Under the pieces are notes generated by a model. It ran no database searches. It was not told where the DNA came from and saw only the letters and a program-made list of their open reading frames with translations. Shown in pieces: positions 1 through 64,000 of a stretch of 64,000 bases of DNA. Both the position numbers and the translations under genes were made by a program. Where the stretch lies: the NCBI RefSeq assembly GCF_002150505.1, contig NZ_MSSV01000008.1, positions 1 to 64,000 on the forward strand, written 5' to 3'. This DNA is from Algoriphagus ratkowskyi (GTDB lineage Bacteria; Bacteroidota; Bacteroidia; Cytophagales; Cyclobacteriaceae). Position 1 is the stretch's first letter. Each line of letters starts with the position of its first letter.

Positions 1-25
1 ATCTTTTTCTGATTTAAAATAATTT

Positions 26-319
26 GGCTAAAGCCCCCATTGTTACTTTTCAAATCTTTTTAGAATGGGCTAAAGCCACATTCCTATTCAATTGGATTGC
101 TTTACGAATGGGCTAAAGCCGCATTCCTATTCAATTTTATCTAAATGAGAATTGTTTTCATGAATGGATTATAATCGCATTCCTATTCAAAAAAATCAAT
201 ATGATTTGATAATTGAATAGCCTCCTGCTTTAGCTGGAGGCACAGAAATGATTGCAATCCATGCCGGGCTTTAGCCCAATCCATCTTTACTAATGGGCTA
301 AAGCCACAATCTTAATCAA
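26..319. repeat. Cluster of short dispersed repeats with a GGCTAAAGCC core
   Basis: A unit reading roughly GAATGGGCTAAAGCC followed by (A/G)CATTCCTATTCAA occurs at 63-91 and 106-134. A diverged copy lies at 162-190, another at 292-319, and a core-only fragment at 26-35. A copy in the opposite orientation (GGGCTTTAGCCCA) is at 266-278, and a hairpin CCTCCTGC/GCTGGAGG-like sequence is at 221-240. Spacing between copies is irregular (43, 56 and 130 bases), so this is not a CRISPR array. It sits just downstream of smc. It resembles the small intergenic repeats that accumulate in Bacteroidota genomes; function is unknown. Confidence 0.75.
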
Positions 320-321
320 AC

Positions 322-356
322 AGATTGCTTCTGTCGTTCCTCCATCGCAATGACGT
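322..356. repeat. Dispersed inverted-repeat element abutting the smc stop codon
   Basis: The segment starts AGATTGCTTC and ends ATCGCAATGACGTA, with ATTGC (324-328) pairing with GCAAT (347-351). It resembles a short repeat common between genes in Bacteroidota and other phyla (attgcttc...cgcaatgacg). It ends one or two bases before the smc stop codon and could form the 3' end of the smc transcript. Recognition is from memory of similar sequences, not from a search. Confidence 0.5.
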
Positions 357-357
357 A

Positions 358-3300
358 CTAAACCAACTCCCTCAAATCTACCGGAACAACCTTCGAAACT
401 CCCGCCTCGATCATCGTAATCCCATAAATAATATCCGTGCTAGCCATCGTTCGCTTATTATGCGTCACGATGATAAATTGTGACTCGCCGCTGAATTGCT
501 GGATGATTTGGTTGAACTTGTCAATATTGGCATCATCTAGCGGAGCATCCACCTCATCGAAAATACAGAACGGTGCAGGCTTTAGCAGGTAGATAGAGAA
601 GAGTAGGGAAGTGGCGGTGAGGGTTTTCTCTCCCCCTGAAAGCTGATTAATAGTTAGTGGCCGCTTTCCTTTAGGTTTGGCAATTATCTCAATGGCCGAT
701 TCCAGTGGATTGCTAGGATCTACCAAGGTCAAATCGCAATCATCCTGCTCGGTAAAAAGTGAGCGAAAGACCTTCACGAAGTTCTCCTTGATTTTAACAA
801 AAGCATCCAAAAAAGTTGCTCTCGCGACCAAGTCTATCTCCTTGATCGTGGAGAGCAGAGATTCCTTGGCTTTGACCAAATCAGCTTTTTGCTCGGTGAT
901 AAAATCAAAACGAACCTTAATCTCATCGTAGGCTTCCATGGCCATCGGATTGATCGGACCTATTCTATCCAGTTTTTCTTTTTGCTTTCCGACCAGCTCA
1001 CGCAGCTTATCCTCTGCAAACTCCCTGAATTCTTCTTCAATTTCAGGGTTTTCTTCCATCACTACATCCAGATCCAGCTCAAATTCTACACTTAGCCTTT
1101 CTTTCATTCCAGTCATTTTCAACTTGATCTCATTCACGGCATTTTCTAGCTCATGGATCAAATGGTCGTAACTTTCCTTGGCTTTTTGAATACTTCTTAT
1201 TTGTTGATCTGTATCATCGATCTCACCTCTTGAAGCATAATAGTCCTTTTCAGCTTCCTGCACACCCTTTTCTATCCCTTCTTTCTCAGCGTACAATTCA
1301 ATCAACTCATCATCTTTGACTTCATTGTTGTCAAGTAGCGATCTCACTTCCGTGTCAAGTTGCGATAGCTCTGCCTGAGATTTGCCTATTCGCTCTTTCG
1401 AACCTACATAGGCAGTTTGTTTAAATTCTATTTCCTGCTCCAAGCTTGTCACACGGTTCAAATGCTGGTGATAAAGTATGTTTTCTGCGTTGAATGACTG
1501 AGATTTATCAGTCAGCAGTTCAGATTCTTTTTCGTATGATTCATTCAGTTCTTCCAGCTCATCCTGAAGTGCTTCGAATTCTGCCCTTTCATCAAAAAGT
1601 TGTGGCTGAATTTCAGTTAAACTCTCCTCAATCGATGCGATTCTCTCCAAGATATCCTCGCGCTTGTTTGCATTTGAGCTCAGCAATTCTGCTAACTGCT
1701 CTTTCTTAGTTCGAACAGAAACAAAATCTTGGTTGATAATGCTAATTTTATTCTGCCAGTCCTCCAGCGTCTTTTTATAGCTTATTTCCTTCAACTTCAT
1801 TAGCTCAGAGAGCTTGTTGTCGAGGTTGTTTCTGGTGCTGCTGACTTTCTTATTCAGTTCCTTGATTTCCTTATCGAGCTTCTCTAGGTTCTTGGCTCTG
1901 CCTATTCTTTTTCCTTCGAAAAGACCTACAGATCCACCTGAGATACTGAATTTCCGCTTGGTGTATTTTCCATTTTCTGAGATGAAAACGGCTTCAGTAT
2001 CCTGCGGAAAATCTCTATGCTCACCTTGCACGATATAGGTATTGTCAAGGATAAAGTTGATCAATCGGGAATACTTGACATCAAATTCTATGATTTCTGT
2101 TGCAGCGATTGCGTTCGCGAAAAGCTTGTTTTGGCTTGGTTTAAAGCGTTCAAAATGCTCCAAAACAAAGAAATTTGCTTTTCCTCTGGCAGAATCACTC
2201 AGCAGTTGAATGGCAGAAATCGCCTGTGACTCTGTGTCCACTACATAATAATTCATGTAGCTATCCAAGTAATTTTCAATGGTCACTCGATACTTTTCAG
2301 AAGTGGTCAAAAGATCGGAGAGGAGTGGGATGTCCTTTCCCCAGCTCGGGTTTTTCTTTAAGAATTTGATGGCTTCCGGAAATCCTTCCAGATTCTCCAC
2401 CAGTGATTTGGTGAGGTTGTATTCGTTGGTTTTCGAATCGAGTTTACGGGAGGAAGTTGTTAGCTCCTCGCGGATCATTTCGATCACCCGATTTGTTTCT
2501 TCGATCTTTTGGTCCAGATCTTCCTGCTTTGCTTTCAGTTCCTGATAGCCTAGCGTTGACTCGTCGAGTTCAGCTTTTAGGGTAAGTATTTTATCTTCAA
2601 AATCCATCAAATTGGCTTCCTGCGAAGAGTCATCTGAAGAAGTTCGCTCAAGCTCTTGCTTCAGCGTAGAAAGCTGTATTTGCTTGATCTCAATGTCCTT
2701 GCTTAGCTGATAGACTTTCTCCTTGAGTGTCTCGAAGTTAAGATTGATCGTCTTTTGGGCGAGCTGCTTTTCTGCTTGGATTAATTTCTGACCTTCGTAA
2801 GCCTCTCGCAATTCGGATACAATCATTTCTTTCTCTGCAAGCATCTTCTCTGCTGACTCTTTTTCGTGCTCTAGGGAGCGAATACTGAATCCAGCACGAT
2901 CATTTGACTTGCGGTCAGCGTCAATCTGCTCACGCAATTTTTGAGATCTGTCTTCCAAGAATCTCAAGCGTTCATTCTTAATTTTTTTCTCCGATTCAAA
3001 AGTTCGGATCTTATTTACATGTTCGTTCAGCGCTTTTTGGCGACTGGCCAGCAACTTCTCTTTCTGAATTAGATCAGCCTTCAATTGACTTAAAAGTGCT
3101 TCTTTATCCGCAACTTGAGTTTGAAGAAGAAGCTTTTTATCACCTTCTTCTTGGATTTTATGGTTTGCATCGATCAGCGACATGCTGTATTTCTCTATGC
3201 TTTTTTTAGCTAGATTGATGCTTGCTATTCGGTAATCTTTTTTGATGGCGAAATAGTTGGAAGCCTGTTTTGCCTGCTTTTCCAAGCTTTTCAGATTCTT

Positions 3301-3897
3301 CTCTATTTCAAAAAGCACATCTTCCACACGAGCCAAATCATCGTCCGTGTCCTGAAGTTTTCGTAGCGTTTCTTTCTTTCTGTTTTTGAACTTGGATATT
3401 CCTGCAGCCTCTTCGAACAGCTCTCTGCGAGAGTTATTCTTATCATTAAGGAGTTCATCGATCATTTTCAACTCGATGATCGCATAGCTATTTGAGTTAA
3501 TTCCTGTGTCCATGAAAAGGTTTGTAATATCCTTTAGACGACAGGTAACCCCATTGATTTGATATTCACTATCGCCTGATCTGTAGTAGCGACGCGTGAT
3601 GGTGACATGGGTATATTCGGTAGGAAGTAAGTTTTTGGTATTTTCAAAGGTGAGTGATACTTCAGCCAGGTTGGAAGGTTTACGGTTTTTGGTGCCGTTA
3701 AAAATCACGTTTTCCATCTTGTCAGAGCGGAGTAATCGAGTTTTTTGCTCACCTAGTACCCATCGGATGGCATCTACCACATTAGATTTACCGCATCCAT
3801 TTGGCCCAACAACGCCAGTGATTCCTTTGTCAAAGTTAATCACCATTTTATCCCCAAAACTCTTGAACCCCTTGATCTCCAGCTTACTAAGCAGCAT
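358..3897 (-). CDS. smc: Chromosome segregation protein SMC
   Basis: This is the bacterial SMC ATPase, the core of the condensin-like complex that organises and segregates the chromosome with ScpA and ScpB. At 1179 residues it has the normal length. The N-terminal ATPase half carries Walker A GPNGCGKS at residues 31-38. A long coiled coil follows, interrupted near residues 500-660 by a globular hinge. The coiled coil then returns, and the C-terminal half carries the signature LSGGEK at about 1086-1091 and Walker B CIFDEVDAP shortly after. All catalytic motifs are intact. The start is the ATG at 3897, directly followed by a typical MLLSKLEIKGFKSF opening. It is alone on its strand here: no scpA or scpB lies in the window. 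The 3' end runs into dispersed repeats. Confidence 0.97.
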   Translation of the reverse strand: MLLSKLEIKGFKSFGDKMVINFDKGITGVVGPNGCGKSNVVDAIRWVLGEQKTRLLRSDKMENVIFNGTKNRKPSNLAEVSLTFENTKNLLPTEYTHVTITRRYYRSGDSEYQINGVTCRLKDITNLFMDTGINSNSYAIIELKMIDELLNDKNNSRRELFEEAAGISKFKNRKKETLRKLQDTDDDLARVEDVLFEIEKNLKSLEKQAKQASNYFAIKKDYRIASINLAKKSIEKYSMSLIDANHKIQEEGDKKLLLQTQVADKEALLSQLKADLIQKEKLLASRQKALNEHVNKIRTFESEKKIKNERLRFLEDRSQKLREQIDADRKSNDRAGFSIRSLEHEKESAEKMLAEKEMIVSELREAYEGQKLIQAEKQLAQKTINLNFETLKEKVYQLSKDIEIKQIQLSTLKQELERTSSDDSSQEANLMDFEDKILTLKAELDESTLGYQELKAKQEDLDQKIEETNRVIEMIREELTTSSRKLDSKTNEYNLTKSLVENLEGFPEAIKFLKKNPSWGKDIPLLSDLLTTSEKYRVTIENYLDSYMNYYVVDTESQAISAIQLLSDSARGKANFFVLEHFERFKPSQNKLFANAIAATEIIEFDVKYSRLINFILDNTYIVQGEHRDFPQDTEAVFISENGKYTKRKFSISGGSVGLFEGKRIGRAKNLEKLDKEIKELNKKVSSTRNNLDNKLSELMKLKEISYKKTLEDWQNKISIINQDFVSVRTKKEQLAELLSSNANKREDILERIASIEESLTEIQPQLFDERAEFEALQDELEELNESYEKESELLTDKSQSFNAENILYHQHLNRVTSLEQEIEFKQTAYVGSKERIGKSQAELSQLDTEVRSLLDNNEVKDDELIELYAEKEGIEKGVQEAEKDYYASRGEIDDTDQQIRSIQKAKESYDHLIHELENAVNEIKLKMTGMKERLSVEFELDLDVVMEENPEIEEEFREFAEDKLRELVGKQKEKLDRIGPINPMAMEAYDEIKVRFDFITEQKADLVKAKESLLSTIKEIDLVARATFLDAFVKIKENFVKVFRSLFTEQDDCDLTLVDPSNPLESAIEIIAKPKGKRPLTINQLSGGEKTLTATSLLFSIYLLKPAPFCIFDEVDAPLDDANIDKFNQIIQQFSGESQFIIVTHNKRTMASTDIIYGITMIEAGVSKVVPVDLRELV

Positions 3898-4393
3898 TCT
3901 TTCTAATTTGAATAATTAATTAAACAAAATAAGGTCATTTGAGCCATTGTCCAAGGAATTGGATGGTTGGTAGATAGAAAAGTAATAAGTTTGGTTACGA
4001 GTACTAGTCTCAAGCAATTTAAAATTTAAAAATTCTTGAATTTAAAATTAAATGCTCGTTATAAGTTTCAGTGATGAGTTTTCTGACCCAGTAAATAGAT
4101 CGAGTGTTCAGTGATTTATGAAAGTTTCGTCTCCATCGTTAGTATCACACGATTGGCCACCACATTTTCCATTACTTCTTGTGCTGTCTTCGAAAATCTC
4201 CGCGAACTTGACGGTTACATTTATTTTTTAATGTACACCACCGCTCGTGTCACATGAACGGATTTATCTCTCTAAAACTCTACCTTTTAAATTCTTCTGT
4301 TTCCTCTGCGAAAAACTCTGTGTCCACTGCGGTTAAACTTTTTTTATCAACCACTAATCTGTTTTACTTAATCTAATCGATTAACTTACACCT
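3898..4393. other. Gene-free stretch between divergent genes
   Basis: About 500 bases separate smc from the next gene. Both promoters should lie here, but I see no convincing TTTG/TAnnTTTG pair. The middle part (about 4090-4260) is less AT-rich than its edges and could be decayed coding sequence, but I recognise no protein in it. A repeat-like fragment near its right end is listed separately. Confidence 0.4.
4305..4340. repeat. Fragment of a T/C-rich intergenic repeat
   Basis: The text reads CTGTTTCCTCTGCGAA, then AACTCTGTGTCCACTGCGG and TTAAA. It resembles the pyrimidine-rich intergenic repeat (ctctgcg / ctctgtg / ctgcggttaaa) often seen in Bacteroidota and other environmental genomes. Only one copy is visible in this window, so the call rests on recall of the family. 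Confidence 0.4.
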
Positions 4394-4948
4394 GTGGATT
4401 TAGGAAATATAGTTTATATCGTCGCAGTTTTGGCCTATTTTATCTATCAGGCTACCAAAGGCAAAAAAAAGAATCAGTCTGAGGATCAGCCAGAAATGTC
4501 TGATGAACCTCAGCAGAAACCAGTTTCATTTGAGGATTTGATGCGTGAAATACGCGATGCTCAAAAACCTAAGCAAGCCGAACCAGAAAGACCTAAAATG
4601 CAACCTGCTCCTGTGCAGCAAGTTGAACCTGTAGTATATGAGCGCGCTGGTGACATACAAAATCGTCCAGAGTGGAGAGCTGATCCACCACCAGCTGTAA
4701 AGAGATTTCCAACTAAAAAGTGGGAAGAAGATGATGATGAAATAGAGCATTACCAAGGAGCGTTTGAAAATACGAAGTCGGATCTGACTAGAACTTCTAA
4801 AGGAATACCTGACATCCCCTCCTTCAAGGAAATAGCAGTAGAGTCTTCTTACACTGGAAAGAGTCGATACGCTCGCATGCTGAAAGATCCTCAATCCATC
4901 AAAGATGCTTTTGTGTTGAAAGAGATTTTAGATAAAAAACAGTTTTAA
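4394..4948 (+). CDS. Hypothetical membrane-anchored protein, charged and proline-rich
   Basis: The product is 184 residues. A single hydrophobic helix at residues 4-18 (IVYIVAVLAYFIY) is followed by a lysine-rich stop-transfer segment. The rest is a low-complexity tail rich in Glu, Pro, Lys and Gln, with an acidic run near residue 115, and is probably disordered and cytoplasmic. The start is a GTG: an in-frame stop lies four codons upstream and no ATG is available before the helix. I do not recognise a characterised family. Its strand and position suggest its own transcript rather than part of the Rieske operon, which begins 276 bases later. Confidence 0.7.
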   Translation: MDLGNIVYIVAVLAYFIYQATKGKKKNQSEDQPEMSDEPQQKPVSFEDLMREIRDAQKPKQAEPERPKMQPAPVQQVEPVVYERAGDIQNRPEWRADPPPAVKRFPTKKWEEDDDEIEHYQGAFENTKSDLTRTSKGIPDIPSFKEIAVESSYTGKSRYARMLKDPQSIKDAFVLKEILDKKQF

Positions 4949-5224
4949 GCCTTATTTAGTAGCGAGCAAAAATCTAATTTGTGGAATTTTTGTCAACAAG
5001 CTTACCAACTATTTTTCAAGATATTTATCATTTACTATAAAGTAGAACTCACCCTAGAAATTTTCAACTTATTGGTTTCAGTCAACTTTGGTTTTCTAGT
5101 CTGCAAGTTGAATAAATTCAGCTAATAGCACCAGAAGAAACTATCGGATTTATCCAATATCTTTTCTTTTGCCCAGTCCATCCAATCTAGGTACCAAACT
5201 CGTTAATTATAAAAAACGAGACTC

Positions 5225-5725
5225 ATGGACCAGATCAAATCTAAAACAGGAAACCTAAGCCAATCCAGAAGAGAATTTGTGGAGCGCGCAGGAATGACCG
5301 CCGTAATGTCTGCATTTGGTCTTGCATTTTTCACCAGTTGTTCTGATTCTGAAGATCAAACTCCTGGTACTCCACCCAATCCAACTCCGCCTCCAACGAG
5401 TTCTAATGGCGTAACGGTCTCTGGAAATAACATTCGAATTGATTTGGCTTCCCAAGCTGGGTTGGCTGCAGCTGGAGGCTGGTTATTGATTATCAATGCT
5501 CAAACTCTAGTAGTTAATGTAGGAGGTAGTTATTTCGCCATGACTTCAGTATGCACGCATTCGGCTTGTGATCGTAATTGGACTTTCACGAATAGCAAAT
5601 TCACCTGTACTTGTCACGGTTCTGAATTTGATACTTCTGGCAATGTCCTCAAAGGCCCTGCTACGCTAGCTTTAAAATCATATGCTACGGCATTGAGTGG
5701 TACAACCCTTTCTGTAACTAAGTGA
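5225..5725 (+). CDS. Rieske [2Fe-2S] protein, probable Tat-exported lipoprotein
   Basis: This is a small Rieske electron-transfer protein of 166 residues. The N-terminus has a twin-arginine motif SRREFV (Arg15-Arg16), then a hydrophobic stretch ending in FFTSC, which suggests Tat export and lipidation at Cys39. After a Pro/Thr-rich linker the Rieske fold carries both cluster boxes: CTHSAC (Cys110, His112, Cys115) and CTCHGSEFD (Cys128, Cys130, His131). Cys110, His112, Cys128 and His131 should bind the cluster; Cys115 and Cys130 should form the structural disulfide. It is the first gene of a three-gene operon; its stop overlaps the YceI start. No cytochrome b neighbour is present, so it is probably not part of a bc complex. 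The redox partner is unknown. Confidence 0.92.
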   Translation: MDQIKSKTGNLSQSRREFVERAGMTAVMSAFGLAFFTSCSDSEDQTPGTPPNPTPPPTSSNGVTVSGNNIRIDLASQAGLAAAGGWLLIINAQTLVVNVGGSYFAMTSVCTHSACDRNWTFTNSKFTCTCHGSEFDTSGNVLKGPATLALKSYATALSGTTLSVTK

Positions 5726-6261
5726 TGAAATGGCTTATCCTATTCTTCGTTTTTTTTACCAGAGTCGGTGCGGCCCAAACTTTTCAGACTGAGTCAGGAA
5801 ATGTAAATTTTCTTTCTAAAGCCCCTTTAAGTGAATTCAATGGAGTCTCTAACAAGCTTCATGGCCTAATTGATCTATCTCAAAATGTTCTCGATTTCTA
5901 TATTGATCTAAATACCCTAGAAACAGGAATAGGCCTCAGAGATAAACACATGCGGGATAATTATTTGGAGACAAAGAAATATCCTTTTGCTGAGCTTACT
6001 GGGAAAATGACTTCAATTCCATCATTAACTACAGGTTCAAAAAGCATTGTTGTGGCTGTTGGGAAGTTCAAAATGCATGGAGTAGATAAAGAAATTGAAG
6101 TAAGAGGAACGCTTTCCAAAATATCAAGTGGCGAATTAGAATTAGTCGCTGACTTCGAGATACTTCTTTCAGATTACGATATTCCTGTGCCAAAGCTTGT
6201 CTTTTATGAGCTTGCTGAGAAACAAGTTATAAGTATCAAAGCAATTTTAAAACCCAAGTAA
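5725..6261 (+). CDS. YceI-family periplasmic lipid-binding protein
   Basis: The product is 178 residues with an N-terminal signal peptide (WLILFFVFFTRVGAAQ). The body matches the YceI lipocalin-like barrel, with the typical pattern IDLNTLETGIGLRDKHMRD followed by a KYPFAELTGK strand. YceI proteins bind long isoprenoid chains such as quinone side chains in the periplasm. I chose the ATG at 5725, which shares one base with the Rieske stop codon; a GTG one codon earlier is less likely. Tight coupling to the Rieske gene and the following beta-barrel gene suggests a shared envelope redox or lipid role, but that is an inference. Confidence 0.88.
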   Translation: MKWLILFFVFFTRVGAAQTFQTESGNVNFLSKAPLSEFNGVSNKLHGLIDLSQNVLDFYIDLNTLETGIGLRDKHMRDNYLETKKYPFAELTGKMTSIPSLTTGSKSIVVAVGKFKMHGVDKEIEVRGTLSKISSGELELVADFEILLSDYDIPVPKLVFYELAEKQVISIKAILKPK

Positions 6262-6263
6262 TT

Positions 6264-7133
6264 ATGAATAGACTGATACTGATAAGCCTCTTGGCCATAT
6301 TTCCATTATCGCTATATGCGCAGCTTGAACGCAAGCTTGAAAATGAAAATCAAGCTGTAGAATTGGTTTTTCATTCTCCTCGACATATCAACTTATTGAC
6401 CGTTGAGCCTTTGAGTAAGAAGACTCTGCATTTTGCAATTATGCATACATTCGGAACCTTGGACGGTGGCATTCAGAATCTGTTTGGACTAGACAATGGT
6501 GCAAATATTCAGTTTAGTTTTGAATTTGCTTTGAGTGATAAATTTTCTCTTGCGGCTTCCCGAAGCAGTCAGGATAAGGTTTACAGCGTATTCGGTCGCT
6601 ATCATATCTTTCAGCAAACACAAAATGGAGACAAACCCTTTTCTCTAAGTTTGGCTGGTGGCGGAGGAGTGAATACTTCGAAATATAATTTTCTACCTGA
6701 AGGAGCACCAAATTTCTCGGAGCGGATGAGCTATTTTGGACAAGTGATGTTAGCGAGAAAATTTACGCCAAAATTCAGCTTTCAACTGACACCTATGCTG
6801 GCATATTTTACTGATCCAAGGGAAATATATCAGATTGAAGGAACCGAGAATTTATATCTTTCGCTAGGCTTTAGTGGTAAATTAAAAATAACGGATCGCT
6901 CCTCACTTGCTTTGCAATTCATTCCAAATCTTAATACTGATCTCCGAAGCAATTTTGGAATAGGTTGGGATGTAGAAGCTGGTGGTCATGTTTTTCAGAT
7001 GTATTTCGTGACATCGCAGGCACTAAATGAGCAGTATCTTTTGGCAGGAGGAAATGGTACTATTGGGGATGAATTTAGGTTGGGATTTAATGTAAACAGG
7101 ATTTTCTCAACTGGAAAAAAGAAGAATAAATAG
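6264..7133 (+). CDS. DUF5777-type outer-membrane beta-barrel protein
   Basis: The product is 289 residues: signal peptide MNRLILISLLAIFPLSLYAQ, then alternating amphipathic strands consistent with an outer-membrane barrel. The pattern HFAIMHTFGTLDGG and the FALSDKFSLAASRS strand fit the DUF5777 family of Bacteroidota. It starts 2 bases after the YceI stop, so it is translated from the same message. The family has no established function that I know of; the operon implies that it supports the Rieske/YceI pair at the outer membrane. Confidence 0.82.
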   Translation: MNRLILISLLAIFPLSLYAQLERKLENENQAVELVFHSPRHINLLTVEPLSKKTLHFAIMHTFGTLDGGIQNLFGLDNGANIQFSFEFALSDKFSLAASRSSQDKVYSVFGRYHIFQQTQNGDKPFSLSLAGGGGVNTSKYNFLPEGAPNFSERMSYFGQVMLARKFTPKFSFQLTPMLAYFTDPREIYQIEGTENLYLSLGFSGKLKITDRSSLALQFIPNLNTDLRSNFGIGWDVEAGGHVFQMYFVTSQALNEQYLLAGGNGTIGDEFRLGFNVNRIFSTGKKKNK

Positions 7134-7277
7134 GCCATTGACAGGTAATTTTTAGCAAGTAAAAGTCTATTAATCGGAGATGAAGTGTAACGTTATGCGA
7201 TAGGATATGGACGTTGCTTATTAAGATCAAAGGCTAAATTCTACCACAATTCTAAATCGTAAGTTGTAAATCAAAAC

Positions 7278-8861
7278 TTATTTTTTCACAAACTCCTTTA
7301 AGCTAATATTTCCATTTTCACGTGTTTCAGTAAGGTTATAATATTGATTTAGCCAATCATTAATCGCATTTATATCCACTTGTTCTTCAGGATAGGCATG
7401 CTTATAATAATCGTAAATCAACAACCTTAATTTGTCAGGAAATTGAGCTTTATCTTCTGGGAATTTGTAAAGTGGGATTAAACTATTCTGCTCTGAAATG
7501 TCTCCTACGAGCAAAACTTCTTTACTGAAATCAAGGAAACTATGGGTGTATATAGGTCCCTTTGAATCAGTGTTTTGTGCTTCATTATTAAGTGTTTCAA
7601 TTAAGGTGTCGTACTGCTTCAATTTCTGCTGAAAAGGAATTGCTATTAAGGCCGGAGCAATTAGAACTAGCGCGACAAAAATCGGATAGAATTTCAAGTT
7701 GGCAAATCGAACTCCCATCGTTAAAGCTAGATGGAAAACAGCCATTTTTAGATCCAATTGAATTAGGCTAATTCCAGTTCCCAGCAATAAAAGTCCTATC
7801 AGATATATCTTCCACTTTTTGGATTTTTTCCAATCATTCCAACCTAATGCAATGAGGATACTTAAGATGGGAACTAGGATGATTAGATGCCGAGGGTTGA
7901 GGTAGATTGGATTGTAAAAATCCAGAGTAGAACTCATAAACCAAAAACCTATGAACAAGCAAAGAAATGCGAGTGAAAACTCGATAGCAGGTGTCAACCT
8001 TGACTTCAAGCCCAGCGCTATTCCAGGTATTGCAAATACGATCCAAGCCCAGTATGAGCGCTCTACAAAAGTGATGATGGGTACTATTGTTAGCCTTTTC
8101 AGCATAGACCAAAAGCCTTTATCGGCATAGGTATACTCAGAGATGTAGTGTCCGGCATTGATGGAGCTAATGCGATGAAGTGGATCACCGAAGGATATCC
8201 AGAAATACCCCAAATAAAGCGCTGCCAGTGCCATTCCTGTAAGCACCAGTGTGAAATAAAAAGTAGGGTTTAAAGCCTGCTTTTTCCAATCGTAGTAAAA
8301 TAGTAGGAGAGGAAATGGAGCTAAAAAGATGATGGTTTCTTTAGTTAGAAAACCTATAAAAAGTGCTGAAACCAACAGAATTCCAGCTAGAATTGGACTA
8401 TTTTTTCTATAAACAGCTGCAGCAGGGATCAGACAAGTCCAAAGTGCCAAAAGACTATCTGGATAAACTTTGGTCAGGAAATGAAGGAAATAAACTTGGG
8501 TGCAAAACCATAAAACAAGAACCCATGCTGGAGCTGATTTGGGTAGAACTTTGACTAGTATTAGGAGGCATACTCCATAACTCAATAATGAGATAAGGGA
8601 AATCCTATGTGGTTTAAAACCGAATAAGTGCCCAATCAATCCTGAAGGCACATAAGCTCCCCAGCGACTGGAGAAGTGATAGTCGCTTACCTCCATTTTG
8701 CCTTTCCAGAAATTTTCCCCCGCCAGCAAATAATAGACGTCGTCACTAAAGGTGATTCCGTCATATCCGAAGAACCAATAGCAAAGAAGAAATAGGACAC
8801 CTACTGCGAAAGTTGAAAATTGTGCTTTGGATAAAAATGGATTAGGTTGAAGGCTATTCAT
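7278..8861 (-). CDS. Multipass membrane glycosyltransferase, ArnT/PMT-like (GT-C fold)
   Basis: The product is 527 residues with about 11-12 hydrophobic segments across residues 18-415 and a soluble C-terminal part. The first periplasmic loop carries an acidic pair (FSDDVYYLLAG), the position of the catalytic Asp in GT-C enzymes that use polyprenyl-phosphate sugars. Such proteins transfer a sugar from a lipid carrier to lipid or protein on the outer face of the inner membrane. Acceptor and sugar cannot be read from sequence. It is divergent from the WYL regulator, with 132 bases between them, and could be one of that regulator's targets. Start: ATG at 8861, followed by a short Pro/Asn-rich leader. 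Confidence 0.75.
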   Translation of the reverse strand: MNSLQPNPFLSKAQFSTFAVGVLFLLCYWFFGYDGITFSDDVYYLLAGENFWKGKMEVSDYHFSSRWGAYVPSGLIGHLFGFKPHRISLISLLSYGVCLLILVKVLPKSAPAWVLVLWFCTQVYFLHFLTKVYPDSLLALWTCLIPAAAVYRKNSPILAGILLVSALFIGFLTKETIIFLAPFPLLLFYYDWKKQALNPTFYFTLVLTGMALAALYLGYFWISFGDPLHRISSINAGHYISEYTYADKGFWSMLKRLTIVPIITFVERSYWAWIVFAIPGIALGLKSRLTPAIEFSLAFLCLFIGFWFMSSTLDFYNPIYLNPRHLIILVPILSILIALGWNDWKKSKKWKIYLIGLLLLGTGISLIQLDLKMAVFHLALTMGVRFANLKFYPIFVALVLIAPALIAIPFQQKLKQYDTLIETLNNEAQNTDSKGPIYTHSFLDFSKEVLLVGDISEQNSLIPLYKFPEDKAQFPDKLRLLIYDYYKHAYPEEQVDINAINDWLNQYYNLTETRENGNISLKEFVKK

Positions 8862-8918
8862 TGCGTTAAAAGTAAAATTAATTTTATTCTTCAGGAGGAA
8901 ATTTATAAGATAGATTTA

Positions 8919-8935
8919 TTGACAATACACGTCAA
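8919..8935. promoter_or_regulatory. Inverted repeat TTGAC-n7-GTCAA in a divergent promoter region
   Basis: TTGAC at 8919-8923 and GTCAA at 8931-8935 form an inverted repeat with a 7-base spacer; a further TTGACG lies at 8950. The repeat sits between the divergent glycosyltransferase and WYL-regulator genes, which is where an autoregulatory operator would be expected. Binding is inferred from position only. Confidence 0.35.
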
Positions 8936-8993
8936 TTGTATAAATAGCTTGACGCCATTGCTTACTTTTAGCTTTCTATAACCACAAGCTACT

Positions 8994-9908
8994 ATGAGTC
9001 AGGCCGGAAAAATTGAACAGCAAAAAATTCTACGTGTTTTCAAATTGATCAACTTGCTTCAAAGCACTATTGGGAAACCAGTCCATAGACTGGCGGAAAT
9101 ACTGGAAACGGATGAGCGTACGATTTATCGGTATTTCAAATTGCTAGAAGCCTTGGGTTTTGAGGTAATTAAAGAATTCAGCAAATACAAGATTCAGCAT
9201 AGACCGGGAACAGATCAAACCTTGAATTTCAGTACTTTTTCTCAGGAGGAAAATCAATGGCTAAGAGGTCTGATAGAAAGTCAGGGTAAAGGTAATTTGC
9301 TTCATGACTCTATTCTGAAAAAACTGGCTGTACGCTCTGAAGTGAAGCAGGGAACCGAGCAGCTTTTCAAAGCCAACTTGAGTAGATTGGTAGATGAAAT
9401 AGGCCTTGGGATCCAACAGAAGACACAGGTTTGGCTGAAGGACTATTATTCGTTGAGTTCTGATACGACAAGTGATCGCTTGGTGGAGCCAGTTGCCTTT
9501 TCATCGAATTACGAGACTATTCATGCTTTCGAACCAGCAAGTAAAAGTATGAAGGTGTTTAAAATTGAGCGTATCGGCGAAGTGGTCTTGAGTCAGGGTG
9601 TATGGAAATTTGAGGCAAAGCATCAGCTTCCAGGTACTCAGCTTTTTGGTTTTACTGGAAAAAATAAGTTTCTGGTAAAATTGAAACTTAGCAAAAAAGC
9701 TTACCAACTCATGATGGAGGAGCATCCTAATGCACGTCCATTTATGTTAATTAAAAATAGAAATCAATATTTCTTCAATGGAGAGATTCCTCAACTTCCA
9801 GGTTTGGCAAGGTTTATTTTGGGATTGCCGGGTGAGATTAAAGTGGAAGAAGGAGAGGAGATGAAGGCTTACTTGAGTGAGCAATTGGAAAAAACAACCT
9901 TCTGTTAA
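8994..9908 (+). CDS. HTH/WYL-domain transcriptional regulator
   Basis: The product is 304 residues. An N-terminal winged helix (about residues 8-60, with LAEILETDERTIYRYFKLLEALGF) is the DeoR/HTH_11-type DNA-binding domain. The centre and C-terminus (about residues 165-290) fit a WYL ligand-sensing domain followed by a WCX-like extension (LVEPVAFSSNYETIHAFEP). WYL regulators respond to nucleic-acid or small ligands and often control nearby genes. Its neighbours are a divergent membrane glycosyltransferase and, converging, a HEPN/MNT pair. The target is unknown. Confidence 0.85.
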   Translation: MSQAGKIEQQKILRVFKLINLLQSTIGKPVHRLAEILETDERTIYRYFKLLEALGFEVIKEFSKYKIQHRPGTDQTLNFSTFSQEENQWLRGLIESQGKGNLLHDSILKKLAVRSEVKQGTEQLFKANLSRLVDEIGLGIQQKTQVWLKDYYSLSSDTTSDRLVEPVAFSSNYETIHAFEPASKSMKVFKIERIGEVVLSQGVWKFEAKHQLPGTQLFGFTGKNKFLVKLKLSKKAYQLMMEEHPNARPFMLIKNRNQYFFNGEIPQLPGLARFILGLPGEIKVEEGEEMKAYLSEQLEKTTFC

Positions 9909-9943
9909 GTTGCTTACTAGGATTAAAAATTAAGAATTGGTTT

Positions 9944-10285
9944 TTACCAGCTTTGTGAATCCGATTTATCATAAATTACCTTGCCCACTCTTCTGACATG
10001 ATCAAGCAGTGATTCATTTCTGATATGGCCTTCAATAGCTACATCAAAAAAGTATGGCTGATAGCTATCATCAAGATCACCAGAGAAGTTCAATTGATCT
10101 CTAAACTCAAGATGATCACCGATAAGAACTAAGTCCAAATCAGATCCAGGTTTATAATTTCCTTTTGCTCGAGAACCGTAAATAATGACCTTTTCAATGT
10201 TTGAATACTTTTTAGCATAATCCCTAATCTCTTGTAAATGTGTATTAGAGATACCTATATCTTGGGCTAATAAATCCATGTTCAT
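9944..10285 (-). CDS. MNT-type nucleotidyltransferase (antitoxin of a HEPN/MNT pair)
   Basis: The product is 113 residues, the usual length for a minimal nucleotidyltransferase. The signature GSRAKGN at about residues 37-43 is followed by GSDLDLVLIG, giving the catalytic GSx10DxD pattern, with a third carboxylate in FFDVAIEG. In HEPN/MNT modules this protein neutralises the HEPN partner, in studied cases by AMPylating it. It is the second gene of the pair, 9 bases after the HEPN stop. Other MNT proteins act in antibiotic modification, but size and context favour the module. Confidence 0.88.
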   Translation of the reverse strand: MNMDLLAQDIGISNTHLQEIRDYAKKYSNIEKVIIYGSRAKGNYKPGSDLDLVLIGDHLEFRDQLNFSGDLDDSYQPYFFDVAIEGHIRNESLLDHVRRVGKVIYDKSDSQSW

Positions 10286-10294
10286 AAAATTTGA

Positions 10295-10696
10295 TTATTC
10301 TTCCGAATCGAATCGAGCAATCAGTTTTTTGAAAGCGAGATGGTATTTTCTTTCAATGTCATTCTCGACGAAACTAGCCGTTTCCATATTATAAGTGTGA
10401 CTAGTAAGATTTCTGCTTTTTACCATTTCCATCCAAACTTCTCCATCATCAATCAAACTTAAATTAAAAGCTAGGCGAATCGTATCCTTAGAACCCATCA
10501 AATCCACGTTCCATTTTTGAATAAGAAAATCTCTCATGGTATTCCATGCTAGTTCATAGGTGTATTCAAAAGATTTGATGAGACCTTGTCTTTCTAATTC
10601 ATTGAAGTCTCCTTGGAGGACTGCCTTATCTAATTGTGCAAAAGCTTTCTTAAAATTATCAAAACGCTGTTTCCATCGCACATCCAGATTTTCCAT
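10295..10696 (-). CDS. HI0074-family HEPN protein (toxin-like partner of MNT)
   Basis: The product is 133 residues of mostly helical sequence, matching the HI0074 'nucleotidyltransferase substrate-binding' family, a branch of the HEPN fold. The HEPN active-site pattern R-x4-H is present as RNLTSH (about residues 93-98), followed by TYN. In related modules this motif forms an RNase active site and is the target of the MNT partner. The upstream position and 9-base gap to the MNT gene are typical. The motif is intact, so an active toxin is possible. Confidence 0.85.
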   Translation of the reverse strand: MENLDVRWKQRFDNFKKAFAQLDKAVLQGDFNELERQGLIKSFEYTYELAWNTMRDFLIQKWNVDLMGSKDTIRLAFNLSLIDDGEVWMEMVKSRNLTSHTYNMETASFVENDIERKYHLAFKKLIARFDSEE

Positions 10697-10975
10697 AATG
10701 GAATTTATAAATTATAAATCCAAGTGAGAAAATTTCACCCTCAGATTTTAAAGAAAGTAAAATAATGGCCATATAACAACAGCATAAATTGCAGCATCTT
10801 AGAAAACATAAAAGCTTAACCCTTCAGACTATAAGTATGTGCAGTTCCTATGGATCTTAGGTGCTATTATTTCACTTTTATGGAATTGCGGAAATCAATC
10901 CTTATACTAAGCGTTGATCTTATTGCTGTTTTTAAAACTTTTAGAATTTCAGATAAGAGAATCATTTCTGATTAG

Positions 10976-11281
10976 CTACTTACTAGTAAATCTACTTCCA
11001 AATACAATTATTATTACAGCGCCTAGTAAGGTAACAGCAACGAAAACACCGGTCCCTAAAGGTGGGTTATTTAACCAAATTGAAATAGAATATCCTGCAA
11101 CAACCAGAACTCCCATAGCTATGAATACACTCATAACAAATTTGTGAAAGCCATTAATTACAGCATTTTCTTTTTCTCGTTGCGATAAGTGACTGTAACC
11201 CGCTATTAGATTTGGGAAGAATTTAGTCAATACACCTATTGCTATATAAAATAATCCGATGAAGATAGTTTCCATTATCAT
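10976..11281 (-). CDS. DUF3784-like small membrane protein
   Basis: The product is 101 residues with three predicted membrane helices: one at the N-terminus, one in the middle (VMSVFIAMGVLVVAGYSI) and one near the C-terminus (GVFVAVTLLGAVIIIVFG). Between the first two lies LIAGYSHLSQREKENA, which matches the conserved IAGYNTMSKEEK-like loop of DUF3784 proteins. No function is established for that family. It is a lone gene; the 279 bases between it and the HEPN gene contain nothing I recognise. Confidence 0.7.
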   Translation of the reverse strand: MIMETIFIGLFYIAIGVLTKFFPNLIAGYSHLSQREKENAVINGFHKFVMSVFIAMGVLVVAGYSISIWLNNPPLGTGVFVAVTLLGAVIIIVFGSRFTSK

Positions 11282-11376
11282 GGTTTGTTCGTAAGGAAAT
11301 ATTCTATCAATTTATGTCTCTAAACCTAATAAATACCAGAAGATTAGTTTAGGACTGTGGCATTTCTTGCTGCATC

Positions 11377-11461
11377 AAAAAAGGGCATGGAAATCAATCC
11401 AAACCCTTTTCTAAAGTCTTATATCTAATGTCTTGAATCTAAAATCTAACGTCTAATGTCT
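11377..11461. terminator. Possible hairpin terminator and tandem CTAA(T/C)GTCT-like tract
   Basis: AAAAAAGGG at about 11377-11385 can pair with CCCTTTT at 11404-11410 across a long loop, giving a weak hairpin with A on the left and T on the right that could end transcription in either direction. Between it and the end of the M28 peptidase gene is a tract of near-tandem units such as TCTAATGTCT, AATCTAAAATCT and AACGTCTAATGTC, a simple intergenic repeat type common in Bacteroidota. Confidence 0.4.
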
Positions 11462-13566
11462 CATTTCAAACTCTTCGTCATTTTCTTCACTTTTTTGCTC
11501 AAGTCTAAAATAGCTTTTGCGTAGCGAGAATCCCATTCTTTCAAACGCTTGCTAGACTTGGTTTCCACTTCATACTTGATGCCTGGAAGTATCCAGGATG
11601 CATAGCCAGAGAATGGGTCGTTACTCACATAAAGTGATCTATACCAGCTTCCGAAATACATTCCTTTTGGATCTAGCCAGCTTTTTTCTAGAGAGATTAA
11701 ATCCTTGTTCAATGATGCTACTTGCTTGTCAGATAAGTCGCCAGAGGCAATCCCAGCATTCATGGCAGATTCATAAGCAGCAGAACTCGATTTTAGCTTA
11801 GCGATAGCGGCATCCACTTTGCCAAATGTGGTAAAGGATGGATCCATTTCTTTTACTGATTTCACAGCATCATCAAAATGCAACCTCAGATCCTGTGCAT
11901 ATCTCGGCACGTCGTAAGGGATGATGGTAGCATTTGCCAAGCGAAGTGTAAGTACACCAATCACAGAAGCTACAGTGCCACCCATTTTGAAGGTTGGATC
12001 TACAAATTTGCTGTAGTAATGAAAGTTATCATAGTTGGAGTGATAGGCAGAAGTTCCGCCAGAACCACCGCTCATACTTGGTACCCCAGCATACATATAG
12101 AAAGCAATGTGATCTGATCCACCGCCTAGATTCCCGATTCTTGGCTCATCATTTTTACCAGCCCATACTTCAAATACAGTCTTTGCGGAGTCAGGAAAAG
12201 CTACTTCCTTGGAAGCTTCGATAATCAAGTTTTTCAGTGTTGGAGCAGAAGAAATACCAAAGTTTCTGCCCGAAACAGCCCCATCAAAATTCATGTAAAT
12301 TACAGCTTTTGCGCCTAGCTCATCTACAAAATGCTCTACCCATTCCGTAGAACCGATGACACCCTGCTCTTCAGCATCCCAATGTCCGATTAGTATCGAG
12401 CGTTTTGGAGCCTCACCATTTTTCACCAACTCACCAATAGCCTCGGCTAAGGTCAACATCATGGACGTACCTGAATTCGGGTCAGTTGCTCCAAAACTCC
12501 ATGCATCATAATGACTTCCAAGGATAATCCATTCGTCAGGGTATTCACTACCTACAAATTTGCCAACAATGTTATTTGCACGGATGTAGTCAACCGGTTG
12601 ATCAACTTTCACGCGTACTTTCAGATCTGAACCACCCGTAATTTTATACTCAAAAGGTAAACCACCTTGCCATCCTTCAGGTACATTTGAGCCTTTCATT
12701 CTACTCAAAATTTCTTTGGCAGCTCCGTATCCAATCGGTGAAACAGGAATCGTGTGGAATGCCACATCCTTAGGATCTAGTCTCTTCACCTTCTTGTCTC
12801 CATCCAATGGAAGTGCAGGCTCAAAAGGAGTTAATGGATCACCTGTGTAGTCCAAAGTCAATAAGGAACCACGCTGAATAGTAGTTTCATTAAAAAATGG
12901 ACCATCTGGATACACTTCACCTTTTCCAAATCCCGAATCTTTTGGGTCAGTAAAGATGATCAAAGCCGCTGCACCATACTGCTCAGCAAATTTAGCCTTA
13001 TACCCACGGAAGTTTCCGCCGTAGCGAGCGATTGCTACTTTTCCTTTGAGATCAACGCCCATTTCAGCAAGTTTCTCAAAATCTGCTTTTACACCATAAT
13101 TTACATACACTACCTCCGCTGTGACATCGCCAGATCCAGAGTAGGCATTGAATCCTTTGTGAAGCCTTGGATCAGTAGAAAAAGGATCACCATCGATCGG
13201 ACCTTCCTGCTGAGACAAAGTCATCTTATCTGGTGTAATAATCTCCAAAACCGATTCTCCTGGATGATTTGGAAGATAAACATCGTAAGGGTAGGAGGTC
13301 ACTTCCATTCCAGCTTCCGACATCACTTTAGTCATGTAAGCCGCTACTTTTTCATTTTCAGGAGTACCCGCTATGTGTGGCGCTTTGGTGAGTTCTTTCA
13401 AGTGTACTTTGAACTGATCGAACTTGACTGCTTTTAGGTATTCCTGCTCGAGGGTAGCTTCTTTGTTTTTATCCTGCGGGAAAAAACCTGTGACTTGCTG
13501 TGCGTTGACAGAAAGACCTACCCCAAAAGTGAGTGCGATACCCAGAGAGATTTTGTTTATAGACAT
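11461..13566 (-). CDS. M28 zinc peptidase, glutamate carboxypeptidase II/PSMA-like
   Basis: The product is 701 residues, close to the length of the PSMA/NAALADase group. After a signal peptide ending NAQQ come a protease-associated (PA) insert (about residues 140-330), the M28 catalytic domain and a helical transferrin-receptor-like dimerisation domain. Zinc ligands and the catalytic acid are visible: GSHYDAWSFGATDPNSG (His, bridging Asp), DAEEQGVIGS (Glu-Glu), MNFDGAV (Asp) and a C-terminal AYHSNYD (His). Substrates are probably acidic peptides or gamma-glutamyl/aspartyl dipeptides taken from the medium. It starts 2 bases after the NlpC/P60 gene, so the two are co-expressed. Confidence 0.93.
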   Translation of the reverse strand: MSINKISLGIALTFGVGLSVNAQQVTGFFPQDKNKEATLEQEYLKAVKFDQFKVHLKELTKAPHIAGTPENEKVAAYMTKVMSEAGMEVTSYPYDVYLPNHPGESVLEIITPDKMTLSQQEGPIDGDPFSTDPRLHKGFNAYSGSGDVTAEVVYVNYGVKADFEKLAEMGVDLKGKVAIARYGGNFRGYKAKFAEQYGAAALIIFTDPKDSGFGKGEVYPDGPFFNETTIQRGSLLTLDYTGDPLTPFEPALPLDGDKKVKRLDPKDVAFHTIPVSPIGYGAAKEILSRMKGSNVPEGWQGGLPFEYKITGGSDLKVRVKVDQPVDYIRANNIVGKFVGSEYPDEWIILGSHYDAWSFGATDPNSGTSMMLTLAEAIGELVKNGEAPKRSILIGHWDAEEQGVIGSTEWVEHFVDELGAKAVIYMNFDGAVSGRNFGISSAPTLKNLIIEASKEVAFPDSAKTVFEVWAGKNDEPRIGNLGGGSDHIAFYMYAGVPSMSGGSGGTSAYHSNYDNFHYYSKFVDPTFKMGGTVASVIGVLTLRLANATIIPYDVPRYAQDLRLHFDDAVKSVKEMDPSFTTFGKVDAAIAKLKSSSAAYESAMNAGIASGDLSDKQVASLNKDLISLEKSWLDPKGMYFGSWYRSLYVSNDPFSGYASWILPGIKYEVETKSSKRLKEWDSRYAKAILDLSKKVKKMTKSLK

Positions 13567-13568
13567 AA

Positions 13569-14738
13569 TTAATTATTGGTTAAAAGCTCTGATACTGATA
13601 AAACGTTTTCTGAAGGTACATTAACAATGCGCTTTGTTCTCAGGTATCTATTTAGTTCATATTCATCGTAATTTGGGTTTTCTGGGTCAAAGCTAGAAAT
13701 TCTAACTAGACCTCTGGAATGGATAAATTCACCATTTCCAATCCACATTCCTACGTGAACTACCCGCTCTTTTTTCTCATCTGTTCCTTTGGTTCCGAAA
13801 AACAGCAAATCGCCCACCTGAAGTTTGTCCCAATTTTTGTCAGCATCTACTAAATCTCCTTCATTGATTTGCTGAGAGGCGTCGCGAGGGATAATCTGAC
13901 CATTGAGGTAGAAAATAGTTTTGGTGAAACCACTGCAATCTACTCCTTTGATCGAGGTGCCACCCCACAAGTATGGAGCGCCCATCATTTGCTTGGCAGT
14001 AGATATCAAAGTCTCTGGATTGGTATTTCTAGAAGCAATCCAACTATTCCATTCTTGGGCTTCATCTGCTGAAATAAAGCCTTCTCGGCCATCCGGAAGT
14101 GAGATTTTAAGCTGATCTTTTGTTTCACTCTGGATCGTTAATATATCTCCAGCGACCAAATCAGAAACCATTTCTGTTTTAGCTTCATCTTTCCATACGT
14201 AGCCTGTAAGGGCGGTGATTACCACTTTTGGTTCTTTGAACCAATGCTCAAGTTCTGCCTCTGTCATCAAATGAATTCCTGCTCTGTCCACCCAGGAAAG
14301 ATATCCGTCAGGCGTTTGAACTAGGTACCAACCATCGTCTTCTTTGAGGACATTGAGCGGAGTTCCCATCAGTGCCTGAGTAGCTAACTCGGCTGAATGT
14401 TTTGGGTTACTACGGATATTTGCCACAGAGATGGTAACCAAACCCTTTGTCTTTTCACCCAGACCAGCATCGGGCAGCCGATTGACTGCATCTGTATATT
14501 TGATTTGCTTGGAATTCAGGCTCTCGATCAAAGCTTTTAAAGCTTCAGGCTGATTAGTCTCACCTTTTAATGAGTCATTTTCAAAAGTCAGATCCCAAAG
14601 CGCCACACGTTTATCTGGTGCCACTTCAGCTCTTTTTGCTTCAATCAAGTTGCTCACTTCCTCGCTGCTCTCCTTATTATTACAAGAAAATGATGCGGAG
14701 ATAAGCGATACAAAAATTGGTATATAGATTTTTTTCAT
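13569..14738 (-). CDS. NlpC/P60 (C40) cell-wall peptidase with SH3b domains, lipoprotein
   Basis: The product is 389 residues. The N-terminus is a lipoprotein-type signal ending in ASFSCNN. Two SH3-like segments (about residues 105-155 and 165-230) precede a C40 cysteine peptidase with nucleophile Cys in GVDCSGFT and His in VVHVGMWIGNG. The layout matches dipeptidyl-peptidase VI/YkfC-type enzymes, which cut gamma-D-Glu-dibasic amino acid bonds in wall peptides. It is transcribed with the M28 peptidase and sits behind the amidohydrolase genes after a terminator-like hairpin. The likely role is recycling or scavenging of muropeptides. Confidence 0.9.
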   Translation of the reverse strand: MKKIYIPIFVSLISASFSCNNKESSEEVSNLIEAKRAEVAPDKRVALWDLTFENDSLKGETNQPEALKALIESLNSKQIKYTDAVNRLPDAGLGEKTKGLVTISVANIRSNPKHSAELATQALMGTPLNVLKEDDGWYLVQTPDGYLSWVDRAGIHLMTEAELEHWFKEPKVVITALTGYVWKDEAKTEMVSDLVAGDILTIQSETKDQLKISLPDGREGFISADEAQEWNSWIASRNTNPETLISTAKQMMGAPYLWGGTSIKGVDCSGFTKTIFYLNGQIIPRDASQQINEGDLVDADKNWDKLQVGDLLFFGTKGTDEKKERVVHVGMWIGNGEFIHSRGLVRISSFDPENPNYDEYELNRYLRTKRIVNVPSENVLSVSELLTNN

Positions 14739-14861
14739 TTGATTTTTTCGATTTCAATGGTTCTCCTCATTTCTATAAGGATGAATCTAGAGAAGTAAAT
14801 AATCATCTTTCTGTGTGATGCTTACTTACTGGTAGATTTCATAGCTCAGGCAAAATAAAAG

Positions 14862-14908
14862 AAAACCACATGAAAAGCCCAAAATATGAACTCTCCGTGT
14901 GGTTTTAA
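14862..14908 (-). terminator. Terminator-like hairpin after the amidohydrolase genes
   Basis: AAAACCACA at 14862-14870 pairs with TGTGGTTTT at 14898-14906 across a loop of about 27 bases; on the minus strand the stem is followed by a T-rich stretch. It lies between the last amidohydrolase gene and the NlpC/P60 gene and may separate or attenuate the two transcripts. Confidence 0.6.
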
Positions 14909-14926
14909 TTAAGATTGATTTGAAAA

Positions 14927-16228
14927 TTAATTCATTTTCAATCCAGGTGAGCGATCCAAGAACTCTTGGTAAAGTCTGATTTGACGGTTAGAAAGTGGCA
15001 TTCTATAGCCATCTATAAACACGTGAAGTACATTGGTTCTAGTTTCGAATGGATCTCCATCAGCAATGATTAAGTTGGCTACTTTACCAGCTTCTACTGA
15101 ACCATATTTGTCATCCAAGCCGAAAATTTCAGCAGGATTGATCGTAACAGCTTTCCAAGCTTCTTCTTTTCCCATGCCATAAGCTGCGGCAAATGCTGCG
15201 AAGAATGGCAAGTTTCTTACATTCTCTTGATCATCAGTTCTGATTGCAACTTTCACACCTGCTTTTGCCATTTTACCTGCATTTGCATAAGGCGCGTCAT
15301 AGCGATCCGAATCTCGAGTAGGAAGTGCCTGAACAGGTCCAGTAATCACTGGGATTCCCGCTTTGGCGATTTCATCTGCAACTCTCCAACCTTCAGAGAC
15401 TCCGGTGAAGATCACTTTCGCTCCTTTTCCTTGTACCCATTTGATAGCTTCCTGAATATCTGAAGCAGTATTTACTTCGATCAAAAGTGGTAGTTCGCCC
15501 GTTGTCGCTTTAGCCATTTGCTCCATCTCTGGGTAATAGTCTAATTCTGCGCCATTTGAAACTAGAGAACCGTAGCTCTTCGCATTATCCCATAGTTCGT
15601 TTGCTTCTTTAAGTGCTTTTTCGTTTGCCTTTTTGATGTCGTCATCAGAGCGACGATCAAATCTGCCTCTACGTCCAGAGCTTGGGAAGTTCATGACGAT
15701 ACCTTTGAATCCAGCATACATCTGATCTGGTGTGTAGCCATTCAGATTAATTAGCGCAGCAGTACCTGGAAATAATCCTCCAGTTGGAACAGCTAGGACA
15801 GTAGTAACGCCAGAAACTCTTGTGACTGGAATGGCTACTGAATTAGGATTTACTGCCGTCAAAGCCTGCATATTAGGAGAGAAGTTTCCTATCTCTGCAT
15901 AATCAACTGTTTCTGGAACGGAATTGATTTCAGCCAAGCCAAGCTTAGTGCCACCATCGATCATGCCTGGGTAGATGAATTTCCCACTACAGTCTATCAC
16001 TTCAGCACCATCGGCACTGATATTAGCTCCGATTTCCTTGATTTTGCCATCTTCCACCAATACAGAAGTATTGTTGAGAACGCCTTTGGTAATGGTTACT
16101 ACCGTCGCATTTTTCAATAAGAACTTACCCGCTCTTGGTTTGATTACTTCCCCGTCGATCTGTGCCATCGCCATCATAGGCAATAGGGCAAAGAGGAAGG
16201 CGAAAAAGGTTTTATTTAATCTTTTCAT
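14927..16228 (-). CDS. Amidohydrolase-fold protein lacking the metal-binding His residues
   Basis: The product is 433 residues: signal peptide (FFAFLFALLPMMAMAQ), a small beta-sandwich half, then the TIM barrel of the metal-dependent amidohydrolase superfamily. The strand-1 metal motif, normally HxH after PGxID, reads PGMIDGGTK here, so the two histidines are replaced at about Gly93 and Lys95. The later histidines are also replaced (LIEVNTASD, IFTGVSEGW), while an Asp-containing segment (IRTDDQEN) remains. It is the last gene of a three-gene set, 21 bases after an intact paralogue. It is probably not a classical hydrolase and may be a structural partner or carry a new activity. Confidence 0.85.
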   Translation of the reverse strand: MKRLNKTFFAFLFALLPMMAMAQIDGEVIKPRAGKFLLKNATVVTITKGVLNNTSVLVEDGKIKEIGANISADGAEVIDCSGKFIYPGMIDGGTKLGLAEINSVPETVDYAEIGNFSPNMQALTAVNPNSVAIPVTRVSGVTTVLAVPTGGLFPGTAALINLNGYTPDQMYAGFKGIVMNFPSSGRRGRFDRRSDDDIKKANEKALKEANELWDNAKSYGSLVSNGAELDYYPEMEQMAKATTGELPLLIEVNTASDIQEAIKWVQGKGAKVIFTGVSEGWRVADEIAKAGIPVITGPVQALPTRDSDRYDAPYANAGKMAKAGVKVAIRTDDQENVRNLPFFAAFAAAYGMGKEEAWKAVTINPAEIFGLDDKYGSVEAGKVANLIIADGDPFETRTNVLHVFIDGYRMPLSNRQIRLYQEFLDRSPGLKMN

Positions 16229-16249
16229 ATCTTCTTTGATTTCGGGTGA

Positions 16250-17635
16250 TTAGTAATTGGTATGGAAAAGTGAATTGGTAGTCTCAAATAAATGCTCCGT
16301 ATCCTGCATACAGTTGCTTTCATGTCCACCGTACAACATGATTGGCTCTACCATTTGAGTAGGGCTGACTTTGATACGCTGATCATCTGCATCTTCTTTG
16401 ATATCAAAATACTTTACCCCATCTACAAAAGTCATCTGAGGAACAGTATAGGAAGAAAGTGGATGGCCATCGAAAATCACCAAATCACCATCTTTTCCTT
16501 CTTCGATTGAACCAACTTTATCCGCTATTCCTAATTGCTTAGCAGGATTGATAGTGATCATAGCTAAAGCTTGCTCGTCAGTCATTCCGCCATAACGCTG
16601 CGTTTTTGCAGCCTCATGATACAGGTGACGGATCAGCTCAGCATCATCCGAATTAATAGAAGTTAGTGCGCCGTTTTCGGTCAAGATAGCTGCGTTGTAA
16701 GCAGTGGAGTAGTACACTTCGAACTTGTAAGACCACCAATCTGCAAAGACAGAAGCTCCCATGGTGTATTCAGCAATTTCTGGAGCTACTTTGAATCCTT
16801 CGTTTGTATGTTGGAATACAAGCTTTGTGATTCCAAAATCCCTAGCCACATTAATCAGCATGTAGATCTCATCTGCGCGGTAGGAGTGGCAATGGATGAT
16901 GATCTTGTCATTCAATATATCTGAAAGGATCTGAAGTCTTTCATTATGAACAGGAGGCATGGCAGTACTTCCTTTTTTGGAGGATGCTGCGTTGTACGTG
17001 TCCCAAGCTTTCTGGTATTGAATAGCTTCATTGAATCCGTTTCTAATAATTGCTTCTACACCCATTCTCGTACGAGGCTGAATGTTATTGCCTCTACCAT
17101 GAACTCGTGTTGGATTCTCACCCAAGGCAAATTTGATCGTGCGAGGAGCATCTTGCATGATGATATCTGCAGGATCTGTAGATCCATATCGATGCTTCAA
17201 CGTAGCATTTTGTCCACCGATTACGTTGGCAGATCCGTGCATCGCATGTGAAATAGTCACACCACCCGCTAATGCGCGGTAGAGTCCTACTTCATAAGGA
17301 TTAACGACGTCTTTCATACGTACTTCAGCTACAATAGGAGCAGAAGATTCGTTGACCACATCTAAGCCTAAGTGAGAGTGAGCATCAATAATGCCCGGCA
17401 TCACAAATTTCCCAGTAGCATCAATAGTAGTTACTCCATTGGGAGCACTGATATTTTGACCTACTTTTTTGATAATTCCATCTTGAACGAGAACGTCAGA
17501 GTTCTCTAGAGTTCCATTTGTAACCGTAAGAACTGTCGCGTTCTTAATTAATACACTGCCTTTTTTTACTTGGGCTTCAGCAAACTGAATACTCAAACCC
17601 AACAGAGCGGCAAGAAAATAATTTACTTTTTTCAT
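16250..17635 (-). CDS. Exported metal-dependent amidohydrolase (intact active site)
   Basis: The product is 461 residues with a signal peptide (YFLAALLGLSIQFAEAQ). It has the full amidohydrolase motif set: PGIIDAHSHLGLD (His86, His88), IIHCHSYRADE, FQHTNEGF and the catalytic Asp in INSDDAE. This resembles periplasmic prolidase/imidazolonepropionase-like members, which cleave amide bonds of dipeptides or cyclic amides. It is the middle gene of a set, 4 bases after the upstream paralogue and 21 before the downstream one; both neighbours lack the histidines. The exact substrate cannot be deduced, but the nearby exported peptidases suggest peptides. Confidence 0.9.
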   Translation of the reverse strand: MKKVNYFLAALLGLSIQFAEAQVKKGSVLIKNATVLTVTNGTLENSDVLVQDGIIKKVGQNISAPNGVTTIDATGKFVMPGIIDAHSHLGLDVVNESSAPIVAEVRMKDVVNPYEVGLYRALAGGVTISHAMHGSANVIGGQNATLKHRYGSTDPADIIMQDAPRTIKFALGENPTRVHGRGNNIQPRTRMGVEAIIRNGFNEAIQYQKAWDTYNAASSKKGSTAMPPVHNERLQILSDILNDKIIIHCHSYRADEIYMLINVARDFGITKLVFQHTNEGFKVAPEIAEYTMGASVFADWWSYKFEVYYSTAYNAAILTENGALTSINSDDAELIRHLYHEAAKTQRYGGMTDEQALAMITINPAKQLGIADKVGSIEEGKDGDLVIFDGHPLSSYTVPQMTFVDGVKYFDIKEDADDQRIKVSPTQMVEPIMLYGGHESNCMQDTEHLFETTNSLFHTNY

Positions 17636-17639
17636 GTCT

Positions 17640-19337
17640 TTACTTGTTTGCGATTAGTGTTGGATTGAGTGTGCCTTCGAATGGAAATGATCCAAATTCG
17701 CCCACTGTCATGCTACCTTTAAAGCTTCCTGTGTCAACTTCTCCAGAGACTTCTACAAGGATATCCATACCACTGGCAGAGACATTAAAGGAGAAAGACA
17801 AAGTGCTTCCGCTTAAAACCACATTCTTGATGTCTGAAGTGGCCTTGCCAGAACCAGCTGGATCATCGTAGGTGATAGATCCTGCATAATCTGCACCGTC
17901 TTTACTGATAATCAGTGTGCCGCCAGAAGAACCAGCTGGACTTTCTGAAGTATAATCCCAGGTTCCTTCGATCTTTACAGTAGCATCGCTTTTATCATCC
18001 TTCGATTCTTTCTTCTTTGCTTTAGTTTCATAGTCGAATATAAATCCATCAATAACCATGTGTTTGATTTGAGAGTCCTCTGCGAACAGTGAATCAGTAC
18101 TCAAAATCAAATTAGCCATTTTGCCCTTTTCAATCGATCCGGCTACTTTACTCAATCCTAAGATTGAAGCTGGGTTGGTAGTCAAGGCTGCAAGAGCGGC
18201 TTTTTCAGAAAGACCATTAGCGATCATTGTCTGAAGTGCTTTCATAATATCTCCAGATTTAACTCCAGTAGTTGAAAATGCGAAAGGAATACCCGCTGCT
18301 TCCAATTTACTAGCCTGAGCCAGTGCTTCGTCATAGGATTTTTTCACTCTAGCATTCAATGCTTTTACTTCATCCTTAGCATCCTCTTTTTGAGCTTTGA
18401 TAGCTTTGTCATCTGGCAATTCCAGTTTTATAAGGACACCTGCATTAGAAGCTTTGATTACATCTATTATGCTTTCATACTCATCCAAATCCGTCAAGAC
18501 TAATTTGAAGCCTTTTTCTTTCTGAAGTCCAATAGCTCTTCTGATCTCCAATTCTGAAGAAGTGGAAAATAAAACAGGAATGCTGCCATTGACCACATCA
18601 TGCATAGCGCTATAAGTAGGAGTGATCTCGGGACGCTTCAGGCCAGCTACAGTGCTGTATTTCTGGGAGCGCTGTGAAGTAAGCTTGGTGTTGTCATATA
18701 TCTCACGGAATTTGGCCATCACGCCTATTGCCGTGCCTGGATACATTCCTCTAGAACCTCTGAAACTTGCTACCAGAGCAGTATTATCAGCGATTAAATT
18801 GGTAGAGTTATCAGAGCCTAAAAGTATTACTGCAGCTTTACCCGCAATCATACCGCCTTCTGGTAAAATCTGGGCTATTGTAAATCCGACTTTCCGTAAA
18901 TCATCGACCTTACTATCCTTGTAAGAAAACTGTTGTACTGCAGATCTCCATGGAGTGATTCCTGCTATTTCATCTGAAGGGTTTGAGGAGACAAAGTCAT
19001 CTGGACGTTCTACATCCTTTGGTCTTGTAATTCCTACATCACTTGCTCCAGCAATAAATCCTGGGTAAATGTATAGAGAGTCGCCAGCTATCACTTTTGC
19101 ATTGGCAGGTAGGCTTAGGTTGCTACCCACTCCTTGGATCAAGCCGTCTTTGACTAGGACTGTTGCTTTTATGCCAGCTTGACCTGGGGCAGTAAAGACA
19201 GTTGCATTCGTGATTGCATAGGTGTTTGTGATTCGTTTCTTTCCAGATGGGTCGCTTTGTGCAATAGCCAATGAAGAAGAAAGCCATCCTGCCACCAGCA
19301 TGCAAAAGACTCCTGCATTCAGTAGTTCTTTTTTCAT
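17640..19337 (-). CDS. Amidohydrolase-fold pseudoenzyme with C-terminal beta domain
   Basis: The product is 565 residues: signal peptide ending AIAQSD, then an amidohydrolase beta-sandwich and barrel (to about residue 430). A Lys/Asp-rich linker follows, and then a roughly 110-residue Gly/Ser-rich all-beta domain (from GTWDYTSESPAG) resembling a lipocalin-like or small beta-barrel domain. The metal motif reads PGFIAGASDVG, so HxH becomes Ala98 and Asp100, and no His replaces the two later ligands (LFSTSSE, LTDLDEY). It is the first gene of the trio. Loss of every metal His argues for a non-catalytic or altered role. Confidence 0.85.
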   Translation of the reverse strand: MKKELLNAGVFCMLVAGWLSSSLAIAQSDPSGKKRITNTYAITNATVFTAPGQAGIKATVLVKDGLIQGVGSNLSLPANAKVIAGDSLYIYPGFIAGASDVGITRPKDVERPDDFVSSNPSDEIAGITPWRSAVQQFSYKDSKVDDLRKVGFTIAQILPEGGMIAGKAAVILLGSDNSTNLIADNTALVASFRGSRGMYPGTAIGVMAKFREIYDNTKLTSQRSQKYSTVAGLKRPEITPTYSAMHDVVNGSIPVLFSTSSELEIRRAIGLQKEKGFKLVLTDLDEYESIIDVIKASNAGVLIKLELPDDKAIKAQKEDAKDEVKALNARVKKSYDEALAQASKLEAAGIPFAFSTTGVKSGDIMKALQTMIANGLSEKAALAALTTNPASILGLSKVAGSIEKGKMANLILSTDSLFAEDSQIKHMVIDGFIFDYETKAKKKESKDDKSDATVKIEGTWDYTSESPAGSSGGTLIISKDGADYAGSITYDDPAGSGKATSDIKNVVLSGSTLSFSFNVSASGMDILVEVSGEVDTGSFKGSMTVGEFGSFPFEGTLNPTLIANK

Positions 19338-19657
19338 ATGATTTAAATGGTTTTAAAGTAGTGAGTTCTTATTGATACTATGATATGAAAATAATCTTTT
19401 CTCATTTTCTCAAGTGTCAATATTCCGCTCAATAGATGGTGATATTTTAGAAAGCAAGCTAATCAAAGTGATTTTGGAATCCATTTGGAATTATTTTTTA
19501 CAACCCATTATTTGATCAATGGCAGGAAAATGGATATGAAATGCGGTTTCAATTCTACAAGATTATCAGTGCTAAATCTAAATTTATTTGGCTGGTAAAT
19601 AGTGTTTGGTTCTATGCTTTAGCTACTATCTTTGGTTCTATAGTTACCCCACAAAGA
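19338..19657. other. Divergent intergenic region
   Basis: This 320-base AT-rich stretch lies between the amidohydrolase set and the polysaccharide-type operon and must hold both promoters. I see no clear TTTG/TAnnTTTG pair and no strong palindrome. The response-regulator frame stays open back to an ATG at 19541, but that extension has no receiver-domain sequence, so I read it as untranslated. Confidence 0.4.
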
Positions 19658-20020
19658 ATGAAAAGAATCCTGATAATTGAGGATGATTTGCTGATTTCTA
19701 GTCTTGTTCAATTCCGTCTAAAAAAGGATGGATATGAAACTTTATTAGCACAAGATGGGAATGCAGGAATCGATGCAATAAACACTGAGTATCTTGATAT
19801 GATCATTACAGATGTGATGATTCCATATAAAAACGGGATAGAAATAATTCATCATGCTAGAAACACCAAGCCTGAGATTCCCATAATTGTACTGAGTTCG
19901 CTTGGAGAAGAAGAAAAAATTGTGTTAGAAGCTTTTAATCTGGGCGTTTCAGATTTTATCCCAAAACCATTTAATCCTAATGAATTGGCGATTCGTGTAA
20001 AACGAATCTTTAAGTCTTAA
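19658..20020 (+). CDS. Single-domain response regulator (CheY-like receiver)
   Basis: The product is 120 residues and holds only a receiver domain. It opens MKRILIIEDDLL with the acidic pair, has the phospho-acceptor Asp in IITDVMIP, a Ser in VLSS and the conserved Lys in IPKPFNP. I chose the ATG at 19658 because the receiver fold begins exactly there. No output domain and no histidine kinase is nearby, so it probably acts by protein contact. It heads a five-gene operon whose next gene begins 3 bases after its stop, implying that it controls a neighbour, perhaps the HEAT-repeat protein or the synthase. Confidence 0.92.
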   Translation: MKRILIIEDDLLISSLVQFRLKKDGYETLLAQDGNAGIDAINTEYLDMIITDVMIPYKNGIEIIHHARNTKPEIPIIVLSSLGEEEKIVLEAFNLGVSDFIPKPFNPNELAIRVKRIFKS

Positions 20021-20023
20021 TTG

Positions 20024-21574
20024 ATGGCAGTTAGAACCATAGTTGTATTTGTGTTCTTGCTGTTTTTGTTGAGCAAAGCAAGTATTGTTTTAGGTCAGGA
20101 TGAAAAGATTTTCCCTGATTCTACATCCTTTGTGGATTTTTTAATTAGTCAGGGAGAAATCCCAGGTTTGCAATTTCAACTAGTGAACTCTTCCGGTCAA
20201 TTATTGATCGACAGTACTGGGGAAACAGGAAGTTTAGCAGAGTTCTCTGCAGCTCATACATTGAAGAATACAATCTATCAGCCTGATTCCGTCACTTCAA
20301 CTATCCAATATCTTATATTTTCTGAGCCCTATACTTTTGAAGCGACGCAAGAGTATGTTTCAAATCTTCTTAGAAATGGCGACATAGAGCTACTTGGAAA
20401 TGAAATTTGGAATGGGAAGGATTTGATTTCTCTGGCAAGTAAAGAAATTTATACACCCTTACTCTCCGGGAATTATTTTTCATACTTTGCTGATTTAAAG
20501 ATTTTTATAGTCGCACTGACTATTTCTCTCTTCTTAGTCTTTGCTGTATTAATGATCGTTTTCATGTTGGTATTCAAAGCGAGGAGAAATCACAACGAAA
20601 AGTTGAAGGCCTTGTATGACCAATATATTGTAGGTCCATTGTCCGAGATTTTATTCGAAAAAACGCTAGAAGAACTCGAGTCTCTGAGTGATGAGGAGCT
20701 CTTTAAAAATTTTCCTGAAAAACAGCTTAAGAAGGCAGTTTTTGAACAGGTACTTGTGGAACGGATAATAGCTTTGAACAAGAAAATGAAAGGTGACTTT
20801 AAGCTGAAGCTAAAAGCACTTTACAAAAGATTGGATCTTCACACAGTTTCTATAAAAAAACTGAATAGTTCCAAATGGGCCAATGTGGTAATTGGACTGG
20901 TGGAAATCAATGAAATGGATTTGACTGAGGGGCTTAGTGAAGTAAAGAAGCATGTAAATTCTCCTAATTTTCATATAAGATCTCAGGCAGTTGCTACTAC
21001 ATTAAATCTATCTGATAGTGTCGATCTTTCTTTTCTCAGGGACCAGACTTTTCCACTTTCTCGCTGGCAACAAATGAATTACTTACGCATAATCAAATTC
21101 TTAAATTCTTCTCGAGAACTCCATATTAATACCTTATTTAGTTCTGAAAATCAGAGCATTCGTCTGTTTGGTTATAAGTTGGTTCGTGTGCTTGGACTTG
21201 TGGATCTTCTGGAAGAATTGGAAGAAAAATTTGCTGCAGTTTCGGACGAAGAGAAAATAGAGATTATTAAAGCCTTCGAATACCTAGGCGTTCCCGCACA
21301 ATCCAGCATGCTCAATGATAGTATGAGATCTGACAATGTCAAGTTGGTAACTATTGCAGGAAAGGCAGCGGGAGCGATTGGTGACGATAGCAATGCCAAA
21401 ATTATTTATGAAATATTAGAAACTTCTCCAGTCTTCGGATTACAGCTGGTTTTGCTAAGGAGTCTTCAGAATCTAAATGCAGGGCTGTATAATCAATTCA
21501 TTACCAAAGATTCAGACTCTGATCTACAAAGAATCAATGCGCACTTACTAGACCCATTGCTTCAAGATGTATAG
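20024..21574 (+). CDS. Membrane protein with cytoplasmic HEAT-like repeats
   Basis: The product is 516 residues. It has a signal peptide (VVFVFLLFLLSKASIVLGQ) and a periplasmic part of about 130 residues. One strong membrane helix (FIVALTISLFLVFAVLMIVF) lies near residues 165-185. A coiled, charged segment then leads into helical repeats of the HEAT type that fill the C-terminal half. I chose the ATG at 20024, directly after the regulator stop. No catalytic motif is seen. It overlaps the glycosyltransferase gene by 8 bases, so translation is coupled. It may connect the response regulator to the synthase in the membrane; that is inferred. Confidence 0.75.
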   Translation: MAVRTIVVFVFLLFLLSKASIVLGQDEKIFPDSTSFVDFLISQGEIPGLQFQLVNSSGQLLIDSTGETGSLAEFSAAHTLKNTIYQPDSVTSTIQYLIFSEPYTFEATQEYVSNLLRNGDIELLGNEIWNGKDLISLASKEIYTPLLSGNYFSYFADLKIFIVALTISLFLVFAVLMIVFMLVFKARRNHNEKLKALYDQYIVGPLSEILFEKTLEELESLSDEELFKNFPEKQLKKAVFEQVLVERIIALNKKMKGDFKLKLKALYKRLDLHTVSIKKLNSSKWANVVIGLVEINEMDLTEGLSEVKKHVNSPNFHIRSQAVATTLNLSDSVDLSFLRDQTFPLSRWQQMNYLRIIKFLNSSRELHINTLFSSENQSIRLFGYKLVRVLGLVDLLEELEEKFAAVSDEEKIEIIKAFEYLGVPAQSSMLNDSMRSDNVKLVTIAGKAAGAIGDDSNAKIIYEILETSPVFGLQLVLLRSLQNLNAGLYNQFITKDSDSDLQRINAHLLDPLLQDV

Positions 21575-23030
21575 TTTTCTTTTTCATTTTATTATGGAGG
21601 TTTTAGGAATAGCATTCTTATTCCTGAGTTTTTCTGTGATCGTTATTTACCTACTCATCATGATTCTAAGCACATTGGAAATGCGAGATCATCGAAGAAA
21701 AAATCGGTTTGCAGACTATCAAGATATTATCACATCACCTATCGCTCCTGGGGTTTCTATTTTGGCACCAGCCTACAATGAAGGGGAATCTATTGTTCAA
21801 AATGTAAAGAGTCTGCTTTCACTACACTATGGAAAGTTTGAAGTAGTGGTAATAAATGACGGTTCCAAAGACGAAACCTTAGCTAAGATGATCAATTCCT
21901 TCGAATTGGAGATCACCGATTTCGCTTACTATGCAGAAATCCCAGCGCAACCTGTACGAGGTATTTATAAGTCAAAAAACCGCTCTTATAATAGACTCAT
22001 TGTAATCGATAAGGAAAACGGGGGTAAAGCTGATGCATTGAACGCAGGGATTAATGTCTCTTCAAAGGAGATTTTGGCCTGTATAGATGTGGATTGTATT
22101 CTTTCACATGAATCTATCACCCGGATGGTTCGGCCATTTATGGAGGAGACGCACAGAAAAGTCATCGCCGTGGGAGGTGTGATCGGTATTGCTAATAATT
22201 GCGATGTGCAAGATGGTACGGTAACTAAGTACCGCGTGCCATCCACGCTTTTAGGTAGATTTCAAGTAATCGAATACTGTAGAGCTTTTCTGATGGGAAG
22301 AATGGCTTGGAAGCGTTTAAATGGACTAATGCTGATTTCAGGTGCATTTGGATTTTTTAACAGGGAGTTAGTAGTAGAAGTAGGAGGTTATTTTCCAAAG
22401 ACAGTAGGGGAAGATATGGAGCTTGTAGTCCGTATGCGACGCTATATGGAGGAGCGAAAAATTCCGTATAAAGTAAGTTTCGTGCCTGATCCTTTATGTT
22501 GGACAGAGGTGCCAGAACAAGAAGCTGTTCTTTCTAGACAGAGAAATCGATGGATGCGTGGTACTATAGAATCTCTTCAGCTACATCGAGCGACTCGTCT
22601 AAATCCAAACTATGGCATCATGGGTATGGTATCTTATCCCTATTGGAGTGTTTTTGAGAAAATGGCTCCGGTACTTGAATTGCTGGGTTTAATTTACACG
22701 ATGGTTATTGTTATTATTGGTGATTTTTCGGCATTCTATTTCATAGCTATCTTTATAGTTTTTTATTTACTTTCTATTCTGGTATCCTCCTTTAGCATCT
22801 TGTTTGAGCAGGTTTCTTACAATAGTTACAAAGACAAAAAGGATCTGAATAAGCTTATACTAACTATTTTACTTGAACCGATTTTAATTCATCCCAAGAT
22901 AGTCTATTGGGGTCTTGGGGGTCACTGGGACTTTATAAAAGGTAAAGGAGGTTGGGGCCAAATGATCCGTACTGGTTTTAAGAAATCAGATGACAAAAAA
23001 AATATGGACCATGACACTTTGAATTCTTGA
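21567..23030 (+). CDS. Processive GT2 glycosyltransferase (PgaC/cellulose-synthase-like)
   Basis: The product is 487 residues: an N-terminal membrane helix, a cytoplasmic GT-A domain and about four C-terminal helices. The motifs for processive beta-glycosyl transfer are intact: VVINDGSKDE (first Asp), CIDVDC (DxD), VGEDMEL (ED catalytic base) and QRNRWMRG (Q/RxxRW, holding the growing chain). Such enzymes polymerise UDP-sugars and thread the product through the membrane; PgaC-type poly-GlcNAc synthases are the closest pattern I recognise, but the sugar cannot be assigned. It overlaps the upstream HEAT gene by 8 bases and is followed closely by an outer-membrane exporter gene. An internal ATG at 21594 is a possible alternative start. 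Confidence 0.9.
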   Translation: MYSFLFHFIMEVLGIAFLFLSFSVIVIYLLIMILSTLEMRDHRRKNRFADYQDIITSPIAPGVSILAPAYNEGESIVQNVKSLLSLHYGKFEVVVINDGSKDETLAKMINSFELEITDFAYYAEIPAQPVRGIYKSKNRSYNRLIVIDKENGGKADALNAGINVSSKEILACIDVDCILSHESITRMVRPFMEETHRKVIAVGGVIGIANNCDVQDGTVTKYRVPSTLLGRFQVIEYCRAFLMGRMAWKRLNGLMLISGAFGFFNRELVVEVGGYFPKTVGEDMELVVRMRRYMEERKIPYKVSFVPDPLCWTEVPEQEAVLSRQRNRWMRGTIESLQLHRATRLNPNYGIMGMVSYPYWSVFEKMAPVLELLGLIYTMVIVIIGDFSAFYFIAIFIVFYLLSILVSSFSILFEQVSYNSYKDKKDLNKLILTILLEPILIHPKIVYWGLGGHWDFIKGKGGWGQMIRTGFKKSDDKKNMDHDTLNS

Positions 23031-23032
23031 TC

Positions 23033-24262
23033 GTGAAAAAAGCATTTATTCTTCTGATTTATTTTATGGGTTTTTCTATGGGTTTAAATGCCCAAGATTC
23101 ATTTGATCCAGATGTTTTGCTGGAGGAAGCCAGAACCTTGATTTTGGATGGGAAATATGATGCAGGCAGAAAGGTTGCTTTCCGTGCATTGGCCAACTAT
23201 CCTGAATACGCTGATATATTGATTTTGGTAGGCAGAAGCTATGCTTGGGAAGGGAAAAATGATTCGTCTTCTATCTATCTAGAGCGGGCGATTATTGCTT
23301 CACCAAATTATGAAGACGCTTATGCAGCGTATTTGGATAATTTGTCTTGGTCAGAACAGTACGAACAAGCAGCTGTAGTTTTGGCCAAGGCTCGAGAGAA
23401 TCTAGGGATGCCACTTCCTAATGGTATTCGGTATGTGGAATCTAGATTGCTTTATTATCAGGAAGAATATAATGCTGCCTATGATATTGCAGAGGAACTT
23501 TTTGAGAAAAAATTTAAAAGCGAAAGCCTCCTTGATTACATGCAGACTTTGAGGCGATTAAGACGAGATAATGCTGTTGGCCTAACCTACGATTACGATA
23601 ATTTTCAAGGAGATATAGCGCCATGGAATACATTTTCTCTCTATGCTAGGACAAGAACCAAACTAACTGGAGCTTTGATCGCCAGAGTGACGGAATCTTC
23701 ACGATTTGAGAGTACTGGTACATTGTTTGAATTGGACGCTTATCCTTCACTAGGTAAAAATGCATATGCCTATGTCAACATTGGTGGATCTGGTGCTAGT
23801 TTCTTTCCTGAGTTTCGTTTTGGCGCTTCCATCTATTATAATTTGCCCAAAGCTTGGGAAGTTGATGCTGGATTTAGATACCTGCAGTTTTCCGAATCTA
23901 CTACCATCTTTACTGCCTCTCTCGGAAAATATGTGGGCAATTGGTGGCTAAATTTACGTGGAAATTTGATTCCTGGAACTGGAAATAGTCTGGGAACTTC
24001 TGCCAATTTGCAGGCAAGATATTACTTTAAGACGGGAGAGGATTTCTTCTCTATTCAGCTGAGTACAGGTGTATCTCCCGATGAGGAAACTAGAGATCCT
24101 ACGCAGCTTCTAAACTCATATCGGGTTAAAATAGGCTACCAGCAATTGGTAACCAACCGTTTTATGCTCTTTGGATATACTGGTTACAGTCGTGATGAAC
24201 TTAGTCTTGATCGATTTAGAAATAATTTGAATTTATCTCTAGGCGTTGAATACCGATTTTGA
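23033..24262 (+). CDS. TPR plus YaiO-like outer-membrane beta-barrel protein
   Basis: The product is 409 residues: signal peptide (FILLIYFMGFSMGLNAQ), about four tetratricopeptide-like helical pairs (residues 30-170, for example YADILILVGRSYAWEG), then a C-terminal beta-barrel of about 230 residues ending VEYRF with a terminal aromatic. This is the domain order of YaiO-type and PgaA/BcsC-like polysaccharide export porins, where TPRs gather the polymer and the barrel lets it out. I chose the GTG at 23033 because MKKAFILL forms a normal signal peptide; a TTG two codons earlier overlaps the previous stop. It is the fourth gene of the operon. Confidence 0.82.
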   Translation: MKKAFILLIYFMGFSMGLNAQDSFDPDVLLEEARTLILDGKYDAGRKVAFRALANYPEYADILILVGRSYAWEGKNDSSSIYLERAIIASPNYEDAYAAYLDNLSWSEQYEQAAVVLAKARENLGMPLPNGIRYVESRLLYYQEEYNAAYDIAEELFEKKFKSESLLDYMQTLRRLRRDNAVGLTYDYDNFQGDIAPWNTFSLYARTRTKLTGALIARVTESSRFESTGTLFELDAYPSLGKNAYAYVNIGGSGASFFPEFRFGASIYYNLPKAWEVDAGFRYLQFSESTTIFTASLGKYVGNWWLNLRGNLIPGTGNSLGTSANLQARYYFKTGEDFFSIQLSTGVSPDEETRDPTQLLNSYRVKIGYQQLVTNRFMLFGYTGYSRDELSLDRFRNNLNLSLGVEYRF

Positions 24263-25452
24263 TGAAAAAATTAGTTACAGAAGAGCTTAGAATTTCCTTT
24301 GGAGGAGTTATACCTTTCTTGTTGATAGTAGTATTTATACCATTGATCAGTTATTTGATATGGCTTTTTTACCCAGCCAAGCAGTTGGAGATTGTAGTGA
24401 TTGATAAAACAGTTCCTACTGATACCTACCAGGAGCATCATGCACTGTTTTGGACACTTAAGCATTTGAAGATTCAGAACAAGAATAATGATTTTTATGA
24501 CGAAGAAACAGATTACTTTGGATTCTTCCCTGATAATACACCTTCTTTTGGGACTTCAAATGACCTTTTGCAACTTGATGAAAATGAGATAATAGAGACT
24601 GCTACAAATCTTGATGTACTTTATTTTGCGGATACTTATGGTGTATTTGAAGAGGATTTTAAAGAACATAATTCTGATGAGGTTTCAAAAAAGATTTATG
24701 GCGGCTTGAATCGAGGTGATATCAACTTATTACGCGAAGCAGTTGCTCAAAAGAAAACCATCATTGCAGAGTTCAATACCATGGCCTCGCCAACACCTGT
24801 AGGAATCAGAACGGAGTTTGAAAATTTGATGGGTCTTAAATGGACAGGCTGGATTGCTCGTTATTTTGAAGAAATGGATTCTACCATCAATACTGACTTG
24901 CCCAAATGGTTCATCAGTCAATACCTAGAACAGCATGAAAATAATTGGGTACCTGCTGGGCCTGGAATTGTTTTCGTGCATGAAAAAGGGAGAGTAGAAG
25001 CCTTTTCGGATGGTTTAGATTACTTTGGAGAAATACCCAAAATCCGAACTCAGCGAATCAATCAGCAGGGTTTTAAGCTTCCAGAGTTAGTTCCATATCC
25101 AGAGTGGTTTGATATAGTATTGATAGAACGTGACTATCAGGTAATATCTTTTTATGATATTGACCCATCTACGAAAGGCAAGGAAAAGCTAAGAGACATG
25201 GGACTACCTCGCTTCTTTCCTGCTGCTGTCTTCAAAAATGTAGGAGAAGGGCAATTTTACTATTTCGCTGGTGATTTTTCAGATTTGCGGAGCTCCATTG
25301 GTTCGGTGCATTTTACGGGCCTACCTATGCTTTGGAGAGGATTTCACCTCGTGTCAGATTATAAGGATAGAAAGAGCTTTTATTGGAATTACTTTTATCC
25401 CTTACTTTCTCAGATTTTAGAAAAAGCAGCTCGCGAAAAACAAAAGGATTAA
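24262..25452 (+). CDS. Membrane-anchored protein of unknown family in the polysaccharide operon
   Basis: The product is 396 residues. One N-terminal helix (PFLLIVVFIPLISYLIWLF, about residues 17-35) anchors a large domain that is probably periplasmic. Parts of it look Rossmann or glutamine-amidotransferase-like: VLYFADTYGVF, then an IIAEFNTMASPTP strand-turn. I see no established catalytic triad and cannot name a family. The ATG at 24262 overlaps the stop of the barrel gene by one base, so it is translationally coupled. By position it could modify, cut or guide the polymer, as PgaB or PelA do elsewhere, but its sequence does not match the deacetylase motifs of those proteins. Confidence 0.7.
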   Translation: MKKLVTEELRISFGGVIPFLLIVVFIPLISYLIWLFYPAKQLEIVVIDKTVPTDTYQEHHALFWTLKHLKIQNKNNDFYDEETDYFGFFPDNTPSFGTSNDLLQLDENEIIETATNLDVLYFADTYGVFEEDFKEHNSDEVSKKIYGGLNRGDINLLREAVAQKKTIIAEFNTMASPTPVGIRTEFENLMGLKWTGWIARYFEEMDSTINTDLPKWFISQYLEQHENNWVPAGPGIVFVHEKGRVEAFSDGLDYFGEIPKIRTQRINQQGFKLPELVPYPEWFDIVLIERDYQVISFYDIDPSTKGKEKLRDMGLPRFFPAAVFKNVGEGQFYYFAGDFSDLRSSIGSVHFTGLPMLWRGFHLVSDYKDRKSFYWNYFYPLLSQILEKAAREKQKD

Positions 25453-25650
25453 TATTAATATAAATATCCGCAACGATGTCAGTAACCTGTTTTTCTTTGT
25501 TAATCTGTACGCAGACTGAAGAGAGATGGAAGCAAGCTGACTTGATTTAACGAGAGAATAACTAATCTTTAGTTACTGAGTTTCCCTAAAGCTTAAACAG
25601 TAATTGTGATAGCCATGCATTGGAAGACAAGCGTTTATACAAGTGACGTA

Positions 25651-27654
25651 TTAATCTAAGGGTAATAGCTTACGTGTTTGAATCGTGTAATTATTTTTGT
25701 TTTTAAAATCTTCAAACTCCCCAATCAACTTATTTTTCATGTCTTCATCTTCGACTGGATCAATATTCAGACCGTCAGAGATAACGAAAAGTTGATTGTC
25801 CGATAGAAAATAGTCTCTATTAATGTATTCCATCAGTTGATTCTTATTTCGCATCAGTGGCATAGCTATGTTCGATTGAAACACACGTGAAGTGTCTAGA
25901 ACCTGTCCCATCCATATCGTCTGTTCTGGAAGTTGAATTCCTATCTGGGCTTGTAAAAAGGCTAGAAGGGAAGGGGTAACTTCAAAATGACTAGTCATTC
26001 CCTTAAAATAAGTAGGCTTGTTAATCAAGGAAGAATAAATAATCAAAGGAACATGGAATCTATCAAGTCTAGAAGCCATAGGAATATCGGGCAAGCGGTG
26101 ATCACCTGTGAACACAAAAATGGTATTGGCAAATTCTGGCCTTTGGCTATAGGAGGTGATAAAATCTTTTACAGCGTCATCAGCATAGAGAATAGTCATA
26201 TAGATATCTTGATATGCTCTATATTCAGGTTTTTTCGCTTCAGTAAGATTTAAGTAGGTGTCGAGGTGTTCTTCAAATTTCCTTAAATAGTAATCCCGCT
26301 CAGGCACTAAATAGGGATCGTGGGAGGTCACTGTTTGAAAAATTCCAAGCTGAGGTTTTTCATTACTTTTTGGAAATAAGGATAACCCATTATTGAAAAT
26401 TTCTTTGTCGCCATAACCCCAGGTAAAACCATTAGTCGCGGGCATTTTTTTATATTTTGGATCAAAACGGTTGATATCAATTATTTGTGATACGTCGGCA
26501 TATTCCAAGAATTCCTTTTCGTGGTCAAAATTGACGTCACTACCAATGAAAAAACTAGACTCATAGCCATTATCATGTAATACACTCAAAAAAGTCTCAT
26601 GATGAGGGAAATCCTGATACAACTCCTGAAATCCTCTTTCCCCAAAAGGAAGCCCAGCCAGGAGGCCAGGCATAATTCCAAAGGTTCTTCCTGTAGAGGA
26701 GATTGCATTAGTCCAAACCAAGCTATGAGATTCAAGAGAATCAAGAAAAGGTGTGAAGCTGCCTAGGTAGGCAGCTTTGCCAGAATAGGCCTTTCCTAGA
26801 CTTTCTATCAGCACGAAGACAATATCTGGCGGTGCTGAAAGACTATCAAAATAAGGACTTAGCACATCTGGATAGTCGGCTTTGTGCAAAAAAGGATAAG
26901 AAGGGTCTACAAGCTCTTTTTTGACAAATAGGATATCACTTAGAGATCTCAGGTAGAAATCGAAGTAATACTCATTATTGAACATGAAATAGTCGAACGA
27001 TTGTTCGGAAAGGTATTTAGACTTGTTCAGCTGAATATTGGTTTTGACATCATCTAGTTTGTTGGAATCTCTGATAGGGATAAAATACAAAAGAATCAAA
27101 AACCAGTACATAGTTATAGTAAAGATTAAACCCATTTTTGAGCTGAATACTAGGTACTTATTGGCCAAATTAAAGATGAAAAACAGAAGTACACAAAGTA
27201 CGATTCCGCCTCCAATTGTCAAAAAATTGAGCTGACCGGACGATTGTACGGTAAGAATTATATCTTCTATATTATAGGCATAAAGATCTTTTCCTAGTGG
27301 TAATAGAGTTTTGAGAAAATAGGAGATCAAGGTAGCTTGAGACAAAAGTGCTATGGTCAACCATAGCATAGTAAACCATTTTGCTAATGCAATCGAAACT
27401 AGACTAATTATTACATGAATAATAAATAACAAGCCAAGGAAATAGAGAATCCAATTAAAATCCTCGAATAAACTAAAACCAATTATATCTTGAAAAGTGA
27501 CTCGAATGGAGTGAGAATTGAATATAAGTACCAATTCAACAGCTCGCAATAAAAACATTAAAACAGAGAATATCAGCGACATACTCCAAAAATTACTAAG
27601 AGTAGTTTGAATTTTTGCTGGTAGGTTAGATCGAATTTCAGCCTTTTGGGCCAT
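25651..27654 (-). CDS. LTA-synthase-family sulfatase-fold membrane enzyme
   Basis: The product is 667 residues: five N-terminal membrane helices (about residues 25-205), then an extracytoplasmic sulfatase-fold domain. The metal and nucleophile motifs of LtaS/OpgB-like phosphoglycerol or phosphoethanolamine transferases are present: IVFVLIESLGK (metal Glu), STGRTFGIMPGL (Thr nucleophile) and FTGDHRLPD (Asp-His). Members transfer phospho-headgroups to polymers or lipids. It converges on the polysaccharide operon with about 200 bases between them, and could decorate that product or envelope lipids. The substrate is not deducible. Start: ATG at 27654, 79 bases from the divergent methyltransferase. 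Confidence 0.87.
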   Translation of the reverse strand: MAQKAEIRSNLPAKIQTTLSNFWSMSLIFSVLMFLLRAVELVLIFNSHSIRVTFQDIIGFSLFEDFNWILYFLGLLFIIHVIISLVSIALAKWFTMLWLTIALLSQATLISYFLKTLLPLGKDLYAYNIEDIILTVQSSGQLNFLTIGGGIVLCVLLFFIFNLANKYLVFSSKMGLIFTITMYWFLILLYFIPIRDSNKLDDVKTNIQLNKSKYLSEQSFDYFMFNNEYYFDFYLRSLSDILFVKKELVDPSYPFLHKADYPDVLSPYFDSLSAPPDIVFVLIESLGKAYSGKAAYLGSFTPFLDSLESHSLVWTNAISSTGRTFGIMPGLLAGLPFGERGFQELYQDFPHHETFLSVLHDNGYESSFFIGSDVNFDHEKEFLEYADVSQIIDINRFDPKYKKMPATNGFTWGYGDKEIFNNGLSLFPKSNEKPQLGIFQTVTSHDPYLVPERDYYLRKFEEHLDTYLNLTEAKKPEYRAYQDIYMTILYADDAVKDFITSYSQRPEFANTIFVFTGDHRLPDIPMASRLDRFHVPLIIYSSLINKPTYFKGMTSHFEVTPSLLAFLQAQIGIQLPEQTIWMGQVLDTSRVFQSNIAMPLMRNKNQLMEYINRDYFLSDNQLFVISDGLNIDPVEDEDMKNKLIGEFEDFKNKNNYTIQTRKLLPLD

Positions 27655-27733
27655 ATTTACGCGTTACTTTTTGGGTGAAGGTCCAAAAGATAGGGCAAAA
27701 TAAGGTATCTTCAAGAAGAGAATTAAATATTGT

Positions 27734-28276
27734 ATGGGTAAATCAAATTTGTTATTGGAATTATACTCCAATTTGGGCACTACTGGGGCTTTAACATTCA
27801 GTTCTAAAACATTGGTAAGAAAGATGCTTAACAATGTAAATTTTAAAGGTGCTAAATTAATTATAGAATTAGGTGGGGGAGACGGAAGTATTACAAAAGG
27901 AATAGTTGATAAATTGGAACCTGGAGCTGAACTTCTAGTTTTTGAAATCAGCAAGTCATTTTGTAGCTCAATGGAAATCCTTTTCCCTCAAGATAATGTC
28001 AAAATCATAAATGATTCAGCTGAAAATATTTATAAATATCTAGAAGGAAGAAACGCTGATTATGTCGTTTCTAGCTTACCTTTTAGCTTTTTTTCTCCTG
28101 AATTGCGAGATCAAATTATATTTCAAAGTAAAACAGCACTGACTGCTAACGGTTTTTTTATCCAGGGTTGCTATTCCTATTTATTGAAGAATCAGTTCAA
28201 AAAACACTTCCAAAATGTAAACACCAGCTTTACACTAAAGAATATTCCCCCCGCTTTTGTGATGGTTTGTAAATAA
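27734..28276 (+). CDS. Small class I SAM-dependent methyltransferase (PmtA-like)
   Basis: The product is 180 residues. SAM motif I is IIELGGGDGSITKGI (about residues 42-56), an acidic residue ends the next strand (LLVFEIS), and the motif IV region reads VVSSLPFSFF. Size and the SLPF signature fit the group of phospholipid N-methyltransferases related to rRNA adenine dimethylases (PmtA type), which act on phosphatidylethanolamine. The catalytic asparagine of true rRNA dimethylases is absent from that position, favouring a lipid or small-molecule substrate. It is followed 9 bases later by a DUF3253 gene. Confidence 0.75.
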   Translation: MGKSNLLLELYSNLGTTGALTFSSKTLVRKMLNNVNFKGAKLIIELGGGDGSITKGIVDKLEPGAELLVFEISKSFCSSMEILFPQDNVKIINDSAENIYKYLEGRNADYVVSSLPFSFFSPELRDQIIFQSKTALTANGFFIQGCYSYLLKNQFKKHFQNVNTSFTLKNIPPAFVMVCK

Positions 28277-28285
28277 ATCATAACT

Positions 28286-28513
28286 ATGGAAGTTCTCCGA
28301 TCAGCCATTCTAGATATGCTTCGACGAAAGAAGGACGAGTGTTTTACCTCATCTGACGTAGTACAGCAGATGTATCCTGAGGATTGGGAACAGTTTCTAG
28401 AAGAAGTAAATGCTGAAGCGATGGAATTGTATCGAGAAGGTCTCATTACTATTCAGATAGCTAAAACGGATACCGAAGATTCTCTTAAAATATCTTCTCC
28501 TAAAAATCTCTAA
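28286..28513 (+). CDS. DUF3253 small protein
   Basis: The product is 75 residues. The sequence is helical with a winged-helix feel: ILDMLRRKKDECFTSSDVVQ, then YPEDWEQFLEEVNAEAM and ELYREGLITIQ. This follows the DUF3253 pattern (ILxLL..PSEVA...DWR..M..VR..A..L...G.I). DUF3253 has no firm function that I know of; the fold suggests nucleic-acid or protein binding. It is likely co-transcribed with the upstream methyltransferase. Confidence 0.75.
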   Translation: MEVLRSAILDMLRRKKDECFTSSDVVQQMYPEDWEQFLEEVNAEAMELYREGLITIQIAKTDTEDSLKISSPKNL

Positions 28514-28554
28514 TTGTTAGGTTTCAATATGAAATGCCATCCAAAATTTGATCT

Positions 28555-29133
28555 ATGGATAATCAGTTGAAACTCCCAACAACAGAAATGCCGGTTCCTG
28601 ATGGCTTGAATAGGATCACGCTTGGAGCAGGATGCTTTTGGTGCATAGAAGCAGTATTTCAACGCATTCAAGGTGTACAAAAAATAGTGTCAGGCTATTC
28701 GGGAGGCTTTGTAGAAGATCCAAGCTACAGTGCGATAAGTTCAGGAACGACTGGACATGCTGAAGTAATTCAGATTTACTATAATCCTGTTATCATAAGT
28801 TTGACAGAATTGCTAGAAATCTTCTGGGCTACTCATGACCCTACCTCGCTCAATAAGCAAGGAGGAGATGCTGGTCCACAATACCGATCTTCTATATTCT
28901 ATGACAGCTTGGACCAGAAAAAACTTGCTACCAGCCTCAAAAAGCAATTGGATGATTCTCAGGTTTTTGACTCGCCAATCGTGACTGAAATTTCTACTTT
29001 TTCGAATTTTTATGCAGCGGAGGATAAACACCAGGATTATTACAATCAGCATGCTGGACAGCCTTATTGCCAATTTGTAATTAAGCCCAAAGTAGATAAA
29101 CTAAAGAAATTCTTTGCGGAGCGCTTAAAATAG
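28555..29133 (+). CDS. msrA: Peptide-methionine (S)-S-oxide reductase
   Basis: MsrA repairs oxidised methionine (the S isomer) using thioredoxin. The product is 192 residues, the family's usual size for a stand-alone enzyme. The catalytic motif GAGCFWCIEAVFQ is at about residues 25-37 with the nucleophilic Cys in GCFW, and the conserved VVSGYSGG-like segment reads IVSGYSGGF. ATHDPTSLNKQGGDAGPQYRS (split here as ATHDPTSLN and GGDAGPQYRS) is also canonical. No signal peptide, so it is cytoplasmic. It is not fused to MsrB, and no msrB is in the window. Confidence 0.96.
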   Translation: MDNQLKLPTTEMPVPDGLNRITLGAGCFWCIEAVFQRIQGVQKIVSGYSGGFVEDPSYSAISSGTTGHAEVIQIYYNPVIISLTELLEIFWATHDPTSLNKQGGDAGPQYRSSIFYDSLDQKKLATSLKKQLDDSQVFDSPIVTEISTFSNFYAAEDKHQDYYNQHAGQPYCQFVIKPKVDKLKKFFAERLK

Positions 29134-29273
29134 TATTCGCTATTTTTGTTTAGCAAAACCAATTTCATTCATAAAATCGAGGATATTGAAGGCTATACAG
29201 TGTGTAATGACATTGCACCAGGCGAGATTTGTCACTTTAACTTAGGATGACTTCATAATAAAATTAGATACAG

Positions 29274-30941
29274 ATGAAAAGAACTAGAGCACACGAATCC
29301 AGAGCTGCAATAGAGCGATTATACATCACGATGAGGCATCTCTTTACCAGAGGTAGCTACAAACCAATGGGGATTTCGGGCGAAAGCCTAGTAGATGCTC
29401 TGCGTGTATTGAGTCCTGAGATCTATGGTTTGGTTACAGACCATGAGAAAATCGAATTGGACGGCTTGCTATATGTGATGGAGCGATTGCCAAGAGGTAT
29501 TGAAGAATGTCGATTTGTTCGTTTGATCAGTCGTGAAGGTTATGAAACATCTAAACTGGATGCGTTGGTACCAGCCAAAAGAAAGCGAAACTGTTATCGT
29601 TTGGATGAGCATATAATGTATGTGGAAATGACTAGAGGGCGCTCGGATATCTATGATATTCTGACTCACCTGACATTTTTGTATATGGAGTCAAACAAAA
29701 TCTACAATAACAGCACCGATCCAAAAGGTAAAATTTCCACGAATTGGCTGATGTTGGAAGAATTTGTGCAGAAAGAAGCTGCTGGTGAGGATTTTGAGAA
29801 AGAAGCAGCAAGCGCTTACCTCAGCCATTTGATAGGTAGAACTTACGAAGAGACGCTACAGGCAGTTGACAAGTTTGAAAAAAGCAGTAATTCCAACAGT
29901 CTTTTTTCCATCGTATACCACATGGGCAAATTGGCTCAGGACGAAGTTGTAAAGAACTTGGATCGAGAGATCTCTTTTTCTACAACACTTAGAGAGCGGA
30001 TCGGCCATCACGTATATGGAGAAATGTGGGCACGAAGAATAAAAATTGCACTGGATGAGCATGATCTGCTTAAGCGTCCAATTCATATAATTTCCGCAAA
30101 TCTTCATTCGATAGCCAACACAATTTACGGAGTTCAGTCGCTTGGTTTGAAAAGTTATGAAGAATTAGAAAGTGTGGTGATGGATATTTCTGTCAAAGCC
30201 AAAAATCATAAGGGTGAAGCAATTGATAAGTATGCTGCAAAGCATGGCTTTATTAATCTCCCAGATGAATCAGGTACAAATATCGGTGCTCAGATCATAG
30301 ATACAGCGCTTTTAGAAAAAGACGAGTTGATTCCTGGAGTTGTGTTGCCAAAAGAGAAGGAGAAAAGACCAGTATTTGTGGTTATGGATTATGCCTTTGG
30401 AGAGCAAGCGTATGAGTGCTTTGACGAGCTACTAAAGCCCTACGAGAAGGATGGTAAAGCTATCCCTTTGGATGTGGTTTCCACCTCGATCATGGGAAAA
30501 GCCGGAATCTTATATGGAGGCAAAGGTGATCTGATGATCCCGAGTGCTCACGTGTTTGAAGGAACAGCAGATAATTACCCATTTAAGAATGAGTTGAAAA
30601 AATCCGACTTTGAAGGCTATGGCTTAGGAGTTTATACTGGGACCATGATCTCTGTATTGGGAACATCACTGCAAAATAAAGACATACTTACCTACTTTAT
30701 GGACTCGTCTTGGCAGGCCATAGGGCTGGAAATGGAAGGTGCGCACTATCAAAAAGCCATACAATCGGCCTCAAAAATCCGTAAATCCATTCGATCCAAT
30801 GTGAAAGTACTTTACGCTTACTACGCTTCTGATAATCCACTGGAAACAGGAAGCACCTTGGCTTCAGGAGCTTTAGGAATGGAAGGAGTGAGGCCAACTT
30901 ACTTGATTACCTATAAGATTTTGGAGAAGCTATTTAAATAA
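29274..30941 (+). CDS. DUF6909-like large cytoplasmic protein
   Basis: The product is 555 residues and lacks a signal peptide. The N-terminal half is helical (MKRTRAHESRAAIERLYITM). The C-terminal half alternates beta strands and helices (VFVVMDYAFGEQAYECFDEL, then VVSTSIMGKAGILYGGKGD). Near residue 486 IGLEMEGAHYQKA resembles the MEG/MEA nucleoside-binding motif of purine nucleoside phosphorylases and AMP nucleosidases. It fits a large conserved Bacteroidota family (DUF6909 as I recall it). A nucleotide- or nucleoside-related role is possible but unproven. It stands alone, 140 bases after msrA. Confidence 0.65.
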   Translation: MKRTRAHESRAAIERLYITMRHLFTRGSYKPMGISGESLVDALRVLSPEIYGLVTDHEKIELDGLLYVMERLPRGIEECRFVRLISREGYETSKLDALVPAKRKRNCYRLDEHIMYVEMTRGRSDIYDILTHLTFLYMESNKIYNNSTDPKGKISTNWLMLEEFVQKEAAGEDFEKEAASAYLSHLIGRTYEETLQAVDKFEKSSNSNSLFSIVYHMGKLAQDEVVKNLDREISFSTTLRERIGHHVYGEMWARRIKIALDEHDLLKRPIHIISANLHSIANTIYGVQSLGLKSYEELESVVMDISVKAKNHKGEAIDKYAAKHGFINLPDESGTNIGAQIIDTALLEKDELIPGVVLPKEKEKRPVFVVMDYAFGEQAYECFDELLKPYEKDGKAIPLDVVSTSIMGKAGILYGGKGDLMIPSAHVFEGTADNYPFKNELKKSDFEGYGLGVYTGTMISVLGTSLQNKDILTYFMDSSWQAIGLEMEGAHYQKAIQSASKIRKSIRSNVKVLYAYYASDNPLETGSTLASGALGMEGVRPTYLITYKILEKLFK

Positions 30942-31019
30942 TATGCTCATCTGCAATGATGTTATCAAGCTCAATTTTTTAGACTTGGTGGCTGGAAGAC
31001 TGATGACGAGTGACCGAAG

Positions 31020-31033
31020 TAGCGAATTCGCTA
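31020..31033. promoter_or_regulatory. Perfect 14-base palindrome TAGCGAATTCGCTA
   Basis: The palindrome lies in the 218-base gap between the DUF6909-like gene and a small lipoprotein gene, about 125 bases before the latter. It could be a protein-binding site, part of a degraded repeat, or chance. No poly-T follows, so it is not a simple terminator. Confidence 0.3.
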
Positions 31034-31159
31034 GGGTTACCCGGATTCTTCATTGCTTTTATCTCTGACTGTATGAAAAGCGGATTTGCTTATGGAATAA
31101 AAATCGGATTAAATAGTAGCATACCTTTCTATTATTTCGTCTTTCCAAAAAGATAGAAT

Positions 31160-31504
31160 ATGAAATATTATTTAGCCTTTACAATCTTACTTTTACTTTC
31201 TCTCCAAAGTTGTCAAGATGATAATACTCCATTAAATCAGTTAGAATTCTACTGGGATCAAACCGGCTGTGCTGATCCATGGAGCACTAGTAACAATAGC
31301 TCTAATGATGAAACAAAAGAAGCTGTTGAGGATTACTTAAGAAATGAAGGAGTAATGGGAGCAAAAGTCTTATCGATCACTGGAGACGGTGTCCAGCAAA
31401 TTTGCTTAGCATGTTTTTGCACCACAGGAAAAAGGATATATGTGACAGTCCCTCTCAATCAAAAAAGTAAAATGCTTGCACTGGGCTTTAAGGAAGTTAA
31501 ATGA
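31160..31504 (+). CDS. Small hypothetical lipoprotein
   Basis: The product is 114 residues with a clear lipoprotein signal (AFTILLLLSLQSCQDD; lipidated Cys at about residue 18). The mature part is hydrophilic and holds Cys residues in TGCADPW and ICLACFC, which could bind a metal or form disulfides. I do not recognise a named family. It converges on the GyrI-like gene. It probably sits on the outer or inner membrane facing the periplasm. Confidence 0.75.
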   Translation: MKYYLAFTILLLLSLQSCQDDNTPLNQLEFYWDQTGCADPWSTSNNSSNDETKEAVEDYLRNEGVMGAKVLSITGDGVQQICLACFCTTGKRIYVTVPLNQKSKMLALGFKEVK

Positions 31505-31587
31505 TTTCTATAATGAGATATTTTGTATAAGCTGTCTTAATATACATCTTTCAATTTTTTGAAAAAAATTAAAACTAATCTCTAGAA

Positions 31588-32076
31588 CTAAGCACTTTTA
31601 GGTTTAATGGGAACCCAAAAATTCTCTTCAGAATCCGGGTCATTGTTTTTATACTTTTCTCCCATTAAAGCAAAATGGGGCCTAAGGTCAAGTTCATAAG
31701 CGGAGCTTGGAATCCAGCTTTCCATTATATACTGATACATTGGGGGAGCTTCATTGTCAGTTCCCTTGAAAGGGAAAACGGCATAAAGTCCAGTTGGGAT
31801 AATGAGCTTTTCCATTCCCTCTGGGATATTCTCAAAATCTTCCACTTTCACCGCAGCCCATTTTTCAAACTCTGTTGCTGGGTTGAATTGCTCGAAGAAG
31901 GTCAAGTCTGGGTAGTTCTCTACTGAATACAGCTCGGATCCAACACTATTTTCAATCTCTAATTTCCTGGGCATAAATCGTTTCCAGAGCTTTTGAGTTT
32001 TATTTGTTATGAAGTTCATCTGAATTCTCATACCGACAAGTCTGGTCGCTGGAAGAAGCTGGATAGTTGGGATCAT
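31588..32076 (-). CDS. GyrI-like / AraC effector-binding domain protein
   Basis: The product is 162 residues and consists only of a GyrI-like ligand-binding fold. The opening IQLLPATRLVGMRIQMNF, the central LIIPTGLYAVFPFKG strand and the late YIMESWIPSSAYELDLRPHF segment are typical of this family, which includes the effector domains of AraC/MerR regulators and stand-alone small-molecule binding or hydrolysing proteins. No DNA-binding domain is attached. Its ligand is unknown. The neighbouring SGNH hydrolase gene lies 33 bases upstream on the same strand. Confidence 0.85.
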   Translation of the reverse strand: MIPTIQLLPATRLVGMRIQMNFITNKTQKLWKRFMPRKLEIENSVGSELYSVENYPDLTFFEQFNPATEFEKWAAVKVEDFENIPEGMEKLIIPTGLYAVFPFKGTDNEAPPMYQYIMESWIPSSAYELDLRPHFALMGEKYKNNDPDSEENFWVPIKPKSA

Positions 32077-32109
32077 TAATTTGATTTTCTCGGATATAAC
32101 TTAACTATT

Positions 32110-32763
32110 TCACTTTAGTTCTTTCTCTAAATAACTACTAATCAACTTACTTAGCTTCTCATATCCATCAGCAGTATAGTGCACGTCATCATTCCCGACG
32201 CCATATTTCTGGTGAATTTTGACTGATTTCTTATAGATGTCATTCACTTCCACTCCATGTTTTTTCATGACTAACTTTGCGGCCTTATTATAATTTTTCA
32301 CATCTGAAGTGATTCTACCTGCTTCTTCTCCAGGTACATAAGAAGTGGTTACAAAGATTAATTTCGCATCGGTTTTTGACTTAATACTAGTGATTAGGGA
32401 ATCAAGATTTGCGGCGTATTCAGCTACCGAATAAGTCACCGTCCCATTTATTTTATCTCGATTTCCGTAAGCTTTTGCATCTGGATGTCGATAAGCCAAA
32501 TCCCAGAGACCCCAATTGAACTGGATAATGTCCCAATCCTCATCACCAAGCCATTCCTCTATTTTATCTAAGCCAGTTCCTGTATGTTGAGCATTTCCTG
32601 GATTATGCGTGATTATTGCTTTTCCTTCAAAATGCTTTTTCACAAAAGGTGTGTAGCCTATAGAAATCGAATCCCCAATGATTAAAATTGCAGGTTTTCG
32701 AATACTGAATGCACTTAAAAAAACTAGAAATATGAGAAATGAGACTAGCAAATATTTATTCAT
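32110..32763 (-). CDS. SGNH/GDSL-family hydrolase, exported
   Basis: The product is 217 residues with an N-terminal signal or anchor (YLLVSFLIFLVFLSAFS). The SGNH motifs are present: block I IGDSISIGY with the Ser nucleophile, a block III-like FNWGLWDL (Gly/Asn region), and block V DDVHYTADGY with the Asp-x-x-His pair. Such enzymes hydrolyse esters of sugars, lipids or acyl groups; the substrate is not predictable. It is followed on the same strand by the GyrI-like gene. Confidence 0.88.
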   Translation of the reverse strand: MNKYLLVSFLIFLVFLSAFSIRKPAILIIGDSISIGYTPFVKKHFEGKAIITHNPGNAQHTGTGLDKIEEWLGDEDWDIIQFNWGLWDLAYRHPDAKAYGNRDKINGTVTYSVAEYAANLDSLITSIKSKTDAKLIFVTTSYVPGEEAGRITSDVKNYNKAAKLVMKKHGVEVNDIYKKSVKIHQKYGVGNDDVHYTADGYEKLSKLISSYLEKELK

Positions 32764-32960
32764 TGTTCAAGATAATTAGGTTTGCTCGTCTTTCCCAATG
32801 GTTCTTAATACTTGAATTTCATGGAAAAAATTTTCATCACAGAAATGTAGTTTTGTGAATTTTAAAAACTCATTTGATTCCGAAATTTGATTGGTATGTT
32901 CGCTAGAAGAGTTTGGATTGTTTCATCATTTGACTATCAGCGAAACGGGCCTTCTATAAA

Positions 32961-32997
32961 AAGAAAATGCCATCCTAGAATGGTTAGGATGGCATAG
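32961..32997 (-). terminator. Hairpin terminator downstream of the M20 hydrolase gene
   Basis: TGCCATCCT at 32968-32976 pairs perfectly with AGGATGGCA at 32986-32994, loop of 9 bases. On the minus strand the stem is followed by a T-rich run (AAAAAGAAAA on the plus strand), as expected for an intrinsic terminator of the gene ending at 33016. Confidence 0.8.
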
Positions 32998-33015
32998 TTA
33001 AAAATTGATGATCAA

Positions 33016-34470
33016 TTATTGCAAATTTGAGTGAATAGGAGGTGGGCCATCAGGAATTATCCCTTTGTACACATAGTCACCTTTTGATTCCTTGAATTCT
33101 GCTTTTATCTGGTTAACTAATTCAGGATTTTGAAATAAATCTACCATGGTCATGGATAAGGCTTTGGCTGCATACCCCATTCCTTTATGTCCAATAGACA
33201 TTCCTCCGGCAGCTACCACTGCCCAAGAGTGCCATGGCGTGCCATTTGGTGCAGTCGTCGCACTTAATCGAATTGTAGGAACTACATAGCTGACATCTCC
33301 TACATCGGTAGAACCTCCCATGGAATGCTCATCCGTTTCTTCCATAGGCTCGATAATAGACACCAACCCGATTTGTGGTTTGTCAGTACTTTCCTGAATC
33401 TTTTTAGAAAAAACCTGCTCGTCCTCTGTATAGCTAATTGGACCTAAAGCTTCCAAGTTTTTTTGCAATGCATATGACCCTGTTCGGTTAACCAATACTT
33501 CATGAATCCCTGATATTAGACTCACTTTGTAATCTACATTGGCCAAAATAGCCGCTCCACTGGCCATTTTCTCTACCTGCTTCCAAACTGGTTCTAAACC
33601 ATCTCTACTCGAATCGCGAACTCTAACCCAAATTCTACTGTAATCAGGGACAACATTGACTACCTGTCCTGCATCTTGAATATGGTAGTGGATTCTCACC
33701 GTAGGCTTGATATGCTCCCGGTAGTAATTTATCCCATTCGTATAAAGCTCAAGTGCATCACTTGCACTTCTGCCGTTCCAAGGATCAGCAGAAGCATGAG
33801 CGGCCTGACCAAAGAACTCTACCTGAAAATCAACTAATGCTAAACCTTTTTGTACTGCCGCTTTGGTTTCGGCAGCTGGATGCCAGTCCATTACTACATC
33901 CACATCATCAAATAGTCCTGCACGAATCATCCAAAGTTTACCGAAAAACTTCTCTTCCGCCGGAGTGCCATAGAAGCGCACAGTGCCTTTCAATTTACCT
34001 TCTGCTATCAAATCTTTGATAGCTGCCGCAGCACCTAAGGAGGCTACTCCAAATAAGTTGTGACCGCAGCCATGTCCAGGAGCATTATCATTGAGTGGGC
34101 TTTTTGTTGGCACTTTGTTTTGGGAAAGACCAGGTAAGGCGTCAAATTCTCCAAGGATACCAATTATTGGTGATCCAGATCCATACTCAGCTACAAAAGC
34201 TGTAGGAATTTCGGCAACACCTCGGGTTACTTTAAATCCTAATTGCTCAGCATAATCTGCCAGAGCAGCTGCAGATTGGGTTTCCTGAAAGGCAATTTCT
34301 TCAAATGCCCAGATCTTATCACTTAGATCTGTTAATACATCAAAACGGGTGTCAACCGATTTGATCACTTCTGCTTTGAGTGGATCAGGCTTTGCCTTTT
34401 TCTGAGCAAAAGCACTTCCATTTACTAATAGTGCTGGGAATAGCAAAATATATAAGTAATTCTTTGTCAT
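33016..34470 (-). CDS. M20 amidohydrolase, AbgB-like, exported
   Basis: The product is 484 residues with a signal peptide (LYILLFPALLVNGSAFAQ). It has the M20 dizinc motifs: GILGEFDALPG, GHGCGHNLFG, GTPAEEKFFG and MDWHPAAE. The order and the GHGCGHN form fit the AbgB-type subunit of p-aminobenzoyl-glutamate hydrolase and related amidases, which release glutamate or other amino acids from amides. AbgB normally works with AbgA, which is absent, but many Bacteroidota members stand alone. Its upstream neighbour is gamma-glutamyltransferase, 54 bases away, suggesting shared use of gamma-glutamyl or acyl-glutamate compounds. Confidence 0.9.
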   Translation of the reverse strand: MTKNYLYILLFPALLVNGSAFAQKKAKPDPLKAEVIKSVDTRFDVLTDLSDKIWAFEEIAFQETQSAAALADYAEQLGFKVTRGVAEIPTAFVAEYGSGSPIIGILGEFDALPGLSQNKVPTKSPLNDNAPGHGCGHNLFGVASLGAAAAIKDLIAEGKLKGTVRFYGTPAEEKFFGKLWMIRAGLFDDVDVVMDWHPAAETKAAVQKGLALVDFQVEFFGQAAHASADPWNGRSASDALELYTNGINYYREHIKPTVRIHYHIQDAGQVVNVVPDYSRIWVRVRDSSRDGLEPVWKQVEKMASGAAILANVDYKVSLISGIHEVLVNRTGSYALQKNLEALGPISYTEDEQVFSKKIQESTDKPQIGLVSIIEPMEETDEHSMGGSTDVGDVSYVVPTIRLSATTAPNGTPWHSWAVVAAGGMSIGHKGMGYAAKALSMTMVDLFQNPELVNQIKAEFKESKGDYVYKGIIPDGPPPIHSNLQ

Positions 34471-34524
34471 TTGGTTAGGTTTTAATTGTTGATGTTCATA
34501 TAGGTTAATTTGAGTTAGTTGATC

Positions 34525-36393
34525 CTACCAGGCAATGCCATAGTCGTCTCCATAATCGCTAGATCCTCCCCAAAAAGTACTGTGTTTCCAGTCAAACCAG
34601 ATGGCATTAATTGGTCCAGATGTTTTGTTCCAAAATTCCAGTGAATAGCCTTTCTTTGCCAATTCCTTGCTTATCCATTCAGGTGTGTCTTTTCTTAGGA
34701 CAATAGCTCCAGGACGGATCTCATGGTCGCCAAAGGAGCTTTGCATCTGATAGGAATTGAAATTAGGAGCTTCCGTTCCTTCTTGCACATCCATTTCGAA
34801 CTCTACAATGTTTAAGAAAAATTGCAGTAGGTTCTGATCCTGAGAATCTCCACCCTGTACTGCAAATGCCAAAAGTGGCTTTCCATCTTTTAAAGCTAGA
34901 CTAGGGGTTAGAGTTACTCTTGGCCTTTTGCCTGGCTCGGGAAGGTTATAAGGACTTAAGTTTTCATCAAGGACAAAACTTTGCATGCGCTGAGATAATC
35001 CAACACCCGTGTTGCCAGCAACGACAGCAGGAATCCATCCACCACTTGGGGTGACAGATACTACCCAGCCTTCTGCATCCGCAGTTTCCATCGAAGTGGT
35101 GCCACTTTGGAAGTCTGAAATAAACTGCTCATCCAATGTGCTATTAATTTGGCCTGGACTAAGAGATGCCACTTTCGTTTGATTCTTTTTCAAAATATCC
35201 AAATACGGATTGGTACCTCCCTGATATGGGTAAGGATCACCTGCGGTGATTTTAGGATCGTTCATATCGCCGATCAGTTTAGCGCGTGCCTTCGCATATT
35301 CTTTAGACAACAAGCCTTTCATTGGGGATTTGACATAAGCTGGATCTCCATAATAAAAGTCACGATCTGCAAAAGCAAGGTTCATTGCCTGATACAAGGT
35401 ATGGATGTAATTAGCTGAATTATATCCCATAGTCTTAAGGTCAAAATTTTCCAAAATATTCAGAGACTGAAGTAGAGCTGGACCTTGTGTCCATTCTTGT
35501 AATTTGTACACATCAATCCCTTTGTAATTAACATGTAAGGGCTCTTCGATTTTCACCTTCCAGTTTGCAAGATCAGCTTCTGTAAAAAGTCCGCCTTGCT
35601 CTCGAGTACCTCTGACTATTTCTTTTGCGATATCTCCTTTATAGAATCTATCATACGCAGCATAGATCGCTTCTTTCCTTGATTTACTCCCCTTAAGTGC
35701 GTTCCTTTCTGCTTCGACCAACTTCGAAAGCATCTGGTATAAATCTTCTTGCACAAATATTTCTCCGGCCTCTGGAGCTTCTCTTTCTTTCCCTAAGTGC
35801 GGCAAGAAAATCTTTTTAGAATAAGGCCAATCTTTGATTTTAGCTTTTTGAGCTTCGATTGCATTTGCGGTTTGAGCTTCTATGGGATAGCCTTTCGCTA
35901 GCTCCATGGACGGCTTAAGTATCTGCTCTAAACTCATGGTGCCATATTCCGCTAGCATGGTCATGATACCACCAGGAGTTCCCGGAGTAGTTGCAGCCAG
36001 TGGGCCGTACTGGGGTGGATTGTTCATTCCCTGAGATTTGAAAAAGTCCACTGTGGCACCCGTAGGAGCATAACCCAATGCATTGATTGCGATCACTTTT
36101 TTAGTGTGTGGATTATAGATTAAAGCTTGGGTTTCTCCTCCCCAAGAAAGTACATCCCACATAGTGGAAGTAGCTGCGATCATGGCACATGCCGCATCTA
36201 CGGCGTTTCCGCCTTGATGGAATATTGCAGCTCCGGCAGTAGCACCAAGTGGCTTTCCAGTAATTGCAACCCAGTTTTTGCCGTGGAGTATTGGTTTATT
36301 ATTAGGCGTAGTTCCTGCACCTAAGCCAGGAAGGCCTTGGCCATATAGGTTCCCACACAAAAGAAGAAGGGCAATGAAGTAAATTTTTCTCAT
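34525..36393 (-). CDS. ggt: Gamma-glutamyltransferase
   Basis: GGT cleaves and transfers the gamma-glutamyl group of glutathione and related peptides. I set the start at the ATG at 36393 because the product then begins with a signal peptide (RKIYFIALLLLCGNLYGQ); a longer frame upstream has no such feature and would overlap the neighbour. The 622-residue precursor self-cleaves before a Thr: the segment QSGTTSMETAD places it near Thr432. GNTGVGLSQRMQSF and RPRVTLTPSLAL are typical of the small subunit. It lies 16 bases after a CarboxypepD_reg-domain gene. Confidence 0.92.
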   Translation of the reverse strand: MRKIYFIALLLLCGNLYGQGLPGLGAGTTPNNKPILHGKNWVAITGKPLGATAGAAIFHQGGNAVDAACAMIAATSTMWDVLSWGGETQALIYNPHTKKVIAINALGYAPTGATVDFFKSQGMNNPPQYGPLAATTPGTPGGIMTMLAEYGTMSLEQILKPSMELAKGYPIEAQTANAIEAQKAKIKDWPYSKKIFLPHLGKEREAPEAGEIFVQEDLYQMLSKLVEAERNALKGSKSRKEAIYAAYDRFYKGDIAKEIVRGTREQGGLFTEADLANWKVKIEEPLHVNYKGIDVYKLQEWTQGPALLQSLNILENFDLKTMGYNSANYIHTLYQAMNLAFADRDFYYGDPAYVKSPMKGLLSKEYAKARAKLIGDMNDPKITAGDPYPYQGGTNPYLDILKKNQTKVASLSPGQINSTLDEQFISDFQSGTTSMETADAEGWVVSVTPSGGWIPAVVAGNTGVGLSQRMQSFVLDENLSPYNLPEPGKRPRVTLTPSLALKDGKPLLAFAVQGGDSQDQNLLQFFLNIVEFEMDVQEGTEAPNFNSYQMQSSFGDHEIRPGAIVLRKDTPEWISKELAKKGYSLEFWNKTSGPINAIWFDWKHSTFWGGSSDYGDDYGIAW

Positions 36394-36409
36394 GGATATC
36401 GGGTTAGTT

Positions 36410-37480
36410 TCAGTTTTTGTCTTCGAATAACTCACTCGTAATTGGTTTGAAGTCAGGGAATTTAGAATTAAAATAAGTAAACATCTTAAACAAGGTGTTA
36501 GGGTCTTGGATAGAGAGTTCATTTACATTCATGTATTCTTTCATCTCATCTGCATTTTCTCCAAAAACTGCAAAAAGTTTTTTGCGATTAGAGGGTACTT
36601 CGATTACATTTTTGCCCTCTAGGAAGTAGTAGATGTTTCTTTTAACTATTTGATGATTTCTATTCCCCACCATTAGAGCCGCATTGTAATTGGATTCTTT
36701 GAAAATCGCCATCGTTCTTCTCATCAATGGAAGTTCACCATCTACCAGCACTTCAAAAAAACCTGAAATTGGTGTCCCTTCTTCTAGAAAGTCCATTCCA
36801 TTCACGAAATACCTAGGAACCATTCTAGCAGAATCTACCCAGACTAAATTTTGAATTCTAAGGCCGGGCAAAGCAGTTAAAAGGGTAGATTCAGGAGCAA
36901 TAAGTTCAAATGTGTTGGAGGTAATGTTATAGCGGATTTTGTAGCCTTCTAGAAGTTTTTGATCCTTATAGAGAAGAAGTGTAGCTGTGTTCCATTTGGA
37001 GTCCAGGTAATCATCACCTTCTACTTGTGCAGGCTGCGGGGCAAGTCCATATATCATATTGCCTCCAGAGAAATTTGGACGTTCGTTATATAGTGCAATA
37101 ATGTTAGTAGCTCGTATGGAATGCTGTAGAGCGGCACCTGTTCCTCCAGCTCCATATTTCACAAGAGAGATTTCTCCTAAGTTTAATTTCTTTTTCAAGT
37201 CAATTGCTTGCTCGTATCTTTCATATCCTTCCAAGTTTATGACCAAGGTGTATTTGCCTTCTTTTAAATCTACAAAGTTAAAATATCCACCACCTGTAGA
37301 AATATTTCTTAGACTTGTGCCAGACAAAGTGACAATTGCTTCATCCAAAAATTTCTGAGAACCAGAATCTAAGATTCGACCTTTTAAATCAGAAGTTTGA
37401 GCTAATAGAAAAATAGGAGAAAGTATGAAAAAAAGGAAGAGGCAGCAGGAAGGAAGGTTTTTTAGGTTTCTACGCTTCAT
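36410..37480 (-). CDS. Exported protein with CarboxypepD_reg-like beta-sandwich domain
   Basis: The product is 356 residues from the ATG at 37480, which begins a signal peptide (CCLFLFFILSPIFLLAQ). Residues about 30-110 form a carboxypeptidase-regulatory-like domain (LKGRILDSGSQKFLDEAIVT, then GGYFNFVDLKEGKYTLVI), common at the N-terminus of TonB-dependent receptors; no plug or barrel follows. The remaining roughly 240 residues are an unrecognised, mostly beta region. It heads the minus-strand GGT/M20 set and may bind or present substrates at the cell surface. Confidence 0.75.
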   Translation of the reverse strand: MKRRNLKNLPSCCLFLFFILSPIFLLAQTSDLKGRILDSGSQKFLDEAIVTLSGTSLRNISTGGGYFNFVDLKEGKYTLVINLEGYERYEQAIDLKKKLNLGEISLVKYGAGGTGAALQHSIRATNIIALYNERPNFSGGNMIYGLAPQPAQVEGDDYLDSKWNTATLLLYKDQKLLEGYKIRYNITSNTFELIAPESTLLTALPGLRIQNLVWVDSARMVPRYFVNGMDFLEEGTPISGFFEVLVDGELPLMRRTMAIFKESNYNAALMVGNRNHQIVKRNIYYFLEGKNVIEVPSNRKKLFAVFGENADEMKEYMNVNELSIQDPNTLFKMFTYFNSKFPDFKPITSELFEDKN

Positions 37481-37594
37481 AATTAGGGACAATTTCGATT
37501 GGAATGAAATATAGTGTAAATGATACATTGAAACCAATTCGAAGACTTTCAATTGATTTGAATATGAATTTTACTACCTTCTAAAACCCAACTA

Positions 37595-37627
37595 TTTGTG
37601 TTTCTGTACAATTAGGGGCTATATTTG
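37595..37627 (+). promoter_or_regulatory. Candidate Bacteroidota promoter for the DEAD-box gene
   Basis: TTTG at 37595-37598 and TATATTTG at 37620-37627 match the Bacteroidota sigma-ABfr consensus (TTTG, 19-21 bases, TAnnTTTG) with a spacing of 21. The predicted transcript would start at about 37633, some 47 bases before the TTG start codon. Confidence 0.6.
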
Positions 37628-37628
37628 A

Positions 37629-37660
37629 GAGGACGTAAAAGTTAACGTCGTCTTTTTATT
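37629..37660 (+). promoter_or_regulatory. Hairpin followed by T-run in the DEAD-box 5' region
   Basis: GAGGACGT (37629-37636) pairs with ACGTCGTC (37645-37652) except at one position, loop of 8 bases, and is followed by TTTTTATT. It looks like an intrinsic terminator or attenuator at the very 5' end of the helicase transcript. RNA helicase genes of other bacteria often have structured leaders that respond to cold; whether this one does is inference. Confidence 0.45.
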
Positions 37661-37679
37661 CTACTTCACTTACCTCAAT

Positions 37680-39074
37680 TTGGACTTCTCATCATTTAAT
37701 TTCGAAACCTCGCTTCAGGAAGGACTGGACGCAATGGGATTTGAAAAACCAACTCCAATCCAAGAAAAGGCCATTCCGGTCATCATGGAAAATAGAGATC
37801 TTATCGCATGTGCCCAGACGGGAACAGGTAAGACTGCTGCATTTATACTTCCTATTCTTAATAAAATAAGCAAGGACGGGACAACGACCTTGAATACTCT
37901 TATTCTTGCGCCCACCCGTGAACTAGCTATTCAAATCGATCAACAAATCCAGGGTTTTGCCTATTTCTTAGGTATAAGCTCAATTCCTATTTATGGTGGC
38001 GGAGACGGCATCGTGTGGGAGCAACAGAAAAAAGCGCTGGAAACTGGCGCTGAAATTATTGTAGCTACACCTGGTAGATTGATTGCCTTACTTGCTGGCG
38101 GGAAAATCGACCTATCAACACTTGAGCATTTGATTCTCGATGAAGCGGATCGAATGATGGATATGGGATTTTCAGATGACATTCTGAAAATTGTCAATTA
38201 CCTTCCTAAGAATCGTCAAACCGTACTTTTCTCTGCTACTATGCCTCCTAAAATCAGGCAGTTTAGCATGAAGTTTCTCAATAACCCAGCTGAAATATCC
38301 ATCGCTTTGGGTAAGACAGCTAAAGGAGTAACTCAAGCCATGTACTCTGTGTACGATACGCAGAAGGAAGAATTGGTTAGAAATATACTTTCTCAGAAAG
38401 CTTACGAGGCTGTTATCATTTTCGCTTCTACCAAGGACAAAGTGAAATCACTTTTCAAGGTGCTGAGAAAGCAATTCGATATTGAAGCTTTTCACTCAGA
38501 CCTAGAGCAAGTAGAGCGTGAGAAGATTATGTCTGCTTTCAAAAATAAGTCAGTAAAAATCCTGATTGGTACGGATATTATCTCTCGTGGAATAGATGTA
38601 GTAGGGATAGAATTGGTTATCAATTATGACACGCCATCTGATCCTGAAGATTATGTACACAGAGTTGGTCGTACAGCTCGTGCAGATGCAAAGGGCGAAG
38701 CGATTACTTTCGTGAATCCTAAGGATCAGTATAAGTTTGATAACATAGAGAAGTTGATTGGGATGAAAATCACCCAGAATACACTTCCAGAAGGTTTTGA
38801 AACAGGTCCTACTTACACTGGAACCGCAGAGAAAGGCAAGTCTGACTACGGGTCAAAGAAAAAGCCAGCCTCTAATAAGAACAAGAAATCAAGTTCTGGT
38901 GGTAATAGAAAGCCTTTCCCTAAAAGAGAGAATTCTGGAAATGAAGCTCCTAAAGAGGTTCAACAAAAGCCAGTTGAAGTTAAGAAACCTAATGAGGTTA
39001 AAGCTCAGTCTGAGCCTAGGGAGGTTAAGCCTAGCAAATATAGTATGCGAAAAAATGTCGTTGATCCTGATTAA
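37680..39074 (+). CDS. DEAD-box ATP-dependent RNA helicase, RhlE-like
   Basis: The product is 464 residues and unwinds structured RNA, typically in ribosome assembly or RNA turnover. It carries the Q motif (FEKPTPIQEKAIP), motif I AQTGTGKT, PTRELA, DEAD, SAT, and motif VI HRVGRTAR. The last 90 residues are a basic, Lys/Ser/Pro-rich tail that may bind RNA. The start is a TTG at 37680: the frame is open upstream to a stop at 37626 but has no ATG or GTG, and the protein opening DFSSFNFETSLQ is normal for the family. The promoter and leader hairpin lie just upstream. Confidence 0.93.
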   Translation: MDFSSFNFETSLQEGLDAMGFEKPTPIQEKAIPVIMENRDLIACAQTGTGKTAAFILPILNKISKDGTTTLNTLILAPTRELAIQIDQQIQGFAYFLGISSIPIYGGGDGIVWEQQKKALETGAEIIVATPGRLIALLAGGKIDLSTLEHLILDEADRMMDMGFSDDILKIVNYLPKNRQTVLFSATMPPKIRQFSMKFLNNPAEISIALGKTAKGVTQAMYSVYDTQKEELVRNILSQKAYEAVIIFASTKDKVKSLFKVLRKQFDIEAFHSDLEQVEREKIMSAFKNKSVKILIGTDIISRGIDVVGIELVINYDTPSDPEDYVHRVGRTARADAKGEAITFVNPKDQYKFDNIEKLIGMKITQNTLPEGFETGPTYTGTAEKGKSDYGSKKKPASNKNKKSSSGGNRKPFPKRENSGNEAPKEVQQKPVEVKKPNEVKAQSEPREVKPSKYSMRKNVVDPD

Positions 39075-39101
39075 TTGATCAACTAAGAAATTGCTATTAC
39101 G

Positions 39102-39136
39102 AAGTACTTCAATTACATTGAAGTACTTTTTATTTT
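39102..39136 (+). terminator. Intrinsic terminator after the DEAD-box gene
   Basis: AAGTACTTCAA (39102-39112) pairs perfectly with TTGAAGTACTT (39118-39128) around a 5-base loop, then TTTATTTTT follows. It ends transcription of the helicase just 16 bases before the muramidase start codon. Confidence 0.85.
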
Positions 39137-39151
39137 TAAACCTTTTTAGCA

Positions 39152-39979
39152 ATGCAATACATAAAACTCAGATCTAGAGGTTCATCTGTTTCATTTTTAC
39201 AGGAACTTCTTGGCAAACTAGGCTACGAAACTCCGTCTTCAGGCTATTTTGGAGTTGAAACCGATGTGGCAGTTAAAGACTTCCAATCGAAAAATCAGCT
39301 TGTAGTAGATGGCGAGGTAGGAATTAAAACTTGGACTTTACTATTTGACAGAACGAAGCCAGCTGATGTATTTGGAGATATATTTCTTGCAGAGAATGAT
39401 CTCATTGATTTTGCGAAAAGATACCAAGTGGATCTGTCAGGGGTAAAAGCTGTGAATGAAGTTGAGAGCTCTGGCAAAGGATTCTTGATCGATGGGAAAC
39501 CAAAGATTTTGTTTGAGGGCCATGTTTTTTGGAGACAATTAAAAGCAAGAGGGATCAATCCTGAGGATTTTTCCAATCCTTCTAATGAAACTATTTTATA
39601 CAAGCAATTCAGTAGAAAGCACTATTTAGGTGGGACTAGAGAATATGATCGTTTGCAGCAAGCCGCTTCTATCTCTACAGATCCCAGATTCAGAGAAGCT
39701 GCGCTTTGCTCTGCTTCCTGGGGAAGTTACCAGGTAATGGGCTTTCATGCACTTCCATTAGGCTATCCTTCCGTCCAACAATTTGTAGACGAGATGTACA
39801 AGGATGAGAGAAATCATCTGGAAGTATTTGGTAGATATATTTTAAAAAATGGCTGCTTGGCATATTTGCAGGCTAAGAATTGGGCGAAATTTGCTGGCTG
39901 TTATAATGGTCCCGCATATGCTCAAAATAAGTATGATGAGAAAATGGCTAAGGCCTATATGAAGTTTTCAACCCAATAA
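39152..39979 (+). CDS. N-acetylmuramidase with peptidoglycan-binding domain
   Basis: The product is 275 residues. Residues 1-66 are a peptidoglycan-binding type 1 domain (VSFLQELLGKLGYETPSSG, then DGEVGIKTWTLLF). Residues about 75-270 fit the N-acetylmuramidase (DUF3380) catalytic domain, with the probable catalytic Glu in VNEVESSGKGF and downstream FEGHVFWRQL and SWGSYQVMGF. This architecture is shared with phage endolysins. No signal peptide is seen and no phage genes are nearby, so it may be a domesticated lysin or use another export route. It starts 16 bases after the helicase terminator and ends 4 bases before a DinB-like gene. Confidence 0.88.
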   Translation: MQYIKLRSRGSSVSFLQELLGKLGYETPSSGYFGVETDVAVKDFQSKNQLVVDGEVGIKTWTLLFDRTKPADVFGDIFLAENDLIDFAKRYQVDLSGVKAVNEVESSGKGFLIDGKPKILFEGHVFWRQLKARGINPEDFSNPSNETILYKQFSRKHYLGGTREYDRLQQAASISTDPRFREAALCSASWGSYQVMGFHALPLGYPSVQQFVDEMYKDERNHLEVFGRYILKNGCLAYLQAKNWAKFAGCYNGPAYAQNKYDEKMAKAYMKFSTQ

Positions 39980-39983
39980 GAGT

Positions 39984-40430
39984 ATGATACTTGAGGAATT
40001 TATTAGTCTATTTGAAAGAGATATTAAGCGTATGAAATTGGAAATCAGCGCATATTTGAAGGAAGAGAATTTGTGGAAAGTAGATCAAAATATCACCAAT
40101 TCAGCTGGTAACCTATGTCTTCATTTAATAGGGAATATGTCTCATTATGTAGGAAAAGAAATTGGAGGGTTTGATTACATCAGAGATCGAGAGATGGAAT
40201 TTGCTGGCAAAAATGTACCCAAATCAGAACTGATAGCAATGATAGAAAAGCTGGAAAATGTGATCACAGCTAGTTTGGAAGGGTTAGATGAGGGTATGCT
40301 TAAAAAAGATTATCCTTTAGAGGTTTTTGGTAGCATGATGTCTCACAATTACTTTCTAATCCATCTCTTTGGTCACTTCAGCTACCATTTAGGTCAAATT
40401 AATTACCACAGGAGATTGCTGGATAAATAA
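39984..40430 (+). CDS. DinB-like (DUF1572) four-helix protein
   Basis: The product is 148 residues, all helical. His residues in LHLIGNMSHYVG and HLFGHFSYHLGQI sit at the positions where DinB/YfiT-fold proteins bind a metal. DinB-like proteins include thiol-dependent S-transferases, but many have no known role. The gene follows the muramidase by 4 bases and is closed by a strong terminator. Confidence 0.82.
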   Translation: MILEEFISLFERDIKRMKLEISAYLKEENLWKVDQNITNSAGNLCLHLIGNMSHYVGKEIGGFDYIRDREMEFAGKNVPKSELIAMIEKLENVITASLEGLDEGMLKKDYPLEVFGSMMSHNYFLIHLFGHFSYHLGQINYHRRLLDK

Positions 40431-40448
40431 AGATTTACATTCAAGCAA

Positions 40449-40478
40449 AAAAAAGTCTCGCTCTCGCGGGACTTTTTT
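40449..40478. terminator. Strong bidirectional terminator between convergent genes
   Basis: AAAAAAGTCTCGC (40449-40461) pairs with GCGGGACTTTTTT (40466-40478), loop TCTC, one G-T pair. The A-run on the left and T-run on the right let it work for both the DinB-like gene and the serA fusion gene ending at 40500. Confidence 0.88.
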
Positions 40479-40499
40479 GGTTCTAGGAATTTTTAATTC

Positions 40500-42392
40500 C
40501 TAATAAAGTACTCTAAAGCGGATGGTTCCGGGAATGTGTTTCAGGGCATCTAGCGCCTCATTAGAATAAGCCTTATCGATATCTGTAATTACGTATCCAA
40601 TTTTCTCATTTGTCTTTAAGTACTGGCCTACAATGTTGATCTCGAAGTTTGCAAGGATCTGATTGATTTTTGCCAATACCCCTGGCTCATTCATGTGAAT
40701 ATGAATAAGTCTATGTGCGTTTTGTAAAAATGGCAATTGTATATTAGGGAAGTTTACTGAGTTGTAAGTATTACCTGTGTTGATGTATTCCATTATTTTT
40801 CCTGGAACAAATCGAGCAATGTTTTCTTGCGCCTCAAGCGTACTTCCTCCGATATGTGGAGTTAAGATTGTGTTTGGCAAGCCAATCAATTCAGAAACGA
40901 ATGGCTCCTTATTATTCTTTGGTTCCTCAGGAAAAACATCGAATGCACAACCTGCCAATCTACCAGAAAGGATCGCGTCACGGACAGCAGGTATATCTAC
41001 TACATGTCCTCGGCTAAGATTCAACAAGTAGGAGCCAGGCTTCATCAATTCGATTTTCTTTCTGTTGATTACATTTTCATTGTCTTTTCTACCATCCACA
41101 TGTAGTGAGATGATATCACAGGTGCTCATCAATTCATCCAGGGAATTTACTTTGGTAGCATTACCAAGTGCGAGCTTCTCGATCACGTCATAATAGAAAA
41201 CATTCAATCCCATGTTTTCTGCTAGAACTGAAAGCTGAGCTCCAATATTTCCGTAACCTACGATACCAAGTTTTTTGCCTCTGATTTCGAAACTACCTGT
41301 AGCAGATTTATCCCAATTTCCCTGATGCATGGAAGCCGTCTTATCTACAAAATTTCGCATCAAGAAAATGATTTCTGCTATGGCCATTTCCACCACAGAG
41401 CGGGTGTTGCTGAAAGGGGCATTGAAAACTGCGATTCCTTTTTCTTGGCAAGTCTCCAGATCGATCTGGTTTGTACCTATACAAAATGCACCTACAGCGA
41501 TCAGTCTATTAGCATTCTCCAATACCTTCTTGGTAACATTAGTTTTCGAACGAATTCCTAGAATAGAAACAGTTTTAATTTTCTCGCAGAGTTCTTCTTC
41601 TGACATGGCAGAGCTTACGACTTCTACTTCGTAACCTTCTGCATTGAGTAGATCTACACCGATTTGGTGGACGTTTTCAAGGAGCAATACCTTGATTCTG
41701 CTTTTCGGGTAAGAGAATTTCGTGTTCAAATTATTGACGTATAAGATTTCATCCAAACTAGGCGCAATATGATCTGCCTCTCTGGTCACTTTAGGACGGT
41801 TAACATTTTCGGTAAACGCATAAAACTTATTAGCTAACCCAGACTTTTTGATTTCGTAATCAGTGTAGCCGTCTCCGATTACATAGATCTCGCCTTCAAG
41901 ATTGATTTTTCTAATTGTTTCCGCCTTACCGTTATTTTGAGAAAGTGGGTTTTCACGGTTGAAATCTACAATATTATCCGCTTCATCATAGACAAATTCA
42001 TTAGCAAACACATTATCCTCATGAATACCATAATCGCCAACGATAGGTATGATGAAATCCCTGAAGCCATTGGATACAATATAGATGTTTGCAGCATTGT
42101 CTTGTAAAAACTCTTTGTTTCGCTCAAATGATTTGGAAACCTTTTGCTTTAATTCCAGGATCAGATCGGCAATTTGTGACTTGGTAGCTTTAAGAATATC
42201 GATTCGCTGAATAAGACTATCCCGAAATGTCACAGTTCCTTCCATTCCTTTGTCTGTGATATCCTTGATCGCTTTGAGCTTTATTTCTCTGTCTGGGTCA
42301 TTAAGAAGACTGATTTCACCCAGAATATCGAGTGCTTCTACTTGGGTGAATGTACTGTCAAAATCTATAATAAACTTAGTAGGATGGGGCAT
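40500..42392 (-). CDS. Fused phosphoserine phosphatase-like / 3-phosphoglycerate dehydrogenase
   Basis: The product is 630 residues. Residues 1-220 form a HAD phosphatase of the SerB type: IDFDSTFT (nucleophile DxDxT), VSNGF, NNGKAETI and GDGYTDYE. Residues about 235-545 are a D-isomer 2-hydroxyacid dehydrogenase of the SerA type: GYGNIGAQL, NLSRGHVVD and TPHIGGSTLEAQ. The C-terminus is an ACT domain (HIHMNEPGVLAKINQILA), the usual serine sensor. It joins the first and last steps of serine synthesis in one chain; serC is not in the window. I chose the ATG at 42392; a TTG four codons earlier is less likely. All motifs look intact, so both activities are plausible. Confidence 0.92.
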   Translation of the reverse strand: MPHPTKFIIDFDSTFTQVEALDILGEISLLNDPDREIKLKAIKDITDKGMEGTVTFRDSLIQRIDILKATKSQIADLILELKQKVSKSFERNKEFLQDNAANIYIVSNGFRDFIIPIVGDYGIHEDNVFANEFVYDEADNIVDFNRENPLSQNNGKAETIRKINLEGEIYVIGDGYTDYEIKKSGLANKFYAFTENVNRPKVTREADHIAPSLDEILYVNNLNTKFSYPKSRIKVLLLENVHQIGVDLLNAEGYEVEVVSSAMSEEELCEKIKTVSILGIRSKTNVTKKVLENANRLIAVGAFCIGTNQIDLETCQEKGIAVFNAPFSNTRSVVEMAIAEIIFLMRNFVDKTASMHQGNWDKSATGSFEIRGKKLGIVGYGNIGAQLSVLAENMGLNVFYYDVIEKLALGNATKVNSLDELMSTCDIISLHVDGRKDNENVINRKKIELMKPGSYLLNLSRGHVVDIPAVRDAILSGRLAGCAFDVFPEEPKNNKEPFVSELIGLPNTILTPHIGGSTLEAQENIARFVPGKIMEYINTGNTYNSVNFPNIQLPFLQNAHRLIHIHMNEPGVLAKINQILANFEINIVGQYLKTNEKIGYVITDIDKAYSNEALDALKHIPGTIRFRVLY

Positions 42393-42417
42393 GAGTAAGG
42401 TCAATAGGTTAATAAGT

Positions 42418-42431
42418 CTGTAAAATTACAG
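42418..42431. promoter_or_regulatory. Inverted repeat CTGTAA-n2-TTACAG upstream of the serA fusion
   Basis: The repeat lies 25 bases before the start codon of the SerB-SerA gene in the divergent region shared with the DUF4920 gene. Perfect arms of six bases and the location fit an operator, but no regulator is identified. Confidence 0.35.
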
Positions 42432-42616
42432 GATTGTTAAAAAAATAGAAGTTTTATTGAAAAAATTGTTTAAAATCTTTTTCGCAATCGATTTTTTCGC
42501 AAAAAATAGATGAATTAGGCAGGAATTTCGAATTTGTATAAGTTTGCCAAACATTTACGCATTCCTTTTTCTCTCCAATTCTTAAACGTATTTTTGAGCC
42601 TAAATCTGAATAAGAT

Positions 42617-43135
42617 ATGAATAATACTCGTTTAGTTATAATCGTATTAGGTCTGGTATTAAGTACAGCCTGTCAAAATCAAAATTCTGAAAATATTCTT
42701 GAAGATGTGGAAGAAACTTTATCTTCTACAGGTACCATTCCTGGTAAATATGGTGCTGAATTAGACTTACTAGGAGTAGTTTCACCAGCTGAAATGATAG
42801 CTATTGTCGAAAAAGAGGGAAACTTCGAAGGTAAAATTTCTGGTGAGATAAAAGAAGTTTGTACTAAGAAAGGATGCTGGCTTACAATGGATCTTCCAAA
42901 TGGAAAGAGCATGAGAGTTACGTTCAAAGATTATGGATTTTTTGTACCTACTACATCTCAGGGCTACCCGATAGTATTGGAAGGTGAAGCTATCATGACT
43001 GAAACGGACGTTGACACCCAAAGACATTATGCTGAAGACGGTGGAATGAGCAAAGAGGAAGTTGCTAAAATCACGGAATCTAAGCGTGAGATTACTTTTG
43101 AAGCAGTTGGTGTGGTCATTAAAGAAAAAGCCTAA
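42617..43135 (+). CDS. DUF4920 lipoprotein
   Basis: The product is 172 residues with a lipoprotein signal (VIIVLGLVLSTACQNQ; lipidated Cys19). The body carries the DUF4920 pattern: a VCTKKGCWLTM segment with paired cysteines, MRVTFKDYGFFVP, then HYAEDGGMSKEEV. The family is restricted mostly to Bacteroidota and its role is unknown; the paired Cys suggest metal or redox chemistry in the periplasm. It is followed by a small conserved gene after one base, so the two are co-transcribed. Confidence 0.85.
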   Translation: MNNTRLVIIVLGLVLSTACQNQNSENILEDVEETLSSTGTIPGKYGAELDLLGVVSPAEMIAIVEKEGNFEGKISGEIKEVCTKKGCWLTMDLPNGKSMRVTFKDYGFFVPTTSQGYPIVLEGEAIMTETDVDTQRHYAEDGGMSKEEVAKITESKREITFEAVGVVIKEKA

Positions 43136-43136
43136 T

Positions 43137-43343
43137 ATGCCGATAGCGCTTGACAATCTTCGGATAGGGAGAAAATATCAGTTGGTCAACATGGGGGAAA
43201 TCAGACAAGTCGTGATTGTCGCTCGCTTACGCGGAACAAACTTCCAAGTCAAAGATCTTGATACTTTAGAACTCTACACAATTGAGGAGTTACTCCAATG
43301 GGGTATAGGCAAGGATTATGATATCGATGAAATTTTTCGCTAG
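43137..43343 (+). CDS. Small conserved hypothetical protein
   Basis: The product is 68 residues from the ATG at 43137, one base after the DUF4920 stop. It is soluble and beta-rich (LRIGRKYQLVNMGEIRQVVI, then FQVKDLDTLELYTIEELL) and looks like a small SH3- or Tudor-like fold. A longer frame reaching back into the DUF4920 gene is possible but unlikely, since the tight coupling supports this start. I do not know its function. Confidence 0.7.
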   Translation: MPIALDNLRIGRKYQLVNMGEIRQVVIVARLRGTNFQVKDLDTLELYTIEELLQWGIGKDYDIDEIFR

Positions 43344-43417
43344 AAGTTAAACGCCTGCAATTTTCATTTTTTTAGGTGCCGTTGTATCCTAGAATTTATT
43401 CCTATAAACTAGACGAA

Positions 43418-43792
43418 ATGAGTAATAAAAGTACAGTTAAGGCTATTCTTGGAGCAAAATGTCCTCAGTGTCATGAAGGAGATTTATTTTCAGTTCCTGT
43501 AAATAGCTATCGAAAATTATCCGATGTCAATAAGTCTTGTTCTGAATGTGGAGCAAACTTTCACGCAGAACCTGATTTTTTTTATGGAGCTATGTATGTA
43601 AGTTATGCGTTTTCAGTTGCGATTGTCATTACTACTTTGGTTGCCTTGAACGTGCTGATGGAAAGGCCAGAGCTTTGGATGTATCTCACCACCGTAGTGG
43701 TAGCAAATATCCTTCTATTGCCTTTGATGCTACGTTATTCTAAAGTTCTTTATCTTTATAACTTCGGTAAATTGAAGTATAGGGGTCATTGA
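43418..43792 (+). CDS. DUF983 zinc-ribbon membrane protein
   Basis: The product is 124 residues from the ATG at 43418. An N-terminal zinc-ribbon-like part (LGAKCPQCHEGDLF, then SCSECGANFHAEPDFFYGAM) is followed by two membrane helices. This is the DUF983 pattern. The family's role is not established. A GTG 14 codons upstream would add a poorly fitting leader. Its last 7 bases overlap the end of the converging BCCT gene. Confidence 0.88.
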   Translation: MSNKSTVKAILGAKCPQCHEGDLFSVPVNSYRKLSDVNKSCSECGANFHAEPDFFYGAMYVSYAFSVAIVITTLVALNVLMERPELWMYLTTVVVANILLLPLMLRYSKVLYLYNFGKLKYRGH

Positions 43793-45324
43793 TTACCTAG
43801 GTATTTTTTGGGCGAAATCAGAATCATCAGCAAACAAACTGAAACTAGTTGGAGGAAAAACAAGGCTGGTAATCCGCCAATAACTGACAGAATTCTGACG
43901 CCATCGATGCCTGAGTAAGTGATCATTATCCAAGAAAGAAAACCGATCAGCACTCCCCATATTACTTTCAAATTGGTGTCAGAACGAAATGGATCCCCAT
44001 CCTGCTTTTTCATACTAATGCTTGCCAGCGCATCTGTGCTGGAATCTGCTGCTGTCACGTAGGATAAGAAAATGCCAAGAATGAATAGCTGAGCAAATAC
44101 CTTGAAGTATCCCATATCATCAAAAACCTTGTAAATAATAGATTCTGGGCCTGAATTTAGAAAAAGGTCTTTGTAGCTATCAGGATTAACCGAGGCAAAA
44201 TCTAATGTAGTTCCACCAAAAATCCCCATCCAAACCAGACAAAAAAGTGCAGGTAAGAACCAGTTTACCAAGAGAAATTCCCGTACTGTTCTGCCCACAG
44301 CAATTTTGCCAAGAAACAAGGCCGTCATTGGCGCCCACGCCATCCACATCGCGAAATTGAAGGTAGACCAATCGTAAGTCCAGCTGTTACCTGCACCACT
44401 TTGTTGCAGGCTAAGATCTGAGAAATTCGAAAAGTATTGATTGAAACCAGTCAGTATAGAGTCGAATATTTTCGCTTTTTCTCCTAGTAACACAAATAGA
44501 AATGCAATCAGAAAGAAGAAGCCTAGATTGAAAAGTGAGAGATTTTTTATTCCTTTTTCAATACCTGTAGAAGCCGAAATAATAAAAGTTATCAAAATAC
44601 AAAATGTAATGGATGCTGTAAGTATTGTTGGATTTAGTGAGGGGAAAAATGCTAAGAATCCACCTGAAAGGCTGAGAATTCCTGCTCCTAGAGCTGCGGC
44701 CATTCCAGTAACCAAAGCGAACAGACTAAACATGTCTAAGCCTATTTCCCAAAATCGATGAGGTGAAGTTCCAATAAGCGGTCTAAGCATTATCGCAAGG
44801 CTAAATTGGCTTTTGCCAGAATAATACATCAAGGCGAAAACTAAACCTGGAACGGCATAAATCGCATAAGGTGTAAATCCCCAATGAAAATATAGGGCTC
44901 CCAAAGCAAAGGACTTTGCCTGCTCTGAATTGGATTCAAAACCCTTGAATTCTGGTGGGAATAGAAAATGGGAGAGTGGCTCAGCACTTCCCCAAAACAA
45001 GATTCCAACTGCGATAGTTGTACAAAGAACAATGGCAAACCAGCTAATTCTATTTAATCTTGGGATAGCTGATTCGCCACCGATTTTATAGTTACCTAAT
45101 GGAGAAAAGAAAACTGCAATAGTAAGCAATGTCATCGCAAATGAAACCCAACTAAACCCAAGTGAAAAGTTGATTAGTATGCTCTGCTGTATCTCTCTGA
45201 TAAAATTTATAAATGAATCAGGAAAGAAAATACTGCTAAATACAGCTAAAATTAGAAGTATAAATGGTGGCCAGAATACCCAGGGGCGAACATTAAATCT
45301 GAAGAATACAGTGTTTTTTGCCAT
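43786..45324 (-). CDS. BCCT-family transporter (betaine/carnitine/choline type)
   Basis: The product is 512 residues with about 12 membrane helices. The BCCT signature is seen: FWGSAEPLSHF near the third helix, a Gly-rich MAAALGAGILSLSGGF stretch, and a Trp-rich WTYDWSTFNFAMWMAWAPM in helix 8, where Trp residues form the substrate cage. BCCT proteins import quaternary ammonium compounds with Na+ or H+, often for osmoprotection. I chose the ATG at 45324 (MAKNTVFFRFNV); an earlier start adds an unconserved leader. Substrate is not predictable from sequence. Confidence 0.92.
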   Translation of the reverse strand: MAKNTVFFRFNVRPWVFWPPFILLILAVFSSIFFPDSFINFIREIQQSILINFSLGFSWVSFAMTLLTIAVFFSPLGNYKIGGESAIPRLNRISWFAIVLCTTIAVGILFWGSAEPLSHFLFPPEFKGFESNSEQAKSFALGALYFHWGFTPYAIYAVPGLVFALMYYSGKSQFSLAIMLRPLIGTSPHRFWEIGLDMFSLFALVTGMAAALGAGILSLSGGFLAFFPSLNPTILTASITFCILITFIISASTGIEKGIKNLSLFNLGFFFLIAFLFVLLGEKAKIFDSILTGFNQYFSNFSDLSLQQSGAGNSWTYDWSTFNFAMWMAWAPMTALFLGKIAVGRTVREFLLVNWFLPALFCLVWMGIFGGTTLDFASVNPDSYKDLFLNSGPESIIYKVFDDMGYFKVFAQLFILGIFLSYVTAADSSTDALASISMKKQDGDPFRSDTNLKVIWGVLIGFLSWIMITYSGIDGVRILSVIGGLPALFFLQLVSVCLLMILISPKKYLGNQ

Positions 45325-45406
45325 GGAATGAGTAAGATACCGGAATTTAAAGTTCTTCAAAAGTAGCATTGAAACTCTTTCAAAATATGACTTATACGAC
45401 CAAGTG

Positions 45407-45787
45407 ATGAAAAAACTTAAAATAGTTGGGCTTTACGTTATGTCAGCATTATACATTCTTGCTGGTATAAATCATTTCATAAGCCCAGATGGTTATCTCC
45501 GCTTAATTCCAGAATACTTACCATTTCATGAGCTGATAAATATTTTGGCAGGAATTAGTGAAGTAGTCTTTGGAATTGCCTTGCTGTTCCCAAAGACAAG
45601 AGGTTGGGCTGCCTGGGGAATTATACTGATGTTATTAGCTTTTATCCCAGCCCATATTTACTTCATCCAGCTTAATTCCTGCATTGAAAATGGAATTTGT
45701 TTGCCTCCGTGGACAGGATGGTTTCGGTTGCTTGTCATTCACCCAATACTGATTGCTTGGGCTTACCTTTATACCCGTAAACTTTAA
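45407..45787 (+). CDS. DoxX-like four-helix membrane protein
   Basis: The product is 126 residues with four membrane helices and the LYILAGINHFISPDGYLRL opening that marks DoxX-like proteins, followed by INILAGISEVVFGIALLFP. Related proteins are quinone- or thiosulfate-linked membrane proteins, but for most the role is unknown. The ATG at 45407 is preferred over the GTG one codon earlier. It is divergent from the BCCT gene with 82 bases between the two starts. Confidence 0.85.
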   Translation: MKKLKIVGLYVMSALYILAGINHFISPDGYLRLIPEYLPFHELINILAGISEVVFGIALLFPKTRGWAAWGIILMLLAFIPAHIYFIQLNSCIENGICLPPWTGWFRLLVIHPILIAWAYLYTRKL

Positions 45788-45833
45788 TTATAGAATACTG
45801 ATATAGCTCCGAATCATAGATTCCCCGCTTATT

Positions 45834-45848
45834 GTTAGTAAGACTAAC
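45834..45848. promoter_or_regulatory. Perfect palindrome GTTAGT-AAG-ACTAAC, probable TetR operator
   Basis: The 15-base sequence has perfect six-base arms around a 3-base spacer and lies 66 bases before the start of the TetR-family gene. TetR-type dimers usually bind short palindromes of this kind and repress their own operon. The following DNA is A/T-rich and includes TAACTTTT (45865-45872), one base off the TAnnTTTG element. Confidence 0.65.
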
Positions 45849-45913
45849 TTTTTGGAAGATTTATTAACTTTTCTATTACTTATGCGTTTTAGAACAGGTT
45901 AGAAGACTCTTTT

Positions 45914-46591
45914 ATGGAAAACTTAGTGAATAATATGAAGATGGAGGTGCATGACAATCTCTATCTAAAAGAACCATTTAGCTCAGAATTGGGTGTATCC
46001 ATAGTCCAGAACGGAGCTGTGCTTATACAGGATTTAGGTATGGAGAGCTTTACCTTTAAAAAGCTTGCAGTCAGCGTGGGCGTGACTGAAGCGGCAGTTT
46101 ACCGCTACTTTGAAAATAAGCATATGCTATTGCTTTACCTTACAGCTTGGTATTGGGCATGGATGGAAGTAAATTATGTTTATTCTACCGCAAATCTTGA
46201 AAGCAGCAAAGCTCGCTTATCTATTGCCATGAGACTCATCGTTAATGGGCCGGTGTTCACCAAGAATGTCCATATAAATCCTGCTGATTTGCGTAACATC
46301 GTAGTCAATGAATCACTAAAAGGATACCTGACCAAAACCGTAGATGAAGAACATGAAAATGGGATTTTTGCTCAAGTATATAGTTTTGGAGAGCGGATTT
46401 CTGAATTGATATTTGAAATAAACCCTGCTTATCCCTATCCAAAAACCCTGGCCTACACGATCATGGAGTCCAGTTTACTTCATGCGTTTAATGCAAAGCA
46501 TTTACCAAACATGACTGAGCAATCACTAAACTCGTCAAACCGTCTCGTTTTTTTTGAAGATTTAATAATAAAGGCAATCTCAAATGAATAA
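45914..46591 (+). CDS. TetR/AcrR-family regulator of the exporter operon
   Basis: The product is 225 residues. The N-terminal helix-turn-helix is clear: FTFKKLAVSVGVTEAAVYRY, then FENKHMLLLYL (about residues 47-77). The C-terminal ligand domain is helical and not assignable. It overlaps the ABC-transporter gene by 8 bases, so it is translated with the exporter it presumably controls, and a perfect palindrome precedes it. Export-pump regulators of this type are usually released by a compound that the pump handles. Confidence 0.9.
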   Translation: MENLVNNMKMEVHDNLYLKEPFSSELGVSIVQNGAVLIQDLGMESFTFKKLAVSVGVTEAAVYRYFENKHMLLLYLTAWYWAWMEVNYVYSTANLESSKARLSIAMRLIVNGPVFTKNVHINPADLRNIVVNESLKGYLTKTVDEEHENGIFAQVYSFGERISELIFEINPAYPYPKTLAYTIMESSLLHAFNAKHLPNMTEQSLNSSNRLVFFEDLIIKAISNE

Positions 46592-48293
46592 TTCCAAGAC
46601 AATTACTCCTATGAAGCGATTTTTCAATCTGCTGAAAGAGGAAAAGGATCAGGTGTATTCGATCTACTTTTATGCCATTTTAAATGGTTTGGTAGCGTTG
46701 TCACTACCTCTTGGAATACAGGCTATTTTGAATTTCGTCCTAGGAGGTAGGATTACCACTTCTTGGGTGGTATTAGTTATTATTGTCGCTGCAGGTATTG
46801 CTTTTGGTGGTTTTCTACAGATCTCCCAATTGCAAATCACAGAAAAACTACAGCAAAGAATATTTGCCAAGGCTGGACTTTCTTTAGCATACAGACTTCC
46901 GAAAATTAAATCTGAGCTATTTCACGGTACCTATGCTCCTGAGATTGTCAATAGATTTTTTGATACTGTAAATCTTCAAAAGGGGGTTTCAAAGATTTTG
47001 GTGGAGTACTCCACTGCACTGATTCAGGTAATTTTCGGTTTAATTCTTTTGTCGTTTTATCATGCGACTTTTATTCTGTTTGGGATAGTTCTGGTACTTA
47101 TACTAGTGACGATATTCTATTTCACCAGCCCCAAAGGTATGTCCACTGCGATGAAGGAATCCACGCATAAATATGAGACAGCATATTGGTTGGAAGAGAT
47201 TGGACGTACCCTAAATACATTTAAACTGGTGGGAGGGAATTCAAAGCTCCCGATTCTTCGGGTGGACAAGCTTCTCGCACGTTATGTGGAATTTAGAACA
47301 CATCACTTTTCAGTATTAGTTTTTCAGTATAAAATTTTGATTGGATTTAAGGTATTAATTGTGACTAGTCTTTTGATTGCCGGTAGTTTGCTTTTGATCA
47401 ATGGACAAATCAGTATAGGTCAATTTGTAGCTGCAGAAGTAATTATCGTAATGGTAGTGAATGCTGTGGAAAAATTGATCATTTCTCTGGAGACTGTTTA
47501 TGACACGCTTGTGGCTTCTGAGAAACTTGGACAGATCATGGACATGGAGCTTGAGGATCACAATATATCCGAAAAGGATATCACTAATCAATACAAGGGA
47601 ATCAAATTGGCTATGGAAGATGTCCTTTTTCAGCCAAGGGATGTAATTAAGCCTATTTTGAAAGGAGTGACTCTAACTATTGAGCCTGGTTCCAAGGCAG
47701 TAATCACTGGGAAAAGTGGAAGTGGGAAAAGCGCAATTCTTGCCCTTTTTTCAGGATTATATGAAACCTATCAGGGCAAGGTAAAGATCAATGATCTCTC
47801 ATTGGAGATGATACATCTGGACAAGTACAGAAGTTCTATAGGAAATTGCATGGAGCTGCAACAGATTTTCCATGGAACTATTGGTGAGAATATACTCGTA
47901 GGTAGAGACATAGAACCAAAACAAATGGAGTTTCTCCTTGAATTGGTAGGACTAAAGGACTTTGTGTATCAATTGCCAGAGGATTTGCAAACGGTACTTC
48001 TGCCAGAAGGCAGAGGACTTTCAAGAAAGATGGCTCAGGCGATTATGCTAGCAAGAGCACTTGTGGGTGAACCTCAGGCAATGATTCTAGAGAATTCGCT
48101 TCAACATCTTGATAAGGAGATAAAAAACCGCGTAAAGGATTATTTGTTTAATGGAAAGTGGACACTGGTGATGGTTACTCAAGATATAGAAGTAATCATG
48201 CAAGCTAGTCAGGTAATTGTGATGGATAACGGTGAGCTTATTTTCCAAGGAAATCAAGCCGGATATCAGAATTTTTTGACGCTTAACTCATAA
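46584..48293 (+). CDS. ABC half-transporter with degenerate nucleotide-binding domain
   Basis: The product is 569 residues: about six membrane helices (to residue 310), then an ABC ATPase domain, the layout of type I secretion/lipid exporters without a peptidase domain. Walker A is intact (GKSGSGKS, 376-383) and a Q-loop is present (about 426). But the signature LSGGQ reads LSRKM (479-483), the Walker B Asp and catalytic Glu read Glu503-Asn504 (MILEN), and the H-loop His is Gln533 (VTQD). It should bind ATP but hydrolyse it poorly. Such domains usually work beside an active partner, which is not in the window. HlyD and TolC genes follow directly. Confidence 0.88.
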   Translation: MNNSKTITPMKRFFNLLKEEKDQVYSIYFYAILNGLVALSLPLGIQAILNFVLGGRITTSWVVLVIIVAAGIAFGGFLQISQLQITEKLQQRIFAKAGLSLAYRLPKIKSELFHGTYAPEIVNRFFDTVNLQKGVSKILVEYSTALIQVIFGLILLSFYHATFILFGIVLVLILVTIFYFTSPKGMSTAMKESTHKYETAYWLEEIGRTLNTFKLVGGNSKLPILRVDKLLARYVEFRTHHFSVLVFQYKILIGFKVLIVTSLLIAGSLLLINGQISIGQFVAAEVIIVMVVNAVEKLIISLETVYDTLVASEKLGQIMDMELEDHNISEKDITNQYKGIKLAMEDVLFQPRDVIKPILKGVTLTIEPGSKAVITGKSGSGKSAILALFSGLYETYQGKVKINDLSLEMIHLDKYRSSIGNCMELQQIFHGTIGENILVGRDIEPKQMEFLLELVGLKDFVYQLPEDLQTVLLPEGRGLSRKMAQAIMLARALVGEPQAMILENSLQHLDKEIKNRVKDYLFNGKWTLVMVTQDIEVIMQASQVIVMDNGELIFQGNQAGYQNFLTLNS

Positions 48294-48297
48294 GACT

Positions 48298-49653
48298 ATG
48301 TTAAACATCTCTGAAAATAAAATTAAAGATATTAGGCCATTTGAGCAATCTGTAAGCCTCAAGATGACTCTTGCATGTGCGCATAAGAAAACAAGGGTTA
48401 GAATTTTGTTTGTGTCGTGTTGCGTTGTTTTTCTTATGCTTTTTCTGCCTTGGACTCAGTATATACGATCCCAAGGTTATGTCACTATGCTTCAGCCTCA
48501 GCACAGAGCCCAGACTATTCATTCAGTAATAGCAGGAAGGATAGATAAATGGTATGTGAATGAAGGAGCTTTCGTAAGCAAGGGAGACACTATTGTCAGT
48601 ATAACAGAAGTGAAAGATGAATACTTTGATTCATTACTGCTTCCAAGAACTCAGCTTCAAGTAGACGCAAAGAATCTTTCTGCGCTTTCTTATAAGGAAA
48701 AAGTAAAAGCATTGGATAGTCAGATAGCAGCGCTGAAACGAAATAATATCCTTCGGAAGGAGCAAGCTAGAAACAAACTCCAAATGGCTGAACTGCAGGT
48801 TCAGTCTGATAGTATACGCTTCGAGCAAGCTAAAGTCAATTATGAAATTGGTATCAAGCAACTCGGAAGAGCAGAAAAGCTCTACGAAGAAGGCTTACGA
48901 TCGCTCACCGATTTGGAAACAAGAAGGCTAAAGTTTCAAGAGGTTCAGGCCAGTGTAATTGGAGTGGAGAATAGTTTGTTGAGTAGTAAAAATTCCTTCG
49001 TATCTGCTCAATTGGAGTTAGATGCGATAGATAATGATTTCAAAGATAAGTTGGCTAAAGCCGAATCGGACATGTACACGGCTCAATCCAGCCAATACGA
49101 TGCGGAAGGTTCTGCTTCGAAACTTGAGAATCAATACTCCAACTATGAAGCACGAACTGGATTTAGGCATATTTTGGCTCCACAGGATGGATACATAGCT
49201 GAAGCAATTCAAGTAGGATTGGGAGAGACTATCAAGGAAGGTGATCAAATCGTAAATATCGTTCCGTCCAATGGTGAACTGGCTGTAGAGATGTATATCT
49301 CACCAGTAGATCTGCCTTTGATGGAAGTTGGCAAGAAGGTTCGATTCATCTTTGATGGATGGCCTGCAATTGTATTCTCAGGTTGGCCAAAGCTATCCAA
49401 TGGTACATTTGGTGGAGTTATTGTCGCGATCGATCAATTCGCTGGAAAGAGCAATCAATTCAGAGTTTTAGTGGCTGAGGATCCAGAAGAGGCAGCCTGG
49501 CCAGAGGTTTTGCGTGTAGGATCTGGAGCTGATGGAATAGCCTTGCTGAATGACGTTCCTGTTTGGTATGAAATCTGGCGTCAGCTGAATGGATTCCCTG
49601 CAGATTACTACACTAGGATTCAGAAAGAAGACATAGCAAAAAGTAAGAAATGA
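48298..49653 (+). CDS. HlyD-family membrane fusion (adaptor) protein
   Basis: The product is 451 residues: a short cytoplasmic N-terminus, one membrane helix (ILFVSCCVVFLMLFLPW, about residues 38-54), a lipoyl-like half (HSVIAGRIDKWYVNEGAFV), a long coiled coil (residues about 110-265), the second lipoyl half (ILAPQDGYIAEAIQVGLGET) and a beta-barrel region. It bridges the inner-membrane ABC protein and the TolC channel in tripartite exporters. It starts 4 bases after the ABC gene and overlaps the TolC-family gene by 4 bases. Confidence 0.92.
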   Translation: MLNISENKIKDIRPFEQSVSLKMTLACAHKKTRVRILFVSCCVVFLMLFLPWTQYIRSQGYVTMLQPQHRAQTIHSVIAGRIDKWYVNEGAFVSKGDTIVSITEVKDEYFDSLLLPRTQLQVDAKNLSALSYKEKVKALDSQIAALKRNNILRKEQARNKLQMAELQVQSDSIRFEQAKVNYEIGIKQLGRAEKLYEEGLRSLTDLETRRLKFQEVQASVIGVENSLLSSKNSFVSAQLELDAIDNDFKDKLAKAESDMYTAQSSQYDAEGSASKLENQYSNYEARTGFRHILAPQDGYIAEAIQVGLGETIKEGDQIVNIVPSNGELAVEMYISPVDLPLMEVGKKVRFIFDGWPAIVFSGWPKLSNGTFGGVIVAIDQFAGKSNQFRVLVAEDPEEAAWPEVLRVGSGADGIALLNDVPVWYEIWRQLNGFPADYYTRIQKEDIAKSKK

Positions 49654-51038
49654 AAAGGACTCTCTTTACACTCTTATTAATTGCGAGCGGCCTCAGCCTT
49701 CAGGCTCAGGTGCCTGATACCTTATCATTTGATACATATCTTGAATGGGTGAACGCTTATCATCCACTTTCTGCGCAGGCAGACATTATGCTTACCATGG
49801 GTGAAATGGAAGTTCACACGGCACGAGGTGGTTTTGATCCCTTGCTTTATGGGAATTTGGACAAGAAAAGCTACGACGAAAAGACGTATTACGATAAGCG
49901 GGAAGCTGGAATCTCTATCCCAACATGGGCTGGAATCGAACTTAATGGATCATTTGAGCAGAACTCAGGACAATATCTAAATCCTGAAAACTCAGTACCA
50001 TCGGGAGGTTTATTGTCAGCAGGAGCATCCGTGAATCTGGGGCAAGGACTGATTTTGGATGATAGAAGAGCAGGTCTACGTAAAGCACAAATTTATCAGC
50101 AGTCCACGGAATCGGAGCGAAAAAGCATGCTGAATGAATTGTATCTACAGGCAACTGACGCTTATTGGAATTGGTCCCTAGCTTATGAAAACAGGTCACT
50201 TTTAATCGAAGGCGTAATCCTGGCAAAAATGAGATTTCAAGGAGTGAAAACCAGTTACGAGCAAGGAGATTTTCCAGCTATTGACACGGTGGAAGCAGCT
50301 TCACAACTGTTGAATAGGGAATACAATCTTCAAAAAGCCGAAAATGAGTTGTTTATTAGAACTCAGAATCTCAAAAATTTTCTCTGGGATGAGTCAGGCA
50401 ATCCTATTGCTTTGAATCAGGAGACTATTCCTGAAAAGTTATACACTGAACAAGCATTGATATTGAATGAGGAAGAATTGAGGGTATTGGTGGGGGATCA
50501 TCCTGAGTTAATGCTGGCAGATTATGAATTGGCCAGTCTTAATGTAGACAGGAGGCTCAAGGCTCAGCAGATTATTCCTGTCGTAAAACTCAAGTATAAT
50601 TTCCTAACTGAGAATCTTAACCAATTTGATCAGGCAGGCTTCTTTGAGAATAATTACAAATGGGGGCTTACCGTTTATACTCCACTGATGTGGAGAAAAG
50701 CCAGAGGAGGGATGCGTTTGGCTGAAGCCAAAATTGATTTTAAGCAGAATTCCAGAGATTTGAAGGAACTTCAGCTTCGCACTAAGCTCGAAAATGAATT
50801 AAATGGCTGGAGTGCGTTAAATTCTCAGATCAATACGTATACACGAAATGTAGCCGCATTGGAAATGTTGCTACAAGGGGAAATAAGGAAATTTGAAATA
50901 GGAGAAAGTAGTTTGTTTTTAGTCAACAGTAGAGAGGTTTCTGTCTTCAGTTCCAAAATCACTTTGAATGAATTGCTTTCAAAGAGAAAGGTATCCTTTG
51001 CCAAAACGAGATTTGCAGCCGGAGTTGGGTTTGACTGA
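49650..51038 (+). CDS. TolC-family outer-membrane channel protein
   Basis: The product is 462 residues with a signal peptide (LFTLLLIASGLSLQAQ). Two similar halves each contain long helices separated by short beta segments, the pattern of the outer membrane efflux protein family (for example ELYLQATDAYWNWSLAYENR, then a matching ELNGWSALNSQINTY late in the protein). With the ABC and HlyD proteins it completes a trans-envelope exporter. ATGA overlap with the HlyD gene indicates coupled translation. The exported substrate is unknown; no obvious toxin or peptide gene is in the operon. Confidence 0.9.
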   Translation: MKRTLFTLLLIASGLSLQAQVPDTLSFDTYLEWVNAYHPLSAQADIMLTMGEMEVHTARGGFDPLLYGNLDKKSYDEKTYYDKREAGISIPTWAGIELNGSFEQNSGQYLNPENSVPSGGLLSAGASVNLGQGLILDDRRAGLRKAQIYQQSTESERKSMLNELYLQATDAYWNWSLAYENRSLLIEGVILAKMRFQGVKTSYEQGDFPAIDTVEAASQLLNREYNLQKAENELFIRTQNLKNFLWDESGNPIALNQETIPEKLYTEQALILNEEELRVLVGDHPELMLADYELASLNVDRRLKAQQIIPVVKLKYNFLTENLNQFDQAGFFENNYKWGLTVYTPLMWRKARGGMRLAEAKIDFKQNSRDLKELQLRTKLENELNGWSALNSQINTYTRNVAALEMLLQGEIRKFEIGESSLFLVNSREVSVFSSKITLNELLSKRKVSFAKTRFAAGVGFD

Positions 51039-51083
51039 TCTTAATATTTGATGTAAATTTATCTGTAACCAAAATTAGATTGT

Positions 51084-51368
51084 ATGCCAGCTTTTGTAAT
51101 AATAGAAGTAGATATCACAGATCAGGAAAAGTATAACGCTTACAAGGAACTGACTCCTGCGACAGTTTCAGCTTATGGCGGTAAGTTCGTGCTGAGAGGT
51201 AATCCAGTGAAAATTCTAGAGGGAGATTGGAATCATGAGCGATTGGTGATGCTCCAGTTTCCTTCAAAAGAAAAAGCAGAAGCTTGGTATAATTCTGATG
51301 GCTATCAACATGCCAAATCAATACGGAAAGATGCTGCAAAAGCAAATTTTCTAATGATTGAATCCTAA
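51084..51368 (+). CDS. DUF1330 protein
   Basis: The product is 94 residues with the dimeric ferredoxin-like alpha-beta fold of DUF1330: PAFVIIEVDITDQEKYNAY, then YGGKFVLRG, NPVKILEGDW and EKAEAWYNSDGYQ. The family's role is not known. It lies 45 bases after the TolC-family gene and is closed by its own terminator, so it may be the last gene of that transcript. Confidence 0.9.
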   Translation: MPAFVIIEVDITDQEKYNAYKELTPATVSAYGGKFVLRGNPVKILEGDWNHERLVMLQFPSKEKAEAWYNSDGYQHAKSIRKDAAKANFLMIES

Positions 51369-51391
51369 GGTATTTTAAAATACATATCAAC

Positions 51392-51421
51392 AAAAAGGCT
51401 TCCATTTGGAAGCCTTTTTTA
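51392..51421. terminator. Strong bidirectional terminator
   Basis: AAAAAGGCTTCC (51392-51403) pairs with GGAAGCCTTTTT (51408-51419) around an ATTT loop, with A- and T-runs on both sides. It separates the DUF1330 gene from the converging peroxiredoxin gene. Confidence 0.9.
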
Positions 51422-51437
51422 ATTGAATACCAGTTGT

Positions 51438-52073
51438 TTATAAGTCTGGTTGAGGAGTCATTCTTAAGTAAGGTTTGATAACTTTATGTCCTTTCGGAAA
51501 TTTGGCAGCAATATCCTCAGTTTTGATCGCTGGAGATACTACCACGTCTTCACCTTGCTTCCAATCTGCCGGAGTAGCCACAGAATAATTAGCAGTGAGT
51601 TGTAGAGAATCTATCACGCGGAGTAATTCATCAAAGTTTCTGCCAGTGCTCGCTGGGTAAGAGATAATGAGTTTTACTTTCTTATCATTTCCAATAACGA
51701 AAACGGAGCGAATGGTGAAGTTTTCACTTGCATTAGGATGAATCATATCGTACAATTCTGACACTTTTCTGTCCTTATCGCCAATAATAGGGAAATTGAC
51801 AGTGGTGTTCTGAGTTTCATTGATGTCTGAAATCCAACCTTTATGGTTTTCCAAATCATCAACACTTAATGCTAATACTTTGGTATTTCTCTTAGCAAAC
51901 TCAGCTTGAAGCTTAGCTACAGCTCCTAGCTCCGTAGTACAAACTGGAGTGTAATCAGCAGGGTGAGAAAATAAAACTCCCCATCCATCACCTAAATACT
52001 CGTAAAAGTCAATTTTTCCCTCTGTAGTCTCGGCCGTAAAATTTGGGGCCATGTCGCCTAATCGTAATCCCAT
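51438..52073 (-). CDS. 1-Cys peroxiredoxin (Prx6 type)
   Basis: The product is 211 residues. The active site reads FSHPADYTPVCTTELG with the peroxidatic Cys at about residue 45, and the extended C-terminal dimerisation arm (HKVIKPYLRMTP) is typical of Prx6. No resolving Cys is seen. It reduces peroxides in the cytoplasm. The ATG at 52073 fits the family opening MGLRLGDMAPNF. It is divergent from the arsenosugar-type cluster, with 180 bases between them. Confidence 0.95.
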   Translation of the reverse strand: MGLRLGDMAPNFTAETTEGKIDFYEYLGDGWGVLFSHPADYTPVCTTELGAVAKLQAEFAKRNTKVLALSVDDLENHKGWISDINETQNTTVNFPIIGDKDRKVSELYDMIHPNASENFTIRSVFVIGNDKKVKLIISYPASTGRNFDELLRVIDSLQLTANYSVATPADWKQGEDVVVSPAIKTEDIAAKFPKGHKVIKPYLRMTPQPDL

Positions 52074-52253
52074 GTCGTTTTTTGTTTAAAAGTTCTGTAT
52101 TCAATACAACTAATATAACATCTACAAAGCTTTTCAGTTCTTGTTTTTAGAATCTTTATGAAAAATGCTCAGAACTTAAACCCATTCTATAAAAAACGGG
52201 TTGTTAGTCCATCTAATGCTTTTACCTCGTAAATAGACAAAAAACTACAGGCA

Positions 52254-52586
52254 ATGAAAACATACTACAATCCAGACGATCTCAAGAATTTTGGTAAAAT
52301 CGGTGAATTTCAGAAGCCTCTGGCTGATAAATTCTTCGACTATTATGGTGAAGTCTTTGCTGAAGGCGCTCTCACAGCCCGGGAAAAATCTTTGATTGCC
52401 CTTGCTGTGGCTCATACGATTCAATGTCCTTATTGCATCGATGCATATACCACTGACACGATGGAAAAAGGCTGCGATGAGGAACAGATGATGGAGGCTG
52501 TCCATGTAGCTTCTGCTATAAGAGCTGGCGCATCTCTGGTGCATGCCACGCAAATGATGAATAAGGTGAAAGAAATCTCCATGTAA
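52254..52586 (+). CDS. Arsenosugar-cluster CMD/AhpD-like protein
   Basis: The product is 110 residues of the carboxymuconolactone decarboxylase/AhpD fold with the redox CxxC in TIQCPYCIDAYT (about residues 60-71). This form is found next to ArsS-type radical SAM genes and is annotated there as an arsenosugar-biosynthesis-associated peroxidase-like protein. The ATG at 52254 opens MKTYYNPDDL. It precedes the radical SAM gene by 3 bases, so the two are translated from one message. Confidence 0.9.
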   Translation: MKTYYNPDDLKNFGKIGEFQKPLADKFFDYYGEVFAEGALTAREKSLIALAVAHTIQCPYCIDAYTTDTMEKGCDEEQMMEAVHVASAIRAGASLVHATQMMNKVKEISM

Positions 52587-52589
52587 TCA

Positions 52590-53642
52590 ATGAAATCTCT
52601 CAAAGCACAAGATCATCCATTATCGAGCTCAGAAACCGAAATACACTACCTGGAAAGGGACATGCCAAATTTTTCTGGAGATCGTTTTGCTTCAGAACTG
52701 AAGAAAATTAATTTATTTCCACTCAAACCCACCCAGATAGAAGTCTTACAAATCAATCTGGGAAAAATGTGTAATCAAGTTTGCCTGCATTGTCATGTCG
52801 ATGCTGGCCCTGATCGCAAAGAAATTATGTTGCGTGAAACCATGCAGCAATGCCTGGAAGTATTGAAAAATAATTCAATCACATCCATAGATCTTACTGG
52901 AGGAGCACCAGAGATGAATCCGGATTTCCGTTGGTTTGTAGAAGCTATCCGAGCAATAGATTCTGAAGTAACTATAATTGTACGATGTAATCTTACGATC
53001 ATCTTGGCTAATCCTAAATACTACGATTTACCGCTGTTCTTTAAAAAGCATAAAATTGAAGTTGCTTCTTCTTTACCATATTTTACGGCTATGAAAACTG
53101 ACTCTCAGCGTGGAGACGGTGTTTTTGAAAAATCCATTAAAGCACTAAAGCTACTAAACGAACAGGGGTACGGGATAGAAGGGACTGGCTTGGTTTTAAA
53201 TTTGGTCTATAACCCTTCAGGTGCATTTATGCCTGCTGCTCAGGCTGGTTTGGAGGCCGAATTCAAGAAACGTTTAGCAGATAAGTTTGACATTTCTTTC
53301 AATTCACTTTTCGCGATCACCAATCTTCCGATTAGCAGATTTTTGGAATACTTGATCAGAAGTGGGAATTATGAGGGATATATGGAAAAGCTAATTGACA
53401 GTTTTAATCCGACCGCAGCAGCTGGTGTGATGTGTAGAAATACTATTTCCGTGGGATGGGATGGATATTTGTATGATTGTGATTTCAACCAAATGCTTGA
53501 ATTGAAGGTAACTTCCCAAGATTCGCAGCATTTAAAAGACTGGAATCAACAATCACTAATCAAAAGAAATATAATCGTCAAAAATCACTGCTTCGGTTGC
53601 ACCGCAGGTGCTGGATCTAGTTGCGGAGGTGTTACAGCTTAA
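52590..53642 (+). CDS. arsS: ArsS-type radical SAM enzyme (arsenosugar biosynthesis)
   Basis: The product is 350 residues. The radical SAM cluster motif CxxxCxxC is CNQVCLHC (Cys61, Cys65, Cys68), followed by DLTGGAPEMNPDFRW, the GGE-like SAM-binding strand. The C-terminal region ends with the Cys-rich HCFGCTAGAGSSCGG, the auxiliary region typical of ArsS-family proteins. In arsenosugar biosynthesis ArsS attaches a 5'-deoxyadenosyl group to dimethylarsenite; glycosyltransferases follow. The family assignment is strong; arsenic use in this organism is inferred. No arsM is in the window. Confidence 0.9.
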   Translation: MKSLKAQDHPLSSSETEIHYLERDMPNFSGDRFASELKKINLFPLKPTQIEVLQINLGKMCNQVCLHCHVDAGPDRKEIMLRETMQQCLEVLKNNSITSIDLTGGAPEMNPDFRWFVEAIRAIDSEVTIIVRCNLTIILANPKYYDLPLFFKKHKIEVASSLPYFTAMKTDSQRGDGVFEKSIKALKLLNEQGYGIEGTGLVLNLVYNPSGAFMPAAQAGLEAEFKKRLADKFDISFNSLFAITNLPISRFLEYLIRSGNYEGYMEKLIDSFNPTAAAGVMCRNTISVGWDGYLYDCDFNQMLELKVTSQDSQHLKDWNQQSLIKRNIIVKNHCFGCTAGAGSSCGGVTA

Positions 53643-53643
53643 T

Positions 53644-54237
53644 ATGAAAGAAGGAATAGTTATTTTTCAAAAAAATTCAGTACTCGGTAAAGTTAAAACT
53701 CGACTTGCAGCAACTATTGGTGATGAAAGGGCTTTCAATGCTTATCAGCAGCTGGTAAATTATACACATAAAATAGTTTCTCAATCGCCTGCGGAGAAGA
53801 TCCTATTTTTCTCAAATTATCTTGAAGATGATCTTACGCAATATCCATCAGATTACCGATTTGAATTGCAGTCAGGTGAAGAGTTAGGAGAAAAGATGTG
53901 TAATTCATTTGCACAACTTTTCGAAGAAAAATTTGATCGTTTGATTATAATAGGAACGGATTGTGCAGAGATTACTCCAGAACTCATTTCAGAAGCATTT
54001 GAAGCGTTAAATGATCAGGAAGTGGTGATAGGGCCCGCGCATGATGGAGGATATTATTTGCTCGGTATGCGAAAATTTGTACCGGGATTATTCAGTAATA
54101 TTCCTTGGAGTACAGATCGGGTTACAGCTTTAACCAAAGATTATTTAAAAGCAAATGGGATTACCTTTGCGATTCTTCCTGTACTATCAGATGTCGACAT
54201 TGAAGAAGATTGGGATAACTTTAAGGATAAACTTTAA
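53644..54237 (+). CDS. TIGR04282-type glycosyltransferase (arsenosugar cluster)
   Basis: The product is 197 residues with a nucleotide-diphospho-sugar transferase-like fold: VIFQKNSVLGKVKTRLA at the N-terminus, IIGTDCAEITPELI with the metal Asp, and VIGPAHDGGYYLLGMRK. This is the pattern of the TIGR04282 family associated with ArsS. The ATG at 53644, one base after the ArsS stop, is preferred over an upstream in-frame start inside arsS. The sugar donor is not deducible. Confidence 0.9.
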   Translation: MKEGIVIFQKNSVLGKVKTRLAATIGDERAFNAYQQLVNYTHKIVSQSPAEKILFFSNYLEDDLTQYPSDYRFELQSGEELGEKMCNSFAQLFEEKFDRLIIIGTDCAEITPELISEAFEALNDQEVVIGPAHDGGYYLLGMRKFVPGLFSNIPWSTDRVTALTKDYLKANGITFAILPVLSDVDIEEDWDNFKDKL

Positions 54238-54349
54238 TCGTTATGTTTCTTTATATTTTGGTAAAATTAAAGGAAACCCCCAACTTACTCCAACATTAGT
54301 TCGTCGAGATAATAATTTGTATTCATCCATAAATTCTTGATAAAGATAT

Positions 54350-54973
54350 ATGTTATTAAAAAGCTATAAATCAGTTAGTTTAATTATAGTATTTCTGCTA
54401 GTTTTTTTTGGGTCTAGTTTACAAGGATTCAGTCAAACGAAAACCAATAACTATGATATTGTGCTGGCCGGTTTCACCATTGGGAGCATGCAGGCTGATA
54501 AAGTTACGTCAGCTACAGGGGAGGATTATCAAATTCACAGTAAGGTAGAATTCTGGTTTTTTGGGAAAATTCATGTCGAATTTTTACAGAATGTAAACTT
54601 TGCAAATGGTCAACTGATGAAGGCAACCACTAAATCTGATTCCAATCGAGGAAACTTTGTTACAACGATTAAGTGGAATAAGGATCACTATGATATAGAT
54701 GCTAATTCTTACAAATTCCATAATGAGGAGTCGATCAATAAGGCTGTATATGACACACCTGCAAAGTTGTATTTCAAAGAGCCTAAAGCAGGAGATGTAT
54801 TAATGTCTGAGAATTTTGGAATGCTTACTACCGTCAGGGAGGTAGAAAAGGGTGTCTATGAGATTGATGTAAATGGTAGCATGAACCGTTTTTACTACGA
54901 GAACGGGATTCTTCAAAAAGTGGTCTTGGAAAATAATATCAAGAATTACTCGATCAAGCGAAGAGTTGACTGA
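54350..54973 (+). CDS. DUF6134-like exported protein
   Basis: The product is 207 residues with a signal peptide (LIIVFLLVFFGSSLQGFSQ) and a mature beta-rich body (YDIVLAGFTIGSMQADKV, then VEFWFFGKIHVEFLQNV), matching the DUF6134 pattern of Bacteroidota. Its function is unknown. It lies inside the arsenosugar-type cluster: 112 bases after one glycosyltransferase and overlapping the next by 8 bases, which suggests a part in the same process, perhaps at the envelope. Confidence 0.75.
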   Translation: MLLKSYKSVSLIIVFLLVFFGSSLQGFSQTKTNNYDIVLAGFTIGSMQADKVTSATGEDYQIHSKVEFWFFGKIHVEFLQNVNFANGQLMKATTKSDSNRGNFVTTIKWNKDHYDIDANSYKFHNEESINKAVYDTPAKLYFKEPKAGDVLMSENFGMLTTVREVEKGVYEIDVNGSMNRFYYENGILQKVVLENNIKNYSIKRRVD

Positions 54974-55694
54974 AAATCTAAAGATCTCTTTAATTATACC
55001 TTGTCTCAATGAGGCAGTGAATTTAAATGAATTGCTTCCTTTTCTATTAAAAGAGGGCGATGATTTAATTTCAGAGATAATCTTAGTAGATGGGGGTTCT
55101 ACAGATAACTCTATTGCTATAGCTAATTCATTTGGAGTACAGGTTTTGCAATCACCCATTCGCAACAGAGCAGCTCAATTAAACCTAGGAGCAAAGCATG
55201 CCACTGCTGAAATACTTTACTTTGTGCATGCTGATACTTTGCCATGCAGTAAATATGCTAGGGTAATTTTAGAAAGTATTGCTATGGGTAAGAATGTTGG
55301 CTGCTTGCGTTTTAGATTTGATAGTGCTAGTTCACTTCTCAAATGCAATTCTTGGTTTACTCGATTCAACGGGGTTTTTTCAGGAGGTGGCGATCAGTCT
55401 TTGTTTATCTTAAAGTCATTTTTTAATTCTTTAGGAGGATTTGACACCTCTTTTTGCATTATGGAGGATTTTGAACTTGTTAGGCGTATCAAGCAAAATT
55501 CTGATTTTCACGTTCTTCCAAATGAAATGAGAGTTTCAGCTCGGAAATATGAAGAGAACAGTTGGTTAAAAGTACAATTAGCTAATTCCATGGCTTTCTC
55601 TCTTTTTTTGTTAAAAGTTAAGCCAGCCAAAATCAAAAGTTTATATTTAAATTTTTTAAGCAAAAGAAGTATAAGCATAACGGTAGTGGAATGA
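54966..55694 (+). CDS. TIGR04283-type GT2 glycosyltransferase (arsenosugar cluster)
   Basis: The product is 242 residues of the GT2 fold: SLIIPCLNEAVNLNELLPFL, IILVDGGSTDNS, YFVHADTLP (HAD-type DxD) and GGGDQSLFI. This pattern marks the TIGR04283 family linked to ArsS. The start is a TTG at 54966 overlapping the DUF6134 stop; no ATG lies close to the beginning of the fold. It overlaps the VOC gene by 4 bases. It probably transfers a sugar during arsenosugar or related glycolipid synthesis. Confidence 0.88.
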   Translation: MTENLKISLIIPCLNEAVNLNELLPFLLKEGDDLISEIILVDGGSTDNSIAIANSFGVQVLQSPIRNRAAQLNLGAKHATAEILYFVHADTLPCSKYARVILESIAMGKNVGCLRFRFDSASSLLKCNSWFTRFNGVFSGGGDQSLFILKSFFNSLGGFDTSFCIMEDFELVRRIKQNSDFHVLPNEMRVSARKYEENSWLKVQLANSMAFSLFLLKVKPAKIKSLYLNFLSKRSISITVVE

Positions 55695-56752
55695 AGCAAG
55701 CGACAATTAATGGCATTCAGCAAGTAGGGATAGGAGTAAAAGATGCAAATCAAGCTTGGGCTTGGTATAGGAAAGCATTCAGTATGGACGTGCCAATTTT
55801 TCAGGATAGCGCAGAGGCCAAACTAATGATTCGGTATACCTCAGGAAAAGTAGAAAGCAGACATGCCATTCTCGCTTTAAATATGCAGGGAGGCGGAGGA
55901 TTTGAGATTTGGCAGTACACCTCTAAAGTCCCACTTGCAGCGGAGAAACAGCTGACTTGGAAAGATTTAGGGATTTTGGCAGTGAAAATGAGATGCCATG
56001 ATATTGAAAAAACGTATTCCCACTTAAAAAGTGTGGGGGCAGTGATGCTTGGCAAACCTACTAAAAACCCAATCGGAGTCTGGCATTTTTTTGTAAAAGA
56101 TCCGGATGGTAATACATTCGAACTGATTGAAAATGACTCTTGGTTCAATAAAAGTAAAGATCATGTAGGTGGTGTTCTAGGTGTGGTGGTAGGAGTTTCT
56201 TCAATTGACGCTGCACTTCCAGTTTATCAAAAGCATTTGAAACAGACTGAAATTTTGTGTGACGAAACTGGTGTTTGGGATGATTTTGCACAAGTAGGAG
56301 AAGGGAAGACAGCGTATAGAAGAGCGATACTCCAGAGTTCATCTGTGATGACCGGAGCTTTTGGTAAGCTATTTTGCCAGTCTCAGATCGAATTGATAGA
56401 AACTGATGCTAAGCCAAGAAATAGAGCTTTTGAAAATAGAAATTGGGGAGATCTCGGCTTTATACACGTTTGTTTTGATGTTAATGGAATGGCTAACATC
56501 AAGGATAATCTTTTAAAGGATGGGATGGATCTTACTGTAGATAGTGGAAACGAATTTGATATGGGTAAAGCAGCGGGTAGATTCTCCTATTTGGAAGATC
56601 CTGATGGAACACTTATCGAAATGGTAGAGACGTTTAAAGTACCAATTATGGAGAAAATTGGTTGGTATTTGAATCTAAGCAAGCGAGATAACACCAAAAA
56701 TTTGCCAAATTTTATAGTGAAGCTCCTTGCCCTAAACCGTGTAAAAGACTAA
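55691..56752 (+). CDS. Large VOC-superfamily protein, four beta-alpha-beta modules
   Basis: The product is 353 residues, the size of two-domain VOC dioxygenases. Modules begin near residue 8 (IQQVGIGVKDANQAWAWYRK), 95 (LGILAVKMRCHDIEKTYSHL), 160 (GVLGVVVGVSSIDAALPVYQ) and 250 (GFIHVCFDVNG). Possible metal ligands are His in VWHFFVKDPDG, Glu in TFELIE, His in GFIHVC and Glu in LIEMVE, but a full 2-His/1-Glu set in one domain is not obvious. ATGA overlap with the preceding glycosyltransferase gene ties it to the arsenosugar-type cluster. Substrate unknown. Confidence 0.85.
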   Translation: MKQATINGIQQVGIGVKDANQAWAWYRKAFSMDVPIFQDSAEAKLMIRYTSGKVESRHAILALNMQGGGGFEIWQYTSKVPLAAEKQLTWKDLGILAVKMRCHDIEKTYSHLKSVGAVMLGKPTKNPIGVWHFFVKDPDGNTFELIENDSWFNKSKDHVGGVLGVVVGVSSIDAALPVYQKHLKQTEILCDETGVWDDFAQVGEGKTAYRRAILQSSSVMTGAFGKLFCQSQIELIETDAKPRNRAFENRNWGDLGFIHVCFDVNGMANIKDNLLKDGMDLTVDSGNEFDMGKAAGRFSYLEDPDGTLIEMVETFKVPIMEKIGWYLNLSKRDNTKNLPNFIVKLLALNRVKD

Positions 56753-56760
56753 TTAATAAG

Positions 56761-57771
<1,011 letters not shown>

Positions 57772-57961
57772 TGTTAGTTTTCTAATTGGATTCAAAAATA
57801 GGAAAATCAACCGCAAACCTGTTCAAGAAAATTTTATTCCTTTGGTCTCAGCTTTTTAGCTCAATATCCAAAGAAATTTTCGAAGCCAAATTGGTTTTAA
57901 AAACTTAACCCTCTATATTTGCATCACCATTGAGAAAAGCACGTTTTCGAAGGGTATTAAT

Positions 57962-58033
57962 GGTCGGTTCGTCTAGGGGTTAGGACACGTCCCTTTCACG
58001 GATGAAACACGGGTTCGATTCCCGTACCGACTA
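57962..58033 (+). tRNA. tRNA-Glu (anticodon TTC), first of two
   Basis: The 72-base cloverleaf starts GGTCGGT and ends ACCGACTA. The anticodon loop is CTTTCAC, giving TTC for glutamate, and the T-arm contains GGGTTCGATTCCC. The acceptor stem is 7 pairs with one G-T at the end. No CCA is encoded (next bases CTG). An identical copy lies 52 bases downstream. Confidence 0.96.
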
Positions 58034-58084
58034 CTGTCGCCTGATTATCAGGAAGTTGTGAAAAGTATTGTTTAGGTTATTAAT

Positions 58085-58156
58085 GGTCGGTTCGTCTAGG
58101 GGTTAGGACACGTCCCTTTCACGGATGAAACACGGGTTCGATTCCCGTACCGACTA
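58085..58156 (+). tRNA. tRNA-Glu (anticodon TTC), second of two
   Basis: This copy is identical to the first over all 72 bases and shares the preceding TATTAAT. The three bases after the discriminator A are CCA, so this copy could carry an encoded 3' end, unlike the first. A terminator follows about 75 bases later, so both are probably cut from one precursor. Confidence 0.96.
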
Positions 58157-58230
58157 CCAAGACATAAAGCTGATTATTGCTTAGTCTTTAATTATTTTTG
58201 TTTTATGGTTGTTAGTGGTTAAAAGTGCAC

Positions 58231-58262
58231 AAAATCCCGATCCTTGATCGGGATTTTTGTTT
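58231..58262 (+). terminator. Intrinsic terminator of the tRNA-Glu transcript
   Basis: ATCCCGATC (58234-58242) pairs with GATCGGGAT (58246-58254), loop CTT, followed by TTTTGTTTTT. It ends the tRNA transcript before the large lipoprotein gene. Confidence 0.9.
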
Positions 58263-58341
58263 TTACAGCGTTTTCGAATCAAAGGCTCAAAAGCCATGGT
58301 TAATTTTGTTAATTTCAAGACCAGAAAAACAAAAGTAACCT

Positions 58342-61300
58342 ATGCCTCAACCCAAAAAAACAAGACACTATGCCAAAATTATTTTGGCTGCTTCAATCCC
58401 TCTAATGATTTCTTGTAGCAAGCAAGAAAAAGTGGATCTAAGAGAACGAACCTTGACTAAGGAAGAAATTGCACCAATGGTAGAAGCTGCCGAAGGTGGA
58501 ATCAATGCAACACTCATTCCAGGCTTAAAACTTTCGCTATGGGCAGTTGACTCGTTAGTTTATGACCCAATTTCTATACAGGTGACGGATGATGGTAGTG
58601 TTTATTACACCCGAACCAATCGGCAAAAAAATTCTGAATTTGACATTAGACAGCATCAGGATTGGGAAATTGAATCCATCAGTCTTCAGACTATTGAAGA
58701 AAAAAGGGCATTTCTTCAAAAGACGCTTTCGCCTGAGATGTCAGATAAAAACACCTGGCTTGCAGATGTGAACGGTGACGGATCACATGACTGGCGAGAC
58801 ATGACTGTGGAGAGAGAGGAACTATTTAGACTAGAAGATCGAGATCGGGATGGTCTTGCAGACTATTCTCAGATCATGGTGCAGGATTTCAATGATGTTA
58901 CCACAGATGTGGCAGGAGCGTTATTGAAATTTGAAGATAATTTATTTGTGGGAGTAGGTCCAGATGTGTGGAGACTTACTGATAAAAATGGCGATGGAAT
59001 AATGGATGAGAAAGAGTCTATTTCTCATGGTTATGGAATTCATATTGGTTTTGGTGGACATGGAATGTCTGGTTTAGAAGTTGGTCCTGATGGTCGAATC
59101 TACTGGGGAATTGGAGATATAGGTTTCAATGGAGTAGGACCAGATGGCACTGAATGGAAATACCCAAACAGAGGCGTGGTGGCAAGGGCAAATCCAGATG
59201 GAAGTGATTTTGAAATATTTGCTATGGGTGTAAGAAATACGCATGAATTCACCTTTGATGCCTACAACAACCTTATTTCTGTAGATAATGATGGTGATCA
59301 TCCTGGAGAAAGCGAAAGATTAGTATATCTAGTCAATGGCTCAGATACAGGCTGGAGAACCAACTGGCAATTTGGTAAATATCGAGATCCAGATAACAAC
59401 ACCTACAAAGTTTGGATGGATGAAAAGCTATTTATCCCGAGACATGAAGGTCAAGCGGCTTATATCACTCCTCCTATACAAAACTACATCAATGGACCCA
59501 CTGGAATGGTCTATAACCCTGGAACAGCTTTAGCTGAAAAGTGGAAAAATACTTTTTTTGTAGCTTCATTCGTAGGAAATCCAAGTAGGTCAGGTATACA
59601 TGCTTTCAAATTAGAACCCGATGGAGCATCTTTTAAGATGTCTCAAACAGAGAATATCATGTCAGGCGTATTGGCAACAGGCCTTGATTTTGGCCCTGAT
59701 GGAAACTTATTTTTTGCTGATTGGAAAGATGGATGGAATACAAAGAATTCAGGTAGAATTTGGAAAATTGAGGATGAGGCGGGAGCTAATTGGGAAGCTA
59801 GAAAGATCACTTCCCAAACAATGAAAATTGACTTCAAAACCCTTACTGATGACGCATTAAGTAGTTTTCTAGGTGATGAAGATATGCGAATTAGAAGAAA
59901 AGCGCAGTTTGAATTAGCAAAAAGAGGTGATGATGGAGCTAAAGTTTTTCATGCTTCAATTGCTCAAAGAACCAATCAATATGCTAGAATACATGCTATA
60001 GTTGGGATTAGCCAATTGGCAAGAATAGTGAAAAAGGATTACGCAGATGCTCTAATTCCATTATTGAAAGATCAAGATCCTGAGATTCGAGCTCAGGCAG
60101 CCAAGTGGCTAGGAGATATTAAGTATGCAAAAGCTGGGGATGCGCTTTTACCATTACTGACAGATAAAGAGATCCGAGTGAGATTTTTCGCTTCAGAAGC
60201 TTTGGGAAGAATTGCTTTTGAACCTGCCATCAACGGATTGATAGGAGTTTTGGAAGCTAATAATGATGAAGATGCATTTTTACGTCATGCGGCAAGTTTA
60301 GCTTTGGCACGAATCAATAAGAAAGATCCGATTATCGCCTTATCATCACATCCTTCCAATGCAGTTCGCTTGGGCGCCGTTTTAGCATTGCGTAGAATGG
60401 CCGATCCGGGCATTACAGCATTCCTTGCTGATAAGGATGAATACATCGTGACAGAGGCTGCAAGAGCTATCAACGATGACTTCTCAATCGAGGGTTCATT
60501 GCCAGCTTTAGGTGATCTACTGGTGACTACAAGCTTCGAAAATGAACCATTGATCAGAAGAGCCATTAGCGCTAATCTAAGAGTTGGTACTCAGAAGTCT
60601 ATGGACAACTTAAAAAGTTACATTGCAAAGCCAGGAGTAAATTCTACTTTGAAAGCGGAAGCCATTGCCACCTTAGGCACATGGGCGAAACCATCAGTGC
60701 TTGATAGAGTAGATGGTAGAAACCGTGGTGTTGTGGAAAGAGATCTTGGACCTATCCAAGAATCAGTAAAATCCGCTCTTTTAGGTGCCTTAAATGATAA
60801 AAATGAGGCTATTCGAGAAGCTGGAGTAAAAGCAATTGGCAAATTGAAAATAGCTGACGCGGAGACGAAGCTTGTCTCTTTATTAAAAAATGATCAATCA
60901 GAAAAAATTCGTGTGGCAGCAATTTTGGCTCTTTCTTCAGCTAATCCAAGTAGGATTTCTGAGCCTATTGCTATTGCAATGAAGGACGAATCAATGGCTG
61001 TTAGAGTGGTTGGATTGGACCTTTTGACCAAAACAGACATTTCACAGGAGCTTATGGTGAGTTTATTGCAAGACGTGATACAAAATAAGTCAACATCAGA
61101 AAAACAAGCTGGCCTACTTAGCCTCGGCAATCTTGAAAACTCTGCAGCTCTTCCTCTCTGGAATACGATCTTGGATGATTTGGCAGCAAATAAATTGCCT
61201 AATGAAGTGATGATTGAGCTGGAGGAGTCAATTGATGCGACTCAATCAACTGAATTGAGAGCTAAATACGACGAAATACAAGAAACGCGTACCCATGGGA

Positions 61301-61761
61301 ATTTAGTGGAGCTGTATAGTGGAGCCCTAGAAGGTGGAAGTGTTAGAGTTGGTAGGAATATTTTCTTTCAAAATCAAACCGCACAATGTATCCGATGCCA
61401 TGGGTATGATGACATGGGTGGTGTAGCAGGCCCACACTTGAATGGCATAGCTAATAGAAGAACGAACACTGAACTGCTTGAATCCTTGATAGATCCAAGT
61501 AAGCACTTGGCTCCGGGATATGGAATTGTACAGATTGAATTGAAAGATGGGACGACTTTAAACGGGACGTTAATGGAAGAGAAAACGGATGGAATAGTAA
61601 TAAAAGTAGGAGCTAAGCCAGATACCTTGATCATGAATACTAGCATAGCGGAACGTAAATATTCTCCTTCCAGCATGCCTGATATGAAGGCATTGCTTAC
61701 CAAGCGTGAAATTCGAGATTTGGTAAGTTTTCTAGGTACTTTGAAAAAGGAGTGGGAATAA
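58342..61761 (+). CDS. Large lipoprotein: beta-propeller, HEAT repeats and cytochrome c
   Basis: The product is 1139 residues with a lipoprotein signal (ILAASIPLMISCSKQEK; Cys25). Residues about 55-480 form a propeller-like dehydrogenase domain with repeated DxNxDG-like loops (DVNGDGSHDW, DRDRDGLADY, DKNGDGIMDE). Residues about 500-960 are HEAT repeats. The C-terminus is a single-haem cytochrome c: CIRCH at 1016-1020 with a likely Met ligand near 1112. This is the PVC-type haem-binding architecture also found in Bacteroidota, thought to oxidise sugars or related compounds in the periplasm. The substrate and electron acceptor are unknown. It stands alone. Confidence 0.9.
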   Translation: MPQPKKTRHYAKIILAASIPLMISCSKQEKVDLRERTLTKEEIAPMVEAAEGGINATLIPGLKLSLWAVDSLVYDPISIQVTDDGSVYYTRTNRQKNSEFDIRQHQDWEIESISLQTIEEKRAFLQKTLSPEMSDKNTWLADVNGDGSHDWRDMTVEREELFRLEDRDRDGLADYSQIMVQDFNDVTTDVAGALLKFEDNLFVGVGPDVWRLTDKNGDGIMDEKESISHGYGIHIGFGGHGMSGLEVGPDGRIYWGIGDIGFNGVGPDGTEWKYPNRGVVARANPDGSDFEIFAMGVRNTHEFTFDAYNNLISVDNDGDHPGESERLVYLVNGSDTGWRTNWQFGKYRDPDNNTYKVWMDEKLFIPRHEGQAAYITPPIQNYINGPTGMVYNPGTALAEKWKNTFFVASFVGNPSRSGIHAFKLEPDGASFKMSQTENIMSGVLATGLDFGPDGNLFFADWKDGWNTKNSGRIWKIEDEAGANWEARKITSQTMKIDFKTLTDDALSSFLGDEDMRIRRKAQFELAKRGDDGAKVFHASIAQRTNQYARIHAIVGISQLARIVKKDYADALIPLLKDQDPEIRAQAAKWLGDIKYAKAGDALLPLLTDKEIRVRFFASEALGRIAFEPAINGLIGVLEANNDEDAFLRHAASLALARINKKDPIIALSSHPSNAVRLGAVLALRRMADPGITAFLADKDEYIVTEAARAINDDFSIEGSLPALGDLLVTTSFENEPLIRRAISANLRVGTQKSMDNLKSYIAKPGVNSTLKAEAIATLGTWAKPSVLDRVDGRNRGVVERDLGPIQESVKSALLGALNDKNEAIREAGVKAIGKLKIADAETKLVSLLKNDQSEKIRVAAILALSSANPSRISEPIAIAMKDESMAVRVVGLDLLTKTDISQELMVSLLQDVIQNKSTSEKQAGLLSLGNLENSAALPLWNTILDDLAANKLPNEVMIELEESIDATQSTELRAKYDEIQETRTHGNLVELYSGALEGGSVRVGRNIFFQNQTAQCIRCHGYDDMGGVAGPHLNGIANRRTNTELLESLIDPSKHLAPGYGIVQIELKDGTTLNGTLMEEKTDGIVIKVGAKPDTLIMNTSIAERKYSPSSMPDMKALLTKREIRDLVSFLGTLKKEWE

Positions 61762-61786
61762 TTGATTTGTATTTAACTTACTAGAT

Positions 61787-61826
61787 ATCGGGATTATCAC
61801 AGGCGTGGTAATCCCGATTTTTTTTC
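61787..61826 (+). terminator. Intrinsic terminator after the cytochrome lipoprotein gene
   Basis: ATCGGGATTATCAC (61787-61800) pairs with GTGGTAATCCCGAT (61805-61818) with one G-T pair and loop AGGC, followed by a run of T to about 61826. Confidence 0.92.
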
Positions 61827-62085
61827 CATCGAGAAGTGTTTGTCTTTTGCAAATTCGTCTATACTCCTTAGTGATTGTTATCTAGTATGTGATAGGCTTG
61901 GGGTAATCTTTCTCAATAGTACCTAGTCCTAAGAGATTTGGTGACTCAATAATTAATCTGAATATCTTTCATTGCCAGTTCTACTTTTTATATGGAATGT
62001 GGCTCAGATTTAAGAGCTAGAGATCACTTAAATGAAAATACTTCAGGATGATTAGTAAATGTATATTACGAATATGTGGTAAATG
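61827..62085. other. Gene-free stretch between two terminators
   Basis: The whole gap between convergent genes is about 380 bases (61762-62144). Between the two terminators I see no open frame of note, no RNA gene I recognise and no repeat. It is AT-rich and is probably spacer. Confidence 0.5.
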
Positions 62086-62118
62086 AAAAAAAGCCACCTC
62101 GATCGTACGAGATGGCTC
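62086..62118 (-). terminator. Intrinsic terminator of the TonB-dependent receptor gene
   Basis: AGCCACCTCG (62092-62101) pairs with CGAGATGGCT (62108-62117) with one mismatch, loop of six bases; on the minus strand a run of T follows (AAAAAAA on the plus strand). Confidence 0.82.
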
Positions 62119-62144
62119 TTAAACAAATTAAGATACTCTGCTTG

Positions 62145-64000
62145 TTAATTTAAGAACTCGTCAAAAGTCAAGCTGACAAAGTACATAGTTCCAACAGTTG
62201 GATTACCCCAAGCTTGCGTGTATCCTTTACTAAATAGGTTAGATCCACCAACTTTAAGAATAGACTTGATGCTCTTTATTTTGTAACTCACTTGCGCATC
62301 AAAACTTCCATATGCAGGAATTACAGCTAATTGCTGACTAGACACTGCTGGATTTACAAAAGAGGATTGCCAAGCAAATTCTCCTTGCCATCTATAGGCC
62401 ACTGCAAATCCAAGGTTGTCAATTACTTCTCTGTTTGCAAAGTTCAATACATAACGATACTCAGGAGTATTGAAGCTAGGCTGGAAACCAGTCTCAGCTA
62501 ATTCATCTAAGTTGGATAGGGTATTGAAGGAAACATTACCTCCTACAGTATATCCCCTGGGAAGTTTGTAATCCATACTTGCTGCCCATCCCCAAGATTT
62601 GATGATTTCTGTTCTATTCACAGGCATTGAGTATACATTTCTACCTCCTGGACCTACTCCGATTAAGTTTAGACCTGTGATCGCATTAGGACCTGCAAGT
62701 CCTGCTTCTGAAGCATCTTGTACAAGTACTTGACTACCGTTGAAATTCTCGAATCTATTAAAGTAAGCGTAGGCATCTACCAATAATCGGGTGCCCCAGA
62801 TACCTTTGTATCCTACCTCAAAAGATTTTACTCTTTCAGGTTTGAATTCTTTGATCTCGTATGGTTGCAATTTATCTACATTGGCTCCAGCAGCATTAAC
62901 TGGAACAAGTTGTGCAGCAATTCCAGGTACAAGTGAAGGAACAAGGGCCGCAATAGCTGCAGGAGCTTCACTTGCCGGAATTAAGCCTGCTTGAACTTGC
63001 TGTATTACCGTCTGAGTTGCTTGAGTTATAGCGATTTGAGTAGCCTGCTGAATACTCTGCTGGTACACAGGTGAGCCAGGTTTTGTATCCACTGAAACTG
63101 CAGCACCATAACTAGTTACATTCGCCAAAGTATAGCCGGAATTTGTATTCAAATTGTATTGATTTGCAAGGAAAGGTAATCCTCCGATCAGACGAGCTTG
63201 AGGGGTATTAAGATTAATGTATTGATCTTGGTTGGTTGGAATTCTAAACCCAGTCTGGTAGGAAGCTCTAAAATTGTGATTTCCTTGTGTGAAAACGCCA
63301 GATACCCTTGGAGACCACTGCCCTTCAAAGTTTTCATTTTTATCGTAACGTGCAGATGCAGTCAGTTTAAATTTATCATTGAAAAGCTTCTTAGAACCTT
63401 GGATATATCCACCGTACTCATTGATATTAAATTCATCACCGTTTTCATCCATTGCAAATAAGGTCCCGTTGGAGTTCAAATCATAAATCCTATAATTAGC
63501 TCCTATTACGAACTCTGCAAATTCGATTTGCTCTGAAAAATTATAAGATCCTTCGAAGTGATACAAATTTGTTTTATCAACGAATTTCGCTCCAACTCCA
63601 CTTGCATTTCCTGGAATAGGTCTTGATGTCACGTCACTCAGTGAATTATTGAATTCTGTAGAACCCGGCATATATCTTCCCTGATCTGCAAAAGCTCTAG
63701 CTGCTTGGTGTGCTTGATCAGAAGGAAGTCCAGCTCCAGCAGCTTGTGCATAAGCCCCTACATATTCTGGAAACCATCTTGTACTAGCTTTCCATGCTTC
63801 ATTGATTCCTTGTGCTGCGGTTCCCACAGCGAATGCATCACCTGAACGTTCCTGAGTAGTGTATGCTCTTACATACCAATTGGAAGCTCTTAATTCAGCC
63901 TTGTATTGTCCCATAGTGAAGTCTTTAAGGGAATACCTGTCTGCTCCAGTATAAACTGTAGTGCCAAATCCGAGATTACCTTGAAGCACTGCCTCTATAT
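62145..64000 (-). CDS. TonB-dependent receptor, C-terminal part (runs off the window)
   Basis: The frame is open to the last base of the window, so this is the C-terminal 618 residues or so of a larger receptor; the signal peptide, CarboxypepD_reg and plug domains must lie beyond 64000. The visible part is a beta-barrel with many amphipathic strands, typical loops (EGSYNFSEQIEFAEFVIGAN, then FRASYQTGFRIPTNQDQY) and the TBDR-like end YFVSLTFDEFLN. A run of Ala/Gln/Ile (about residues 310-360 of the visible part) forms an unusual helical, low-complexity extracellular insertion. The ligand cannot be assigned and no SusD partner is in view. Confidence 0.9.
   Translation of the reverse strand, partial: IEAVLQGNLGFGTTVYTGADRYSLKDFTMGQYKAELRASNWYVRAYTTQERSGDAFAVGTAAQGINEAWKASTRWFPEYVGAYAQAAGAGLPSDQAHQAARAFADQGRYMPGSTEFNNSLSDVTSRPIPGNASGVGAKFVDKTNLYHFEGSYNFSEQIEFAEFVIGANYRIYDLNSNGTLFAMDENGDEFNINEYGGYIQGSKKLFNDKFKLTASARYDKNENFEGQWSPRVSGVFTQGNHNFRASYQTGFRIPTNQDQYINLNTPQARLIGGLPFLANQYNLNTNSGYTLANVTSYGAAVSVDTKPGSPVYQQSIQQATQIAITQATQTVIQQVQAGLIPASEAPAAIAALVPSLVPGIAAQLVPVNAAGANVDKLQPYEIKEFKPERVKSFEVGYKGIWGTRLLVDAYAYFNRFENFNGSQVLVQDASEAGLAGPNAITGLNLIGVGPGGRNVYSMPVNRTEIIKSWGWAASMDYKLPRGYTVGGNVSFNTLSNLDELAETGFQPSFNTPEYRYVLNFANREVIDNLGFAVAYRWQGEFAWQSSFVNPAVSSQQLAVIPAYGSFDAQVSYKIKSIKSILKVGGSNLFSKGYTQAWGNPTVGTMYFVSLTFDEFLN

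Follow-up and report, generated by a model that had tools for sequence, protein, structure and literature searches.

The Three-Gene Locus

Three genes of the amidohydrolase family, here called A, B and C, lie head to tail on the minus strand of the window (the whole 64,000 nt stretch of Algoriphagus ratkowskyi DNA that was analysed) and are read in that order. Their positions, together with those of the active-site features and of two downstream neighbours, are given in Table 1. The ORF coordinates leave 4 bases between A and B and 21 bases between B and C, as stated in the initial annotation, and the signal peptides proposed there correspond to a basic, hydrophobic N-terminal leader on each protein, as judged by a simple hydropathy test rather than a signal-peptide predictor. 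A consists of a barrel at approximately residues 40–435 and, C-terminal to it, about 120 aa of beta-rich sequence, for which a Pfam search gave no match. The nearest named relatives of the window belong to Algoriphagus, and in the B tree these are, among the matches listed, A. locisalis and A. yeomjeoni.

Table 1. Positions of the three genes, their active-site features and the downstream neighbours in the window.
Feature	Position	Strand	Length	Basis and remarks
A, amidohydrolase-fold pseudo-subunit with leader	17640..19337	minus	565 aa	Pfam, alignment, HxH in 0/109 A
GASD of A, at the HxH position of beta strand 1	19038..19049	minus		Sequence and alignment
B, predicted catalytic amidohydrolase with leader	16250..17635	minus	461 aa	Six predicted metal ligands kept
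HSH (H86, H88), predicted metal-binding motif of B	17372..17380	minus		Sequence, alignment, tally
E173 of B, GEN motif	17117..17119	minus		Invariant in 114/114 B
H250 of B	16886..16888	minus		Tally, 114/114 B
H276 of B	16808..16810	minus		Tally; Gly at this column in 77/109 A and 105/114 C
D330 of B	16646..16648	minus		Tally, 114/114 B
C, amidohydrolase-fold pseudo-subunit with leader	14927..16228	minus	433 aa	Pfam, alignment
GGTK of C, at the HxH position	15944..15955	minus		Sequence and alignment
NlpC/P60 + SH3 protein, downstream neighbour	13569..14738	minus		Pfam; adjoins the trio in 24 loci
M28 peptidase with PA and TfR-dimer domains, downstream neighbour	11461..13566	minus		Pfam; 31 loci, same strand

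All three proteins exceed the gathering score of PF01979 (25 bits), with 41.3 bits for A, 78 for B and 57.1 for C. None of them reaches the cut-off of an NCBIfam equivalog or subfamily model for a named amidohydrolase (dihydroorotase, hydantoinase, NagA, imidazolonepropionase and others). The best NCBIfam score of B was 87.9 bits against a cut-off of 391 (D-hydantoinase, 74.2 against 393), that of C was 62.1 against 298 (hutI), and that of A was 30.2 against 279.

The top solved relative of all three is 3ooq, which we take to be a structural genomics entry for a Thermotoga maritima amidohydrolase (E values of 1e-15 for A, 1.6e-64 for B and 4.4e-41 for C). It carries the HSH motif in the alignment, as B does, but unlike the proteins of the trio it is not known to have inactive partners. 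When the B domain was compared with known folds (Foldseek, VIA-align), 3ooq was again first (Z 45, 371 residues, rmsd 2.1), followed by many amidohydrolases at Z of about 21–23; isoaspartyl dipeptidase, at about 23, ranked second but was tied with many others. The fold-search list hardly tests the A domain of the folded fusion (described below).

Active-Site Residues

Catalytic amidohydrolases carry an HxH motif on strand 1, an acidic or Lys ligand on strand 4, His on strands 5 and 6, and Asp on strand 8. B retains HxH (IDAHSHLG) and the later ligands Glu173, His250, His276 and Asp330; Glu173 is presumably the metal-bridging ligand, by its role in the superfamily. Where B has HSH in the alignment, A reads IAGASDVG and C reads IDGGTKLG, and the columns of His250 and His276 hold Ser and Asp in A, and Glu and Gly in C. 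The initial annotation, which had described an intact middle enzyme between two proteins with GASD and GGTK and without the later histidines, was accurate on all of these points. The columns of Glu173 and Asp330 are occupied by Gly and Thr in A of the window, and by Ser and Asp in C. In the large alignment used for the tally below, A and C have many gaps at the Glu173 column, and the final Asp of C (in RTDD) is kept in just 31 of the 114 C sequences.

A residue tally covered 337 domain segments, drawn from the window plus 120 loci (114 B, 109 A and 114 C). H86, H88, E173, H250, H276 and D330 were all present in every B sequence, and HxH occurred in none of the A or C sequences; A and C also lack the catalytic ligand set as a whole and are members of the amidohydrolases by sequence family only. 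Orthologues of the outer genes with a restored HxH, which the initial annotation had named as a possible sign of recent decay, were absent from the 109 A and 114 C sequences. Individual histidines do appear: the H88 column is His in 12 of the 109 A sequences and in none of the 114 C sequences, and the H86 column is His in one of the 114 C sequences. The A sequences in which at least two ligand columns are His never have it at the H86 column. A smaller set from the same genus and order, including the window and leaving out one frame of L076 (38.5 bits), gave the same picture: B-type domains were intact in 34 of 34 cases, and HxH was lost in 34 of 34 A-type and 35 of 35 C-type domains. The arrangement of a trio with one intact middle enzyme is present in the window and constant over all loci examined, and is therefore not due to chance.

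B has 131 columns with at least 85% conservation, whereas C has 62 and A has 34. If A and C were enzymes with another chemistry, either metal-free or differently metallated, the retention of full-length barrels over several phyla would be explained, as would the 62 conserved columns of C (against 131 in B). However, no alternative constellation of residues is fixed at the former ligand columns, which vary in A (A/L/Y, D/N/S/H/T, E/T/P/K and others) and in C (G/N, R/Q/T/S/K, E/H/R), and the 34 conserved columns of A mostly hold Gly, Pro or other residues that are small or hydrophobic. The new chemistry suggested in the initial annotation is thus not supported, since the ligand positions of the 109 A and 114 C sequences have not been conserved to any other fixed set, and we regard it as very improbable. 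This conservation profile suits a role of A and C as scaffolds or regulatory subunits better than one as further enzymes.

Distribution and Gene Order in Related Genomes

Within the genus, A, B and C were consecutive on one strand in 20 of 20 fetched loci, with open frames 58–91% identical to those of the window. A query with the C protein found matches in 50 of 58 relatives. In order-level relatives from other families, A and B formed a single frame of 999–1063 aa in all 13 fetched loci that had both; C adjoined this fused frame in seven of the 13 and lay elsewhere or on another contig in six.

More distant loci were obtained by searching 84,980 species genomes with the B alignment. At least 592 relatives were found, and the best 80 by similarity to B were kept; this selection favours true B orthologues. 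Of these best 80 of 592 loci, 74 held just A, B and C, ordered A-B-C on one strand, and in the remaining six, one partner was missing where the locus ended at an edge or within 363 bases of one. The members were on one strand in all 80, and 130 of 140 intergenic gaps were 50 bases or less, 34 of them being the -4 stop/start overlap of coupled genes. By record titles, the trios among these best 80 belong to Bacteroidota, Balneola, Rhodothermales, Acidobacteriota, Gemmatimonadota, Planctomycetota, Marinimicrobia, Ignavibacteria and Idiomarina. A scattering of the genes in relatives, which the initial annotation had raised as a counter-indication, was therefore not seen in the genus (20 of 20) or in the named-genome loci (74 of the best 80 of 592, the other six being cut by edges), and applies in part to the order-level relatives with fused A and B, where C was apart in six of 13.

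In one draw of 149 genomes from the class of the window, A and B were each found in 112 and C in 109. By reading of the table, every C-positive genome among the 149 was also B-positive, and B without C occurred just in G091, G112 and G201, all of which have a fused A and B. Fused A and B co-occur trivially, but the same does not apply to C. Genome G046 (88% complete) gave a match to C only, in the search with the C protein. C-family matches at 1e-40 or better were present in 67 of 149 genomes from the phylum of locus L158 (Acidobacteriota by title) and in 58 of 149 from that of L149 (Planctomycetota); the weaker of these matches include a related second group. Over 77 loci, the pairwise distances of A, B and C are correlated (Spearman 0.80–0.84), some of which is accounted for by shared species history alone, and A evolves faster than B (median identity 0.28 versus 0.49).

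The genes around the trio are less constant. In a survey of 120 loci (L039–L158), the NlpC/P60 neighbour was seen in 24, nearly all from Cyclobacteriaceae, and the M28 peptidase in 31, all from Cyclobacteriaceae or the Algoriphagus-like genus of the window, and no flanking gene was conserved over phyla. Assigning a function from the gene neighbourhood was rejected on these grounds, both genes being essentially confined to Cyclobacteriaceae, and their products are probably not part of a complex of A, B and C.

Gene Fusions

Fusions are written here with a tilde. A~B occurs in one open frame in 26 of 109 scored rows and B~C in 18 of 112, each requiring at least three changes on the B tree. The scoring left out 17 of the 20 genus loci as well as L166 and L172; the A~B state of L103, L120, L126 and L127 and the B~C state of L105 were set to unknown at locus edges, and L147, also cut at an edge, was counted as A~B. 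An A~B~C triple fusion was found once, as a frame of 1385 aa in L149, and inside any single frame, the order is always A-B-C. Gene order is not absolute, as in L165 and L167 a separate A comes after B~C. The triple fusion is claimed for L149 alone: in L170 and L171, A is encoded in its own frame and the A profile picks up C as well, and frames longer than 1200 aa often represent high-GC read-in upstream of B~C, with A in another frame in L174–L176.

These recurrent fusions are the strongest evidence from sequence alone for a physical complex, and the A~B, B~C and A~B~C frames lend support to the hetero-oligomer put forward in the initial annotation. Two natural fusions were folded with AlphaFold2 in place of the hetero-complex; one of the alignments used comprised fusions only. 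The Rufibacter A~B protein (L139, 1017 aa) gave a pLDDT of 84.8 and a pTM of 0.79, and a B~C protein (L160, 898 aa) gave 79.3 and 0.81. With a pTM close to 0.8 across both barrels, the scores suggest that the barrels pack in a fixed way within the fusions; on a complex of separate chains they are weak evidence.

The three could instead be separate secreted proteins of one pathway, B hydrolysing and A and C binding the same or related ligands as solute-binding or sensing proteins, with no complex formed. The separate genes in the family of the window, the location of C elsewhere in some genomes and the faster evolution of A would all fit such an arrangement, which is nevertheless unlikely given that fusions recur in the linear order A-B-C, once as a triple, and that the three strictly co-occur. 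The pocket positions of A and C are also not conserved, which is unlike selection for a common ligand.

Evolutionary History

In a tree of 68 rows, A, B and C each formed one clade (support 100) and A and C grouped together (97), the values being SH-aLRT only. A second, more careful tree of 52 rows was rooted on a single enzyme from Bacillota (Cytobacillus), which is encoded by one gene, has all ligands and has no leader. In this tree, B grouped with the active member of a sphingomonad gene pair (100/99), A and C grouped with the inactive partner of that pair (100/99), and the C clade had a support of 94/97. The Qipengyuania pair consists of an active gene (HHEHHD at the ligand positions) that overlaps an inactive one (ITEAGS) by 4 bases, and sits after a POT-family peptide transporter. 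Locus L177 carries a second type of pair, placed outside both the active and the inactive lineages in the 52-row tree, and may represent an independent loss of the ligands.

By these trees, A and C share an ancestor that was already inactive. Together with the sphingomonad pairs and the single Cytobacillus gene, the trees point to a likely path from a single enzyme via an active/inactive pair to the trio. The single enzyme would have been duplicated and one copy would have lost its metal ligands. A second duplication, of the inactive copy, would then have given A and C, and the resulting trio would later have spread to several phyla.

The missing catalytic residues of A and C could also be read as recent decay, with both genes being degenerating copies of B in this lineage. 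Against this, every sequence examined shows the same losses (none of the 109 A and 114 C sequences has HxH), the inactive proteins form a single clade that predates the phyla considered, and the frames remain open at 58–91% identity within the genus. Decay into pseudogenes is ruled out by the residue tally and both trees, and has practically no probability left. B is the sole subunit with a complete, predicted metal site, and A and C are, on the evidence of alignments and trees, ancient co-inherited partners that lack one.

A Putative Hetero-Oligomeric Hydrolase

We infer that A, B and C probably form an obligate, secreted (periplasmic) hetero-oligomeric hydrolase with one catalytic barrel, B, and two non-catalytic barrels, A and C. 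B would carry the only metal centre and do the chemistry. A and C, permanently non-catalytic, would pack on B in a fixed proportion, most simply 1:1:1, and B would depend on them for its assembly or stability, or for the formation or gating of the substrate site. Co-regulation or membership of a common pathway could also produce such gene order and fusions, which counts against a complex, as do the separation of C from A~B in six of the 13 order-level loci and the three class genomes that have A~B and no C.

For the substrate, a small peptide or a peptide-derived amide is our guess, and one that may well be wrong. It derives from the transporter beside the Qipengyuania pair, the peptidases beside the trio in Cyclobacteriaceae, and the fold neighbours. 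None of the four flanking frames tested by Pfam at a Novosphingobium active/inactive pair is a transporter and, as no neighbour of the trio is conserved over phyla either, the peptide idea stays a guess.

A more elaborate version, which we consider doubtful, is a closed, secreted multi-barrel machine in which the two dead barrels would form a chamber or gate choosing substrates by size, with one barrel catalytic, a principle that would have been expanded in some lineages, with L177 and L178 as examples. Such a machine would be a self-compartmentalised hydrolase from a TIM-barrel family, present in about three quarters of the sampled class genomes. We know of no self-compartmentalised hydrolase of that kind in this family.

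Comparison with Known Systems

The aspartate transcarbamoylase (ATCase) of Pseudomonas (class A2) is described as inactive without a pseudo-dihydroorotase, an amidohydrolase-fold chain that lacks the zinc ligands and is required for both assembly and activity (PMC7053772). In that system the dead barrel supports an enzyme to which it is unrelated, whereas the two dead barrels of the trio appear to serve their own active paralogue. No ATCase partner was detected by Pfam among the nearest genes of the window, and the constant partner of A and C is the paralogue B. The pseudo-dihydroorotase precedent belongs to cytoplasmic pyrimidine synthesis.

A second parallel is provided by the mitochondrial processing peptidase (MPP) and bacterial M16B heterodimers, described as pairs of active and inactive homologous subunits in which the inactive one has no zinc site and contributes to the functional enzyme (PMC11266112). 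These have another fold, belong to another family and comprise two paralogous units versus three in the trio; the main text of that review contains neither 'amidohydrolase' nor 'M38'. Homologous active and inactive subunits encoded together, a feature of the MPP type, are also found in A, B and C. The A~B and B~C fusions are similar to M16 enzymes that consist of a single chain with one inactive half. The role of assembly or activity partner proposed for A and C is by likeness to that of alpha for beta in MPP and of the pseudo-dihydroorotase for Pseudomonas ATCase.

CRMP (dihydropyrimidinase-related proteins) gave weaker sequence matches to B and C. They have the amidohydrolase fold, have lost the metal ligands and form hetero-oligomers, but differ from the trio in being eukaryotic and cytosolic, with no operon that includes an active subunit.

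The principle of an enzyme with a dead paralogue is therefore known, and the trio itself is apparently undescribed: no earlier description was found in the open-access full-text literature, a coverage outside which most subscription journals lie. It would differ from the precedents in having two dead paralogues beside their own active sibling, apparently secreted, in a nearly fixed order and over several phyla. Labelling each gene 'amidohydrolase' suggests a set of hydrolases, whereas the three products probably make up a single enzyme with three types of subunit, and B assayed alone may give little or misleading activity. This concerns a B-bearing module in 112 of the 149 sampled genomes of the class of the window and in several other phyla.

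The single enzymes of Bacillota, the pairs of sphingomonads, the trios and the fusions offer a graded series for how dead subunits become obligatory. Operons of a further composition are found in L177 and L178, where one or a few HxH-bearing barrels are encoded together with several dead ones.

Accessory Features of the Trio

The C-terminal extension of A, the first of the three secreted amidohydrolase-fold paralogues (A-B-C) and one of the two lacking the HxH metal ligands kept by B, had no match in a Pfam search; in a homologous A~B fusion (both in one frame) it is predicted to be beta-rich. Several acidobacterial A frames have a length of only 432–497 aa, and therefore seem to be without this extension. 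A single open frame of 2531 aa in one genome of the class sample (G091:C2) holds both A and B matches, and a search of that genome for C gave no match.

The divergent genes upstream of the trio encode a stand-alone response-regulator receiver, a protein of 517 aa that has no Pfam match, and a PgaC-like glycosyltransferase. Among the 120 loci of the neighbour survey, 28 have a homologue of the 517-aa protein upstream of the trio and 28 one of the glycosyltransferase; for the response regulator the number is 16. The loci carrying these homologues belong mainly to Algoriphagus and near genera.

Coordinates of the trio-associated features and of further amidohydrolase sets.
Feature	Location	Strand	Remarks
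C-terminal extension of A	window 17640-18050	minus	~120 residues
Divergent neighbours of trio	window 19541-23030	plus	
Second amidohydrolase set	L177 3173-10870	plus	beside canonical B and C
Amidohydrolase-family run	L178 2622-14525	minus	seven frames, operon-like layout
Two-gene version (active + inactive)	L179 3815-6600		sphingomonad plasmid
Two-gene version (active + inactive)	L180 3629-6522		sphingomonad plasmid

Other Amidohydrolase Sets

The second set in locus L177 (G217:C4:8500-22500) comprises a 411-aa frame with HxH, a 415-aa frame without it, and an 827-aa fusion in which the strand-1 HxH is confined to the first half; it is perhaps an active/inactive pair of independent origin. The two-gene version on sphingomonad plasmids is preceded, in Qipengyuania, by a POT-family peptide transporter.

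Locus L178 (G206:C39:73000-88000) lies in the genome of L130, titled Planctomycetota. Its frames with amidohydrolase-family matches are 843, 399, 423, 903, 430, 439 and 547 aa long, and only two of the seven carry HxH (EAHSH in the 430-aa frame, ALHSH in the 903-aa frame); the run may represent an extreme expansion of dead barrels, i.e., amidohydrolase-fold domains without catalytic metal ligands.

Follow-up and report, generated by a model that had tools for sequence, protein, structure and literature searches.

An ABC-type exporter family with HlyD and TolC partners in Bacteroidota whose nucleotide-binding domains are degenerate or deleted

The inner-membrane motors listed in a major review of tripartite systems are of the ABC, RND and MFS kinds (PMC8277102). 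The roles played in ATP hydrolysis by the motifs of the nucleotide-binding domain (NBD) have been described, and in TAP, Pdr5 and others the Walker B, H-loop and signature residues are degenerate at one site (PMC7756269). SbmA is a natural NBD-less, proton-driven transmembrane domain (TMD) of the ABC type, thought to be derived from an ABC exporter (PMC13316013), and ion-coupled transport has been measured for the membrane domains of LmrA (PMC2704374) and MsbA (PMC4979069) without their NBDs. Until now, the question of whether the TMD of an ABC exporter can work without ATP hydrolysis has been addressed with engineered truncations and with SbmA.

Here we describe an exporter from Algoriphagus ratkowskyi, encoded in a 64,000-nucleotide stretch of DNA (the window), and its relatives. 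In its best NCBIfam scores, its fold and its HlyD and TolC genes it is similar to the type I secretion and peptide exporters LssB, HlyB, PrtD and PCAT1. Unlike these, however, it scores far below every NCBIfam cut-off and belongs to a TetR-linked family that lacks the catalytic motifs and many members of which lack the NBD altogether. With SbmA/BacA (SLiPT) the NBD-less members share an ABC-type TMD without NBD, conserved acidic residues in the TMD and the survival of NBD-bearing relatives (PMC13316013), and the loss of coupling helices in SbmA/BacA has a partial counterpart in them. SbmA is nevertheless a peptide importer without HlyD/TolC partners, whereas here the intermediate with a degenerate NBD survives widely; moreover, the NBD-less members gave no match to the SbmA_BacA family, PF00664 alone scoring above its cut-off. 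The resemblance to the isolated membrane domains of LmrA and MsbA is that of an ABC exporter membrane domain standing alone (PMC2704374, PMC4979069), but those are laboratory truncations, whereas the deletion described here is natural and the gene has been kept by selection. Finally, transporters of the TAP/Pdr5 type retain one consensus site, whereas a single gene is present here, with losses on both NBD faces and no linked partner.

The exporter gene and its operon

The gene (46584..48293; this and all other features of the operon lie on the forward strand) starts with ATG and encodes a 569-aa half transporter of the ABC exporter type with an NBD predicted to be non-catalytic. The protein matches both PF00664 (TMD) and PF00005 (NBD), and its AF2 model (mean pLDDT 83.7) displays the ABC exporter fold. 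When this model was submitted to Foldseek, PCAT1 was the best match and HlyB/D, PrtD and MsbA were close, with TM values of ~0.8-0.9 for PCAT1, HlyB and MsbA; as judged from the model, the protein is a normal half transporter by fold. The TMD (46605..47573, residues ~8-330) is the conserved part and the sole part left in the NBD-less relatives. Within it, residues ~203-214 (LEEIGRTLNTFK, 47190..47225) are taken here as coupling helix 2, on the basis of alignment to other exporters and of the known exporter fold. The first part of TM6 (47415..47474) carries the family-specific charged residues E285 and E296-K297.

The NBD (47616..48290, residues ~345-569) is degenerate. Walker A, GKSGSGKS, is intact (47709..47732, residues 376-383), but the signature reads LSRKM instead of LSGGQ (48018..48032, residues 479-483), the Asp-Glu pair of Walker B has become Glu-Asn in MILEN (48081..48095, residues 500-504) and the H-loop His is replaced by Gln533 within TQD (48180..48182). 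A preliminary description of this DNA had named precisely these features, all of which are borne out by the translation; its list of losses omitted the Q-loop, where the region NCMELQQI (47844..47867, residues 421-428), part of the stretch IGNCMELQQIF, has Glu424 in place of Gln. Thus, of the hallmarks of an active ABC exporter, the protein possesses the TMD fold and Walker A, while LSGGQ, the Walker B DE, the Q-loop Gln and the H-loop His are absent. The 4.98-Mb genome also contains several canonical ABC exporters, and its other half-exporters whose motifs were read have kept the Walker B acidic pair (DE, in one case DD) and the H-loop His, most of them LSGGQ as well. Since these proteins keep such residues and the same positions are degenerate in every orthologue read, the loss goes beyond what would be expected by chance.

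The exporter gene is the second of four in the order TetR, ABC exporter, HlyD and TolC, and both gene coordinates and family matches agree with the operon originally proposed. The gene for the TetR-family regulator (45914..46591) runs into the start of the exporter gene, which is followed by those for an HlyD-type periplasmic adaptor (48298..49653) and a TolC-type outer-membrane factor (49650..51038); in nearly all members read, HlyD adjoins the exporter gene and TolC adjoins HlyD. As in type I secretion, ABC, HlyD and TolC are thus found in one locus, whereas the ATP-hydrolysing inner-membrane motor of such systems appears to be missing, judging from the vanished catalytic motifs and from a nested clade that has no NBD. 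No secreted substrate was noticed beside the exporter gene. Linkage to TetR, which is found in most NBD-bearing relatives, suggests that the exported molecule may be small and perhaps toxic. Upstream of the operon, a 634-aa ORF on the reverse strand (40500-42404) appears, from its translation read by eye, to join a HAD domain of the phosphoserine phosphatase type to a domain of the D-3-phosphoglycerate dehydrogenase type.

Degenerate and missing NBDs among the relatives

An orthologue at 63-96% identity is present in 31 of 35 congeneric genomes (the window's own being left out), in one case split into two ORFs, and the remaining four contain unrelated exporters only. Relatives at the level of the order (36-42% identity) are degenerate in the same motifs, but in differing ways. 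The family was detected at E<=1e-80 in 99 of 392 sampled genomes of the phylum and, with a profile of the TMD only, in 155/395 genomes of the class and 215/291 of the order. Among 170 aligned degenerate NBDs, none has the full catalytic set; 168-169 retain the Gly and Lys of Walker A, whereas many different residues occupy the signature, Walker B and H-loop positions. In some members another residue takes the place of the Walker A Ser/Thr, and most still have an acidic residue at Walker B or adjacent to it. The preliminary description had asked whether orthologues share the substitutions, and had taken canonical motifs in them as a sign of pseudogenisation or a sequencing problem in this copy. 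Loss was seen in every orthologue read, in the genus as well as in the class, DE and His being kept in an outgroup clade only.

A description of this exporter family was not found in searches of open-access full texts. A number of relatives (L054-L058, L060, L063, L064, L074, L075, L077, L078 and L105-L118) carry an N-terminal extension of ~160-200 aa that is absent from the window protein; searches of Pfam and PDB with it yielded no trustworthy match, and a C39-like origin would be only a guess. One relative with a degenerate NBD, L125 (5007-6662), has lost Walker A too and might represent a stage preceding deletion of the domain.

Deletion is what characterizes a further set of relatives. 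Seven proteins of 334-367 aa (L066 and L098-L103), encoded next to HlyD and TolC, end at profile positions 323-328 (323-332 for NBD-less proteins as a whole), just ahead of the NBD, so that Walker A is absent from this clade. An eighth candidate, L061 (4947-6679), was rejected, as its gene consists of two overlapping ORFs of 275 and 311 aa, probably because of a frameshift. When a profile of the NBD-less proteins was used and the matches were tallied by hand, this form was found in at least 50 sampled genomes, 45 of them from the sample of the order and the other five from a different order of the class, and the same layout, with HlyD and TolC directly downstream, was seen at 11 more NBD-less loci read with their flanks. 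NBD-less and NBD-bearing forms occur within one genus in g43 (L101, L103 and L252 vs L126) and in g13 (L100/L250 vs L065/L317), and the genome G883 carries at least two NBD-less operons (L311, L312). A second, independent loss in genome G656 was considered and rejected, since the ORF of L303 is cut by the end of the contig.

In a tree built on TMD columns alone, all 38 distinct NBD-less proteins form a single clade (SH-aLRT 99) nested in the clade with degenerate NBDs, its neighbours being the degenerate proteins L064, L313 and L314. The NBD-less members of f22 cluster with those of f11 (support 99), although the two families are from different orders, which suggests that the NBD-less operon moved between orders by horizontal transfer, with replacement. 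The degenerate clade is itself separated, at SH-aLRT 100, from an outgroup clade whose 16 members, found elsewhere in the phylum, keep the Walker B DE, 14 of them together with the H-loop His. The signature is mostly weak in these proteins, three of which (L113, L119, L120) have LSTGQ; the outgroup proteins are probably active. HlyD follows in 15 and TolC in 14 of the 16 outgroup loci, and none has a linked TetR. L118, a member of the outgroup clade, has itself lost the Glu.

A stand-alone NBD resembling those of the family was not found in seven NBD-less genomes, the best match (31% identity) lying within a full-length exporter; this search was a weak one, as NBDs of the family share only 22-44% identity with the query. 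Two NBD-less loci of genus g28 have, downstream of TolC, a separate gene for an ABC ATPase (L098, 10224-11081; L310, 1124-1981), which has its best scores, far below cut-off, with ATPases of the PmtA/GldA type. It was discarded as a general partner because it resembles other transporter classes and does not occur at the other NBD-less loci whose flanks were read, although at L098 and L310 themselves such a partnership is possible.

Selection and the contact between NBD and TMD

The two domains of the exporter have diverged at different rates. Across the 26 congeneric genomes with both genes, mean identity within the family was 0.82 (TMD) and 0.59 (NBD) as compared with 0.85 and 0.84 for a canonical exporter of the same genomes, and the median dN ratio of NBD to TMD was 2.5 as compared with 1.1 in the canonical control. 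Likewise, the NBD was less conserved than the TMD in all 14,253 of the 14,253 (non-independent) pairs in the class with degenerate NBDs. The TMD is under strong purifying selection, and in the NBD-less genes w is mostly 0.03-0.36, with dS near saturation for many pairs. For the degenerate NBD, w is ~0.05-0.1, indicating purifying selection and hence that the domain is kept for some purpose. Together with the orthologues that share the same loss, this value rules out a pseudogene or sequencing error.

The contact between the domains has changed where the NBD is missing. Of the TMD columns with conservation of 85% or more in the degenerate class, the NBD-less clade has lost six of the eight in the region of coupling helix 2 as compared with 12 of 93 outside it (Fisher p 3e-4, a value that is only indicative as the rows share ancestry), whereas all five in coupling helix 1 are kept. 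Measured against the coupling-helix loss of the SLiPT proteins, the NBD-less clade thus relaxes helix 2 but not helix 1, and the window protein still has its NBD. This pattern suggests that the degenerate NBD still docks via coupling helix 2 and, since the conserved columns of that helix are lost where the NBD is absent, that docking of an NBD in trans does not occur in the NBD-less clade. In the NBD-bearing members, retention of the Walker A Gly and Lys and purifying selection on the NBD indicate that nucleotide binding probably remains important.

Energy supply of the exporter

An exporter that has no NBD, or whose catalytic residues are gone on both NBD faces, is not expected to be powered by ATP hydrolysis of its own. 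Together with the precedents of MsbA, LmrA and SbmA and with the charged TMD residues of the family, this expectation favours ion-coupled export. We therefore interpret the operon, with a probability of roughly 0.55, as a TetR-regulated HlyD/TolC tripartite exporter of Bacteroidota in which an ABC-derived TMD now works without ATP hydrolysis of its own, presumably by ion coupling; a role in transport and the absence of ATPase activity are both part of this interpretation. The inner-membrane component would descend from an ATP-driven ABC exporter, catalysis having disappeared at the root of the clade that fills the class. The NBD may then have stayed in place on coupling helix 2, binding nucleotide or playing a structural or gating role, until, in a later lineage, it was deleted, leaving the TMD alone to partner HlyD and TolC. 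The TMD homodimer would cycle by ion, probably proton, coupling through E285, E296-K297, K133 and K137 and pass its substrate into the HlyD/TolC conduit. These residues are charged, lie in or near TM helices, are conserved in the family and are absent from the other exporters of the genome. They are also present, those of TM6 included, in the outgroup that keeps DE and mostly His; they did not arise with the catalytic loss and would be pre-adaptations. Q148 (TM3) and G44 (TM1) are fixed in both the degenerate and the NBD-less clade but do not occur in the outgroup. Conservation of coupling helix 1 in the NBD-less proteins counts against this interpretation, as do the retained Walker A Gly and Lys and the purifying selection on the NBD.

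The chances seem about even that the family preserves all stages of a route from primary to secondary transport, from an ATP-driven exporter of the type I secretion kind through a docked but dead NBD to a TMD-only form in an HlyD/TolC system powered by an ion gradient. If this were true, an ion-powered ABC-type fold would be a kind of inner-membrane motor outside the ABC, RND and MFS list given in the review cited above (PMC8277102). Natural versions with a dead NBD and without NBD, found in the same operon and sometimes in the same genus, and accompanied by probably active outgroups, make the question directly testable. It also follows that annotations as 'ABC transporter ATP-binding protein' in this group may be misleading as to energetics.

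Alternatively, the NBDs may bind ATP without hydrolysing it, as a slow switch or sensor, export being downhill or driven from the periplasm. Such an ATP-binding gate, already envisaged in the preliminary description, is unlikely for the family as a whole, though it may apply to NBD-bearing members: the near-invariant Walker A Gly and Lys (168-169/170), the low w of the NBD and the conservation of coupling helix 2 wherever an NBD is present speak for it. The signature and Q-loop required for a stable ATP sandwich are gone, however, some members have a different residue for the Walker A Ser/Thr, and a nested clade with an otherwise identical operon does without the NBD. Of the readings offered there, export driven in another way has the most support, in the NBD-less clade at any rate.

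The remaining reading of that description, an unlinked active half, fares worse. Several canonical exporters are encoded in the genome, and three HlyB dimers are present in the HlyB-HlyD complex (PMC11026475); a degenerate or NBD-less subunit might join canonical ABC dimers encoded elsewhere, for instance in an HlyB/D-like assembly with three ABC dimers on six HlyD, and these would provide the energy. We consider this improbable. The operons read contain no linked ABC half, as a paired half gene with a consensus site would be, and with losses on both NBD faces of the same subunit no heterodimer would have a canonical site. It is established that a half without an NBD cannot form an NBD pair, which makes such a partnership harder still to envisage for the nested clade, as does the conservation pattern of coupling helix 2. 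Furthermore, L002, the one exporter checked for co-occurrence, is missing at E<=1e-100 from the family-carrying genomes G041 and G051, and the NBD-less operon was apparently transferred between orders.

Tripartite parts can be shared between pumps, and the gene comes with HlyD and TolC in nearly every member read; as a scaffold, the TMD might have ceased to transport and merely anchor or open HlyD-TolC for another pump. This is hard to believe, as in the degenerate class 104 of 319 TMD columns show conservation of 85% or more, helix interiors included (PLG in TM1, GQFVAxE in TM6), which seems excessive for an anchor.

Weak ATP hydrolysis is possible and counts against ion coupling, given that Glu persists as the catalytic residue in a minority of degenerate NBDs (13 'EE', three 'xE' and one 'DE', all without the His). 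That the NBD still hydrolyses ATP slowly with substitute residues, as the intact Walker A and the acidic residue that most members retain at Walker B or adjacent to it might allow, is nonetheless the least credible explanation, since the H-loop His, Q-loop Gln and LSGGQ were lost together, their replacements vary without forming a conserved substitute set, and the nested clade has deleted the NBD.
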